Under the pieces are notes generated by a model. It was given only the letters and a program-made list of their open reading frames with translations, was not told where the DNA came from and made no database searches. A DNA stretch of 38,515 bases from Pseudolabrys sp. (lineage in GTDB: Bacteria; Pseudomonadota; Alphaproteobacteria; Rhizobiales; Xanthobacteraceae), in assembly GCA_009694265.1 (NCBI GenBank), contig SHVM01000012.1, forward strand, positions 1 through 38,515, written 5' to 3'. Below are positions 1-38,515 of the stretch, piece by piece. The position numbers and the translations under genes are program-made. Numbering within the stretch: the first letter of the stretch is position 1; each line of letters opens with the position of its first letter.

Positions 1-52
1 CAACCGCGGCAACCACCCGCTCGCGAAGATCGACAGAAAATGGCTTTCCCAT
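1..52 (-). mobile_element. IS630-family transposase, 5' end only (partial)
   Basis: Reading leftwards from an ATG at 52, the 17 visible codons give MGKPFSVDLRERVVAAV, which is the conserved opening of IS630-type transposases (a helix-turn-helix DNA-binding start with the D-L-R-E-R-V-V core). The gene runs off the left edge, so the DDE catalytic domain cannot be seen and the intactness of the element is unknown. Its terminal inverted repeat should lie between 57 and about 195 but I could not place it with confidence. The family call rests on a short but characteristic peptide. Confidence 0.6.
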
Positions 53-136
53 CCATGCTGGCCTCCGATCCAGTCAGCATGTTGAATCAGAGCGCAGGCG
101 GTTTAGGAAGCAAAATCCGATTCGGCCTTAAATCAT

Positions 137-150
137 CCCGCTCTAGCGGG
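137..150. repeat. Short inverted repeat CCCGCT-CT-AGCGGG
   Basis: Arms of six bases separated by two bases lie between the partial transposase and the small ORF at 196. It could belong to the end of the insertion sequence or to the promoter region of the small ORF. There is no T-run, so I do not call it a terminator. Confidence 0.35.
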
Positions 151-195
151 TACATTTGCGTTGTCCTGCAGTCGGCTCTTACGGAGCATCAGGTC

Positions 196-339
196 ATGAT
201 CAAAAGACAGAACGTAGTGGCAGCGTTGCGGCGCGACGTGACCTTTGTTGGTAACGCCGTGGTCGCCGTCGTGTTCATCGGCTTCGCCAGCCTCGCGGTG
301 GCCGCGGCGCTGTTCGATCTGATGTCGATCCGCCACTAG
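196..339 (+). CDS. Small single-pass membrane protein (hypothetical, 47 aa)
   Basis: I do not recognise this protein. From the ATG at 196 it has a basic start (MIKRQ...LRRD), one hydrophobic segment at about residues 17-41 and a short tail ending SIRH. A longer reading from 40 is possible but its first part overlaps the transposase start on the other strand, so the inner ATG is preferred. A weak purine-rich stretch (ACGGAG) precedes it. It ends 17 bases before the stop codon of epmB and converges on it. It may be a genuine small membrane protein or a chance reading frame. Confidence 0.35.
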   Translation: MIKRQNVVAALRRDVTFVGNAVVAVVFIGFASLAVAAALFDLMSIRH

Positions 340-365
340 AATTACAGCGGCAGAATTACAGCGGC
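338..365. repeat. Perfect 14-bp tandem duplication across the epmB stop codon
   Basis: AGAATTACAGCGGC occurs twice in direct succession at 338-351 and 352-365. On the minus strand each copy contains the sequence CTG-TAA, so both the final leucine codon and the stop of epmB are duplicated, giving a second in-frame-looking end after the real one. It looks like a recent slippage duplication with no effect on the protein. Confidence 0.8.
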
Positions 366-1405
366 GGATATTGATGCCGCCGCCCATTGAAATCCTCGAC
401 GACGAAATTCTCGCCGCCATTCGGTGTACCGCGCTCGATATAATTCGGGCCGATCGGCGATTTGCCGTGACCGCCCGGAATATCGAGCACATAAGCCGGC
501 TGGCATAGGCCCGACAGCCGCCCGCGAAGCTGACGCATCAAGTCCTGGCCGGCCGCAATGCCGGTGCGCAGATGCGACGTGCCGGGCGCCAGATCGCCGT
601 GGTGCAAATAATACGGCTTGATCCGGCATTCGACCAAAGCGCGCATCAGATCGACCAGCGCCTGTGGCGTATCGTTGATGCCCGCCAGAAGCACCGATTG
701 CGCCAGCAGCGGAATGCCGGCATCGGCCATGCGTGCACAGGCCGCACGTGCTTGCGCTGTCAATTCGCGCGCATGATTGACATGCACGGCAACGTAAGTC
801 GCTTTGCCTTTGATCTTCAGCGCCCGCACCAGATCGGGCGTGATGCGCGCCGGATCGGCAATCGGAACGCGGGTGTGGATGCGCACGACTTTGACGTGGT
901 CGATGGCCGCCAGTTCTTTCATCACCGCGCGCAGACGGCGCACGGAGAGCACCAGCGGATCGCCGCCGGTCAGGACCACTTCCCATATTTCGCTATGCAC
1001 GCGAATGTAATCGAGCGCCCGAGCAAGCGCCGCCGGTGACAGCGCATTCGGCTTGCCGGGCCCGACAATCTCGCGGCGGAAGCAGAACCGGCAATAGACC
1101 GCGCAAACATGCGTAAGCTTGAGCAGCACGCGGTCGGGATAACGATGCACGATGCCTTCCACCGGACTGTGCGCGTCGTCGCCGATCGGATCGCTCAGTT
1201 CCTCGGGCCGGCGATCGAGCTCCGCCACATCGGGAACGAACTGACGCGCAATCGGGTCGTGGGGATCGGTGCGGTCGATCCGTTCGGCAAGCGCCGGCGG
1301 CAGCGCCACCGCATAACGCGCGGCGACCGCTTCGAGTGCCGGCAGTTGGTCACGCGGCGCAAAACCATGATCGCAAATTTGAGCAGCGGTTCTAAGAGTA
1401 GGCAT
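356..1405 (-). CDS. epmB: EF-P beta-lysylation protein EpmB (lysine 2,3-aminomutase-type radical SAM enzyme)
   Basis: EpmB converts (S)-alpha-lysine to (R)-beta-lysine, the substrate that EpmA attaches to elongation factor P. The 350-residue protein has the radical-SAM cluster motif CxxxCxxC as C101, C105 and C108 (CAVYCRFCFRR). Near the C-terminus PGGHGKSP carries the lysine expected to hold pyridoxal phosphate in lysine aminomutases. It is shorter than catabolic lysine 2,3-aminomutases (about 415 aa), as expected for EpmB. The ATG at 1405 is preferred to one at 1453 because AGAGGGA precedes it and the longer form would overlap epmA. It lies 23 bases downstream of epmA on the same strand, and efp diverges from the pair, which strongly supports the EF-P role. 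Confidence 0.92.
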   Translation of the reverse strand: MPTLRTAAQICDHGFAPRDQLPALEAVAARYAVALPPALAERIDRTDPHDPIARQFVPDVAELDRRPEELSDPIGDDAHSPVEGIVHRYPDRVLLKLTHVCAVYCRFCFRREIVGPGKPNALSPAALARALDYIRVHSEIWEVVLTGGDPLVLSVRRLRAVMKELAAIDHVKVVRIHTRVPIADPARITPDLVRALKIKGKATYVAVHVNHARELTAQARAACARMADAGIPLLAQSVLLAGINDTPQALVDLMRALVECRIKPYYLHHGDLAPGTSHLRTGIAAGQDLMRQLRGRLSGLCQPAYVLDIPGGHGKSPIGPNYIERGTPNGGENFVVEDFNGRRHQYPPL

Positions 1406-1428
1406 CGTTAGTCCCTCTTCGTATTCGT

Positions 1429-2472
1429 TTAAGGCTCGGTCACCGGCGTCCATATCACCTGCTCGATGCGTTGTGCGCCAGTCGCCAGCATCACCAGCCG
1501 GTCGAAACCGAGCGCGATGCCGCAGGCTTGCGGCATTTGCCCGAGCGCGGCCAGAAAGTCCTCGTCGACCGGATAGCGCTCACCGTGGGTGCGTTGCTTC
1601 TCATTCATCGCGACCTCAAAGCGCGCGCGCTGCTCGCTGACATCGGTGAGTTCGCCGAATGCATTGCCGAGTTCCACACCGCAGGCATACAGCTCGAACC
1701 GCTCGGCAACCTTGTCGCTACCCGCTTTCGCGCGCGCCAGCGCCGCCAGTGGCAGCGGATACTCATATAATAGTGTCGCCCGCCCGACGCCGAGATGCGG
1801 ATCGACGCGCTCGGCCAGAATTCGGCTGAAAATATCGCCCCAGCTATCATCGGCCGCAATCTTGACGCTTGCCTTTGCCGCCGCGGCTGCAAGCGCATTG
1901 CGGTCACCCTGCCCGCCGCTCACCGTCGCCAACAGATCGACGCGCGCGTAGCGATCAAATGCTTCGGCGACGGTCACCCGTTCCGGTTCGGCAAACGGAT
2001 CGGCGCTCTTGCCGCGAAACAAAAATTTCTTGGTTCCGGCGGCGCGCGCGGCCTCGGCCATGAGCGCGGCGCAGTCGTCCATCAGCGTCTTGTAGGGCTC
2101 GTTCGCCCGGTACCATTCCAGCAGCGTGAATTCGGGGTGATGCAGCGCGCCGCGCTCGCGGTTACGGAACACCCGGGCGAACTCGAAAATCCGCGCCTCG
2201 CCGGCGACCAGCAGTTTCTTGCAGGCGAATTCTGGCGAGGTGCGCAAATAAAGCGGCTGGCGTTCGCCCCCGGGTGTGATCAGCTCGGTCGCGAATGCAT
2301 GCAGGTGGGTCTCGTTGCCGGGCGAGACCTGCAAAGCGGCGGTCTCGACCTCGGTGAAGTTGCGCGCGGTAAACCACGCCCGCAAAACCGCCGCAATGCG
2401 GGCGCGCGCCATCAGATGCGGCCTGCGGGCGGCATGCGGGCCGGGCAGCCAAAGCGGCGGGGTTTCGCTCAC
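1429..2472 (-). CDS. epmA: EF-P--(R)-beta-lysine ligase EpmA (GenX/PoxA/YjeA)
   Basis: EpmA is a truncated class II lysyl-tRNA synthetase paralogue that activates beta-lysine with ATP and joins it to the conserved lysine of EF-P. The 347 residues contain only the catalytic core and no N-terminal anticodon-binding domain, as in EpmA. Visible motifs are [11 protein letters not shown], motif 2 ([20 protein letters not shown]) and motif 3 ([12 protein letters not shown] near the C-terminus). The start is GTG at 2472, with a GAGGT ribosome-binding site six bases upstream. It is the first gene of a probable two-gene operon with epmB and is divergent from its protein substrate efp. Confidence 0.94.
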
Positions 2473-2485
2473 ATTGACCTCAATG
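2472..2485. promoter_or_regulatory. Palindrome CATTGA-CC-TCAATG at the epmA start
   Basis: A perfect six-base-arm inverted repeat overlaps the epmA start codon and its ribosome-binding site, inside the 117-bp divergent region between epmA and efp. It could be a binding site or an RNA hairpin limiting epmA translation. Nothing beyond the symmetry supports a function. Confidence 0.3.
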
Positions 2486-2589
2486 AAACCGCTAGATGGA
2501 AAGACTGGCGTCTCGCGCCAAGATCGTTATGGTGCAGCCGCAAACTCGCCTCCCGCCTGAGACCAGCCCCCCACCTAAGGATTGTTGCC

Positions 2590-3156
2590 GTGAAGGTCAT
2601 CGCTAGCCAGCTCCGCAAAGGCAATATCGTCGATCTCGACGGTAAGCTCTATGTCGTCCTCAACGCGGAAAGTTTTCATCCCGGCAAGGGCACGCCCACC
2701 ACGCAAATCGATATGCGCCGGATTTCCGACGGCGTGAAGACCCAGATGCGCTACAAGACCACCGAAGGGGTCGAGCGCGCTCATGTCGAGGAGGTGGAAT
2801 ATTCCTACCTCTACCAGGACGGAGATGGCTTCCATTTCATGAACGACAAGAGCTACGATCAGGTCGCCTTGCAAGCCGATATCGTCGGCGACCAGGCGGC
2901 CTATCTGCAGGAAGGCATGAAAGTCCAACTCGCCATCCACGAGGGCATCGCAATCTCGATCGAGCTGCCGCAGAAGGTGACGCTGGAAATCAAGGAAACC
3001 GAACCCGCCATGAAGGGGCAGACCGCCTCGGGCTCGTTCAAGCCGGCGATCCTGGAAAACGGCGTGCGCACCATGGTGCCGACCCACGTCGTCGCGGGAA
3101 CGCGCGTGGTGGTGATGACCACCGACGGCAGTTACGTCGAGCGCGCGAAGGATTAG
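2590..3156 (+). CDS. efp: Translation elongation factor P
   Basis: EF-P enters the ribosomal E site and relieves stalling at consecutive prolines. The 188-residue protein is full length, starting with the KOW-like domain ([19 protein letters not shown]) and ending with the usual C-terminal OB domain ([19 protein letters not shown]). The modification loop is FHPGKGTP with lysine K33, the residue that EpmA beta-lysylates (K34 in E. coli). The GTG at 2590 is chosen because TAAGGA (2576-2581) is correctly spaced and the family N-terminus begins there; a much longer upstream reading frame is an artefact. Its modifying enzymes are divergently encoded next door. Its stop overlaps that of the convergent downstream gene by four bases. 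Confidence 0.96.
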
Positions 3157-4217
3157 ACTCGCACACTCGCCCTTACTTCCTTGGGAAACAGGTCGTCGGG
3201 CGTGAGCTTTTTCGCGGTGACGCCCTGGTCGTGCGCGAAGCGGCAGAACGCGTCGAGCGTCTTGCGGTTTGGCCCCAGCCCATAGGGAAACGAGTCCTTG
3301 CCGAAGCCCTTAGAGAATTCGCCGGTAATCGCGGAGGCCCACGGCACCGGAATGCGCGACGCGGTGAGATCACGGATGCGCTCGAGGCTGCGCGCCTTGG
3401 CCTGATCGAACGCCTTGAACAAATTCATCGCCACCCAGGGATAGCGCTCGAACACCGCGCGGCGCATGGCGATAACATGCATGATCGGGAAAATTCCGGT
3501 GGCGACGTGGTAGGCCGCCTCGTCTTTACGATAGTCCGGATAAAGCCGCGCGATCTTGCCGCCGCCTTTGTCGAAGGCGTCCGGCACGCGCGCCGAAATC
3601 GCCGCATCGATTTCGCCCGACAACAACATCGCGCTCAAGCTGCTGTCGCGCCGCTGGCTGTATTGGATGCCGGGCGGCAGCTTGAATTCGACCTTCTCCT
3701 CGCGGCCGGCCTCGTTCATGCCGGCTTGCACCCATTTGATCTTGCGCAGATCGACGCCGGCCGTCTCCGCCAGGAACCCGCGCGCGTAGATGCCGGCGGT
3801 CTGCGCCCATTCCGGAATGCCGACGCTCTTGCCTTCCAGATCCTTGGGCGACGAAATGCCGCGGTCGGCGCGCACATAGAAGGCCGAGTGGCGGAACACG
3901 CGCGACGGAAATACCGGTATGCCGACGAAGGGCGAATTGCCGAGCGATGTAAAAGCAATGAATTTGCCGAAGGACATTTCGGAAATGTCCCATTCGCGGT
4001 TCTTGATGAACCGGAAGAAGATTTCCTCGACCGGCAGCGTGAAACCCGTGAGTACGATGCCTTCGGCGCGCACCGCGCCGTTCACAACGTCGCGCACATG
4101 ATCGTAGTCGGTGGTGGCCAGCGTCAAATGCAGCCGCGCCGTACCGCCGCTCTCGACGATCTCGGGCGCGCGATCGGCGCCCGCCTGCCCCAGCCTGCCC
4201 GCTTCATTGACCGTCAT
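3153..4217 (-). CDS. Periplasmic-binding-fold protein related to 4,5-dihydroxyphthalate decarboxylase (paralogue 1)
   Basis: The protein (354 aa from the ATG at 4217) resembles the Pht5-like family, whose members are annotated either as 4,5-dihydroxyphthalate decarboxylase or as ABC substrate-binding proteins. Recognisable parts are TTDYDHVRD near the start, [23 protein letters not shown], the [18 protein letters not shown] segment and a C-terminal [18 protein letters not shown]. The longer TTG start at 4268 adds a weakly hydrophobic stretch but has no good ribosome-binding site, so I see no convincing export signal. It is a clear relative of the gene at 13848-14861. Whether it is an enzyme or a binding protein cannot be decided from sequence. 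Confidence 0.75.
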
Positions 4218-4324
4218 GCCGAACGCTGCTCCCGTCACTAGGCCTGCGAACCGTACACCAGGGCGCAAGGCTTGTATGCCACGCCCCGATACCCTTAAGT
4301 TGCGGGCCGAACGAGGGATTACTA

Positions 4325-6019
4325 TTGAAACGCGCCGTACTTGTAAGCCTTGCGTTGCAAAGCTTTGCGTTGCTGGTTGCCGGTCCCGTGGCCGCGGGCG
4401 AGATGGTAAGTCCCGCCATCACGCTGAGCGACGTCAATTGGGCCGCCGCGGCAGCGGCGTTGCCCGATGCCGGGACGGCGCCGCCGGCCGAAGCCTTCGC
4501 GCGTCTCAACGCCATCGCCGAAAAGCGCTTTGCCGGCATTGCCAAAAGCACCGTGCCGGTGCTGTTACCGTTCGACATCGATGCCTTCCGCAAGGATGTG
4601 GAAGCCGGCAAGCCGGAGGCGGCGAGTTCGGAAAAATATTTCGGCGGTTTCCACCCGACCAAATTCTTCTTGGCCGGCCCGGCCGGCTACGACGCGACGT
4701 TCACGCTCAGCAATAAAGCAGACGGGCTCAAACTCCGTTTCGACAAGCCGATCATGTTCGAGATATCGGGCGCGACCTATATTTACGGCCTCGAACCGTC
4801 CAATCATGTGGAAAAAGAGGCCATCCCGAAGGGGTTGGACGAGCAGTTTCCCGGCATCCGCAGAATTTTAAGCGAAGCGCATGTGCGCTACGTGTTCGAG
4901 CGCTTTGGCGTGCCCTATGTGCTGTCGATCCAGTGCTACGATATGCGGCCGTCGTCCAAGCATCTGACGTGCCGGGAGGCCGATCCGCTGGCACTGCGTT
5001 TTTTGAATGTGTTGCGCATAGCGGGCGGCGCGCCGGCAAAAATCCCGCAGCCAAAATTCGATCTCAGCCGTCCGGCGGCCCCGTCGGATTTCACCTATTA
5101 CAGCCCGGGCGATTTGATCGAGAATTCCGGCTGGAAAAAGATGCCGGGCCGCGTCGACTATAATGTCTATTCCCGCATGCGGTTTCCTATCGCGAATGCG
5201 CCGGGTTACGTGATATCGCAATCGTTCATGCCGTGGGGCGATTGCTACCGGACCGGCACGGTCGGGCGGATGGGAAAAAAAGGCGCAAAATACCATTGCA
5301 AGGTCAATAACAAGCCGCTGGTGTTCGATGAATCGACCGCGGAGAATTTCAGCTATCCGTGGCGCGATAATTTTTGCGAGTTGCGTGATTTTCTAGTCGG
5401 CCAATGCCCCGGCGGTTACGGCCATCAAGGCCAGGATATCCGTCCATCCAATTGCGTGCTGTTCAATGCGGGGTCCGATCGCTGCCTGCCCTATCACCAC
5501 ACGGTCGCCGCCGTGCATGACGGCATCATTCGCCGCCTGCCGGGAAATATCGGCGTCTATATCGTCGTCAACACCGAGAACGAGCGTGTCCGCTTCCGCT
5601 ATCTGCACATGAACCCGAATATCATGGATGCGGAAGGCCTGCTCAACGGACGGCAAGTGAGCGAAGGCGAGATCCTCGGCAAGGTTGCGACCTGGGGCGA
5701 TTACGAGAACGGCACCTCCTACCACATCAATTTCAACATTCAGGTCTTCACCAAAATCGGCTGGGTGTGGGTCAACCCCTACATGTCGCTGGTCGCGGCC
5801 TATGAACGCCTGATCGGCGGCCGCGGCACCGAAATTCTACCGGGACAGCCGGCACCGCCCATCCCCGACAAGCCGCCGGTCATCTTGAACCCGGCCGTGG
5901 GACCCGCAGCGGCATCGCTAGCGCCCACGGCAGTGCTGGAAGGTTCCGCCGTACGCGAGAAGCCGCAGCAGCGCCGCCCCCGCGTCCGTCACAAGAGCAA
6001 GCCCAAGGCCAAGGACTGA
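4325..6019 (+). CDS. Secreted M23/LytM-type peptidase-like protein with altered zinc site
   Basis: A 564-residue exported protein with a signal peptide (MKRAVLVSLALQSFALLVAG...AAG). The start is TTG at 4325 with GAGGGA six bases before it. The first 330 residues are of unknown type. A LytM-like domain follows at about 365-475: HQGQD gives H367 and D371, RYLH gives H428, and YHIN gives H467. In active M23 enzymes the last motif is HxH; here the third zinc ligand position is N469, so metal binding may be weakened or lost. The tail is proline-rich and then strongly basic (RRPRVRHKSKPKAKD). The next gene is also a peptidoglycan enzyme, supporting a cell-wall role. It may be a regulator rather than a hydrolase. 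Confidence 0.78.
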   Translation: MKRAVLVSLALQSFALLVAGPVAAGEMVSPAITLSDVNWAAAAAALPDAGTAPPAEAFARLNAIAEKRFAGIAKSTVPVLLPFDIDAFRKDVEAGKPEAASSEKYFGGFHPTKFFLAGPAGYDATFTLSNKADGLKLRFDKPIMFEISGATYIYGLEPSNHVEKEAIPKGLDEQFPGIRRILSEAHVRYVFERFGVPYVLSIQCYDMRPSSKHLTCREADPLALRFLNVLRIAGGAPAKIPQPKFDLSRPAAPSDFTYYSPGDLIENSGWKKMPGRVDYNVYSRMRFPIANAPGYVISQSFMPWGDCYRTGTVGRMGKKGAKYHCKVNNKPLVFDESTAENFSYPWRDNFCELRDFLVGQCPGGYGHQGQDIRPSNCVLFNAGSDRCLPYHHTVAAVHDGIIRRLPGNIGVYIVVNTENERVRFRYLHMNPNIMDAEGLLNGRQVSEGEILGKVATWGDYENGTSYHINFNIQVFTKIGWVWVNPYMSLVAAYERLIGGRGTEILPGQPAPPIPDKPPVILNPAVGPAAASLAPTAVLEGSAVREKPQQRRPRVRHKSKPKAKD

Positions 6020-6100
6020 CGATCCGTTCGTCGTTAGCCAATTTTGTAACGGCTTAATTTCAATGGTTTGTTTGCGCGGGCGCGGCGACTACAATACGCC

Positions 6101-7369
6101 ATGCCGCGAATCCCCCCTGCCGACGCCATCCCGCCCGCAACCTATTTGACCCGCCGCGCCATGATTTCGGGCGCGCTCGGGCTAGCAACAGGTCTTGCAT
6201 TCGGCGGACCATCGATCGCGGCGCAGTCGCCGGCCTTTGCGAATTGGGTTGCCGGGTTTCGCGCCCGCGCCATCAAGCGCGGCATATCGGAGGCGACCTA
6301 TAACCGCGTCATGAACGCGGTCACCCCCGACACCAGCGTCTATGCGCTGCAGCGCTCGCAGCCGGAATTCACCGAACAGATGTGGCAATACATCAACCGC
6401 CGCTGTTCGGAATGGCGCGTCAATACCGGCAAGGAACGCGCGCGCGAACACGCCGGCTTGCTGGCGCGGGTGGAAAAGGACTACGGCGTCGACCGCTACA
6501 CGCTGCTCGGCCTGTGGGGCATGGAGTCGTCGTTCGGCGATGTGGTGACCAACACGAAATATATGCGCCCCGTGATCCCGGCGCTGGCGGCGCTGGCGTT
6601 TGGCGAGCCGCGCCGGCGCGCTTATTGGGAAGCCGAATTGCTCAACGCGCTCACCATTATCGACCGCGGCTGGGCGCAGCCCGCCGACATGATCGGCTCC
6701 TGGGCCGGCGCCATGGGCCACACCCAATGGATGCCGGAGGTGTGGCTGAATATGGGCGTCGACTACGACCGCGACGGCCGCGCCTCGCCGTTCGGCAAGC
6801 CGGACGATTCATTGGCCGGCAGCGCGCGCTATCTGGTCGAGCGCGGCAAATGGCGCCGCGGCGAGGCCTGGGGCTGCGAGGTCAAGCTCACCGCCGGCCA
6901 GGCGCGGCTCGCCGACAACCGCACCATGCGCAGTTACGCCAAGTGGCAGGAGCTCGGTATACGGCGCGCCGACGGCGCGGCGTTCGCGCGGCCCGACGAC
7001 CAGGTCAAGCTGTGGCTGCCGGTTTCCGGCGGACCGGCATTCCTGCTCGGACAGAATTTTCGTAGCGTCTATTCCTACAATCCCTCCATCAGCTACACGC
7101 TCGCGCTACTGCATCTGGGCGACCTGGTGCGCGGCGATCCGCCATTCCACCAGCAGTTCCCCGGCGGCGAACGCGCGCCAACCTTGGAGGAAGTCAAGGA
7201 AATCCAGCGCCGGCTGACCGAACGCGGCTTCAAGACCGACGGTATCGACGGCCGCACCGGAACCGATACCGTGAAAGCCATTCTCGCATTCCAGAAGAGC
7301 GCCGGGATGGAGCCGGCCGACGGTTATGCCGGGCTGAAGGTTCTGGCAAGGTTGCGTCAAGGCTCATGA
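6101..7369 (+). CDS. Lytic murein transglycosylase, MltB/SltB family, with peptidoglycan-binding domain
   Basis: The 422-residue protein cleaves glycan strands of peptidoglycan, forming 1,6-anhydromuramic ends. A twin-arginine-like leader (TRRAMISGALGLATGLAF) precedes the catalytic domain, in which GLWGMESSFG carries the catalytic glutamate E142. SWAGAMGHTQWMP and the DYDRDGR segment are typical of MltB-type enzymes. The last 65 residues form a PG_binding_1 repeat (EIQRRLTERGFKTDGIDGRTG...FQKSAG). The ATG at 6101 is used; a TTG at 6068 in frame is an alternative and neither has a strong ribosome-binding site. It is 81 bases after the M23-like gene. Confidence 0.88.
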   Translation: MPRIPPADAIPPATYLTRRAMISGALGLATGLAFGGPSIAAQSPAFANWVAGFRARAIKRGISEATYNRVMNAVTPDTSVYALQRSQPEFTEQMWQYINRRCSEWRVNTGKERAREHAGLLARVEKDYGVDRYTLLGLWGMESSFGDVVTNTKYMRPVIPALAALAFGEPRRRAYWEAELLNALTIIDRGWAQPADMIGSWAGAMGHTQWMPEVWLNMGVDYDRDGRASPFGKPDDSLAGSARYLVERGKWRRGEAWGCEVKLTAGQARLADNRTMRSYAKWQELGIRRADGAAFARPDDQVKLWLPVSGGPAFLLGQNFRSVYSYNPSISYTLALLHLGDLVRGDPPFHQQFPGGERAPTLEEVKEIQRRLTERGFKTDGIDGRTGTDTVKAILAFQKSAGMEPADGYAGLKVLARLRQGS

Positions 7370-7378
7370 TCCGATTGG

Positions 7379-9232
7379 ATGCCGCCCATTGCCCGTGATG
7401 GGTTATGCCGGGGTCCAAAAGTGCCGCATTCCAAACACGATAGCGCTAAATCGAAGACCGCCCGCGACGCCGGCATCGCCGCGCTCGACCGCCCAGTTCC
7501 GGCCGGCGTCAATACCGCTGGCTTTGGCAGCGACGTGGTGGCCGACGCGCTGCGCGCGCTCGACATTCCCTATATCGCGCTCAATCCCGGCGCGAGTTAC
7601 CGCGGGCTGCACGACAGTCTGGTCAATTACCTCGGCAATGAGCGGCCGCAGATGCTGCTTTGCCTGCACGAGGAAGCGGCGATCGCCATCGCGCATGGCT
7701 ATGCCAAGGTCACCGGCAAGGCGATGGCGGCGGCGGTGCATTCCAATGTCGGCCTGATGCACGCCACCATGGCGATCTTTAACGCGTGGTGCGACCGCAT
7801 GCCGATGGTCATTCTCGGCGCCACCGGACCGGTCGACGCCGTGAAGCGGCGGCCCTGGATCGACTGGATCCATACCGCGCGCGACCAGGGCGCGCTCATC
7901 CGCGGCTATACCAAATGGGACGATCAGCCGGCCTCCCCGCTGGCCGCGCGCGAAGCCGTGCTGCGCGCGGGCTGGATCGCCAATACCGCGCCGTGCGGTC
8001 CGACTTACGTCAATCTCGATGCCGAAATGCAGGAATCCAAACTGGCCGAGCCGGTAGCGCCGATCGACGGCAAGCGTTTCATGCCGCAGGTCGACAGTGC
8101 GGCTCCCGCCGCTCAGATCGAGGCGGCCGTCAGCCTGCTGCGTAACGCCAAACACCCGTTGATCATGGCCGGCCGCGTATCGCGCGATCTCGATGCCTGG
8201 AACACGCGTGTCTCTTTCGCCGAACGCCTGGGTGCGCGCGTGGTCACCGATATGAAGATTAGTGCATCCTTCCCGACCGATCATCCGCTGCATGCCGGCG
8301 CGCCCGGTATTATCGCGCTGACGCCGGAAACCGCTGAGGCCATCCGCATCTCTGACGTGATCCTGAGCCTCGATTGGGTCGATGTCGCCGGCACGCTCAA
8401 GCATGTGGGCGGCAACGGCAATGCTAAAATTATTCAGGTGTCGCTCGACCATCATCTGCACAATGGCTGGAGCATGGACTACCAGGGCCTGCCGCCGGTC
8501 GATGTGTTCATCGCCTGCGAGCCCGACGCCGCGGTACCGGCTTTGCTCGGCGCGCTGGGGCCGATGGCGCCGCGCACCGTGGCGCCTGTCCGCCAGGAAT
8601 TTCCTAAACTCGCCGACGGCAAACTCACGGTCGATCATCTGGCAGATCACCTGCGCCGCGCGGTTGGCGAGCGGCCAACATCGCTCACCCACGTGTCGCT
8701 GTCGTGGAATGGCGCTAGCTGGCCGTTCCGCCATCCGCTCGATTATCTCGGCTCCGATGGCGGCGGCGGCGTCGGCGGTGGTCCCGGCATTTCGGTCGGC
8801 GCCGCGCTGGCTTTGAAGGGCTCCGGCCGCCTGGCGGTCGCGGTCTGCGGCGATGGCGACTTCATGATGGGCGTGACCGCGATTTGGACCGCGGCGCATT
8901 ACCATATTCCGCTGCTGATCGTGGTCGCCAATAATCGTTCCTTCTTCAACGACGAACTGCACCAGGAGCGGGTCGCGCGCATGCGCAACCGGCCGGTCGA
9001 AAACCGCTGGGTCGGCCAGCGCATTTCCGACCCCGATATCGACATTGCCGGCATCGCACGCGCGCAAGGGGCAATCGGCTTTGGCCCGGTGACGGCAAGC
9101 GCCGATCTCGACGCGGTTTTTGCCAAGGCCATCGCGGCCGTGGACGCAGGCAGCGTGGCGGTCGTCGATGTGCGGGTGGAACCCGGCTACACCGCCGCCA
9201 TGACCGCGGCGATGACCAGGAAAAGCGATTAG
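7379..9232 (+). CDS. Thiamine-diphosphate-dependent enzyme (acetolactate synthase/2-oxo-acid decarboxylase-like)
   Basis: A three-domain ThDP enzyme of 617 residues. The N-terminal domain holds the cofactor-activating glutamate in LCLHEEAAIAIAHGYAK (E98). The middle domain starts around residue 240. The C-terminal domain carries the ThDP/Mg motif GDGDFMMG (491-494) ending in NN at 518-519. Substrate cannot be read from the sequence; a benzoylformate- or oxalyl-type decarboxylase or a synthase are all possible. The ATG at 7379 lies ten bases after the previous stop, and GTG at 7421 is an alternative that removes 14 unconserved residues. One base separates its stop from the ABC ATPase start, so the two are co-translated. 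An aldehyde dehydrogenase lies in the same operon, which fits conversion of a 2-oxo acid to an aldehyde and then an acid. Confidence 0.88.
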   Translation: MPPIARDGLCRGPKVPHSKHDSAKSKTARDAGIAALDRPVPAGVNTAGFGSDVVADALRALDIPYIALNPGASYRGLHDSLVNYLGNERPQMLLCLHEEAAIAIAHGYAKVTGKAMAAAVHSNVGLMHATMAIFNAWCDRMPMVILGATGPVDAVKRRPWIDWIHTARDQGALIRGYTKWDDQPASPLAAREAVLRAGWIANTAPCGPTYVNLDAEMQESKLAEPVAPIDGKRFMPQVDSAAPAAQIEAAVSLLRNAKHPLIMAGRVSRDLDAWNTRVSFAERLGARVVTDMKISASFPTDHPLHAGAPGIIALTPETAEAIRISDVILSLDWVDVAGTLKHVGGNGNAKIIQVSLDHHLHNGWSMDYQGLPPVDVFIACEPDAAVPALLGALGPMAPRTVAPVRQEFPKLADGKLTVDHLADHLRRAVGERPTSLTHVSLSWNGASWPFRHPLDYLGSDGGGGVGGGPGISVGAALALKGSGRLAVAVCGDGDFMMGVTAIWTAAHYHIPLLIVVANNRSFFNDELHQERVARMRNRPVENRWVGQRISDPDIDIAGIARAQGAIGFGPVTASADLDAVFAKAIAAVDAGSVAVVDVRVEPGYTAAMTAAMTRKSD

Positions 9233-9233
9233 C

Positions 9234-10076
9234 ATGGCGCCCGCAGCAACACCGTCATCCGGCACTGCCATCCTGGTGGCGGACAACATCACCGTGCGTT
9301 TCGAGACGCCGGAAGGCGCCATCCTGGCAGTCGATGACGTCTCTTTCGGCGTCAGACCTGGCGAATTCCTGTCGGTGATCGGCCCGTCCGGTTGCGGCAA
9401 GTCGACGTTGTTCAACGTCATTGGCGGGCTGCTCAGCACTCATCAGGGCGTGGTCAGCGTCGCAGGCGAAACCATCACCGGCCCGCACAAATCAATCGGC
9501 ATGGTGTTCCAGGAAGAATCCACATTCCCCTGGCGCACGGTGACCGACAATGTCGCCTTCCCGCTTGAACTCATCGGCATGCCGAAAGCCAAACGCGTTG
9601 AGCGCGCGCGCCATTTCATCGGAATGGTCGGGCTCGACGGTTTCGAAAACCGCTTTCCGGGCGAGCTGTCCGGCGGCATGCGCCAACGCGTGTCGCTGGC
9701 CCGCACGCTCGCCTCCGAACCCAAAATCCTGCTGATGGACGAGCCGTTCGCCGCGCTCGACGAGCAGACGCGGCTGCTGCTCGGCGACAAGGTTTTGCAA
9801 ATCCAGCAGCAATTGAAGCAGACCACGCTGCTGATCACCCACAACATCACCGAAGCGGTGCAGATGTCGGACCGCATTTTGGTGATGACTTACCGACCCG
9901 GCAAGGTAAAGCGCATCGTCGATATCGATCTCCCGCGTCCGCGCACCTCGGAAATCGTCAGCAGCGAATCCTTCGGCCGCTATGTGGCGCAAATCTGGAG
10001 CGACCTGCGCGAGGAAGCCAGCCGCGGCATGCGCGCCGATGAAAAACATGCGTTAAACGAAGGCGCGGCGTCATGA
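9234..10076 (+). CDS. ABC transporter ATP-binding protein, nitrate/sulfonate/taurine (NitT/TauT) type
   Basis: The 280-residue ATPase powers import through the two permeases encoded next. Walker A is GPSGCGKST (50-58), the Q-loop glutamine is Q93 (MVFQEESTFPW), the signature is LSGGM (145-149), Walker B ends in DE (169-170) and the switch histidine is H203 (LITHN). The length and the FPW sequence after the Q-loop are typical of SsuB/TauB/NrtD-like ATPases. It starts one base after the ThDP enzyme and overlaps the first permease by four bases (ATGA). The substrate is unknown. Confidence 0.93.
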   Translation: MAPAATPSSGTAILVADNITVRFETPEGAILAVDDVSFGVRPGEFLSVIGPSGCGKSTLFNVIGGLLSTHQGVVSVAGETITGPHKSIGMVFQEESTFPWRTVTDNVAFPLELIGMPKAKRVERARHFIGMVGLDGFENRFPGELSGGMRQRVSLARTLASEPKILLMDEPFAALDEQTRLLLGDKVLQIQQQLKQTTLLITHNITEAVQMSDRILVMTYRPGKVKRIVDIDLPRPRTSEIVSSESFGRYVAQIWSDLREEASRGMRADEKHALNEGAAS

Positions 10077-10855
10077 CGGCGGCCGCGGTGGCAAAACATT
10101 CGACGGCTCGCGATTCCACGCCGGCGCTGGTGGGGTTCGGCAGTCTCGTGGCGTTCTTTCTGGTTATGGAACTTCTGATTCAAACCGGCCTGGTCAATCG
10201 CTTCATCGTGCCGCCGCCGTCGGAAATCATCGGCAGCTTCCAGCGCTTGATACTGGAGGAGGACATATTTCACCGCTTCCTGGTCACGCTCGGCGAATGC
10301 CTCACCGCCGGCGTCATGCTGACGGTGTTCGGCGTCACCGGCGGCGTGCTGATGCACCGCTACAAGCTGCTGCAACAGGCTTGCGAGACCTGGGTCGCCG
10401 CCATGGCGTCGGCGCCACTTGTCTTGATGTACCCGCTATTTTTGGTGATTTTCGGGCGCAATGTTTGGACCATCATCATGATGGGCTTCATCGCAGCGCT
10501 ACCGCCGGTGATCCTGAAAACCATCGAGGGCATATCCAGCACCCGCAAAGTGTTGATCAATGTCGGGCGCAGCTTCAATCTCACGCCCGCGCAGCAGTTC
10601 TGGAAAATCCTGTTCCCAGCGTCACTGCCGACCATTTTCGTCGGCCTGCGGCTGGGATTGATCTTTGCGCTGATCAATATTGTCGGCACCGAATTCCTGA
10701 TCAATTTCGGCGGACTCGGCCAGCTCATCAATGACCTCGCCGAACGTTACGACCTCGCCGGCACCTATGCCGCGATATGCTTCGTGATCCTGGTCAGTGT
10801 GTTGTTTTTTATGACGCTAGAGAAGGCTGAGCGATGGCTGATACCGGTCGGCTAA
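10073..10855 (+). CDS. ABC transporter permease 1 (NitT/TauT type)
   Basis: An inner-membrane permease of 260 residues with about six hydrophobic segments (for example VGFGSLVAFFLVMELLI near the start). The cytoplasmic coupling loop for the ATPase shows as the region from GRSFNLTPAQQFWKILFPASLPTIF, matching the EAA-type loop of BPD_transp_1 permeases. It overlaps both neighbours (four bases with the ATPase, 22 bases with permease 2), implying coupled translation. Together with permease 2 it would form a heterodimeric channel. Confidence 0.9.
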   Translation: MTAAAVAKHSTARDSTPALVGFGSLVAFFLVMELLIQTGLVNRFIVPPPSEIIGSFQRLILEEDIFHRFLVTLGECLTAGVMLTVFGVTGGVLMHRYKLLQQACETWVAAMASAPLVLMYPLFLVIFGRNVWTIIMMGFIAALPPVILKTIEGISSTRKVLINVGRSFNLTPAQQFWKILFPASLPTIFVGLRLGLIFALINIVGTEFLINFGGLGQLINDLAERYDLAGTYAAICFVILVSVLFFMTLEKAERWLIPVG

Positions 10856-11628
10856 AGCAAGTGGCGGTTCCCGCACTGGGGGTAAGTCCCGTCACGCTGC
10901 TGCGCATCGCTATTATTCTGGGCGTGCTGGCGGTGTGGGAATTTCTTGCCCATTCCGGCTGGCTCTACCGCGACGTGGTGCCTTCGCTATTGGCGATCGG
11001 CCGCGACTTGCTGGAACTGCTCACCAGCGGTAATTACTACTTTAACCTCGGTGTCACCGCCGGCGAGGTTGGCACCGCGCTTCTCATCGGCGGCTCGTCG
11101 GGCATCGCGGTCGGCATCCTGCTCGGCGCCAACCGATTCATGTCGAAGGCCTTCGAGTCCTATCTCTATTATCTGGGACCTACCCCGAAGATCATTTTCT
11201 TTCCGATCATGATCATGTATTTCGGGATCGGCCCTGAATCCAAAGTCGCGCTCGGCACCTTGTCATGTTTCTTTCCCGTCGCGCTCAGCGTCGCCGCCGG
11301 CATGCGGCAGATCGACAAGGTGCTCATCCGCGTCGGCAAGAGCTTCCGTGCCGGCACCTGGCAGATGGTGGTGAAGATCTATCTGCCCGCCATGCGCCAT
11401 CCGATCATCAACGGCATCCGGCTCGGTCTCGGCGTGGCGCTGATCGGCACACTGCTGGCCGAAACCAAATTGTCCAACAAAGGCATCGGCTTCCTGATCA
11501 TCAACGCCTACAGCACCTTCGACATGCCGCGCATGTATGCCATGCTGATCGTGCTGTTTGTGCTGGCGATCGGCGCCAATGCGCTGGTCGGCCGGTTCGG
11601 CGGACTGCACAGCATCAAACGAAATTAA
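10834..11628 (+). CDS. ABC transporter permease 2 (NitT/TauT type)
   Basis: The second inner-membrane permease, 264 residues, with six predicted membrane segments and the EAA-type coupling loop GKSFRAGTWQMVVKIYLPAMRHPIINGIRLGLG. Sequence differs clearly from permease 1, so the transporter is a heterodimer. The start lies inside the end of permease 1. No substrate-binding protein with an export signal is encoded in the operon, which is unusual for this importer class. Confidence 0.9.
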   Translation: MADTGRLKQVAVPALGVSPVTLLRIAIILGVLAVWEFLAHSGWLYRDVVPSLLAIGRDLLELLTSGNYYFNLGVTAGEVGTALLIGGSSGIAVGILLGANRFMSKAFESYLYYLGPTPKIIFFPIMIMYFGIGPESKVALGTLSCFFPVALSVAAGMRQIDKVLIRVGKSFRAGTWQMVVKIYLPAMRHPIINGIRLGLGVALIGTLLAETKLSNKGIGFLIINAYSTFDMPRMYAMLIVLFVLAIGANALVGRFGGLHSIKRN

Positions 11629-11658
11629 AGAATCACCACGTAAGAATGGGTCAATGAC

Positions 11659-13155
11659 ATGACGACTGCCGTTAAACCGCAAGCTGCTTCTGCGCAAGCC
11701 ATCGTGCTGCCGAAAAATCGTGGCGCCTATTACGGCGGCGCCTGGCACGAGCCAAAATTCGGGCGCTTCATCGAGACCCTGAGCCCCGGCACGGGCCTCA
11801 CTCTCGGCAAGGTGGCGGAGTGCGGGCCTGAGGATATCGATGCCGCGGTGGCGGCGGCTAAGTCGGCGTTCAAGCAATGGCGGCGCGTGCTGCCGCTCGA
11901 ACGCGCCAAGATCCTGCGGCAGATCGCGGAAATCCTGCGCCAGAACGCCAACGAACTCGCCATGATCGACGCCGCCGATTGCGGCAATCCGGTGCGCGAG
12001 ATGGTGAGCGACGCCATGATCGCGGCCGCGCAGATGGAGTTCTTTGCTGGCTTTGTCACCGAGATGAAAGGCACCTCGATCCCGATGGGGCCGGATGTGG
12101 TCAATTTCTCGGTGCGCGAACCCTTGGGCGTTGTCGGGCGTATTATCCCGTTCAATCACCCGTTCATGTTCTGCGCGGGAAAATCCGCCGCCCCGCTCGC
12201 CGCCGGCAATACCGTCATTGTAAAGCCGCCGGAACAGGCGCCATTGTCTTCGCTGCGCCTGGCCGAATTGATCGGCGGACTGATGCCGCCCGGCACATTC
12301 AATGTCGTGCCCGGCGGGCGCGAGGCTGGGCAGCGGCTCGCCAGTCATCCCGATGTGGCCATGATCGCGCTGATCGGCAGCGTGCCGACCGGCCGCGCGG
12401 TGATGAAGGCGGCGTCCGACACCGTCAAACGCACGATGCTCGAACTCGGCGGCAAGAACGCGCTGATCGCCTATGGCGATGCCGACGCGGACGAAGTCGC
12501 CGGCGCGGTCATCGGCGGCATGAATTTCACCTGGTGCGGACAGTCCTGCGGCTCCACCAGCCGCGCCTTTATTCATGAGAAAATTTACGACGCCGTGGTG
12601 GCGCGGGTGAAGGAAAAAATCAAACATTTCAAGCCCGGCATTCCGACCGATCCGGCCACTACCATGGGCGCGATCATTTCCAAGCCGCAATTCGACCGGG
12701 TGATGAGCTTTATCGAATCCGCCAAGAGCGAAGGCGCCGAACTGATCTCTGGCGGCGGCCCGCCGTCCGATCCGATGCTGGCCAAGGGCTTTTATATCGA
12801 GCCGACCGTGTTCGCGGTCACCGGCAAAAACAGAATCGCGCGCGCGGAAATCTTCGGGCCGGTGCTCGGCGTGTTCAAATGGAGCGACGAGGCCAAGATG
12901 CTGGCCGACGTCAATGCGGTCGAATACGGGCTGACCGCCTCGATCTGGACCAACGATCTCAATACCGCGCACCGCACCGCCATGGCGGTGGAAGCGGGTT
13001 ACGTGTGGATCAACGAGTTCGGCAAGCACTTCCTTGGCGCGCCGTTCGGCGGTTTCAAGCAGTCGGGCTTAGGCAGAGAGGAATGCTTCGAGGAGATGTT
13101 GAGCTTCACGCAGGAAAAAAACATCCATGTGAAGCTGAGGCCGGTGAAAAGTTAA
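11659..13155 (+). CDS. NAD(P)-dependent aldehyde dehydrogenase
   Basis: A full-length 498-residue ALDH-superfamily enzyme that oxidises an aldehyde to a carboxylate. The catalytic cysteine is C297 in WCGQSCGSTSR and the general-base glutamate is E262 in LELGGKN. The cofactor-binding segment IIPFNHPFMFCAGK and the C-terminal APFGGFKQSGLGREEC are typical. It ends the operon with the ThDP enzyme and importer, 30 bases after permease 2, and is a natural next step for an aldehyde produced by decarboxylation. The substrate is unknown. Its stop codon overlaps that of the opposing ModA-like gene by four bases. Confidence 0.93.
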   Translation: MTTAVKPQAASAQAIVLPKNRGAYYGGAWHEPKFGRFIETLSPGTGLTLGKVAECGPEDIDAAVAAAKSAFKQWRRVLPLERAKILRQIAEILRQNANELAMIDAADCGNPVREMVSDAMIAAAQMEFFAGFVTEMKGTSIPMGPDVVNFSVREPLGVVGRIIPFNHPFMFCAGKSAAPLAAGNTVIVKPPEQAPLSSLRLAELIGGLMPPGTFNVVPGGREAGQRLASHPDVAMIALIGSVPTGRAVMKAASDTVKRTMLELGGKNALIAYGDADADEVAGAVIGGMNFTWCGQSCGSTSRAFIHEKIYDAVVARVKEKIKHFKPGIPTDPATTMGAIISKPQFDRVMSFIESAKSEGAELISGGGPPSDPMLAKGFYIEPTVFAVTGKNRIARAEIFGPVLGVFKWSDEAKMLADVNAVEYGLTASIWTNDLNTAHRTAMAVEAGYVWINEFGKHFLGAPFGGFKQSGLGREECFEEMLSFTQEKNIHVKLRPVKS

Positions 13156-13844
13156 GGGGTATCAAAACCACACGCCGTCCAGACCTTGCGGCTCTCCGGC
13201 TCGATCAGGAATTGAATGAAGGCCGCCGCCGCCTCGGTTACCGAGCTGGCGGCGGTAATGCCGGCGCCATAGACGATGTTCAATTGCAAAGCGCCCGGCA
13301 ATGAATCGACCAGCGTGACGCCGTCGAAGGCGACGATCTCGCTTTTGGGGAAAATACCGTATTCGGCCTCACCCGAAGCAATTGCCGCCACGCCGCCGGC
13401 GAGCCCCGCCTTATGGATGACGGCAAGCTTTCCAGCGAGGCCCAGTTCCTTGATCACCTTGTCGCTCTGCGCGCCGCTCGGCGTCGCGGTTGGCGGCGCA
13501 TGCACCACCGCGCGCGCCGCGCTCAGCGCCGTGCGTAGCGCCTCGGGCGTCGAAATGTCGGGGAGCCTGCTGCCGGCCTTGACGCCGACCCCAAGTCCAA
13601 TGATGGCCAGCGTGGCGCGGCCATTCGGCAATATCGTGCCGTCTTTCTCCAAGCCGTCGAGCATCGACACCGGCATCAGCAACACATCGAGCGCGTCATG
13701 CTTGGCCAGACGGCCCTGGATGCCGCTCATGGTGTCGTAAAGCGCATTGAGGCGGTTGCCGGTTTTCTTTTCGAACAAAGGCCCGAGCCGGTCGAACACC
13801 GGCTTGGGCGCGCCGCCGGCGATGGAGGTGATGGTCACGGGCAT
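13152..13844 (-). CDS. ModA-like substrate-binding-fold protein lacking a signal peptide
   Basis: The 230-residue protein resembles molybdate-type (SBP_bac_11) binding proteins: ITSIAGGAPKPVFDRLGPLFEKKTG at the start, DVLLMP, then an IIGLGVGVKAG segment and SGEAEYGIFPKSEI. It starts directly with the mature fold (MPVTITSIAGG) and has no leader, so it should stay in the cytoplasm. It lies three bases after the upstream DHP-decarboxylase-like gene, forming a two-gene operon. Molybdate is unlikely as ligand because no modBC genes are present. It may act as an intracellular binder or have become an enzyme. Confidence 0.78.
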   Translation of the reverse strand: MPVTITSIAGGAPKPVFDRLGPLFEKKTGNRLNALYDTMSGIQGRLAKHDALDVLLMPVSMLDGLEKDGTILPNGRATLAIIGLGVGVKAGSRLPDISTPEALRTALSAARAVVHAPPTATPSGAQSDKVIKELGLAGKLAVIHKAGLAGGVAAIASGEAEYGIFPKSEIVAFDGVTLVDSLPGALQLNIVYGAGITAASSVTEAAAAFIQFLIEPESRKVWTACGFDTP

Positions 13845-13847
13845 AGA

Positions 13848-14861
13848 TTAAAGCTTGAATGATTCATACGTGCCGGGATGGAACATCTCGTCCACGCTCA
13901 CCAGCCGCGACGACAGACCCTGCGCATGATGATGACGCAGGAAGGTCTCCAGCGTCTTGCGGTTGGATGCGACGCCGTAGGACCAGAAATCCTCACCCAT
14001 CAGTGCGCGCGCTTCGCCTAAGCGCTCCTCGATGAACGGCAGCGTCACCTTGGTGGCCGAGGTATCGCTCAATTGCGCCAGCGCCAAGCTCTTCGCCTGC
14101 TCGAAGGCCTTGAGCACCGCGCCCGGCAGCCAGGGATGCTTGTCGGCCAATTCGCGCCGCACGCCGACAATATGCATGATCGGAAAAATGCCGGTGCGCT
14201 TGAAATAGTCCTTGGCGGCCGCCACCGGATCGGGAAACAGCCAGCCGACATTCGGTGTATTTTTCGGCAATGACGGCGGGCGCGGCGCGATAAAGCCGTC
14301 AATGGCGCCTTCCGCCAGCAGCGCGGAGATCGACTTGCCCTTGGGCGCGTCTTCGAGCTTCACGTCGGCCGGGAGCTTAATACTAATTTTCTCGGGACGA
14401 TCCGCATTCTCGATGCCGCCGCGCACCCAGTGGATGTCGGACGGTTTCACGCCGTGGTCGTCTTCGAGAATGGCACGCGCCCACACATTGGCCGTGAGTT
14501 GATATTCCGGAAGCCCTATTTTTTTGCCCTTGAGGTCGGAGGGCTTCTTGATGCGGTCGGTGCGCACATAGATCGAGGTGTGACGGAAGGCGCGCGACAC
14601 GAAGGCCGGCACGCCGACATAGGGGCAATTGCCCATAGCGGTCTTGACCGTAAAGCTCGACAGCGACAATTCGCAAATGTCGAACTCGGCCTTGCGGAAT
14701 GCGCGGAAAAATATTTCCTCCGGCGACAGCGTCATGCAGACGGGCGTGACGCCGTCGATCTGCACGCTGCCATCGATCAGCGCGCGGGTGCGGTCATAGG
14801 GGCCGACCGCGAGCGAAAGGTTGAGCTTGACGACGGAGCGCCGGGGCTTGGTTTTACGCAT
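13848..14861 (-). CDS. Periplasmic-binding-fold protein related to 4,5-dihydroxyphthalate decarboxylase (paralogue 2)
   Basis: A 337-residue relative of the gene at 3153-4217, sharing [54 protein letters not shown] and a final SNRKTLETFLRHHHAQG. The start (MRKTKPRRSVVKLNLSLAVGPYDR) is basic but has no hydrophobic leader, so export is not evident. The family is annotated either as Pht5-type decarboxylase or as ABC binding protein. It is first in an operon with the ModA-like gene and faces the ABC/ThDP/ALDH operon, so a shared substrate is likely. Confidence 0.77.
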   Translation of the reverse strand: MRKTKPRRSVVKLNLSLAVGPYDRTRALIDGSVQIDGVTPVCMTLSPEEIFFRAFRKAEFDICELSLSSFTVKTAMGNCPYVGVPAFVSRAFRHTSIYVRTDRIKKPSDLKGKKIGLPEYQLTANVWARAILEDDHGVKPSDIHWVRGGIENADRPEKISIKLPADVKLEDAPKGKSISALLAEGAIDGFIAPRPPSLPKNTPNVGWLFPDPVAAAKDYFKRTGIFPIMHIVGVRRELADKHPWLPGAVLKAFEQAKSLALAQLSDTSATKVTLPFIEERLGEARALMGEDFWSYGVASNRKTLETFLRHHHAQGLSSRLVSVDEMFHPGTYESFKL

Positions 14862-14883
14862 GGGCGAAAGTCATAGGCGAAAC

Positions 14884-14929
14884 GGCCGCCGGATGCAAAA
14901 CGGCGGCCCTTTACGTTGGGACCGCCGTT
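14884..14929. terminator. Overlapping GC-rich hairpins closing the sox operon
   Basis: GGCCGCCG (14884-14891) pairs perfectly with CGGCGGCC (14901-14908). An overlapping alternative pairs the AACGGCGGCCC stretch (14899-14909) with GGGACCGCCGTT (14918-14929). The structures lie just downstream of the soxF stop on the minus strand and before the next minus-strand gene. The T-run is weak (GTTTCG), so this may be a Rho-assisted or attenuating stop. The pairing itself is certain, the termination role is inferred. Confidence 0.65.
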
Positions 14930-14949
14930 CGCGCATCGGTAGATTTCGA

Positions 14950-16230
14950 TCAGCCGAAAATGTCGGCTACGATGCCGTTATACCAGTCGACCGACTCCTT
15001 ATAATTCTGCTTGCGGATATCGGCGGACTCGCCCTTCTGGCTGACGAAGCCCGGAGCCGCCTTGATCATTCCGTCGCCCGGCTCGAAGTTTCCGCCGACC
15101 TTGATGTCGTCGTCGGGCGCGATCAGGCTCCAGCAGGTGTTGCTATAACGCGCCGGGAAGGCACGCGACTTGACCAGCTCGGAGCGGATGATCATGGCCG
15201 CCACCTTGGCCTGGCTGTTGGCGGAGAACGCCGATTTCGGCATGTCGCCGGCAATCGAGGAATCGCCGACCACGAAGATGTTGGCGTCGACCTTCGACTT
15301 CATATTTTCCGGATCGATCGCGCAGAAGCCGGACGCATCGGCCAGCCCCGCATCGCGCGCGATCTTGCCGGCCATCTGCGCCGGGATGACGTTGACCAGC
15401 GCGGCTTTATAGGTGGCGAGATCGGTCTTTACCTCGCCGGTCTTGGGATCGACGCCCTTGATGCCGCCATGCACCTTGGGGTCCTGCCACTCGATCATGC
15501 CAGGGTAATGCTTCTCCCAGCCTTCCATGAACACGCCCTGCTTGGAGAAGGCGGGTTTCGGATCGACGATGATGATCTTCGACTTCTTGTAACCCTTCTT
15601 CTTGAGCACATGCGCGAACATCGACACGCGCTCATAGGGTCCCGGCGGACAACGGTACGGATTGGGCGGCGCCACCATCACGATCAGATCGCCGTCCTTG
15701 AGCGCATTGAGCTTCTTGACCAGAAGCTCGGTCTGCGGCCCCGGCTTCCAGGCATGCGGCATGATCTGCGCCGCCGCTTCGGAATAGCCGGGCACCGATT
15801 CATATTTAAGGTCGATGCCAGGCGCGATCACCAGCCGGTCGTAGGCAACCCGGCCGCCGCCCGCGAGCACCACTTGTTTCTTGTCGCGGTCGATGGAGGC
15901 CGCCATGGAATGGACAACCTTGACGCCGGCTTTCCTCACCTTGTCGTAATTATGGGTCAGCGATTTGAGGTTGCGGAAGCCGCCGACATAGAGATTGGAA
16001 AAGAAACAGGTCGTGAAGGTCTTGGACGGCTCGATCAGCGTGACGTCGATCGCGCCGGCGGAATCCTTGGCCACGTAACGAGCGACGGTCGCCCCGCCGG
16101 GTCCGCCACCGATCACGACGAGGCGCGGCTTGGCCTGGCCGAAAGCGGATGGCGCGAATAACGAAGTCGACAGCGTCGCAAGCGAAGCGCCCGCGAGCAC
16201 CGAGAAGTTACGGCGTGTCAGTTCAGTCAT
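14950..16230 (-). CDS. soxF: Flavocytochrome c sulfide dehydrogenase flavoprotein (SoxF/FccB)
   Basis: A 426-residue periplasmic FAD protein that oxidises sulfide and passes electrons to a cytochrome c partner. A Tat leader (TRRNFSVLAG) is followed by the Rossmann motif VVIGGGPGG. Three family cysteines are present: C75 in FTTCFFSN, the expected covalent FAD site, and C194 (NPYRCPPGPYER) and C366 (YSNTCWS), the redox pair. With cleavage after FGQA the first two become 42 and 161, as I recall for the Allochromatium enzyme. A strong ribosome-binding site (AAGGGGGA) precedes the ATG. The cytochrome gene lies 21 bases upstream. Confidence 0.92.
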   Translation of the reverse strand: MTELTRRNFSVLAGASLATLSTSLFAPSAFGQAKPRLVVIGGGPGGATVARYVAKDSAGAIDVTLIEPSKTFTTCFFSNLYVGGFRNLKSLTHNYDKVRKAGVKVVHSMAASIDRDKKQVVLAGGGRVAYDRLVIAPGIDLKYESVPGYSEAAAQIMPHAWKPGPQTELLVKKLNALKDGDLIVMVAPPNPYRCPPGPYERVSMFAHVLKKKGYKKSKIIIVDPKPAFSKQGVFMEGWEKHYPGMIEWQDPKVHGGIKGVDPKTGEVKTDLATYKAALVNVIPAQMAGKIARDAGLADASGFCAIDPENMKSKVDANIFVVGDSSIAGDMPKSAFSANSQAKVAAMIIRSELVKSRAFPARYSNTCWSLIAPDDDIKVGGNFEPGDGMIKAAPGFVSQKGESADIRKQNYKESVDWYNGIVADIFG

Positions 16231-16251
16231 GGTTTCCCCCTTAGGTTTTTG

Positions 16252-16605
16252 TCATTTCTTGGCGATTTCGAAATAGGCAGCAAGCGCGGCGATATCGTCG
16301 TCATTCAAGCGGCTGGCGATGCTCTGCATCACCGGATTGGGCAGCGCCTTGGCGCGATAGGCCCTGATGACCTCCACGAAGTGTGACTCACCCAAACCGA
16401 AAATATTGGGAATCGTGCTGTCCGCCTTCGCCGTGCCGTGGCAGGTTATGCATTCGGTGGACAGGTATCGGCCGAGTTCGATGTCGGCGGTGCGCGCGAC
16501 GGTCAATCCTCCCGCGACTACGCAAGCGCAGCAAATCGCCGCCGCCATGCGCATGCTGCGCAGGATCGGGCCGATCACCCAACTCGCTGCAGTCCCGTCG
16601 GTCAT
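16252..16605 (-). CDS. Small monohaem cytochrome c, probable electron-accepting subunit for SoxF (FccA/SoxE-like)
   Basis: A 117-residue exported c-type cytochrome with a single haem site CITCH (C52, C55, H56). The likely distal ligand is the methionine of NPVMQSIASRL. The tail DDDIAALAAYFEIAKK is typical of class I cytochromes. The ATG at 16605 is preferred because GGAGAGG lies immediately upstream; ATGs at 16554 and 16548 would give a shorter leader. SoxE of Paracoccus is dihaem and about twice this size, so this is a reduced form. Position before soxF makes it the natural partner of the flavoprotein. Confidence 0.82.
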   Translation of the reverse strand: MTDGTAASWVIGPILRSMRMAAAICCACVVAGGLTVARTADIELGRYLSTECITCHGTAKADSTIPNIFGLGESHFVEVIRAYRAKALPNPVMQSIASRLNDDDIAALAAYFEIAKK

Positions 16606-16720
16606 CCTCTCCGCGGTTTCGTTCCGCCCCCTCCGCCGGCAATCGTGGCACGCGGCTACCGTCGCCGCATATCCTATCATTTCGTCCGCCGCCGACAAAT
16701 TGCCGCAGCGGATAGATGTT

Positions 16721-17398
16721 CTATTCGGCCCCCCGCCGCTGCAATTTTTCATCTTCCGGCGTCACATCGATAGCACGCGCCCTTCCAGTGACCTTCACCG
16801 GCGGCCGGCAGTCCTTCATACAGGGCTTGGCGTTCCAGAATGCCTTCTCGGCTTTATCGCGGTCGTCGTCGAAAAAGCCGCCCTGGTTCGGCATTTTCAC
16901 CTGGCCCCAGGTCGCGCGCGACAGCACGAATTTGTCATCCACGACATCGTTGAGATTGAGCACATAGGCGGTGACCGCATAGAGTTCCTCATTGCTGAGC
17001 GACTGCGCGTCGCCGAACGGCATGGCGCGGCGGATATAGTCGAACACGCTCGACAGATAGGGATAATACGAGCCGACGGTCTTGACCGGGTCGTGCGACG
17101 CCAGCGTGCCCTTGCCTTGCGCGAGTGGCGGCCAGCGCCCGGCGCTTTCGCCGAATTCGCCGTGACAGGCGGCGCATTTGTCCATGTAGACCTTCTCGCC
17201 CGCCTTCACCGATCCCTGGCCAGCAGGCGCGCCCTGCCCGCCGGGCAAAACGTCGATGTCCCAGCCGGCGATCTGTTCCGGCGTGGCCGTGTGCCCGACC
17301 CCGTAATTGCGCGGCGTATCTTTCTTCTGTGCCAGCGCCGGCGTAGCCACCGCGAGCAAGAGCAACGCCGAGAAAGCGAATTTAGCCGACTTCGACAT
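16721..17398 (-). CDS. soxD: Sulfur dehydrogenase cytochrome subunit SoxD (short, monohaem)
   Basis: Electron-accepting partner of SoxC in the SoxCD complex, which oxidises the sulfane sulfur on SoxY. The 225-residue protein has a Sec leader (MSKSAKFAFSALLLLAVATPALAQ), one haem site CAACH (C75, C78, H79) and a probable distal methionine M126 in RRAMPFGD. Paracoccus SoxD is dihaem and about 380 residues, so the second haem domain is missing. A C-x3-C pair (PCMKDC) near the end could form a disulfide. The start overlaps the end of soxC by 17 bases, confirming the pair. Confidence 0.88.
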   Translation of the reverse strand: MSKSAKFAFSALLLLAVATPALAQKKDTPRNYGVGHTATPEQIAGWDIDVLPGGQGAPAGQGSVKAGEKVYMDKCAACHGEFGESAGRWPPLAQGKGTLASHDPVKTVGSYYPYLSSVFDYIRRAMPFGDAQSLSNEELYAVTAYVLNLNDVVDDKFVLSRATWGQVKMPNQGGFFDDDRDKAEKAFWNAKPCMKDCRPPVKVTGRARAIDVTPEDEKLQRRGAE

Positions 17399-18650
17399 TC
17401 TCGACCTCCCCGCTGGCTTTAAGCGCCCAAGTCTGAATGCCGTTATTATGATAGATCGAATTGACGCCGCGAATTTTGCGCAACGCATCCTTGCTCGGCT
17501 GGACATAGCCACCCTCGTCCATGGCGCGCGATTGCAGCAGCAGTTCTTCGCCGTTCCAGTCGAACTCGGAATAGAAACGCACGCAGGCCTTGTCGAACAC
17601 CGGCCCGTCGATGCGCGCCGCTCGCCAGTTGCGGCCGCCATCGAGCGAGACGTCCACGCGCTTGACCTTGCCGCGGCCAGACCAGGCGAGCCCGGAAATA
17701 ATCGTAAAGCCCTTCTGCTTGAGTGGCGCTTGCGGCGACGGCGAGGTGATGACGGATTTGGCGTCCATCTCGTAGGTGAATTTGCGCGCCTTGCCGTTCG
17801 CCAGCAGATCGGTGTATTTCGCGGTTTCCTCGCGCGTGTACCAGGGCTGATCGCCAATCTTGATGCGGCGTAGCCACTTGATCCAGACATTGCCCTCCCA
17901 TCCGGGAACGACAAGACGAACCGGATAGCCCTGCTCGGGGCGCAGCATCTCGCCATTCGAGCGATAGGCGACGATGCAATCGTCGAGCGCCTTGGACATC
18001 GGGATCGAGCGGTTCATGGCCGCGGCGTCGCCGCCTTCCGCCATGATCCATTTCGCGTTTGTCTTCAGGCCGGCCTGCTCGAGCAACAGCTTCAACGGCA
18101 CGCCGGTGTATTGCACGCAATGCACCATGCCGTGGGTATATTGACAGCCGTTGAGCTGGGCGCCGCGCCATTCCATGCCGGAATTGGCGGCGCATTCGAG
18201 GAAATGGATACGATTGACGCGTGGTAGCCGCTTGAGGTCTTCCAGTGTGAAGATCAGCGGCTTGTCGACCAGGCCGTGAAGCATCAAACGGTAATCGTTC
18301 GGATCGATCTCGGCGATGCCGGAATGATGGCGCTCGAAGCACAGCCCGTTCGGCGTGATGATGCCGTCGAGTTCATGCAGCGGCGTGAAGCTGACCGACG
18401 ATTCCGGCGTGGCGGTGAGCCACGACACGGTGCGCCGGACGACAGTTTTTTCATATTTCGAGGGATTGCCATAGGCGCGCACGCCGACGCCGTCGCCAAG
18501 TTGCTTGGTCCAGTCGGCTATGTTGGGCGGCTGGTTATTCGGATTGCCGGCGCGCGCGGCGCCACCGGCCGCGCTGGCGGCGGCAAGTCCGGCTGCGCCC
18601 ACAAGAAACTTGCGGCGTGAAGCGCACTTTTTATCGGTCGGCTCGTTCAT
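17382..18650 (-). CDS. soxC: Sulfur dehydrogenase molybdopterin subunit SoxC
   Basis: SoxC is a molybdenum enzyme of the sulfite oxidase family that with SoxD removes six electrons from the outer sulfur of cysteine-S-thiosulfate on SoxY. The 422-residue precursor has a Tat leader (SRRKFLVGAAGLAAAS), as needed for a folded molybdoenzyme. The molybdenum-ligating cysteine is C153 in LECAANSGMEWRG. The C-terminal dimerisation domain (AWSGRGKVKRVDVSLDGG) is complete. The ATG at 18650 has GGGAG six bases upstream, so the longer ATG at 18671 is rejected. Presence of soxCD predicts full oxidation to sulfate without stored sulfur. Confidence 0.94.
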   Translation of the reverse strand: MNEPTDKKCASRRKFLVGAAGLAAASAAGGAARAGNPNNQPPNIADWTKQLGDGVGVRAYGNPSKYEKTVVRRTVSWLTATPESSVSFTPLHELDGIITPNGLCFERHHSGIAEIDPNDYRLMLHGLVDKPLIFTLEDLKRLPRVNRIHFLECAANSGMEWRGAQLNGCQYTHGMVHCVQYTGVPLKLLLEQAGLKTNAKWIMAEGGDAAAMNRSIPMSKALDDCIVAYRSNGEMLRPEQGYPVRLVVPGWEGNVWIKWLRRIKIGDQPWYTREETAKYTDLLANGKARKFTYEMDAKSVITSPSPQAPLKQKGFTIISGLAWSGRGKVKRVDVSLDGGRNWRAARIDGPVFDKACVRFYSEFDWNGEELLLQSRAMDEGGYVQPSKDALRKIRGVNSIYHNNGIQTWALKASGEVENVEVG

Positions 18651-18682
18651 CGGCAGCTCCCGGCGGATCACCGCCTGTTATC

Positions 18683-18702
18683 ACATTCAATTTAGTGAAT
18701 GT
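18683..18702. promoter_or_regulatory. Candidate SoxR/SqrR-type operator upstream of soxC
   Basis: ACATTCAATTTAGTGAATGT has perfect seven-base arms (ACATTCA and TGAATGT). It fits ATTC-N8-GAAT, the operator pattern I recall for SqrR/BigR-type persulfide sensors. It lies in the 67-bp gap between soxB and soxC, 33 bases before the soxC start codon. A SoxR with the sensor cysteines is encoded at 26741. This suggests an internal, sulfide-responsive promoter for soxCD and the downstream genes. Confidence 0.6.
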
Positions 18703-18717
18703 AAACCGCTCGCGGCC

Positions 18718-20406
18718 CTAGACCCCCGAAATTTTCACGCTGGTGTTGGGGATCACCCGCACCGACTTTTCGGCCGCGACATAGCGCTCCACCAGCTCCC
18801 AGACCGGCGGGCCTTGCGTCCCCTCGTTCACGCTCGCCCAGCCGGCGACCGTGTATTCCTTGGCCGGTTCGATCGGCTTGCCGGTTTTCAGATGTGTCAT
18901 GGCCGAGATGCGGTTCCCGATTGGTTTCGTCACGTCGATGGCGTAGCCGAGCCCGCCGCAGCGTACCATGTCGCCGCCCTGCTGGTAATAGGGATCGGGA
19001 TTGAACAGATTGTCGGCGACGTCTTCGAGGATGTCCTTGAGCCGCTCGCCGGTCATCGGCAGGCGATAGACCTGCGGATAGGTAATCGCGGTCGCGTTGT
19101 GGATGTCCTCCATTGTGATCGGCGCTCCAGGCAGCACGCTGGTACCCCAGCGGAAACCGGGCGAAAGCACGATCTCGGCATCGCGCTCCTTGAGCAGCGC
19201 CGCGCAGATCAGATCGTCGAAGGTTCCGTTGAAATTGCCGCGCCGATAGAGAGTTGAGTCCGACCGCCCCACCACCCGCGCCAGTTCCTTGGCATAGGGC
19301 GCGCGTGCTTTGGTGATTGCCGCGGTCATCTCTGCGTCGGGCTTGATGGCGTCGGCAAACAGCGGGATCAGCTTGTAACGGAAACCCTTCACCACGCCGT
19401 TCTGCACATCGAGATCGAGGCGCGAGACAAACTTGCCGTGACTGCCGGAGGCAATCAGCAAAGTATTGCCCACCTTGACCGCTTCCGGCAGCGCGTCGTG
19501 GGTATGGCTGGTGAGAATTACGTCGATGCCGAGCACGCGCGCGGCCAGCTTGCGGTCGACATCGAAGCCATTATGCGAGAGCAGCACCACTAGCTGCGCG
19601 CCGTCCTTGCGTGCCTTCTCGACATTGGCGCGCACGTCCTCCTCGCGGATACCGAATGACCATTTCGGCATCAGCCAGCGCGGATTGGCGACCGGCGTAT
19701 AGGGGAAGGCCTGGCCGAGCACGGCGATCTTGACGCCGCCCTTCTCGAACATCTTCATCGGCTCGAAGGCCGGCTCATTCCATTCGGTGTCGCGGATATT
19801 GAGCGCGAGGAACGGAAATCCAAGCCCCTTGATCAGTTCCTTGACGCGCGCTTCGCCATAGGTGAATTCCCAATGGCCGGTCATGGCGTCGGGCTTGAGC
19901 AAGGTCATGCAGTCGACCATGTCTTGGCCGCGACTCGCGTTGGAGCCGAGCGAACCCTGCCAGGTGTCGCCGCCATCGAGGAACAGCATTTTGTCGCCGC
20001 GCTCGCTACGCACGCGCTTGACCACGGTGGCGAGCCGGTCGAGGCCGCCAATGCGGCCGTATGATTTCGCCAGCGCGACGAAATCTTCCGATGTCATCGC
20101 GTAAGCCGCGGCGGATTTTGTAGGGATACCGAAGCGTTTGAGAAAGTCACCGCCGGTGAGGTGCGGCGGCTGGCCCTTCGCCTCGCCGACGCCGAGATTG
20201 ACCGACGGTTCGCGGAAATAGACCGGCATCAGCTGGCCGTGAATGTCGGCAACGTGCAGCAGCGTGACATTGCCAAGGGCGTCAAACTTGAGCAGGTCGC
20301 TTTCGGTCAACTGCTGCTGGGCAAGCGCGCGCGTGAAACCGCCGGCGCCGGCCACCAGCGCCGCGGTGGCGGCGCCGACCTGAAGCATTTCGCGGCGGGT
20401 AATCAT
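18718..20406 (-). CDS. soxB: Thiosulfohydrolase SoxB (dimanganese)
   Basis: SoxB hydrolyses the terminal sulfone of SoxY-bound thiosulfate and releases sulfate in the periplasm. The 562-residue precursor has a Tat-like leader (TRREMLQVGAATAALVAGAGG). Metal-site motifs of the 5'-nucleotidase fold are DIHG (D54, H56), GGDTWQ (D147), GHWEFTYG (177-184, the SoxB form of the GNHE motif), SHNGFD and SHTHD. The C-terminal 5'-nucleotidase domain is complete. It lies between soxXA and soxC, separated from soxXA by a palindromic intergenic repeat. Confidence 0.95.
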   Translation of the reverse strand: MITRREMLQVGAATAALVAGAGGFTRALAQQQLTESDLLKFDALGNVTLLHVADIHGQLMPVYFREPSVNLGVGEAKGQPPHLTGGDFLKRFGIPTKSAAAYAMTSEDFVALAKSYGRIGGLDRLATVVKRVRSERGDKMLFLDGGDTWQGSLGSNASRGQDMVDCMTLLKPDAMTGHWEFTYGEARVKELIKGLGFPFLALNIRDTEWNEPAFEPMKMFEKGGVKIAVLGQAFPYTPVANPRWLMPKWSFGIREEDVRANVEKARKDGAQLVVLLSHNGFDVDRKLAARVLGIDVILTSHTHDALPEAVKVGNTLLIASGSHGKFVSRLDLDVQNGVVKGFRYKLIPLFADAIKPDAEMTAAITKARAPYAKELARVVGRSDSTLYRRGNFNGTFDDLICAALLKERDAEIVLSPGFRWGTSVLPGAPITMEDIHNATAITYPQVYRLPMTGERLKDILEDVADNLFNPDPYYQQGGDMVRCGGLGYAIDVTKPIGNRISAMTHLKTGKPIEPAKEYTVAGWASVNEGTQGPPVWELVERYVAAEKSVRVIPNTSVKISGV

Positions 20407-20420
20407 GAACCGTCCCTATC

Positions 20421-20531
20421 TGTCATTCAGGGGCACGCCGAAAGGCGCGAACCCGGAATCCAGAAACATACAAGAGCCTTGCCGAACGTCTGGATTCCGG
20501 GTTCGCCGCTGCGCTGCGCCCCGGAATGACA
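20421..20531. repeat. Palindromic intergenic repeat element between soxXA and soxB
   Basis: The element starts with TGTCATTC and ends with GAATGACA. Inside, GCGAACCCGGAATCCAG (20447-20463) is perfectly complementary to 20490-20506, with a 26-base loop. Such GAATGACA-bounded palindromes built around CCGGAATCCAG are common dispersed repeats in Bradyrhizobium-like genomes (from general knowledge). In RNA it would form a stable stem between two sox genes and may slow transcription or protect the upstream message. Mobility is not shown. Confidence 0.8.
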
Positions 20532-20536
20532 GCGGA

Positions 20537-21808
20537 CTAATGCCGAATACCCGGCACGCTCAGCTTCAGACCTTCGTTCTGCGAGGCGAGATAAAACTCG
20601 AGGTCGCCATATTCCTTGGCGTCGGGCGGCAGCTCGTCGGCGCGGATGTTGACCTGGCACCACTGGAAGCGCTGGCGGATATCCCAGATCGCCAGCAGGC
20701 TGGTGCGCCAGGTGGGGAAGTGGTCGTACTGGCCCTTCGGCTCGCCCATCCATTGGCCGCGAATCCAGTGGTTTGCCGCTTTGCCGTGGCAGTCGGTGCA
20801 AGCCATGTTGAGCTGACCCAATTTGCGCTCGCTCAGCACCTTGCCGCGTTCCAAGGCCGCCTTGGCCGCCGGGCTGGCGGTGTCTAGTTTGATCGGCGTG
20901 CCGTTGGCGAGGAAGTGCAGATAGACCGACATCGCGCGGTTCTCATCGGTCTCCATCAGCCAATTGGCGCCGGTGGTGGCCTTGGCGTGACGGGCGACGA
21001 ACTCTTCCACGGCCAGTACCTTGTTGAGTCGCGGCTCCCATTTCGGCATCGATGCCGCCCAGGTCTTGAACGCCGCCTTCGCATTGCTGTGACAGCTTTT
21101 GCAAGACTTGCCCGCCGCACCGGCTTGCTTCCAGAGCTCCTGCGCCTTGTCCACAGCCCACATACCGGGATTCTCGATCGGGTCGAGATTCTCGCGCTTC
21201 TCGACCGGCACCGGACGCTTGCCCGGATCGTCGAGCACGGTCTTGAACGGCGCCGGCGATTTCAGCGTCTTGAGAAACGCAACCATGTCGTTGATTTCTT
21301 GCTCGTTGAAGAAGCCGTGGGTTCCCCAGGGCGGCATCACGGTCTCGGGATTGTAGACGCGCGCGTCGAAGACCATGTTGAACAGCCACTCGTCCTCGCG
21401 CCCGGCATTGCCGATTTCCGACAGATCAGGACCGACATTGCCCGGCAGGGCGGCGCCGCCGGCCGGACCCATCGCGTGGCAGGCGAGACAAGAGCCGCCG
21501 CGGGCGCGATCCGCCACCAGCTTGGCGCCATTCGCGGCATCGCCGGTAATCGGACCGGCGAGCTTGCGCGGCGTCTTCGGCGCCGGCGCCGTTGCCAGAT
21601 TTCCCAGTGTGTTGTATTTCGAATAGTCGCGCGTCGGCCAGCCGGCATAGCGCTTCCAAGGCCGGGTCGAAGCGTCGTCTTTGGTTTCGAGCGGCGCTTC
21701 TTTCTTCTTGGCTTGCGCGTTGGCGTCAGAGCTGGCCACCACATATGCGCCGGCCACAATCACTGCAACGGCAACGGCGCTGCTCACCAGAATCCCTCCA
21801 CGCGTCAT
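20537..21808 (-). CDS. soxA: SoxX-SoxA fusion: c-type cytochrome SoxXA in one polypeptide
   Basis: SoxXA oxidatively couples thiosulfate to the SoxY cysteine. Normally SoxX and SoxA are separate subunits; here one 423-residue frame holds both. After a leader (VSSAVAVAVIVAGAYVVA) residues 80-185 form the SoxX domain: haem site CLACH (C107, C110, H111), GNVGPDLSEIG, distal M158 in VMPPWG, then INDMVAFLKTLK. A linker (about 186-222) joins the SoxA domain with haem sites CKSCH (C236-H240) and CTDCH (C337-H341). The active-site cysteine is C384 in RFQWCQVNIRA. Three haems are predicted. GGGAGG precedes the ATG. No separate soxX exists in the window, so the fusion must serve both roles. Confidence 0.93.
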   Translation of the reverse strand: MTRGGILVSSAVAVAVIVAGAYVVASSDANAQAKKKEAPLETKDDASTRPWKRYAGWPTRDYSKYNTLGNLATAPAPKTPRKLAGPITGDAANGAKLVADRARGGSCLACHAMGPAGGAALPGNVGPDLSEIGNAGREDEWLFNMVFDARVYNPETVMPPWGTHGFFNEQEINDMVAFLKTLKSPAPFKTVLDDPGKRPVPVEKRENLDPIENPGMWAVDKAQELWKQAGAAGKSCKSCHSNAKAAFKTWAASMPKWEPRLNKVLAVEEFVARHAKATTGANWLMETDENRAMSVYLHFLANGTPIKLDTASPAAKAALERGKVLSERKLGQLNMACTDCHGKAANHWIRGQWMGEPKGQYDHFPTWRTSLLAIWDIRQRFQWCQVNIRADELPPDAKEYGDLEFYLASQNEGLKLSVPGIRH

Positions 21809-21821
21809 TCGATCCTCCCCG

Positions 21822-21838
21822 AACGAATTGTTTTCGTT
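21822..21838. promoter_or_regulatory. Inverted repeat AACGAA-N5-TTCGTT between soxZ and soxXA
   Basis: Perfect six-base arms lie 13 bases upstream of the soxXA start. It could be a weak hairpin in the message or a binding site. It does not match the ATTC-N8-GAAT pattern. Confidence 0.3.
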
Positions 21839-21875
21839 ATGCCGTCCCCGCCGGACTATGGCGCGGAGCGGTTGG

Positions 21876-22199
21876 TCAGCCCACGGTTATTTTTTCTTCC
21901 GCGGTGATGACAGTGCCGTCGTCATCGGTCCATGTAAACTTGAACGTGCCGCTCGCGTCCACTTTGGCGTAGAACTGCATGTAAGGATTGGCCGCGATCG
22001 CCGGATCGAGATTGGCGCTGAACACCGGCTTGCCGTTGAACTCGGCTGTGAACTTGTTGATGATCTTGCGCGGGATCGTCTTGCCGTCCTTATCCTTGCG
22101 CTGACCCGATTCCATAGTATGCGGCATCAGCGTCTTGATCTCGATGACTTCGCCCTTCTTAGCTTCCTTGGGAAGCTTGAGCCGCGGTTTTTCCGCCAT
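21876..22199 (-). CDS. soxZ: Sulfur carrier complex subunit SoxZ
   Basis: SoxZ is the 107-residue beta-sandwich partner of SoxY and keeps the carrier arm accessible to SoxXA, SoxB and SoxCD. Typical features are the start RLKLPKEAKKGEVIEIKTLMPHTMESG, the central TAEFNGKPVFSANLDPAIAANPY and the end FTWTDDDGT. There is no leader: it travels with SoxY, whose Tat signal exports the folded pair. AGGAGAG precedes the ATG. It lies 41 bases after soxY. Confidence 0.95.
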   Translation of the reverse strand: MAEKPRLKLPKEAKKGEVIEIKTLMPHTMESGQRKDKDGKTIPRKIINKFTAEFNGKPVFSANLDPAIAANPYMQFYAKVDASGTFKFTWTDDDGTVITAEEKITVG

Positions 22200-22240
22200 T
22201 GTTCTCTCCTGAACTTATCGTTGTTGTCGTTGATTACGGA

Positions 22241-22696
22241 TCAACCGCCGCAGCCGCCGATGGTGACCTTCACCTGCTTCTGGCCGGTGAAGAATTCGCC
22301 CTTGCTGGTCTTGGCGACCACGATGATGTTCTGAGTGGTGGCGAGGCGGATACGGGTCGAGGCTTCCGCCTTGCCCGACATCGACGAGAAGTGGAATGTC
22401 GCCACGCCCGGACGCGGATTGCCATCGGCGACGACAAGAATTTCGCTGACATAATTCTCGGCCGTCATCGGCGCGTCGACCGCAACCGACAGCGGTACGG
22501 TGTTGCCGTTTTCCGCAATCTCGGGCAGTTCGATCGAAATCTTGGCCTTTTCGGCCGTCTTGCCGCCGGTGAATTTGGCGATGTCGTCCGCCGCTTCCTT
22601 GGCGGTGGCAAAGGCTCCCTCATTCCAGCCGACGATTGTGAGCGCCGCGCCACTAGCGCTGAGCGCAAGTGCTGCGCGACGCGATAATTGCCGCAT
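22241..22696 (-). CDS. soxY: Sulfur carrier protein SoxY
   Basis: SoxY covalently carries sulfur intermediates through the Sox cycle. The 151-residue precursor has a Tat leader (LSRRAALALSASGAAL), and the protein ends in the swinging-arm sequence GGCGG, where C149 is the attachment site. The ATG at 22696 (MRQLSRRAA) gives a compact leader and is preferred to one at 22738. The gene begins the YZ-XA-B-C-D run, 148 bases downstream of soxW. Confidence 0.95.
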   Translation of the reverse strand: MRQLSRRAALALSASGAALTIVGWNEGAFATAKEAADDIAKFTGGKTAEKAKISIELPEIAENGNTVPLSVAVDAPMTAENYVSEILVVADGNPRPGVATFHFSSMSGKAEASTRIRLATTQNIIVVAKTSKGEFFTGQKQVKVTIGGCGG

Positions 22697-22789
22697 TGTA
22701 GTGACCTCCCGAACTGACGTTTCCTTTGGGGCTCGCAAGCCACCCCGCCCGATTCAGACCATAGCGGCGACTGGGGGCCTGTTCAAATC

Positions 22790-22808
22790 ATATTCACAAA
22801 AAAGAATA
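22790..22808. promoter_or_regulatory. Candidate operator-like inverted repeat upstream of soxY
   Basis: ATATTC (22790-22795) and GAATAC (22803-22808) form an imperfect inverted repeat around an A-rich spacer, in the 148-bp gap between soxW and soxY. The core is ATTC-N7-GAAT, one base shorter than the perfect site before soxC. The AT-rich surroundings (CATATTCACAAAAAAGAAT) fit a promoter for soxYZ-XA-B. Confidence 0.42.
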
Positions 22809-22844
22809 CATTTTCACCCCGGCGGCCCCTTGGAGATAAGCCTT

Positions 22845-23423
22845 TCAACTCGGCAGCGATTTGACGTAATCCCGGAAGCTCTTACTCTCGTAGGCCTTTT
22901 CGCGAACGTAACGGAACATAGCGAGAAAATCGTCGGGCCGCAGATAGCCGGGCGCGCGCGCCACTTCGCGCTTGGCGGGGGCTAGAACTTTCAAAGGCCC
23001 TGCTCGCTCGCCAAAAAACTGGAAGGTGGGCGTGAAGCGCACACCATATCTAGCGGCCAATTCCTTTTCCGAAAGTGACGTGCCGTCGAAATCCGTAACT
23101 TTGCGCGAGCCGATGATGTTGAGTTGCAGCACCTCGAAATTCGCCTTGATGTAGCCGGAAATGCGCGGTTGCGCGAAATTGACGAAATGGGTTTCCTTGC
23201 AATAGGGGCAGCCCTTGAGTTCCCACATGATCGCGAAGCGCTTGCCCTCTTTGTGAGCGCCTTCGAGGTCGTCGCTAAGATCCAGGAAACTCTCGACAAA
23301 CCACGGCTGCTTATAAAGCCCGTCATCGGTGAGAATCGGCTCCTCGGCGCGCGAGCCGGTTATCCCCAGCATGCCGAGGCCTGCTGCCGCACCTACCAGT
23401 AGATGTCGCCGCGTGTATGTCAT
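22845..23423 (-). CDS. soxW: Exported thioredoxin-like protein SoxW
   Basis: A 192-residue periplasmic thioredoxin-fold protein with leader TRRHLLVGAAAGLGMLG and redox site GCPYC (C72, C75). RFTPTFQFF supplies the cis-proline region. SoxW-type proteins receive reductant from the membrane protein SoxV and keep Sox proteins (probably the SoxY arm) reduced. Here it is the first gene upstream of soxY, while soxV is 2 kb away on the same strand. SoxW rather than SoxS is chosen by size and place; the naming of these thioredoxins is not strict. Confidence 0.8.
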   Translation of the reverse strand: MTYTRRHLLVGAAAGLGMLGITGSRAEEPILTDDGLYKQPWFVESFLDLSDDLEGAHKEGKRFAIMWELKGCPYCKETHFVNFAQPRISGYIKANFEVLQLNIIGSRKVTDFDGTSLSEKELAARYGVRFTPTFQFFGERAGPLKVLAPAKREVARAPGYLRPDDFLAMFRYVREKAYESKSFRDYVKSLPS

Positions 23424-23430
23424 GCTCGTA

Positions 23431-23442
23431 GAACTATAGTTC
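23431..23442. promoter_or_regulatory. Perfect palindrome GAACTATAGTTC in front of soxW
   Basis: A perfect 12-base palindrome lies seven bases upstream of the soxW start in the 66-bp divergent region between soxW and the gene at 23490. A second inverted repeat, GTTCG-CCTC-CGAAC, is at 23463-23476. The placement suits regulation of the divergent pair, but no known consensus is matched. Confidence 0.45.
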
Positions 23443-23489
23443 CTCGGGTGCGAGGTCTATATGTTCGCCTCCGAACCGGGTGACTATTC

Positions 23490-24221
23490 ATGTGGGCCTG
23501 CTGTGCGCGCGGCGCAATCCTCGCTCTTGTTCTGATGCTCTGGGCCGGTCACGGCAAGGCTGACGATTTGGCCGATTTCAATGCCGCGGTCGAGAGCGCA
23601 TCGGCGCATAACCGGGTGGCGATCGGTTACCTGCGCACCGGCAATACCGATCTGGCGTCGCTCGAAATCGACCGGCTGCGCGAGGCCTGGGGCAGACTGG
23701 CCACCCGTTTTGCCACCAAGCGCCCCAGCGCATTCGACGGCAATCCGCTGTACGGCAGCCTGTGGACCGGCGTGAGCGCGCGGCTGGTCACCGCTGATTT
23801 GATGCTCAAGACCGGCCAGGCGGAGGCCGCAAGCGACGCGCTCAACGCGCTGCGCAGCGATCTTTACACCTTGCGCAAGGCGAGCGGCGTCGTGGTGCTG
23901 GCCGATTGCGTGCGCGACGCCAATGCGGTCATGGACGCCTTCATGGCCTATAACGACCGCGCGCTCGATTGGGGTAAACTGGAGATTCGTTCCGACGTCG
24001 CCAGCAAGGCCTCGAGCTACGGCGGTATTCTCGATCGTTGCGACAGCATCGCCGGCGACACGATACGCAAGAACCCGGAATTTCGCCGGCTGGTGGATGG
24101 CGCCAAAGCCAGTCTCCAGTTAGTCCCGCAAGCCATTGCGGCCCGCGACGGCAACCTGCTGCATCGCGTGCTGATCGAATTACGCTCGTTCGATAATCTG
24201 CTGGCGTTCAGGTTTGGGTAA
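23490..24221 (+). CDS. Exported helical protein of unknown function, sox-linked
   Basis: I do not recognise a family. The 243-residue protein has a leader (ARGAILALVLMLWAGHGKA) and a mature part that looks all-helical. There are TPR-like helix pairs (VAIGYLRTGNTDLASLEIDRLREAWGRL; ADLMLKTGQAEAASDALNALRSDL). There is no CxxCH haem site. Mature cysteines occur singly (VLADCVRDAN, LDRCDSIAG). It is divergent from soxW and 18 bases upstream of an MFS transporter, so the two are probably co-transcribed from a promoter shared with the sox genes. A periplasmic sensor or scaffold role is possible but not shown. Confidence 0.7.
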   Translation: MWACCARGAILALVLMLWAGHGKADDLADFNAAVESASAHNRVAIGYLRTGNTDLASLEIDRLREAWGRLATRFATKRPSAFDGNPLYGSLWTGVSARLVTADLMLKTGQAEAASDALNALRSDLYTLRKASGVVVLADCVRDANAVMDAFMAYNDRALDWGKLEIRSDVASKASSYGGILDRCDSIAGDTIRKNPEFRRLVDGAKASLQLVPQAIAARDGNLLHRVLIELRSFDNLLAFRFG

Positions 24222-24239
24222 GGCCCTGGCCTTTCAACA

Positions 24240-25418
24240 ATGATGTTCTTTGCCAATCGCGACATCAACCGCCTCGCCGTCCACGCCGCGCTGGTGTCGC
24301 TGGCCTGGAGCCTGGCCGGCATCTTTTTCACGGTCTACCTGCTGCGCGCCGGACTGCCGCTGGCGCAAATCTTTCTTGCCGCCGCCGCGATCCTTAGCCT
24401 TCGCTTTGTGCTTCGTCCGCTGGTGGTAATCCTCGCCCTGAGGATCGGAATGCGGCACGCATTCATCCTGGGAACATTCTTGTCCGCCTTCCAGTTTCCG
24501 GCCATCGCGCCGGTCGACGGCGTGGGCGCGGCCCTGGTGCTGTTCGTGGTTGTCTCCTCGCTCGCGCAAGTGTTCTATTGGACCTGTTTTCACGCCTATT
24601 TCTCTGCGCTCGGCGACATCGATCACCGCGGCAAGCAAATCGGCGCCCGCCAGGCGCTCGGCGCGATCGCCGGCGTGATCGGTCCGGCGGCCGGCGGCAT
24701 TTTGCTCACGACCGCCGGACCCTGGTTTGCATTCGGTGTCGCTTTCGCGATCCAGATCGCCGCCATCCTTCCGCTGCGCCACGTCGAGGAGCCAAAGATC
24801 GCGCAGCCGTCACCGCGCGGCGCACTCGCTGCGTCAAGCCTGGGCATTCGGCTGTTTTTCATCGACGGCTGGATCACTAGCGGCTCGGCAACCGCCTGGA
24901 GCATCGTCATGTTTCAGGCGCTGGATGCGCGCTATGACAATTTCGGCGGCGTGCTCGCGCTGGCGGCGGTCGCCGGCGCGCTCGGCGGCATGGTGCTCGG
25001 GTGTTTCATGGACATGGGTCATGCCCGTCGCAGCGTGTGGCTGAATGCGATCATTCTGACGGTGAGCCTCATTCTCAAATCGGTCTGCGGCGACCATGCG
25101 GTGGCCGTCGTCGCTGTCGCCGTCGGCACCACTTTATTCAGCGGGCTTTACATGCCGTATTGGATGACGGCGGTCTACAATACCGGCAAACGCGCGCCCT
25201 GCACCTTCCGCTTTTATTTTGCATCGGAAGGCGGCTGGGATGCGGGCGGCGTGTTCGCCAGCCTGGTGGCCGCGGCGGTTTGCGCCGCTGCGTTACCGCT
25301 CGAGGCCGTCATCCTGCTCGCGCTTCCAGCGGTCGCCGTGCAGGCGTGGCTGCTCGATGCGAGCTATGCAGGCCATGAGCGCGCGGACGGCGTGAGATCA
25401 GCCGGCCCATTGCGCTAA
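24240..25418 (+). CDS. Major facilitator superfamily transporter, sox-linked
   Basis: A 392-residue inner-membrane protein with about 11-12 hydrophobic segments and a central cytoplasmic loop (LRHVEEPKIAQPSPRG). Typical charged MFS loops occur between helices (DIDHRGKQIGARQALG; DMGHARRSVW). The substrate cannot be inferred. It follows the exported helical protein by 18 bases and lies inside the sox island between soxW and soxV, so import or export of a sulfur compound is a reasonable guess. Its stop overlaps that of soxV by four bases in convergent orientation. Confidence 0.82.
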   Translation: MMFFANRDINRLAVHAALVSLAWSLAGIFFTVYLLRAGLPLAQIFLAAAAILSLRFVLRPLVVILALRIGMRHAFILGTFLSAFQFPAIAPVDGVGAALVLFVVVSSLAQVFYWTCFHAYFSALGDIDHRGKQIGARQALGAIAGVIGPAAGGILLTTAGPWFAFGVAFAIQIAAILPLRHVEEPKIAQPSPRGALAASSLGIRLFFIDGWITSGSATAWSIVMFQALDARYDNFGGVLALAAVAGALGGMVLGCFMDMGHARRSVWLNAIILTVSLILKSVCGDHAVAVVAVAVGTTLFSGLYMPYWMTAVYNTGKRAPCTFRFYFASEGGWDAGGVFASLVAAAVCAAALPLEAVILLALPAVAVQAWLLDASYAGHERADGVRSAGPLR

Positions 25419-26161
25419 CCGATCTTGCCGAGCACCGGAAATGTCTCGATCAGCCAGAACGCGATCGTGGACATCTGGCCGGTGAAAATTAATATGCCGG
25501 CGGCAATCAGAAACGCGCCCATACCCTTCTCGATCAAATCGAGCCGTTTGCGAAAGCGTGCGCTCCAGCGCATGAATCCGGAGGCAAATCCCGCCGCGAT
25601 CAGAAACGGCAGGCCGATGCCGAGCGAATAGACAAATAACAGCCGCGCGCCCTCAGCCGCGCTGTCGGCGGCGCCCGCCATCAACAAAATCGCCGTGAGC
25701 ACCGGACCCACGCAGGGGCTCCAGCCGAAGCCAAAGGCCAAGCCCATCGCATAGGCGCCGATGATGCCGGCGGGATTCCCGGCAAGGCCGATGCGCGCGC
25801 TGCGATCGAGCAGCGGGATGCGGATCACGTGCAGGAAATGCAGCCCCATGAGCACGATCAGCGTGCCCGCGATATAGCCCAGAATGCCCAGATAGGCGCC
25901 GACCGCCTGCCCGATCCAGGACGCGGTGGCGCCCAGCGCCACAAACACCGTGCTGAATCCGGCAACGAAACACAGCGCCACCAGCAATACCCGGCCGCGC
26001 GCCAGCGCGCCTTCCTTGCCGCTCCCGGCATCGCGCAACTGGTCGATCGACACGCCACCCATATAAGCCAGATAGGGCGGCACCAGCGGCAGCACGCAGG
26101 GCGATGCAAACGACAGCAGCCCGGCAACGAAGGCCCCGCCCGTGGTGACGTCCAGACTCAT
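25415..26161 (-). CDS. soxV: CcdA-type thiol-disulfide transmembrane reductase SoxV
   Basis: A 248-residue six-helix inner-membrane protein of the CcdA/DsbD-beta family that moves electrons from cytoplasmic thioredoxin to the periplasm. The two redox cysteines are C22 (FASPCVLPLVPPY) and C150 (GWSPCVGPVL). CcdA proteins also serve cytochrome c maturation, but its place divergent from soxS and soxR matches the soxRS-soxVW arrangement of Paracoccus and supports SoxV. It would feed the thioredoxins SoxW and SoxS. Confidence 0.87.
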   Translation of the reverse strand: MSLDVTTGGAFVAGLLSFASPCVLPLVPPYLAYMGGVSIDQLRDAGSGKEGALARGRVLLVALCFVAGFSTVFVALGATASWIGQAVGAYLGILGYIAGTLIVLMGLHFLHVIRIPLLDRSARIGLAGNPAGIIGAYAMGLAFGFGWSPCVGPVLTAILLMAGAADSAAEGARLLFVYSLGIGLPFLIAAGFASGFMRWSARFRKRLDLIEKGMGAFLIAAGILIFTGQMSTIAFWLIETFPVLGKIG

Positions 26162-26252
26162 CGTGGATTCTCGTGAATCGACATATTCGTGTTTTGTGAT
26201 ATATTTCCCGAACGATCAACATGAGTCTTTTGACCTGTTTTCACGAAAGAGA
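26162..26252. promoter_or_regulatory. Divergent soxV-soxS promoter region
   Basis: This 91-bp AT-rich gap serves both soxV (leftward) and soxS (rightward). It contains GATTC-TCGT-GAATC (26166-26179), a perfect five-base inverted repeat, and an ATATTC half-site at 26183-26188 followed by an imperfect GATATA. In Paracoccus the corresponding region is bound by SoxR (from general knowledge). No perfect ATTC-N8-GAAT site is present here. Confidence 0.5.
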
Positions 26253-26696
26253 ATGAAGTTGACGAGCAAGGCACCGGTATTGAAATATTTTTCTCGCATC
26301 GCGCTGTTCGGCGCCCTGTTTATAGCGTTGAATGCGCCGGGCGCGCGCGCGGCGGAACTCGTAATGTTCGAGCAATCGGGCTGCGCCTGGTGTGAGGCCT
26401 TCGATCGCGAGATCGCGCCGGTCTATGACAAGACGGCCGAAGGCGCGCGCGCGCCGCTGCGCCGCATCAATATTTCACGCGCGGTGCCGTCTGACCTTGC
26501 TTTCATCGACGCCGAACGGCTAACGCCGTTGTTCGTGCTGGTCGACAAGGGCCGCGAATTCGGCCGCATTCGCGGCTATCCGGGCGAGGAACACTTCTGG
26601 GGCCTGCTCGGCGTGCTGATCAAGAAACTGGACGGTTCGGGAATTCCGGGAGAACGCATGCAACTGCCGAAAAAACTATTGCGCATCATCGGCTGA
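26253..26696 (+). CDS. soxS: Exported thioredoxin-like protein SoxS
   Basis: The 147-residue precursor has a Sec leader (FSRIALFGALFIALNAPGARA) and redox site SGCAWC (C44, C47) at the start of a compact thioredoxin fold. It lacks a long N-terminal extension, like Paracoccus SoxS, which reactivates SoxY. The ATG at 26253 follows GAAAGAGA and is preferred to a start at 26142, which would run into soxV. It is followed 44 bases later by soxR. Confidence 0.86.
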   Translation: MKLTSKAPVLKYFSRIALFGALFIALNAPGARAAELVMFEQSGCAWCEAFDREIAPVYDKTAEGARAPLRRINISRAVPSDLAFIDAERLTPLFVLVDKGREFGRIRGYPGEEHFWGLLGVLIKKLDGSGIPGERMQLPKKLLRIIG

Positions 26697-26740
26697 ACGT
26701 CTGTATTCTCGCACTGTCCGACCATAACGTTGGTGTACGA

Positions 26741-27085
26741 ATGGAATTGCATCATCTCGCCAGCCGCGAACGCTCGAACGAACTCGATCGCATGGTCGGC
26801 AATGCCAAGCGCGCCAGCGACTTCCTCAAGGCGCTCGCGCATGAAAGCCGGCTGATGATCCTGTGCATTCTCGCCGAGGGTGAAAAATCGGTGAGCGAAT
26901 TGGAAGACATCCTCAACCTGCGCCAACCGACGGTGTCGCAGCAGCTGGCGCGGCTGCGCGCGGACGGCCTGGTGTCGACGCGGCGCGACGGCAAGGCGGT
27001 CTATTACAATCTCGCCAGCCAAGAAACGCGCGTCGTCATTGGCGCGATCTATGACGTGTTCTGCAAAAAAATCCGCAAGCGCTGA
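26741..27085 (+). CDS. soxR: ArsR-family repressor SoxR with BigR/SqrR-type persulfide-sensing cysteines
   Basis: A 114-residue winged-helix dimer-type regulator. The recognition region is LEDILNLRQPTVSQQLARLRADGL and the wing is VSTRRDGKAVYYNL. Two cysteines, C42 (LMILCILAEGE) and C108 (YDVFCKKI), match in position and spacing those of BigR and SqrR, which form a disulfide or polysulfide bridge when persulfides rise and then leave DNA. It is expected to repress the sox promoters, including the palindrome at 18683. It is not related to the redox regulator SoxR of E. coli. Confidence 0.9.
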   Translation: MELHHLASRERSNELDRMVGNAKRASDFLKALAHESRLMILCILAEGEKSVSELEDILNLRQPTVSQQLARLRADGLVSTRRDGKAVYYNLASQETRVVIGAIYDVFCKKIRKR

Positions 27086-27110
27086 TCTTCAATCGTCGCG
27101 CCGCGCCCGG

Positions 27111-28088
27111 CTAGTTGATCGACAGGCCCAGCGTCTTGACCATCTTGCCCCAATTCGCCACCTCGGCCCGGAAATAACTTTCGGCCTGGGCTTGCGAATT
27201 TTGCAGCGGATCGAAACCGATGGAGGTGAGCTTCTCGACCAGAGCGGGATCCTTCATGACCTCTGCGACCGCCGCGTTTAGCTTCGCCACGATCTCCGGG
27301 CTGGTGCCAGCCGGCGCAAAAATGCCGACCCATGACGAGGCTTCGAATTTAGGGTACCCGGCCTCGGCGAAAGTCGGCACGTTTGGCACCACGGCCGCGC
27401 GCTTGGCGCTCGCAACGCCCAGACCCTTGACCTTGCCGCCGGCGATCTGCGCCGCGGCGCCCCCACCCAGCGTCGTTGCCAGGAGATCGATCTGATTGCC
27501 GATGGTTGCGTTCATGGCCGGCGCGCCGCCCTGGAACGGCACATGCACGGCCTCGATCTTGGCGATCTCCTTAAAGAAATATTCGGCCGCGATATGCGAG
27601 CCGCTGCCGACGCCGGCCGAGCCGTAATTGATGCTCTTGCCCTTGGCCGCTTTCATGAAATCGGCGAGGTTGTTGGACGGATTGCTTGCGCCGGTGATCA
27701 GCGATTCCGGACTCGATGCCACAATCGCGATGGTCTTGAAGTCGGTCGCCAGGAATCCGTTATTCTTGCGCAAGGTCTCGTTAATCGCCAAGGCGGTGGT
27801 GGTGACAAGCAAAGTGTAGCCATCCGCCCCTGCGCGCGCGACCGCGCTGGCTGCGATGTTGCCGCCGGCCCCGCCGCGATTTTCAACAATAACATTGCGC
27901 CCGAGCTTGGCGCCAAGCCCCTGCCCGACCATCCGCGCCACCGTATCGGCGACGCCGCCCGGCGCAAAAGCCACGAGGAAGGTGATGTCGCGCGCCGGAT
28001 ATGGCTGCGCGGCGACCGGCGTCGCGAGCGCGCAGGCCGCGATGGCACATACGGTGAAAGCTTTGGTGACAAGACGCATAGCCGGCAT
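27111..28088 (-). CDS. Tripartite tricarboxylate transporter-type substrate-binding protein (Bug/TctC family)
   Basis: A 325-residue periplasmic receptor with a leader ending ATPVAAQ and the family signature YPARDITFLVAFAPGGVADTVAR, then VENRGGAGGNIAASAVARAGADGYTLL. The C-terminal FAPAGTSPEIVAKLNAAV segment is typical. The ATG at 28088 follows GGGGGAT; a much longer upstream reading is rejected. The ligand is unknown and no TctA/TctB membrane genes are near, as is usual for the many orphan Bug proteins. It converges with soxR, 25 bases away. Confidence 0.9.
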   Translation of the reverse strand: MPAMRLVTKAFTVCAIAACALATPVAAQPYPARDITFLVAFAPGGVADTVARMVGQGLGAKLGRNVIVENRGGAGGNIAASAVARAGADGYTLLVTTTALAINETLRKNNGFLATDFKTIAIVASSPESLITGASNPSNNLADFMKAAKGKSINYGSAGVGSGSHIAAEYFFKEIAKIEAVHVPFQGGAPAMNATIGNQIDLLATTLGGGAAAQIAGGKVKGLGVASAKRAAVVPNVPTFAEAGYPKFEASSWVGIFAPAGTSPEIVAKLNAAVAEVMKDPALVEKLTSIGFDPLQNSQAQAESYFRAEVANWGKMVKTLGLSIN

Positions 28089-28152
28089 TGCAATCCCCCG
28101 TCGCGCCGGTTTGTCGTTCGGCTTGAGCCCTTCGGCGCTGACGGCGCAATTG

Positions 28153-28171
28153 TTCCACTCTAAGCGTGGAA
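28153..28171. repeat. Small inverted repeat TTCCAC-N7-GTGGAA followed by TGACAA
   Basis: The stem lies in the 210-bp gap upstream of the Bug-family gene. The GGAATGACA end resembles the ends of the larger palindromic element at 20421-20531, so it may be a short or decayed member of a similar dispersed class. No other structure was seen in this gap. Confidence 0.5.
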
Positions 28172-28298
28172 TGACAAGGATGTGCGCCCATGCGCGCCCG
28201 CGCGCGCAAATGGCGAAGTTTCGCCCACCGCAGTTATTGATTGGAACTTTAGCGGGCTCCGCGGATTGACCTGGCAGAGACATTGAAGGGATCAAAAC

Positions 28299-28580
28299 AT
28301 GCTGAAAATCACTATTTTTGTAGCGATTTCCGCCTTGGCATTGGCGGTCACGCTCACACCGAAGCCCGCGCTTGCGGACAACGGCGCGATCGCCGCCGGC
28401 GTCGTCGGCGGCCTCGCGGTCGGCGCGATTGTCGGTTCGCAGATGAGCCGCGATGACGGCTATCGGGAGCGGCGTTACCGCTACCGCAGTTGTCACACCG
28501 AGCTGCAGGAAGTTACCGATAGCTACGGCCATTACCGTGTCGTGCCGTTCGTGTCTGTGACTAATTATCGAAGCGTTTGA
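28299..28580 (+). CDS. Small exported protein with glycine-rich hydrophobic segment (hypothetical)
   Basis: A 93-residue protein with a Sec leader (ITIFVAISALALAVTLTPKPALA). It is followed by a glycine-zipper-like stretch (AIAAGVVGGLAVGAIVGS) and a basic, tyrosine-rich tail (YRERRYRYRSC). Proteins of this make-up are common in Hyphomicrobiales and probably associate with the outer membrane, but no function is known. AAGGGA precedes the ATG and a strong terminator follows, so it is a single-gene unit. Confidence 0.75.
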   Translation: MLKITIFVAISALALAVTLTPKPALADNGAIAAGVVGGLAVGAIVGSQMSRDDGYRERRYRYRSCHTELQEVTDSYGHYRVVPFVSVTNYRSV

Positions 28581-28585
28581 CGTTG

Positions 28586-28623
28586 AGCCCGCGGTGCCTC
28601 GTGCGCCGCGGGCTTTGCGTTTC
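28586..28623 (+). terminator. Rho-independent-type terminator after the small exported protein
   Basis: AGCCCGCGG (28586-28594) pairs perfectly with CCGCGGGCT (28606-28614) around an 11-base loop, followed by TTTGCGTTT. It starts five bases after the stop codon at 28580. Confidence 0.82.
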
Positions 28624-28804
28624 GCATGCAAATCGACGATTTCCGACCTTATTGCTTCCATTCGTTAACTGCCTGTGCACCGCCCTGGGGCGGCGGCGCC
28701 ATTAAAGAGGAACGTTCACCGGCCTTGGCCGTTGATCCAGGATTTCGTTTCAAACCGGAAATGACAAACCGGCGTGCAATCACGCACTGGGATAGAGGAC
28801 AATC

Positions 28805-29080
28805 ATGCGAAAGATTTTTATCATTGCGGCCCTTGCTGCGTTCGCTGCCGGAACGGGAGCCGCGGCGACCGCGTCCGCTCAAGGCCGCAGCGGCGGAAAT
28901 AGCGGCGGGACTTCCTCGTTTGAATCCGGTCAGAGAGGCCTCGATCGTGCCGACATGGTCGCCGGCAAACACGGCGCCAAGGGCCGAGCCAATGCCCGCA
29001 AGAGCGGCGCCAACGCGCAGGCCTTCTACCCTCCCGGTCAGGCGAAAAAATCCGGTCGAGGCAGTCGCTTCCAATGCTGA
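28805..29080 (+). CDS. Small exported Gly/Ser/Lys-rich protein (hypothetical)
   Basis: A 91-residue protein with a Sec leader (IFIIAALAAFAAGTGAAATASA) and a low-complexity mature part rich in Gly, Ser, Arg and Lys (GRSGGNSGGTSS; GKHGAKGRANARKSG), ending in a single C-terminal cysteine. AGAGGA before the ATG supports translation. It converges with recJ, three bases away. No family recognised. The preceding gap (28624-28804) shows no other gene. Confidence 0.6.
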   Translation: MRKIFIIAALAAFAAGTGAAATASAQGRSGGNSGGTSSFESGQRGLDRADMVAGKHGAKGRANARKSGANAQAFYPPGQAKKSGRGSRFQC

Positions 29081-29083
29081 GCG

Positions 29084-30904
29084 CTAGTTCACCGCCACAT
29101 CGGTGAGCCGCATCTGCACGCGTTCCTCGCCCTGCCAGCGGTCGACCGCGAGGGTACCTGCCGCGTGCATGGTGCGACCGCGATTGTCGAGTAGCGCGCG
29201 TCCGAGCGGTGTGCCCGCTACGCGGAACGCAATGGCATTGACGAATTTTCCGTCGCCCGAGCGGAAACGCGCACGCACGTGGTTCTCACCGACCGGATCG
29301 GCGTAAGCGAGTGTATGCGCGGGCAGCGCCAGCAGCGGCTCCGGATTGCCGGCGCCATAAGGGCCGGCGCGCGCGAGCATCTCCACCAGCGCCAGAGTGA
29401 CGCCGCCGGCACTCACCGCGCCGTCGATCATCAGCGCGCTGTCGCGCAGCGCGACTTCGACCGACGGCGCCAGCGTCGCTTCGAGAAACGCGCGGAACGC
29501 GGCCAGCCCGCCTTTCGGCAACGTGACGCCGGCCGCCATGGCGTGGCCGCCGCCCTTGAGCAGCAGACCGTCATGCACCGCCTGGCGCACCGCGCGGCCG
29601 AGATCGACGCCGGTGATCGAGCGCCCGGAGCCGGTGCCGATGCCGCCGGGCTCAAGCGCGATGGCAAAGGCCGGCCGTCCGTAACGCTCCTTCAGCCGCG
29701 AAGCGACCAGGCCGACCACGCCGGGATGCCAGCCTTCCGCCGCGGTGACGACGACCGCGCCTTTTTCCTCCAGCCCGAGCGCGGCCATGGCTTCGGCTTC
29801 CGCCTGCACAACGGTCGCCACTTCAATCTGCCGGCGTTCGTTGTTGAGCCGGTCGAGTTCGCCGGCGATACGCGCCGCCTCAGACGGGTCCTCTTCGAGC
29901 AGCAGCCGCACGCCGAGGTCGGCACGTCCGATGCGCCCGCCGGCATTGATGCGCGGCCCCAACAGAAATCCGAGATGCCAGGCCTCCGGCGGGCCGCTGA
30001 GCCTTGAGGCATCCATCAGCGCGGTCAGCCCGATATGGTCGCGACGTCTTAGGGCAATAAGCCCCTTGGCGACGAAGGCGCGGTTGAGCCCTTTGAGCGG
30101 CACCACATCGGAGACGGTGCCAAGCGCCACCAGATGCAGCAGCGACAACAGGTCGGGCTCAGCGCGCGTGGCGTTCCAGAAATCGCGCTGGCGCAATTCG
30201 CGCGACAACGCAATCAGCGTGACGAACACAAGTCCCACCGCGGCAAGATGGCCGAGGCCGGAGAGATCGTCGGCGCGGTTGGGATTGACGATCGCCACAG
30301 CCGGCGGCAATTCCTCGTCGGCCTGATGATGATCGATCACCACCGTGTCGAGGCCGAGTTTTTTCGCCTCGGTCAGCGGTGCGAGGCTGGTGGTGCCGCA
30401 ATCGACGGTGATCAGCAGTTTCACACCGCGCTCGGCGAAGGAGCGGATGGCGTCCACATTGGGGCCGTAGCCTTCAAAGATTCGGTCCGGGATATGCATG
30501 ATCGGATCGAGCCCGCAGCGGCGCAGATAGAACGCGAGCAGCGCCGAGGCGGTGGCGCCGTCGACGTCGTAATCACCGAAGATCGCGACGCTCTCGCCCT
30601 GCGCTATCGCATGCGCGATGCGCGCCGATGCCGCTTTCATATCGGTGAGCGTATTCGGGTCGGGCATCAGCCGCTTGATGGTGGGATCGAGGAACTCCTC
30701 GGCCTCGTCGGGCTCGACGCCGCGGCCGGCCAAAACGCGCGCCAGCAATTCGGGGGTGCCGAGCCGTTGCGCGATGGTGAGCGCGCGCGCATTGCCGCGC
30801 TCGTCGAGCCGGTCGCGCCAGGCGCGCCCGGTGGCGGATTTCTCAACGCCGAGAAAAAAGCGCTCGGAGGAATTCAGTGCTGCTGCGGGCAAAGCCGCCA
30901 TCAT
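29084..30904 (-). CDS. recJ: Single-stranded-DNA-specific exonuclease RecJ
   Basis: RecJ degrades single-stranded DNA 5' to 3' in recombination and mismatch repair. The 606-residue protein has the DHH-family metal motifs: DYDVDG (D111, D113, D115), VDCGTTS (D168) and DHHQ (191-193). GLLLGPRINAGGRIG and the DHHA1 segment GGGHAMAAGVTL follow, then a C-terminal OB domain. The ATG at 30904 shares its A with the glpX stop (TGATG), so the genes are translationally coupled; the longer upstream reading frame is rejected. Confidence 0.94.
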   Translation of the reverse strand: MMAALPAAALNSSERFFLGVEKSATGRAWRDRLDERGNARALTIAQRLGTPELLARVLAGRGVEPDEAEEFLDPTIKRLMPDPNTLTDMKAASARIAHAIAQGESVAIFGDYDVDGATASALLAFYLRRCGLDPIMHIPDRIFEGYGPNVDAIRSFAERGVKLLITVDCGTTSLAPLTEAKKLGLDTVVIDHHQADEELPPAVAIVNPNRADDLSGLGHLAAVGLVFVTLIALSRELRQRDFWNATRAEPDLLSLLHLVALGTVSDVVPLKGLNRAFVAKGLIALRRRDHIGLTALMDASRLSGPPEAWHLGFLLGPRINAGGRIGRADLGVRLLLEEDPSEAARIAGELDRLNNERRQIEVATVVQAEAEAMAALGLEEKGAVVVTAAEGWHPGVVGLVASRLKERYGRPAFAIALEPGGIGTGSGRSITGVDLGRAVRQAVHDGLLLKGGGHAMAAGVTLPKGGLAAFRAFLEATLAPSVEVALRDSALMIDGAVSAGGVTLALVEMLARAGPYGAGNPEPLLALPAHTLAYADPVGENHVRARFRSGDGKFVNAIAFRVAGTPLGRALLDNRGRTMHAAGTLAVDRWQGEERVQMRLTDVAVN

Positions 30905-31896
30905 CAACCCAAGTGGAACTTGGCCAATTGCCGGTGCTCGGCGACGACCCGGCGCACGGTGCCGGTGGCCGAACGCATCACCACCGTTTCGGTCTCGATC
31001 ATGTTCTTGCCGAACTTGACCCCGCGCAACATGGCGCCGTCGGTCACCCCGGTGGCGGAAAACAGGCAATCGCCTTTCACCATGTCTTCGATCTCGTATT
31101 TCTTCTTCGGGTCCTTGATGCCCATTTTCTTGGTGCGCTCGCGCAATTCCTCGGTATCGATGATGAGCCGGGTTTGCATCTGGCCGCCGATGCAGCGCAG
31201 CGCCGCCGCCGACAGCACGCCTTCCGGCGCGCCGCCGATGCCGAGATAAATGTCGATGCCAGTCTTGGCCTCGGCGCAGTGAATGACGCCGGCCACGTCG
31301 CCGTCGCTGATCAGGCTCACCGAAGCGCCGAGCTTGCGGATCGCTTCAATTTTGTCGGCGTGGCGCGGACGGTCGAGCAGGATGGCGGTGATTTCCGACG
31401 GCTTGACGCCTTTGGCTTTCGCCAGACTGATGATGTTGTCCACCGCCGACGCGTCGAGATCGATGGTGCCTTTCGGATAGCCGGGTCCGATGGCGATCTT
31501 GTCCATGTAGCAGTCCGGCGCGTGCAGCAGCGTGCCGGCTTCCGCCATGGCAATGGTTGCGATGGCGCCCGGCATGTTCTTGGCGCACAACGTCGTGCCT
31601 TCCAGCGGATCGACAGCGATGTCGACCTTGGGGCCGGACTTGTTACCGACCTTCTCGCCGATGAACAGCATCGGCGCTTCGTCGATCTCGCCCTCGCCGA
31701 TCACGACAGTGCCGTCGATCGGCAACTTGTTGAGTTCGCGCCGCATGGCGTCGACGGCGGCCTGGTCGGAATCTTTTTCCTTGCCGCGGCCACGCAGCCG
31801 CGCCGCCGACACCGCGGCGCGCTCGGTCACGCGCACGATCTCAAGTGAGAGAATGCGCTCCAGCAACAGTTCGGGATGGACGGTAATTGTTGCCAT
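30904..31896 (-). CDS. glpX: Class II fructose-1,6-bisphosphatase
   Basis: The enzyme hydrolyses fructose 1,6-bisphosphate in gluconeogenesis or, in autotrophs, in the Calvin cycle. The 330-residue protein has the family signatures VVIGEGEIDEAPMLFIGEKVG and the metal/substrate motif DPLEGTT, followed by YMDKIAIG and GIGGAPEGVLSAAALR. It lies in a minus-strand run alaC-hom-glpX-recJ and is coupled to recJ. In Hyphomicrobiales glpX beside hom and recJ is common, so no special link to sulfur lithotrophy should be assumed. Confidence 0.94.
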   Translation of the reverse strand: MATITVHPELLLERILSLEIVRVTERAAVSAARLRGRGKEKDSDQAAVDAMRRELNKLPIDGTVVIGEGEIDEAPMLFIGEKVGNKSGPKVDIAVDPLEGTTLCAKNMPGAIATIAMAEAGTLLHAPDCYMDKIAIGPGYPKGTIDLDASAVDNIISLAKAKGVKPSEITAILLDRPRHADKIEAIRKLGASVSLISDGDVAGVIHCAEAKTGIDIYLGIGGAPEGVLSAAALRCIGGQMQTRLIIDTEELRERTKKMGIKDPKKKYEIEDMVKGDCLFSATGVTDGAMLRGVKFGKNMIETETVVMRSATGTVRRVVAEHRQLAKFHLG

Positions 31897-31952
31897 GACG
31901 GCGCTCCCCTCGCGTAATTCGGCTTTTAGTTTCGGTGCAAGCCGATTGGTAT

Positions 31953-33266
31953 TCAGTTCTTCTCGATCCGGATCACTTGCGGCGTGCCAGAGATCACCCT
32001 ATCGCGGCCCACCGCGGCAAGGGCCTTTCTAACAGCATCTTCGCTGGTGGCGTAAGTAATGAGAATAACGGGAACCGGCCCATTCTTGCTCTCGGCCCCG
32101 GCGGCGCCCGCGGCGTGGCGCTGCACGATGGATTCAAGCGAAATGTCCTGCTCGGCGAGCCTTGTGGCAATGGTCGCCACGGTGCCGGGCTTATCGCGCG
32201 CCAACAGCCTTATGTAGTAGCCGCCCTCGTGGCGCTGCATCGGCGCCTTGCGCACGGTTGTGAGCCGCGCGGTCGGCAGCCCGAATGGCGCAGTCTTGAT
32301 GCCGCGCGCGATATCGGCGATGTCGGAGAGCACCGCCGAGGCGGTCGCGGCGCCGCCGGCGCCCGGGCCGACCAGCGTGAGCGGATTGATGCCGGCTGCG
32401 TCGATGGTGACGGCGTTCGTCACGCCCATCACCTGCGCGATGGAGGAATCCTTGCGCACCATGGTGGGGTGCACGCGCTGCTCGATGCCCTTAGGCGTCT
32501 TCACCGCCACGCCGAGCAGTTTCACGCGATAACCCAGTTCGTCGGCAGCGGCGAGATCGGCCGGCGCAATCGAGGAAATGCCTTCGACATAGATCGCGCT
32601 TTGGTCGGCCTTGGTGCCAAACGCGAGCGACGCCAGGATCGCGAGCTTCTGCGCGGTGTCGTGGCCCTCGATGTCGAAACTCGGATCGGCCTCCGCATAG
32701 CCGAGGCGCTGGGCTTCCTTCAGACAATCCGCGAACGGCAGCTTGTCCTGTTCCATGCGCGTGAGGATGTAATTGCAGGTGCCGTTGAGAATGCCGTAAA
32801 TGCGCTCGATTTTGTTACCCGCGAGTCCCTCGCGCAGCGTCTTCACAATCGGGATGGCGGCGCCGACCGCGGCTTCGAAATCAAGCGCAACGTGATGTTT
32901 CTCGGCGAGGCCTGCAAGTTTGACGCCGTGCTTGGCAAGCAGCGCCTTGTTGGCGGTGACCACCGATTTGCCCGATGCCAAAGCCGCCTCGACGGCGCTC
33001 TTAGCTGGACCGCCGGCGCCGCCGATCAGCTCAACGAACACGTCGATGCCGGGCGCTCTGGCGAGCGCCACCGGATCGGAAAACCATTTCATTTTTTTGA
33101 GATCGATGCCGCGGTTCTTGGCGCGCGAGCGCGCGCAGACCGCAACGATGTCGATGGCGCGCCCGCAACGCGCGGTCAACTGCTCGCGTTGACTTGCGAC
33201 CTGGGCGACCAAGGCTGAGCCGACCGTGCCCAAACCGGCCACACCAACTTTTAGAGGTGCAGCCAT
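31953..33266 (-). CDS. hom: Homoserine dehydrogenase
   Basis: Reduces aspartate semialdehyde to homoserine for threonine and methionine synthesis. The 437 residues have an N-terminal dinucleotide site (GVAGLGTVGSALV), the catalytic domain (GILNGTCNYILTRM; EAQRLGYAEADPSFDIEGHDTAQKL) and a C-terminal ACT domain (YYIRLLARDKPGTVATIATRLAEQ) that usually mediates feedback inhibition by threonine. It starts two bases after the stop of the aminotransferase gene. Confidence 0.96.
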   Translation of the reverse strand: MAAPLKVGVAGLGTVGSALVAQVASQREQLTARCGRAIDIVAVCARSRAKNRGIDLKKMKWFSDPVALARAPGIDVFVELIGGAGGPAKSAVEAALASGKSVVTANKALLAKHGVKLAGLAEKHHVALDFEAAVGAAIPIVKTLREGLAGNKIERIYGILNGTCNYILTRMEQDKLPFADCLKEAQRLGYAEADPSFDIEGHDTAQKLAILASLAFGTKADQSAIYVEGISSIAPADLAAADELGYRVKLLGVAVKTPKGIEQRVHPTMVRKDSSIAQVMGVTNAVTIDAAGINPLTLVGPGAGGAATASAVLSDIADIARGIKTAPFGLPTARLTTVRKAPMQRHEGGYYIRLLARDKPGTVATIATRLAEQDISLESIVQRHAAGAAGAESKNGPVPVILITYATSEDAVRKALAAVGRDRVISGTPQVIRIEKN

Positions 33267-33268
33267 GA

Positions 33269-34486
33269 TCAGCGCCGCGTGGCGAGCGGAACGACGTTGT
33301 GAAGCTGTTCCGGCGCGGTGTCGAGGAAGCGGCGGACATTGCGCGCGGCCTGGCGGATGCGTTGCTCGTTCTCCACCAGCGCGATGCGCACAAAGCCTTC
33401 GCCATATTCGCCAAAGCCGATGCCGGGCGAGACCGCGATATCGGCCTTCTCGACCAGCAGCTTGGAGAACTCCACGCTGCCCAGGCTCTTGAACGGCTCC
33501 GGGATCGGCGACCAGGCAAACATCGAAGCGCGCGGCGATGGCACATGCCAGCCGGCGCGGTCGAAGCTTTCCACCAGCACATCGCGGCGGCGCTTATAGG
33601 TTTCGCGCATCTCTTTGATGCAGTCGTCGGGACCGTTGAGGGCGGCGGTCGCCGCCACTTGAACGGGGGTAAATGCGCCGTAGTCGAGATAGGATTTCAC
33701 CCGGCCGAGCGCCGCGATCACCCGCTCATTGCCGACGGCAAAGCCGATGCGCCAGCCCGGCATCGAATAGGTCTTCGACATCGAGGTGAACTCGACCGCG
33801 ATATCGTTGGCGCCCGGGATCTGCAGCAGCGAAGGCGGCGGATTGTCGTCGAAATAGACTTCCGCGTAAGCCAGATCCGACAGCACCAGCAGGCTGTGCT
33901 TTTTCGCGAAGGCGACGAGGTCCTTATAGAAGTCGAGCGTCGCGACATAGGCGGTCGGATTGGCCGGATAGCAGACCACCAGGACCTGCGGCTTCGGGAT
34001 CGAATGAATGATCGCGCGTTCCAGCGTATGGAAAAAATTCGGCGTCGGCTCGGACGGCACCGAGCGGATGGCGCCGCCCGCCATCAGAAAGCCGAAGGCG
34101 TGGATCGGGTAGCTCGGATTGGGCACCAGCACGACATCGCCCGGCGCGGTGATCGCCTGCGCCACATTGGCAAAGCCCTCCTTGGAGCCGAGCGTGGTGA
34201 CCACTTGCGTGTCGGGATTGAGCTTCACGCCGAAGCGGCGCTCGTAATAGGCAGCTTGCGCACGGCGCAGGCCGGCAATGCCGCGCGAGGCGGAATAGCG
34301 GTCGGTGCGCGGCTTGCCCAAGGTCTCCTTGAGCTTGTCGATGACATGCGCGGGCGCCGGCAAATCCGGATTGCCCATGCCGAGGTCGATGATGTCGGCC
34401 CCACCGATGCGGGCTTTTGCCTTGGCCTTGTTCACTTCTTCGAACACGTAGGGCGGCAAACGGCGGATGCGGTAGAATTCTTCCAT
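33269..34486 (-). CDS. alaC: Class I/II aminotransferase, AlaC-like (alanine transaminase)
   Basis: A 405-residue PLP enzyme of fold type I. It matches E. coli AlaC closely in RLPPYVFEEVN, DIIDLGMGNPD, VTTLGSKEGFANV and VLVPNPSYPIHAFG. The PLP lysine is in SMSKTYSMPGWRIGF. Related enzymes are often labelled LL-diaminopimelate aminotransferase, so exact substrate use is uncertain. Its tight link to hom suggests a role in amino-acid supply. Confidence 0.86.
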   Translation of the reverse strand: MEEFYRIRRLPPYVFEEVNKAKAKARIGGADIIDLGMGNPDLPAPAHVIDKLKETLGKPRTDRYSASRGIAGLRRAQAAYYERRFGVKLNPDTQVVTTLGSKEGFANVAQAITAPGDVVLVPNPSYPIHAFGFLMAGGAIRSVPSEPTPNFFHTLERAIIHSIPKPQVLVVCYPANPTAYVATLDFYKDLVAFAKKHSLLVLSDLAYAEVYFDDNPPPSLLQIPGANDIAVEFTSMSKTYSMPGWRIGFAVGNERVIAALGRVKSYLDYGAFTPVQVAATAALNGPDDCIKEMRETYKRRRDVLVESFDRAGWHVPSPRASMFAWSPIPEPFKSLGSVEFSKLLVEKADIAVSPGIGFGEYGEGFVRIALVENEQRIRQAARNVRRFLDTAPEQLHNVVPLATRR

Positions 34487-34558
34487 CGTCTCAAACCTTC
34501 AAACTCATGTGCTGGCTGCCTTCTCCAGCCGGCAGGCGTTACCCCCGGCTGGCTTTTA

Positions 34559-34951
34559 TCACGGGTTGGTCTTGACGCCAGCGGGCGGAACAATAATGGG
34601 GTTACTGGACTGACTTTTACTGGCGGGCGCAGTCTTTTTGGCGGTCCCGACTTGGCCTGGTTTTTGGCCTTCGCGGGCTTCCTGCCGGTCGCGGGCCGCG
34701 CGCAGCTCATTTTCCAGCTTGTATTGCTCGTCCTCGTTCATGGGCGCGGTTGGCCTGGCCGGCGGCATGTCGTGTACGGCCGGGTACTGGTAGGGCGTCA
34801 CCGGGCGCATTGGGACGCCTTCCGGGAGGCCACCCAAGCTCTCCGGCAATCGGTCGGAAAGCGGCTGGACTGAGCAGGCAGCCAAGCTCAACCCCAAGGC
34901 CGCCGTGGTAGCGAAAGTCGTCATTATCGATCGAGATAGCGCTCGCGGCAT
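34559..34951 (-). CDS. Small lipoprotein (hypothetical)
   Basis: A 130-residue protein with a lipobox (LSLAAC) after a hydrophobic leader, so it is probably anchored to a membrane by its N-terminal cysteine. The mature part is proline-rich (VTPYQYPAVHDMPPARPTAP). It then has a short charged helix (EDEQYKLENELRAARDRQEA) and a disordered tail. The ATG at 34951 gives the n-region PRALSRS; an ATG at 34924 is an alternative. It lies 72 bases upstream of alaC and diverges from phaC. Function unknown. Confidence 0.72.
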   Translation of the reverse strand: MPRALSRSIMTTFATTAALGLSLAACSVQPLSDRLPESLGGLPEGVPMRPVTPYQYPAVHDMPPARPTAPMNEDEQYKLENELRAARDRQEAREGQKPGQVGTAKKTAPASKSQSSNPIIVPPAGVKTNP

Positions 34952-35060
34952 GCTTGGCAAACCTATCGGCTGAAGGCAAAATCGATGCAGACTCAATGAA
35001 TTATAGCATAAATCGGCTATCCGGCTATTATGGCCTGAGCAAGGTCATCAGCCGGCAACA

Positions 35061-35076
35061 GACCCCACGCGGGGTC
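35061..35076. promoter_or_regulatory. Palindrome GACCCC-ACGC-GGGGTC in the phaC promoter region
   Basis: Perfect six-base arms lie about 80 bases upstream of the phaC start in the 207-bp divergent gap with the lipoprotein gene. The AT-rich stretch around 34995-35035 (with CGGCTATCCGGCTATTA, a short direct repeat) could hold promoter elements. It does not resemble a PhaR site I know. Confidence 0.35.
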
Positions 35077-35158
35077 AACTGCGGACGAAACCATGCGATG
35101 AAACGCGCCTTGCGATGGAACGCCGTCCGCGCCACTTGTCTTGGTGGGGACCGACAGT

Positions 35159-37024
35159 ATGCTGATGGACAAGCCCACCACCGGAGCGGCCAAGGAGCCG
35201 AGCCAAAAGTCAGCACAAGAGCCGGCTAACGGACCCGCCACGCCCGGCGCCGTCAACATCGAGCTCTTCGCGCAAAATCTCGCGCGCATGATCGAGGAAG
35301 GCGGCAAGGCGCTCGCCGCCTATATGAAGCCGCGCGAGGACGGCACCATCAAAGGAGAGTTGTCGGAAGACGTGACCGACATGGTCAAGACCGTCGGCCA
35401 GGTGGCGGAATATTGGCTGTCCGACCCCAAACGCGCGGTCGAGCTGCAGGCAAGCCTCGGGCGCGCTTATCTCGATTTGTGGGCCGGCGCCGTCAAGCGC
35501 ATGGCCGGCGAGCCGGCCGTGCCCTCCGTTTCGCCCGATGCGAAAGACAAGCGCTTCACCGATCCGGAATGGTCGCAGAACCAGTTCTTCGATTTCCTCA
35601 AGCAGGCCTATCTGCTCACGGCGCAATGGGGCGAGAAACTGGTGAACGACGCCGACGGCGTGGATGAGCATACCAAGGCGAAGGCCGCGTTCTACGTCAA
35701 GCAGATCGGCAACGCGATCTCGCCGTCGAATTTTGTGCTCACCAATCCGGAACTCCTGCGCGAGACGCTGGCCTCGAACGCCGGCAACCTGGTGCGCGGC
35801 ATGCGCATGCTGACCGAGGACATCCAGGCCGGCCACGGCAATCTCAAGATCCGCCAATCCGATGCATCGCAGTTTCAAGTCGGGCGCAATCTCGCGCTCA
35901 CCCCCGGCAAGGTCGTGTTCCAGAACGATTTGATGCAGCTCATTCAATATGAGCCGGCAACCGAGCAGGTGCTGAAAGTTCCGCTGCTGATCGTGCCGCC
36001 CTGGATCAACAAGTTTTACATACTCGATCTCACGCCGGAGAAATCCTTCATCAAATGGTGCGTCGACCAAGGCATCACGGTGTTCGTGATCTCCTGGGTT
36101 AATCCCGACGCGCATTTGGCGAGTAAAAGTTTCGAGCAATATATGAACGAAGGCCCGATCGCCGCGCTGGACGCGATTGAGGCAGCCACCGGAGAAAAGA
36201 AGGTCAATGCGATCGGCTATTGCGTCGGCGGTACATTATTGGCGATCGCGCTGGCCTATCTGGCGGCGAAGAAACAGGACCGCGTGCGCTCAGCCACCAT
36301 GTTCGCGGCGCAAGTGGATTTCACTCATTCCGGCGATCTCAAGGTGTTCGTCGATGAGGAGCGCATCCAGCAGCTCGAAGCGCATATGAAGGAACAGGGC
36401 TATCTGGAAGCCTCGCGCATGGCCAATGCCTTCAACATGCTGCGCTCCAACGATCTGATCTGGCCCTACGTGGTCAACAATTACATGCGCGGCAAGAAGC
36501 CGGTTCCGTTCGACCTTCTGTACTGGAATTCCGACGCCACCCGCATGCCGGCGGCCAACCATTCGTTCTATTTGCGCAATTTCTATCTCGACAACAAACT
36601 CAGCCAGGGTGAGCTGGAAATAGGCGGCATCAAGCTCGATCTGCGCAAGGTGAAAGTGCCGGTCTACAATCTCGCCACCCGCGAGGATCACATCGCGCCG
36701 GCGAAATCGGTGCTGGAAGGCTCCAAATATTTTGGCGGGCCGGTGAAATACGTGCTCGCCGGCTCCGGCCATATCGCCGGCGTGATCAATCCGCCCGGCA
36801 TACCGAAATACCAATATTGGACCGGTGCGGAACCGAGCGGCGCCGATGTCGACGCGTGGTTGAAGACGGCGACGGAACATGCCGGCTCGTGGTGGCCCCA
36901 TTGGCTCGATTGGCTCAAGGGCGCGGATGCCGAAACCGTGCCGGCGCGCACGATCGGCGGCGGCAAGCTCAAACCGATCGAAGACGCGCCGGGGTCTTAC
37001 GTTAAAGTACGGAACTGGGATTAA
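35159..37024 (+). CDS. phaC: Class I polyhydroxyalkanoate synthase
   Basis: Polymerises hydroxyacyl-CoA (usually 3-hydroxybutyryl-CoA) into storage granules. The 621-residue protein has the lipase-like box GYCVGG with catalytic C355, general-base D510 (REDHIAP) and H538 (GSGHIAGV). The N-terminal PhaC_N region includes [16 protein letters not shown], and the size fits class I. The ATG at 35159 follows GGTGGGGA; a TTG at 35141 is possible. phaA and phaB are not in the window. Confidence 0.95.
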
Positions 37025-37060
37025 GCAGGGACTTGCGCAAGCGCTCCAGGATGGCGTAAT

Positions 37061-37086
37061 ATGACCATGGTCATGACTATGGTCAC
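37061..37086. promoter_or_regulatory. Two tandem operator-like palindromes upstream of the toxin-antitoxin genes
   Basis: ATGACCATGGTCAT (37061-37074) is a perfect palindrome. ATGACTATGGTCAC (37073-37086) repeats it at a 12-base step with 12 of 14 identical. The pair ends 15 bases before the antitoxin start, as expected for cooperative autorepression by a Phd-type antitoxin with its toxin. Confidence 0.75.
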
Positions 37087-37101
37087 CATGAGCGGCACCC
37101 G

Positions 37102-37335
37102 ATGACAAAAATCATGAAAGCCTCCGAATTCAAGGCCAAATGCCTGGCGGTGATGGACGAAGTGGCCGAGAGCGGACAGGGCGTTGTGGTCACCAAAAAC
37201 GGCAAGCCGCTGGTCGAGCTGGTTCCGCACAAGCCTAAGTCAATGCGCGGTCTGCTCGGACTTTTGAAGGGCGACCTCGTGATCAAGGGCGACATTATTT
37301 CGCCGATTGACGTCGAGTGGGACGCGATGAAGTGA
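37102..37335 (+). CDS. Phd/YefM-family antitoxin
   Basis: A 77-residue antitoxin. Its N-terminal half is the Phd/YefM DNA-binding fold (KASEFKAKCLAVMDEVAESGQGVVVTKNGKPLVELVP). The C-terminal half (RGLLGLLKGDLVIKGDIISPID) is the toxin-binding tail. It should neutralise the PIN toxin and repress its own promoter at the tandem palindromes upstream. Its stop overlaps the toxin start by four bases (GTGA). An ATG at 37114 is an alternative start. Confidence 0.9.
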   Translation: MTKIMKASEFKAKCLAVMDEVAESGQGVVVTKNGKPLVELVPHKPKSMRGLLGLLKGDLVIKGDIISPIDVEWDAMK

Positions 37336-37730
37336 TCCTGCTCGACACTCACGTCATCATTTGGCTCACAACCGGCGATCCGGCCCTGGGACGAAAAAGC
37401 CGAGCCCTTTATGAGCAAGCGCGCGAAAACAATGAATTGGCGGTGAGCGCCATAAGCTTTTGGGAATTAGCCATGCTGGTGGTCAAAGGACGACTTGGCG
37501 CGGCCAACTCCCCCGCACAGTACCGTGCCAGAATCATTGACGCCGGTGCACAAGAACTCGCCGTCACCGGCGACATCGGCATCCTCGCCGCCGGGCTCGA
37601 TCTCCATGGCGATCCCGCCGACCGCTTCATCGTCGCCACTGCGATCGCGCATCAAGCAATACTGCTTACCGCCGATAAGACGCTGCTGCGCTGGCGGAAT
37701 AAATTACCGCGCCAGAACGCGGCGAAGTAA
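37332..37730 (+). CDS. VapC-type PIN-domain toxin
   Basis: A 132-residue PIN-domain RNase toxin. The acidic active-site residues appear as D5 (LLDTHVIIWL), a glutamate in ISFWELAML and an aspartate in HGDPADRFIVATA. The start is GTG at 37332, overlapping the antitoxin stop, so toxin translation depends on antitoxin translation; a GTG at 37317 would add five residues. All catalytic positions are intact, so it is likely functional. Confidence 0.9.
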   Translation: MILLDTHVIIWLTTGDPALGRKSRALYEQARENNELAVSAISFWELAMLVVKGRLGAANSPAQYRARIIDAGAQELAVTGDIGILAAGLDLHGDPADRFIVATAIAHQAILLTADKTLLRWRNKLPRQNAAK

Positions 37731-37840
37731 CGCAAGTCAAGCCAGGCCGGTAACGGCATGTTTATGCAGACGCCCCGTGACAGCGGCGCCCGCACCCACT
37801 AGTCTCGCGCCCGCCGGCAACTCGAACCATGGGGATGGCG

Positions 37841-38239
37841 ATGTCCAAGGAACTGATATGGCTGACGCTGACGGTCATCCTGACCGGGCTGATGTGGGTG
37901 CCCTACATTATCGACCGAATCATGGTGCGCGGCGTGATGGGCGCGATGGCCAATCCCTCGCGCAAGGACAAGGCGCAATCGCCCTGGGCGATGCGGCTTT
38001 ATTTCGCCCACAGCAACGCGGTCGAGAATCTGGTGATCTTTGCAGCTCTGGTGATGATCCTCGACAGCCTGGGCCATTCCACGCAGAGCACGGCGATCGC
38101 CTGCGCGGTTTATTTCTGGGCGCGGCTCGCGCATGTCGTCGTCTATGTGATGGGCATCCCCGTGCTGCGCACTCTGGCCTTCGCCGTTGGCTTCCTGGCG
38201 CAAGTCGCACTGGTGCTGGCGGTGTTCGGGAAGCTGTAG
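37841..38239 (+). CDS. MAPEG-family membrane protein
   Basis: A 132-residue protein with four hydrophobic segments, related to membrane-associated proteins in eicosanoid and glutathione metabolism. Features include SPWAMRLYFAHSNAVENLVIFAALV and CAVYFWARLAHVVVYVMGIPVLRTLAF, typical of bacterial MAPEG proteins. The ATG at 37841 has GGGGA five bases upstream; ATGs at 37829 and 37835 are also in frame. Bacterial function is unknown. It converges with argC, four bases away. Confidence 0.85.
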   Translation: MSKELIWLTLTVILTGLMWVPYIIDRIMVRGVMGAMANPSRKDKAQSPWAMRLYFAHSNAVENLVIFAALVMILDSLGHSTQSTAIACAVYFWARLAHVVVYVMGIPVLRTLAFAVGFLAQVALVLAVFGKL

Positions 38240-38243
38240 CCGA

Positions 38244-38515
38244 TCACGGAAACAGCGCAACCTGCTCCAGCCCCAGGGTCTCGGGATAACCCAGCACCAG
38301 GTTCATGTTCTGGATGGCCTGGCCGGAGGCGCCCTTCACCAGATTGTCGAGCGTGGCGATAATGATGGCGCGGCCTTCGATGCGGTCGTTCGCCACGCCG
38401 ATGAAGGTCATGTTCGAGCCGCGCACATGCCGGCTCTGCGGCACCTCGCCAAAGGGCAGCACATGCACGAAGGCCTCCTTCGCGTAGAACTTTAAAAGTA
38501 TTGCGTGAAGGTCTT
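38244..38515 (-). CDS. argC: N-acetyl-gamma-glutamyl-phosphate reductase, C-terminal part (runs off right edge)
   Basis: Third enzyme of arginine biosynthesis, reducing N-acetylglutamyl phosphate. Only the last 90 codons are visible. They read LKFYAKEAFVHVLPFGEVPQ, then SRHVRGSN and the hallmark DNLVKGASGQAIQNMNLVLGY, ending at the TGA at 38244-38246. The frame is open to the window end. The catalytic cysteine lies outside the window. Confidence 0.93.
   Translation of the reverse strand, partial: DLHAILLKFYAKEAFVHVLPFGEVPQSRHVRGSNMTFIGVANDRIEGRAIIIATLDNLVKGASGQAIQNMNLVLGYPETLGLEQVALFP

Follow-up and report, generated by a model that had tools for sequence, protein, structure and literature searches.

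A single-chain SoxXA in the sox cluster of Pseudolabrys sp.: a putatively exchangeable, ready-fused module with a predicted bis-histidine haem 1

SoxX and SoxA are usually two proteins, which stand at the start of thiosulfate oxidation. The classical SoxA of Rhodovulum sulfidophilum carries two haems with His/Cys ligation, and where haem 1 is present in SoxA it is commonly ligated by His and Cys. The thiosulfate enzyme TsdBA of Marichromatium purpuratum makes tetrathionate. For SoxAX, the accessible text of the literature describes the joining of thiosulfate to a cysteine of SoxY, with a favoured route through the haem-ligating Cys (PMC4423706, PMC6879331, PMC9562282); in the same partial text His/Cys ligation is given for the active-site haem only. 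Some authors claim that SoxAX does not need the heme cysteine for activity and works through copper instead (in the portion of PMC4423706 available to us), so even the textbook mechanism is disputed. In the R. sulfidophilum complex an edge-to-edge distance of 10.7 Å, short enough for fast transfer, is described between the haem of the catalytic domain and that of the electron-transfer domain (PMC4423706, PMC6879331, PMC9562282, each in part). Single-chain forms are also on record: as far as the available parts of these papers go, a fused SoxAX is reported for Beggiatoaceae (PMC11172852) and a fused SoxXA for Halorhodospiraceae (PMC8877833); the fusion as such is not new.

The window analysed here, that is, the whole stretch of 38,515 nucleotides from Pseudolabrys sp., carries on its minus strand one uninterrupted frame of 423 codons (20537..21808), soxXA, in which SoxX is fused N-terminal to SoxA in a product of 423 aa. 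The NCBIfam SoxX model (TIGR04485) matches residues 104-182 with 80.7 bits against a cut-off of 61 (model 2-78 of 78), and this domain core (21263..21499, minus) holds one haem c motif, C107-C110-H111, with M158 as the distal residue. The SoxA model (TIGR04484) matches residues 214-422 with 161.4 bits against a cut-off of 110 (model 1-211 of 212); the domain (20543..21169, minus) has two haem c motifs, C236-C239-H240 (haem 1) and C337-C340-H341 (haem 2), and the active-site C384 (codon at 20657..20659, minus). A preliminary description of the present locus had read a SoxX and a dihaem SoxA domain in a single frame; its coordinates are right, both domains pass the curated cut-offs, the motifs CLACH, M158, CKSCH, CTDCH and C384 lie where it placed them, and the strand, which it left unstated, is minus. 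Its point that a covalent SoxXA fixes a 1:1 ratio also follows from the single frame, since SoxX and SoxA are part of one covalent triple-haem chain.

The haem and active-site residues named above are strongly conserved. C107, C110 and H111 are invariant in 60/60 fused and 118/118 separate SoxX, M158 is kept in 60/60 fused and 117/118 separate SoxX (the remaining separate row has a gap), and the active haem 2 together with C384 is invariant in 60/60 fused and 126/126 separate SoxA. C384 aligns with Cys222 of R. sulfidophilum SoxA (1h31_A) and on this alignment is a candidate Cys ligand of the active-site haem. The best-matching solved structures for the product are the SoxA chains 1h31_A and 2c1d_A, while its front part matches the SoxX chains 1h31_B, 3oa8_B and 2c1d_B. 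In haem motifs, active-site cysteine and domain matches the protein resembles two SoxAX heterodimers, 1h31 of Rhodovulum sulfidophilum and 2c1d of Paracoccus pantotrophus. It differs from them in that they consist of two chains with Cys at the haem-1 ligand column, whereas the window encodes one chain with His. The haem-bearing parts of R. sulfidophilum SoxAX are all present on the single chain of the fused protein. An AlphaFold model computed from 17 alignment rows was poor (mean pLDDT 60.5, pTM 0.56), a quality too low for judging haem ligation or the docking of the two domains; with this model Foldseek nevertheless placed 1h31_A first (E 6.4e-05) and 2c1d_A next (E 2.1e-04). A further likeness is to TsdBA of Marichromatium purpuratum, described in the available part of PMC6879331 as a fusion of an electron acceptor with the SoxA-family thiosulfate enzyme that it serves, but that acceptor is dihaem and not SoxX, and 5lo9 appeared only as a weak match at rank 4 in Foldseek.

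The preliminary description had proposed mapping the fused form across genomes, and a full-length fused match was found in 28 of 100 (the window's own included), with one more cut by a contig end. By rank this amounts to 26 of 43 genomes in the genus (own included), 2 of 17 among other family members and 0 of 40 among other members of the order; one single-contig assembly (G004) and two four-contig assemblies (G026, G033) are among the carriers. A separate SoxA match is also present in 11 of the 28 (own included), and the other 17 have none at that sensitivity. Only separate SoxA was seen in 11 of the 43 genus genomes and no SoxA in 5, which means that the fused form is not essential in the genus. 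With up to four candidates scored per genome, 66 of 385 class genomes gave a match, two of them spanning both domains (own and G226), and 57 of 398 phylum genomes gave a match, the own genome alone spanning both. Among 369 gammaproteobacterial genomes, scored in the same way, 5 had a match at E ≤1e-50, all spanning both domains; fused proteins with a match poorer than E 1e-50, or interrupted at the end of a contig, would escape this search. It added three divergent gammaproteobacterial fusions, L221, L222 and L223, to the fused proteins collected before, with no soxY, soxZ or soxB matched in about 7 kb on either side (stretches L224, L225 and L226).

In the order of G1105 (f300) the fused form was found in 22 of 42 genomes and in the order of G963 in 2 of 5. 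A scan of named genomes gave 20 fused loci out of 23, in Pseudolabrys, other Hyphomicrobiales, one genome labelled Rhodopseudomonas, MAGs labelled Odyssella and one betaproteobacterial MAG; the records with a fused soxXA include Pseudolabrys sp. Root1462 (L028; an isolate according to its title) and a complete Indioceanicola profundi plasmid. The single-chain form is common to three classes, the Alpha-, Beta- and Gammaproteobacteria. Two loci of the scan have unusual arrangements: a MAG labelled Candidatus Odyssella has two fused soxXA in tandem (L025:3035-6212), the first with a long proline- and alanine-rich N-terminal extension followed by a hydrophobic stretch, and the betaproteobacterial MAG has an orphan fused soxXA (L027:4995-6272), with no other sox match in its 8-kb locus.

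We infer that order f300 is likely Beggiatoales, which fits the published fused SoxAX of Beggiatoaceae. Like that protein as presented in the available part of PMC11172852, the window's has SoxX and SoxA in a single chain with a separate soxX absent from the locus, and the f300 sequences fall in the same clade as the window's in both domain trees and likewise have His in the haem-1 column. The surroundings differ: three f300 loci (L203, L207 and L213) have the order XA-Y-Z-B, L208 has XA together with Y and soxB, and in L202 soxB precedes XA, as opposed to W-Y-Z-XA-B-C-D in the window, and the Beggiatoaceae Sox system is described, in the same partial source, as devoid of SoxCD, which the window's cluster has. 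The fused SoxXA of Halorhodospiraceae is similar in that SoxX stands at the SoxA N-terminus, in what the available text of PMC8877833 calls a single triheme protein.

The part of the chain between the two domains bears on whether they stay joined. A signal-peptide-like N-terminus (residues 1-31, 21716..21808, minus) ends in AQA at a putative cleavage site, and by hydropathy the linker (residues 184-213, 21170..21259, minus) has no signal peptide. The hydropathy maximum over a 15-residue span is 2.6 in residues 1-40 vs. 0.46 in residues 170-225. Export of SoxXA is predicted from this N-terminus. In a survey of 76 fused rows, duplicates from the same genomes included, a single one is hydrophobic close to the junction, whereas a hydrophobic N-terminal stretch was seen in 109 of 127 separate SoxA. 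Mean pN/pS over 12 pairwise comparisons with relatives is 0.20 for the SoxX domain, 0.37 for the linker and 0.25 for the SoxA domain, and for the junction (residues 175-225) it is 0.23 in 12 pairwise comparisons, which shows purifying selection; by the low ratio and the lack of a signal peptide, this stretch is made as protein and selected as such. A single chain could nevertheless be made and its linker cut after export to give ordinary SoxX and SoxA subunits. The faster evolution of the linker relative to the two domains is in favour of such cutting and the sequence is compatible with it, but the single-chain form has been kept across three classes, and we know of no protease motif in the SoxXA linker. 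We consider later cutting unlikely, although it is the alternative that survives best.

The fused gene lies in a sox cluster whose minus-strand genes run soxV, soxW, soxY, soxZ, soxXA, soxB, soxC, a soxD-like cytochrome gene, a small cytochrome gene and a soxF-like flavoprotein gene. Directly around it are soxZ (21876..22199; TIGR04490, 113.8 bits), soxY with a true GGCGG carrier arm (22241..22738; TIGR04488, 145.5 bits, cut-off 125) and soxB (18718..20406; TIGR04486, 844.9 bits), so that the order soxY-soxZ-soxXA of the preliminary description is confirmed, with a true SoxY and SoxB. Also on the minus strand are a soxW-like thioredoxin gene (22845..23423; Pfam Thioredoxin_2), soxC (17382..18671; TIGR04555, 653 bits), a gene for a soxD-like c-type cytochrome (16721..17398; Pfam Cytochrome_CBB3, the start chosen inside a longer ORF), one for a small, soxE-like c-type cytochrome (16252..16752; Pfam cytochrome matches near the cut-off), one for a soxF/FccB-like flavoprotein (14950..16230; a distant sulfide-quinone-reductase-type match far below the cut-off) and soxV (CcdA/DsbD-like, 25415..26161; a DsbD-type match below the cut-off). 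The soxS- and soxR-like genes of the cluster are on the plus strand, the former for a thioredoxin (26142..26696; Pfam Thioredoxin_2 below the cut-off) and the latter for an ArsR-type regulator (26741..27085; an ArsR/SmtB subfamily model over the cut-off). The names soxW, soxD, soxE and soxF are assumed here from position, and soxV, soxS and soxR are tentative names. The interval from soxW to soxV holds two plus-strand genes; the first (23490-24221) matched nothing in Pfam, and the second (24240-25418) looks like a membrane transporter. A complete Sox set, soxXA, soxYZ, soxB and soxCD (soxD by position), is present in this single cluster, and the order W-Y-Z-XA-B-C-D recurs in relatives.

In the mechanism that we propose, thiosulfate would be joined to the SoxY arm cysteine by the SoxA half (haem 2, H341/C384), via C384; the electrons would then reach the SoxX haem (H111/M158) within the one chain, and from there a c-type acceptor. 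Haem loading and activity are presumed in this scheme, and the fusion may speed or orient the electron transfer.

The fused protein might instead be a side branch, with thiosulfate handled by separate SoxXA pairs elsewhere in the genome. The window's assembly (2.49 Mb, 119 contigs, 91% complete) has soxX and soxA matches on the window's contig only inside the fused gene, and elsewhere it holds a pair of separate soxX, both exceeding the cut-off with 75.1 and 70.6 bits, and a pair of separate soxA (228.9 and 221.3 bits), in the order soxF-X-Y-Z-A, on contigs C97 (L063:5985-9285) and C74 (L064:7486-11153). The earlier statement that no separate soxX is present thus stands for the window but fails genome-wide, and the preliminary description had itself named a separate soxX elsewhere in the genome as an observation that would refute its reading. 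Such genes exist to the letter, but they belong to a different set: the SoxY of both separate sets match TIGR04487, the SoxY-related “AACIE arm” paralogue (200.4 and 184.9 bits, cut-off 172), but score too low to pass as true SoxY. The two pairs over the cut-off, and the 11 of 28 fused-gene genomes with a separate SoxA as well, favour the side-branch reading. Against it, the separate sets carry the AACIE-arm SoxY with no soxB seen beside those on C97 and C74, the sole soxB found in the 91%-complete genome adjoins the fusion, and 17 of the 28 carriers have no separate SoxA at that sensitivity. The separate soxX and soxA could share work with the fused protein, and a second soxB could be missing from a genome of this completeness; a mere side-branch role seems to us improbable, a little more so than later cutting of the linker.

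We turn to descent, where the preliminary description had supposed that soxX left its place upstream of soxY and came to lie ahead of soxA. The SoxA-domain tree has one branch that splits 46 fused from 109 separate rows (SH-aLRT 100), the stem of the fused clade being long at 1.28 changes per site, and in the SoxX-domain tree one branch splits 45 fused from 103 separate rows (SH-aLRT 93); SoxA rows shorter than 180 aa, SoxX rows shorter than 70 aa and near-copies had been dropped. With L221 added the support for the fused clade is 99.7 (SH-aLRT, 13 of 44 rows). Adding L222 lowers it to 26, and L223 groups with the separate-gene SoxA of L164 and L183 (SH-aLRT 100). Over 44 rows, 15 of them fused, one clade for all fused SoxXA is rejected (p-AU 0.0206), and a single origin with it; with L223 outside the main fused clade, the domain trees indicate that the fusion of SoxX to SoxA arose at least twice. 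In L164 (665-2130), kin of the independent fusion L223 (1384-2577), the soxX and soxA frames overlap by 4 bases, an arrangement from which a fusion can arise.

The SoxB of the same loci is discordant with the fused clade. SoxB of fused loci as one clade is rejected (p-AU 0.0033, 20 fused of 83 rows, a single one from order f300), while for the alphaproteobacterial fused loci alone one SoxB clade is not rejected (p-AU 0.285), which gives no support for transfer within the class. In their best-matching domain the f300 fused proteins share 48-60% identity with that of the window, and the SoxB and SoxY adjoining five f300 fused genes share 35-48%. Two separate-gene clusters of the window's own order (L065 and L066) present the reverse, with SoxY 54-57%, SoxB 65% and SoxC 71-72% identical to the window's as against 34-35% for SoxA and 27-29% for SoxX. 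We read the discordance and these contrasts in identity as transfer of a ready-fused soxXA between proteobacterial classes.

The slot between soxZ and soxB can be compared within the genus. Of the 11 genus genomes with only separate SoxA, six were examined (G016, G018, G019, G028, G029 and G036). G028 (L228:2013-9586) and G029 (L229:4269-11440) have the order W-Y-Z-X-A-B-C-D, and their SoxB (84-86%), SoxC (79%), SoxZ (80-81%) and SoxY (70-73%) are close to the window's, whereas their SoxA is only 25-26% identical, with separate soxX and soxA occupying the soxZ-soxB slot. This SoxA has no haem-1 motif, has Cys at the haem-1 ligand column, and groups with those of G018, G019, G036 and the family member L120 (SH-aLRT 99). 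The standard cluster of G018 and G019 is another one, C-D-X-Y-Z-A-B, with SoxB at 50-51%; in G036 a short contig shows X-A alone, and the set of G016 is of the AACIE-arm kind, judged by its SoxY ending. The same cluster with an unrelated pair in the slot means that the SoxXA module has been swapped in place within the genus. As the fused form is the commoner one in genus and family, the separate pair is probably the newcomer, and in G028 and G029 the fused gene was most likely replaced by it. A simple displacement of the two-gene form by the fused form is too simple an account, given that these two genomes keep a separate pair in the slot.

These observations leave little room for a shift of soxX within the lineage, out of its position upstream of soxY to one just ahead of soxA, followed by fusion there. 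Such a move would account for the separate-gene relatives of the order having X-Y-Z-A-B-C-D while in the window X is absent before Y and present before A, and two genus members do have an unfused soxX directly before soxA in the slot. However, both fused domains sit in a deep clade of their own, common to Alpha-, Beta- and Gammaproteobacteria, far from alphaproteobacterial soxX and soxA, and the fused loci do not have a SoxB that forms a single clade; the unfused pairs of G028 and G029 are of another, haem-1-less SoxA type; and L065 and L066 combine a SoxB identity of 65% with the low SoxA and SoxX values given above. We regard a local move as very improbable, and favour instead a module that most likely arrived already fused, the older soxX before soxY being lost.

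An error of sequencing or assembly that joined two genes has next to no chance of being the explanation, even in a genome fragmented into 119 contigs, as the same fused frame recurs in 28 of 100 genomes (the single-contig and two four-contig ones included), in Pseudolabrys sp. Root1462 (L028) and on the complete Indioceanicola profundi plasmid record, and the junction is without a signal peptide and under purifying selection; the fusion is neither chance nor assembly noise.

The fused clade is also set apart by haem 1 of its SoxA domain. Residue C114 of 1h31_A, which we take to be the second haem-1 ligand, lies 34 residues after H80, and H274 of the window's protein (codon at 20987..20989, minus) lies 34 residues after H240, in the column of this presumed Cys ligand of classical SoxA. 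The column is His in 61/61 proteins of the fused clade (60/60 before L221 was added), and all 61 keep the haem-1 motif. In separate SoxA (126 rows, two PDB chains included) it is Cys in 120: the 61 rows with the haem-1 motif have 55 C, 4 S, 1 H and 1 E, and the 65 rows without a motif at the haem-1 site (four of them, L159, L165, L169 and L173, gapped there) all have C, the motif being truly missing in 61 of the 126. Six additional separate SoxA rows all have Cys, one with the motif and five without it. The window's SoxA departs with H274 from a trait that is common, though not universal (55 of 61 separate SoxA that bear haem 1). The sole separate row with His in this column is L107 (1495-2463, minus). 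That the His comes with fusion as such is ruled out by the other two fused proteins, L222 and L223, both of which have Cys; the His goes with the clade.

From the His in all 61 proteins at the presumed ligand column, a bis-histidine haem 1 is predicted for the fused clade, and the retention of haem 1 in every row of the clade together with the swapped ligand suggests that it is kept for a use rather than as a relic. A limited literature search found no mention of a published bis-histidine SoxA haem 1. It is tempting to go further and see an exchangeable one-chain class, in which haem 1 was re-ligated from His/Cys to bis-His as a working third redox center; the ligand switch would then move between proteobacterial classes along with the fusion, and one-chain and two-chain forms would replace each other in the soxZ-soxB slot. 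We offer this only tentatively, as a reading somewhat short of probable.

Taken as a whole, the best explanation of the locus is a single-chain, thiosulfate-conjugating SoxXA, an exchangeable module gained ready-fused into the soxZ-soxB slot, with a haem 1 that would be bis-histidine throughout the clade and kept for a use, and we consider this highly likely. As far as the limited literature search goes, which found no mention of a Pseudolabrys SoxXA in print, the alphaproteobacterial spread, the SoxB discordance, the swapped slot, the at least two origins and the haem-1-column His appear to be new.

The single-chain SoxXA is a ready-made test object, since one gene makes expression simpler and the stoichiometry is fixed. 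The clade offers a natural swap of the haem-1 ligand, through which the role of this haem is testable by comparison and mutation, and the two-gene SoxXA of G028 and G029 in the same slot make a natural pair for comparing both forms. For annotation, where the fusion goes unrecognized, genomes that carry it may be recorded as having no soxX.
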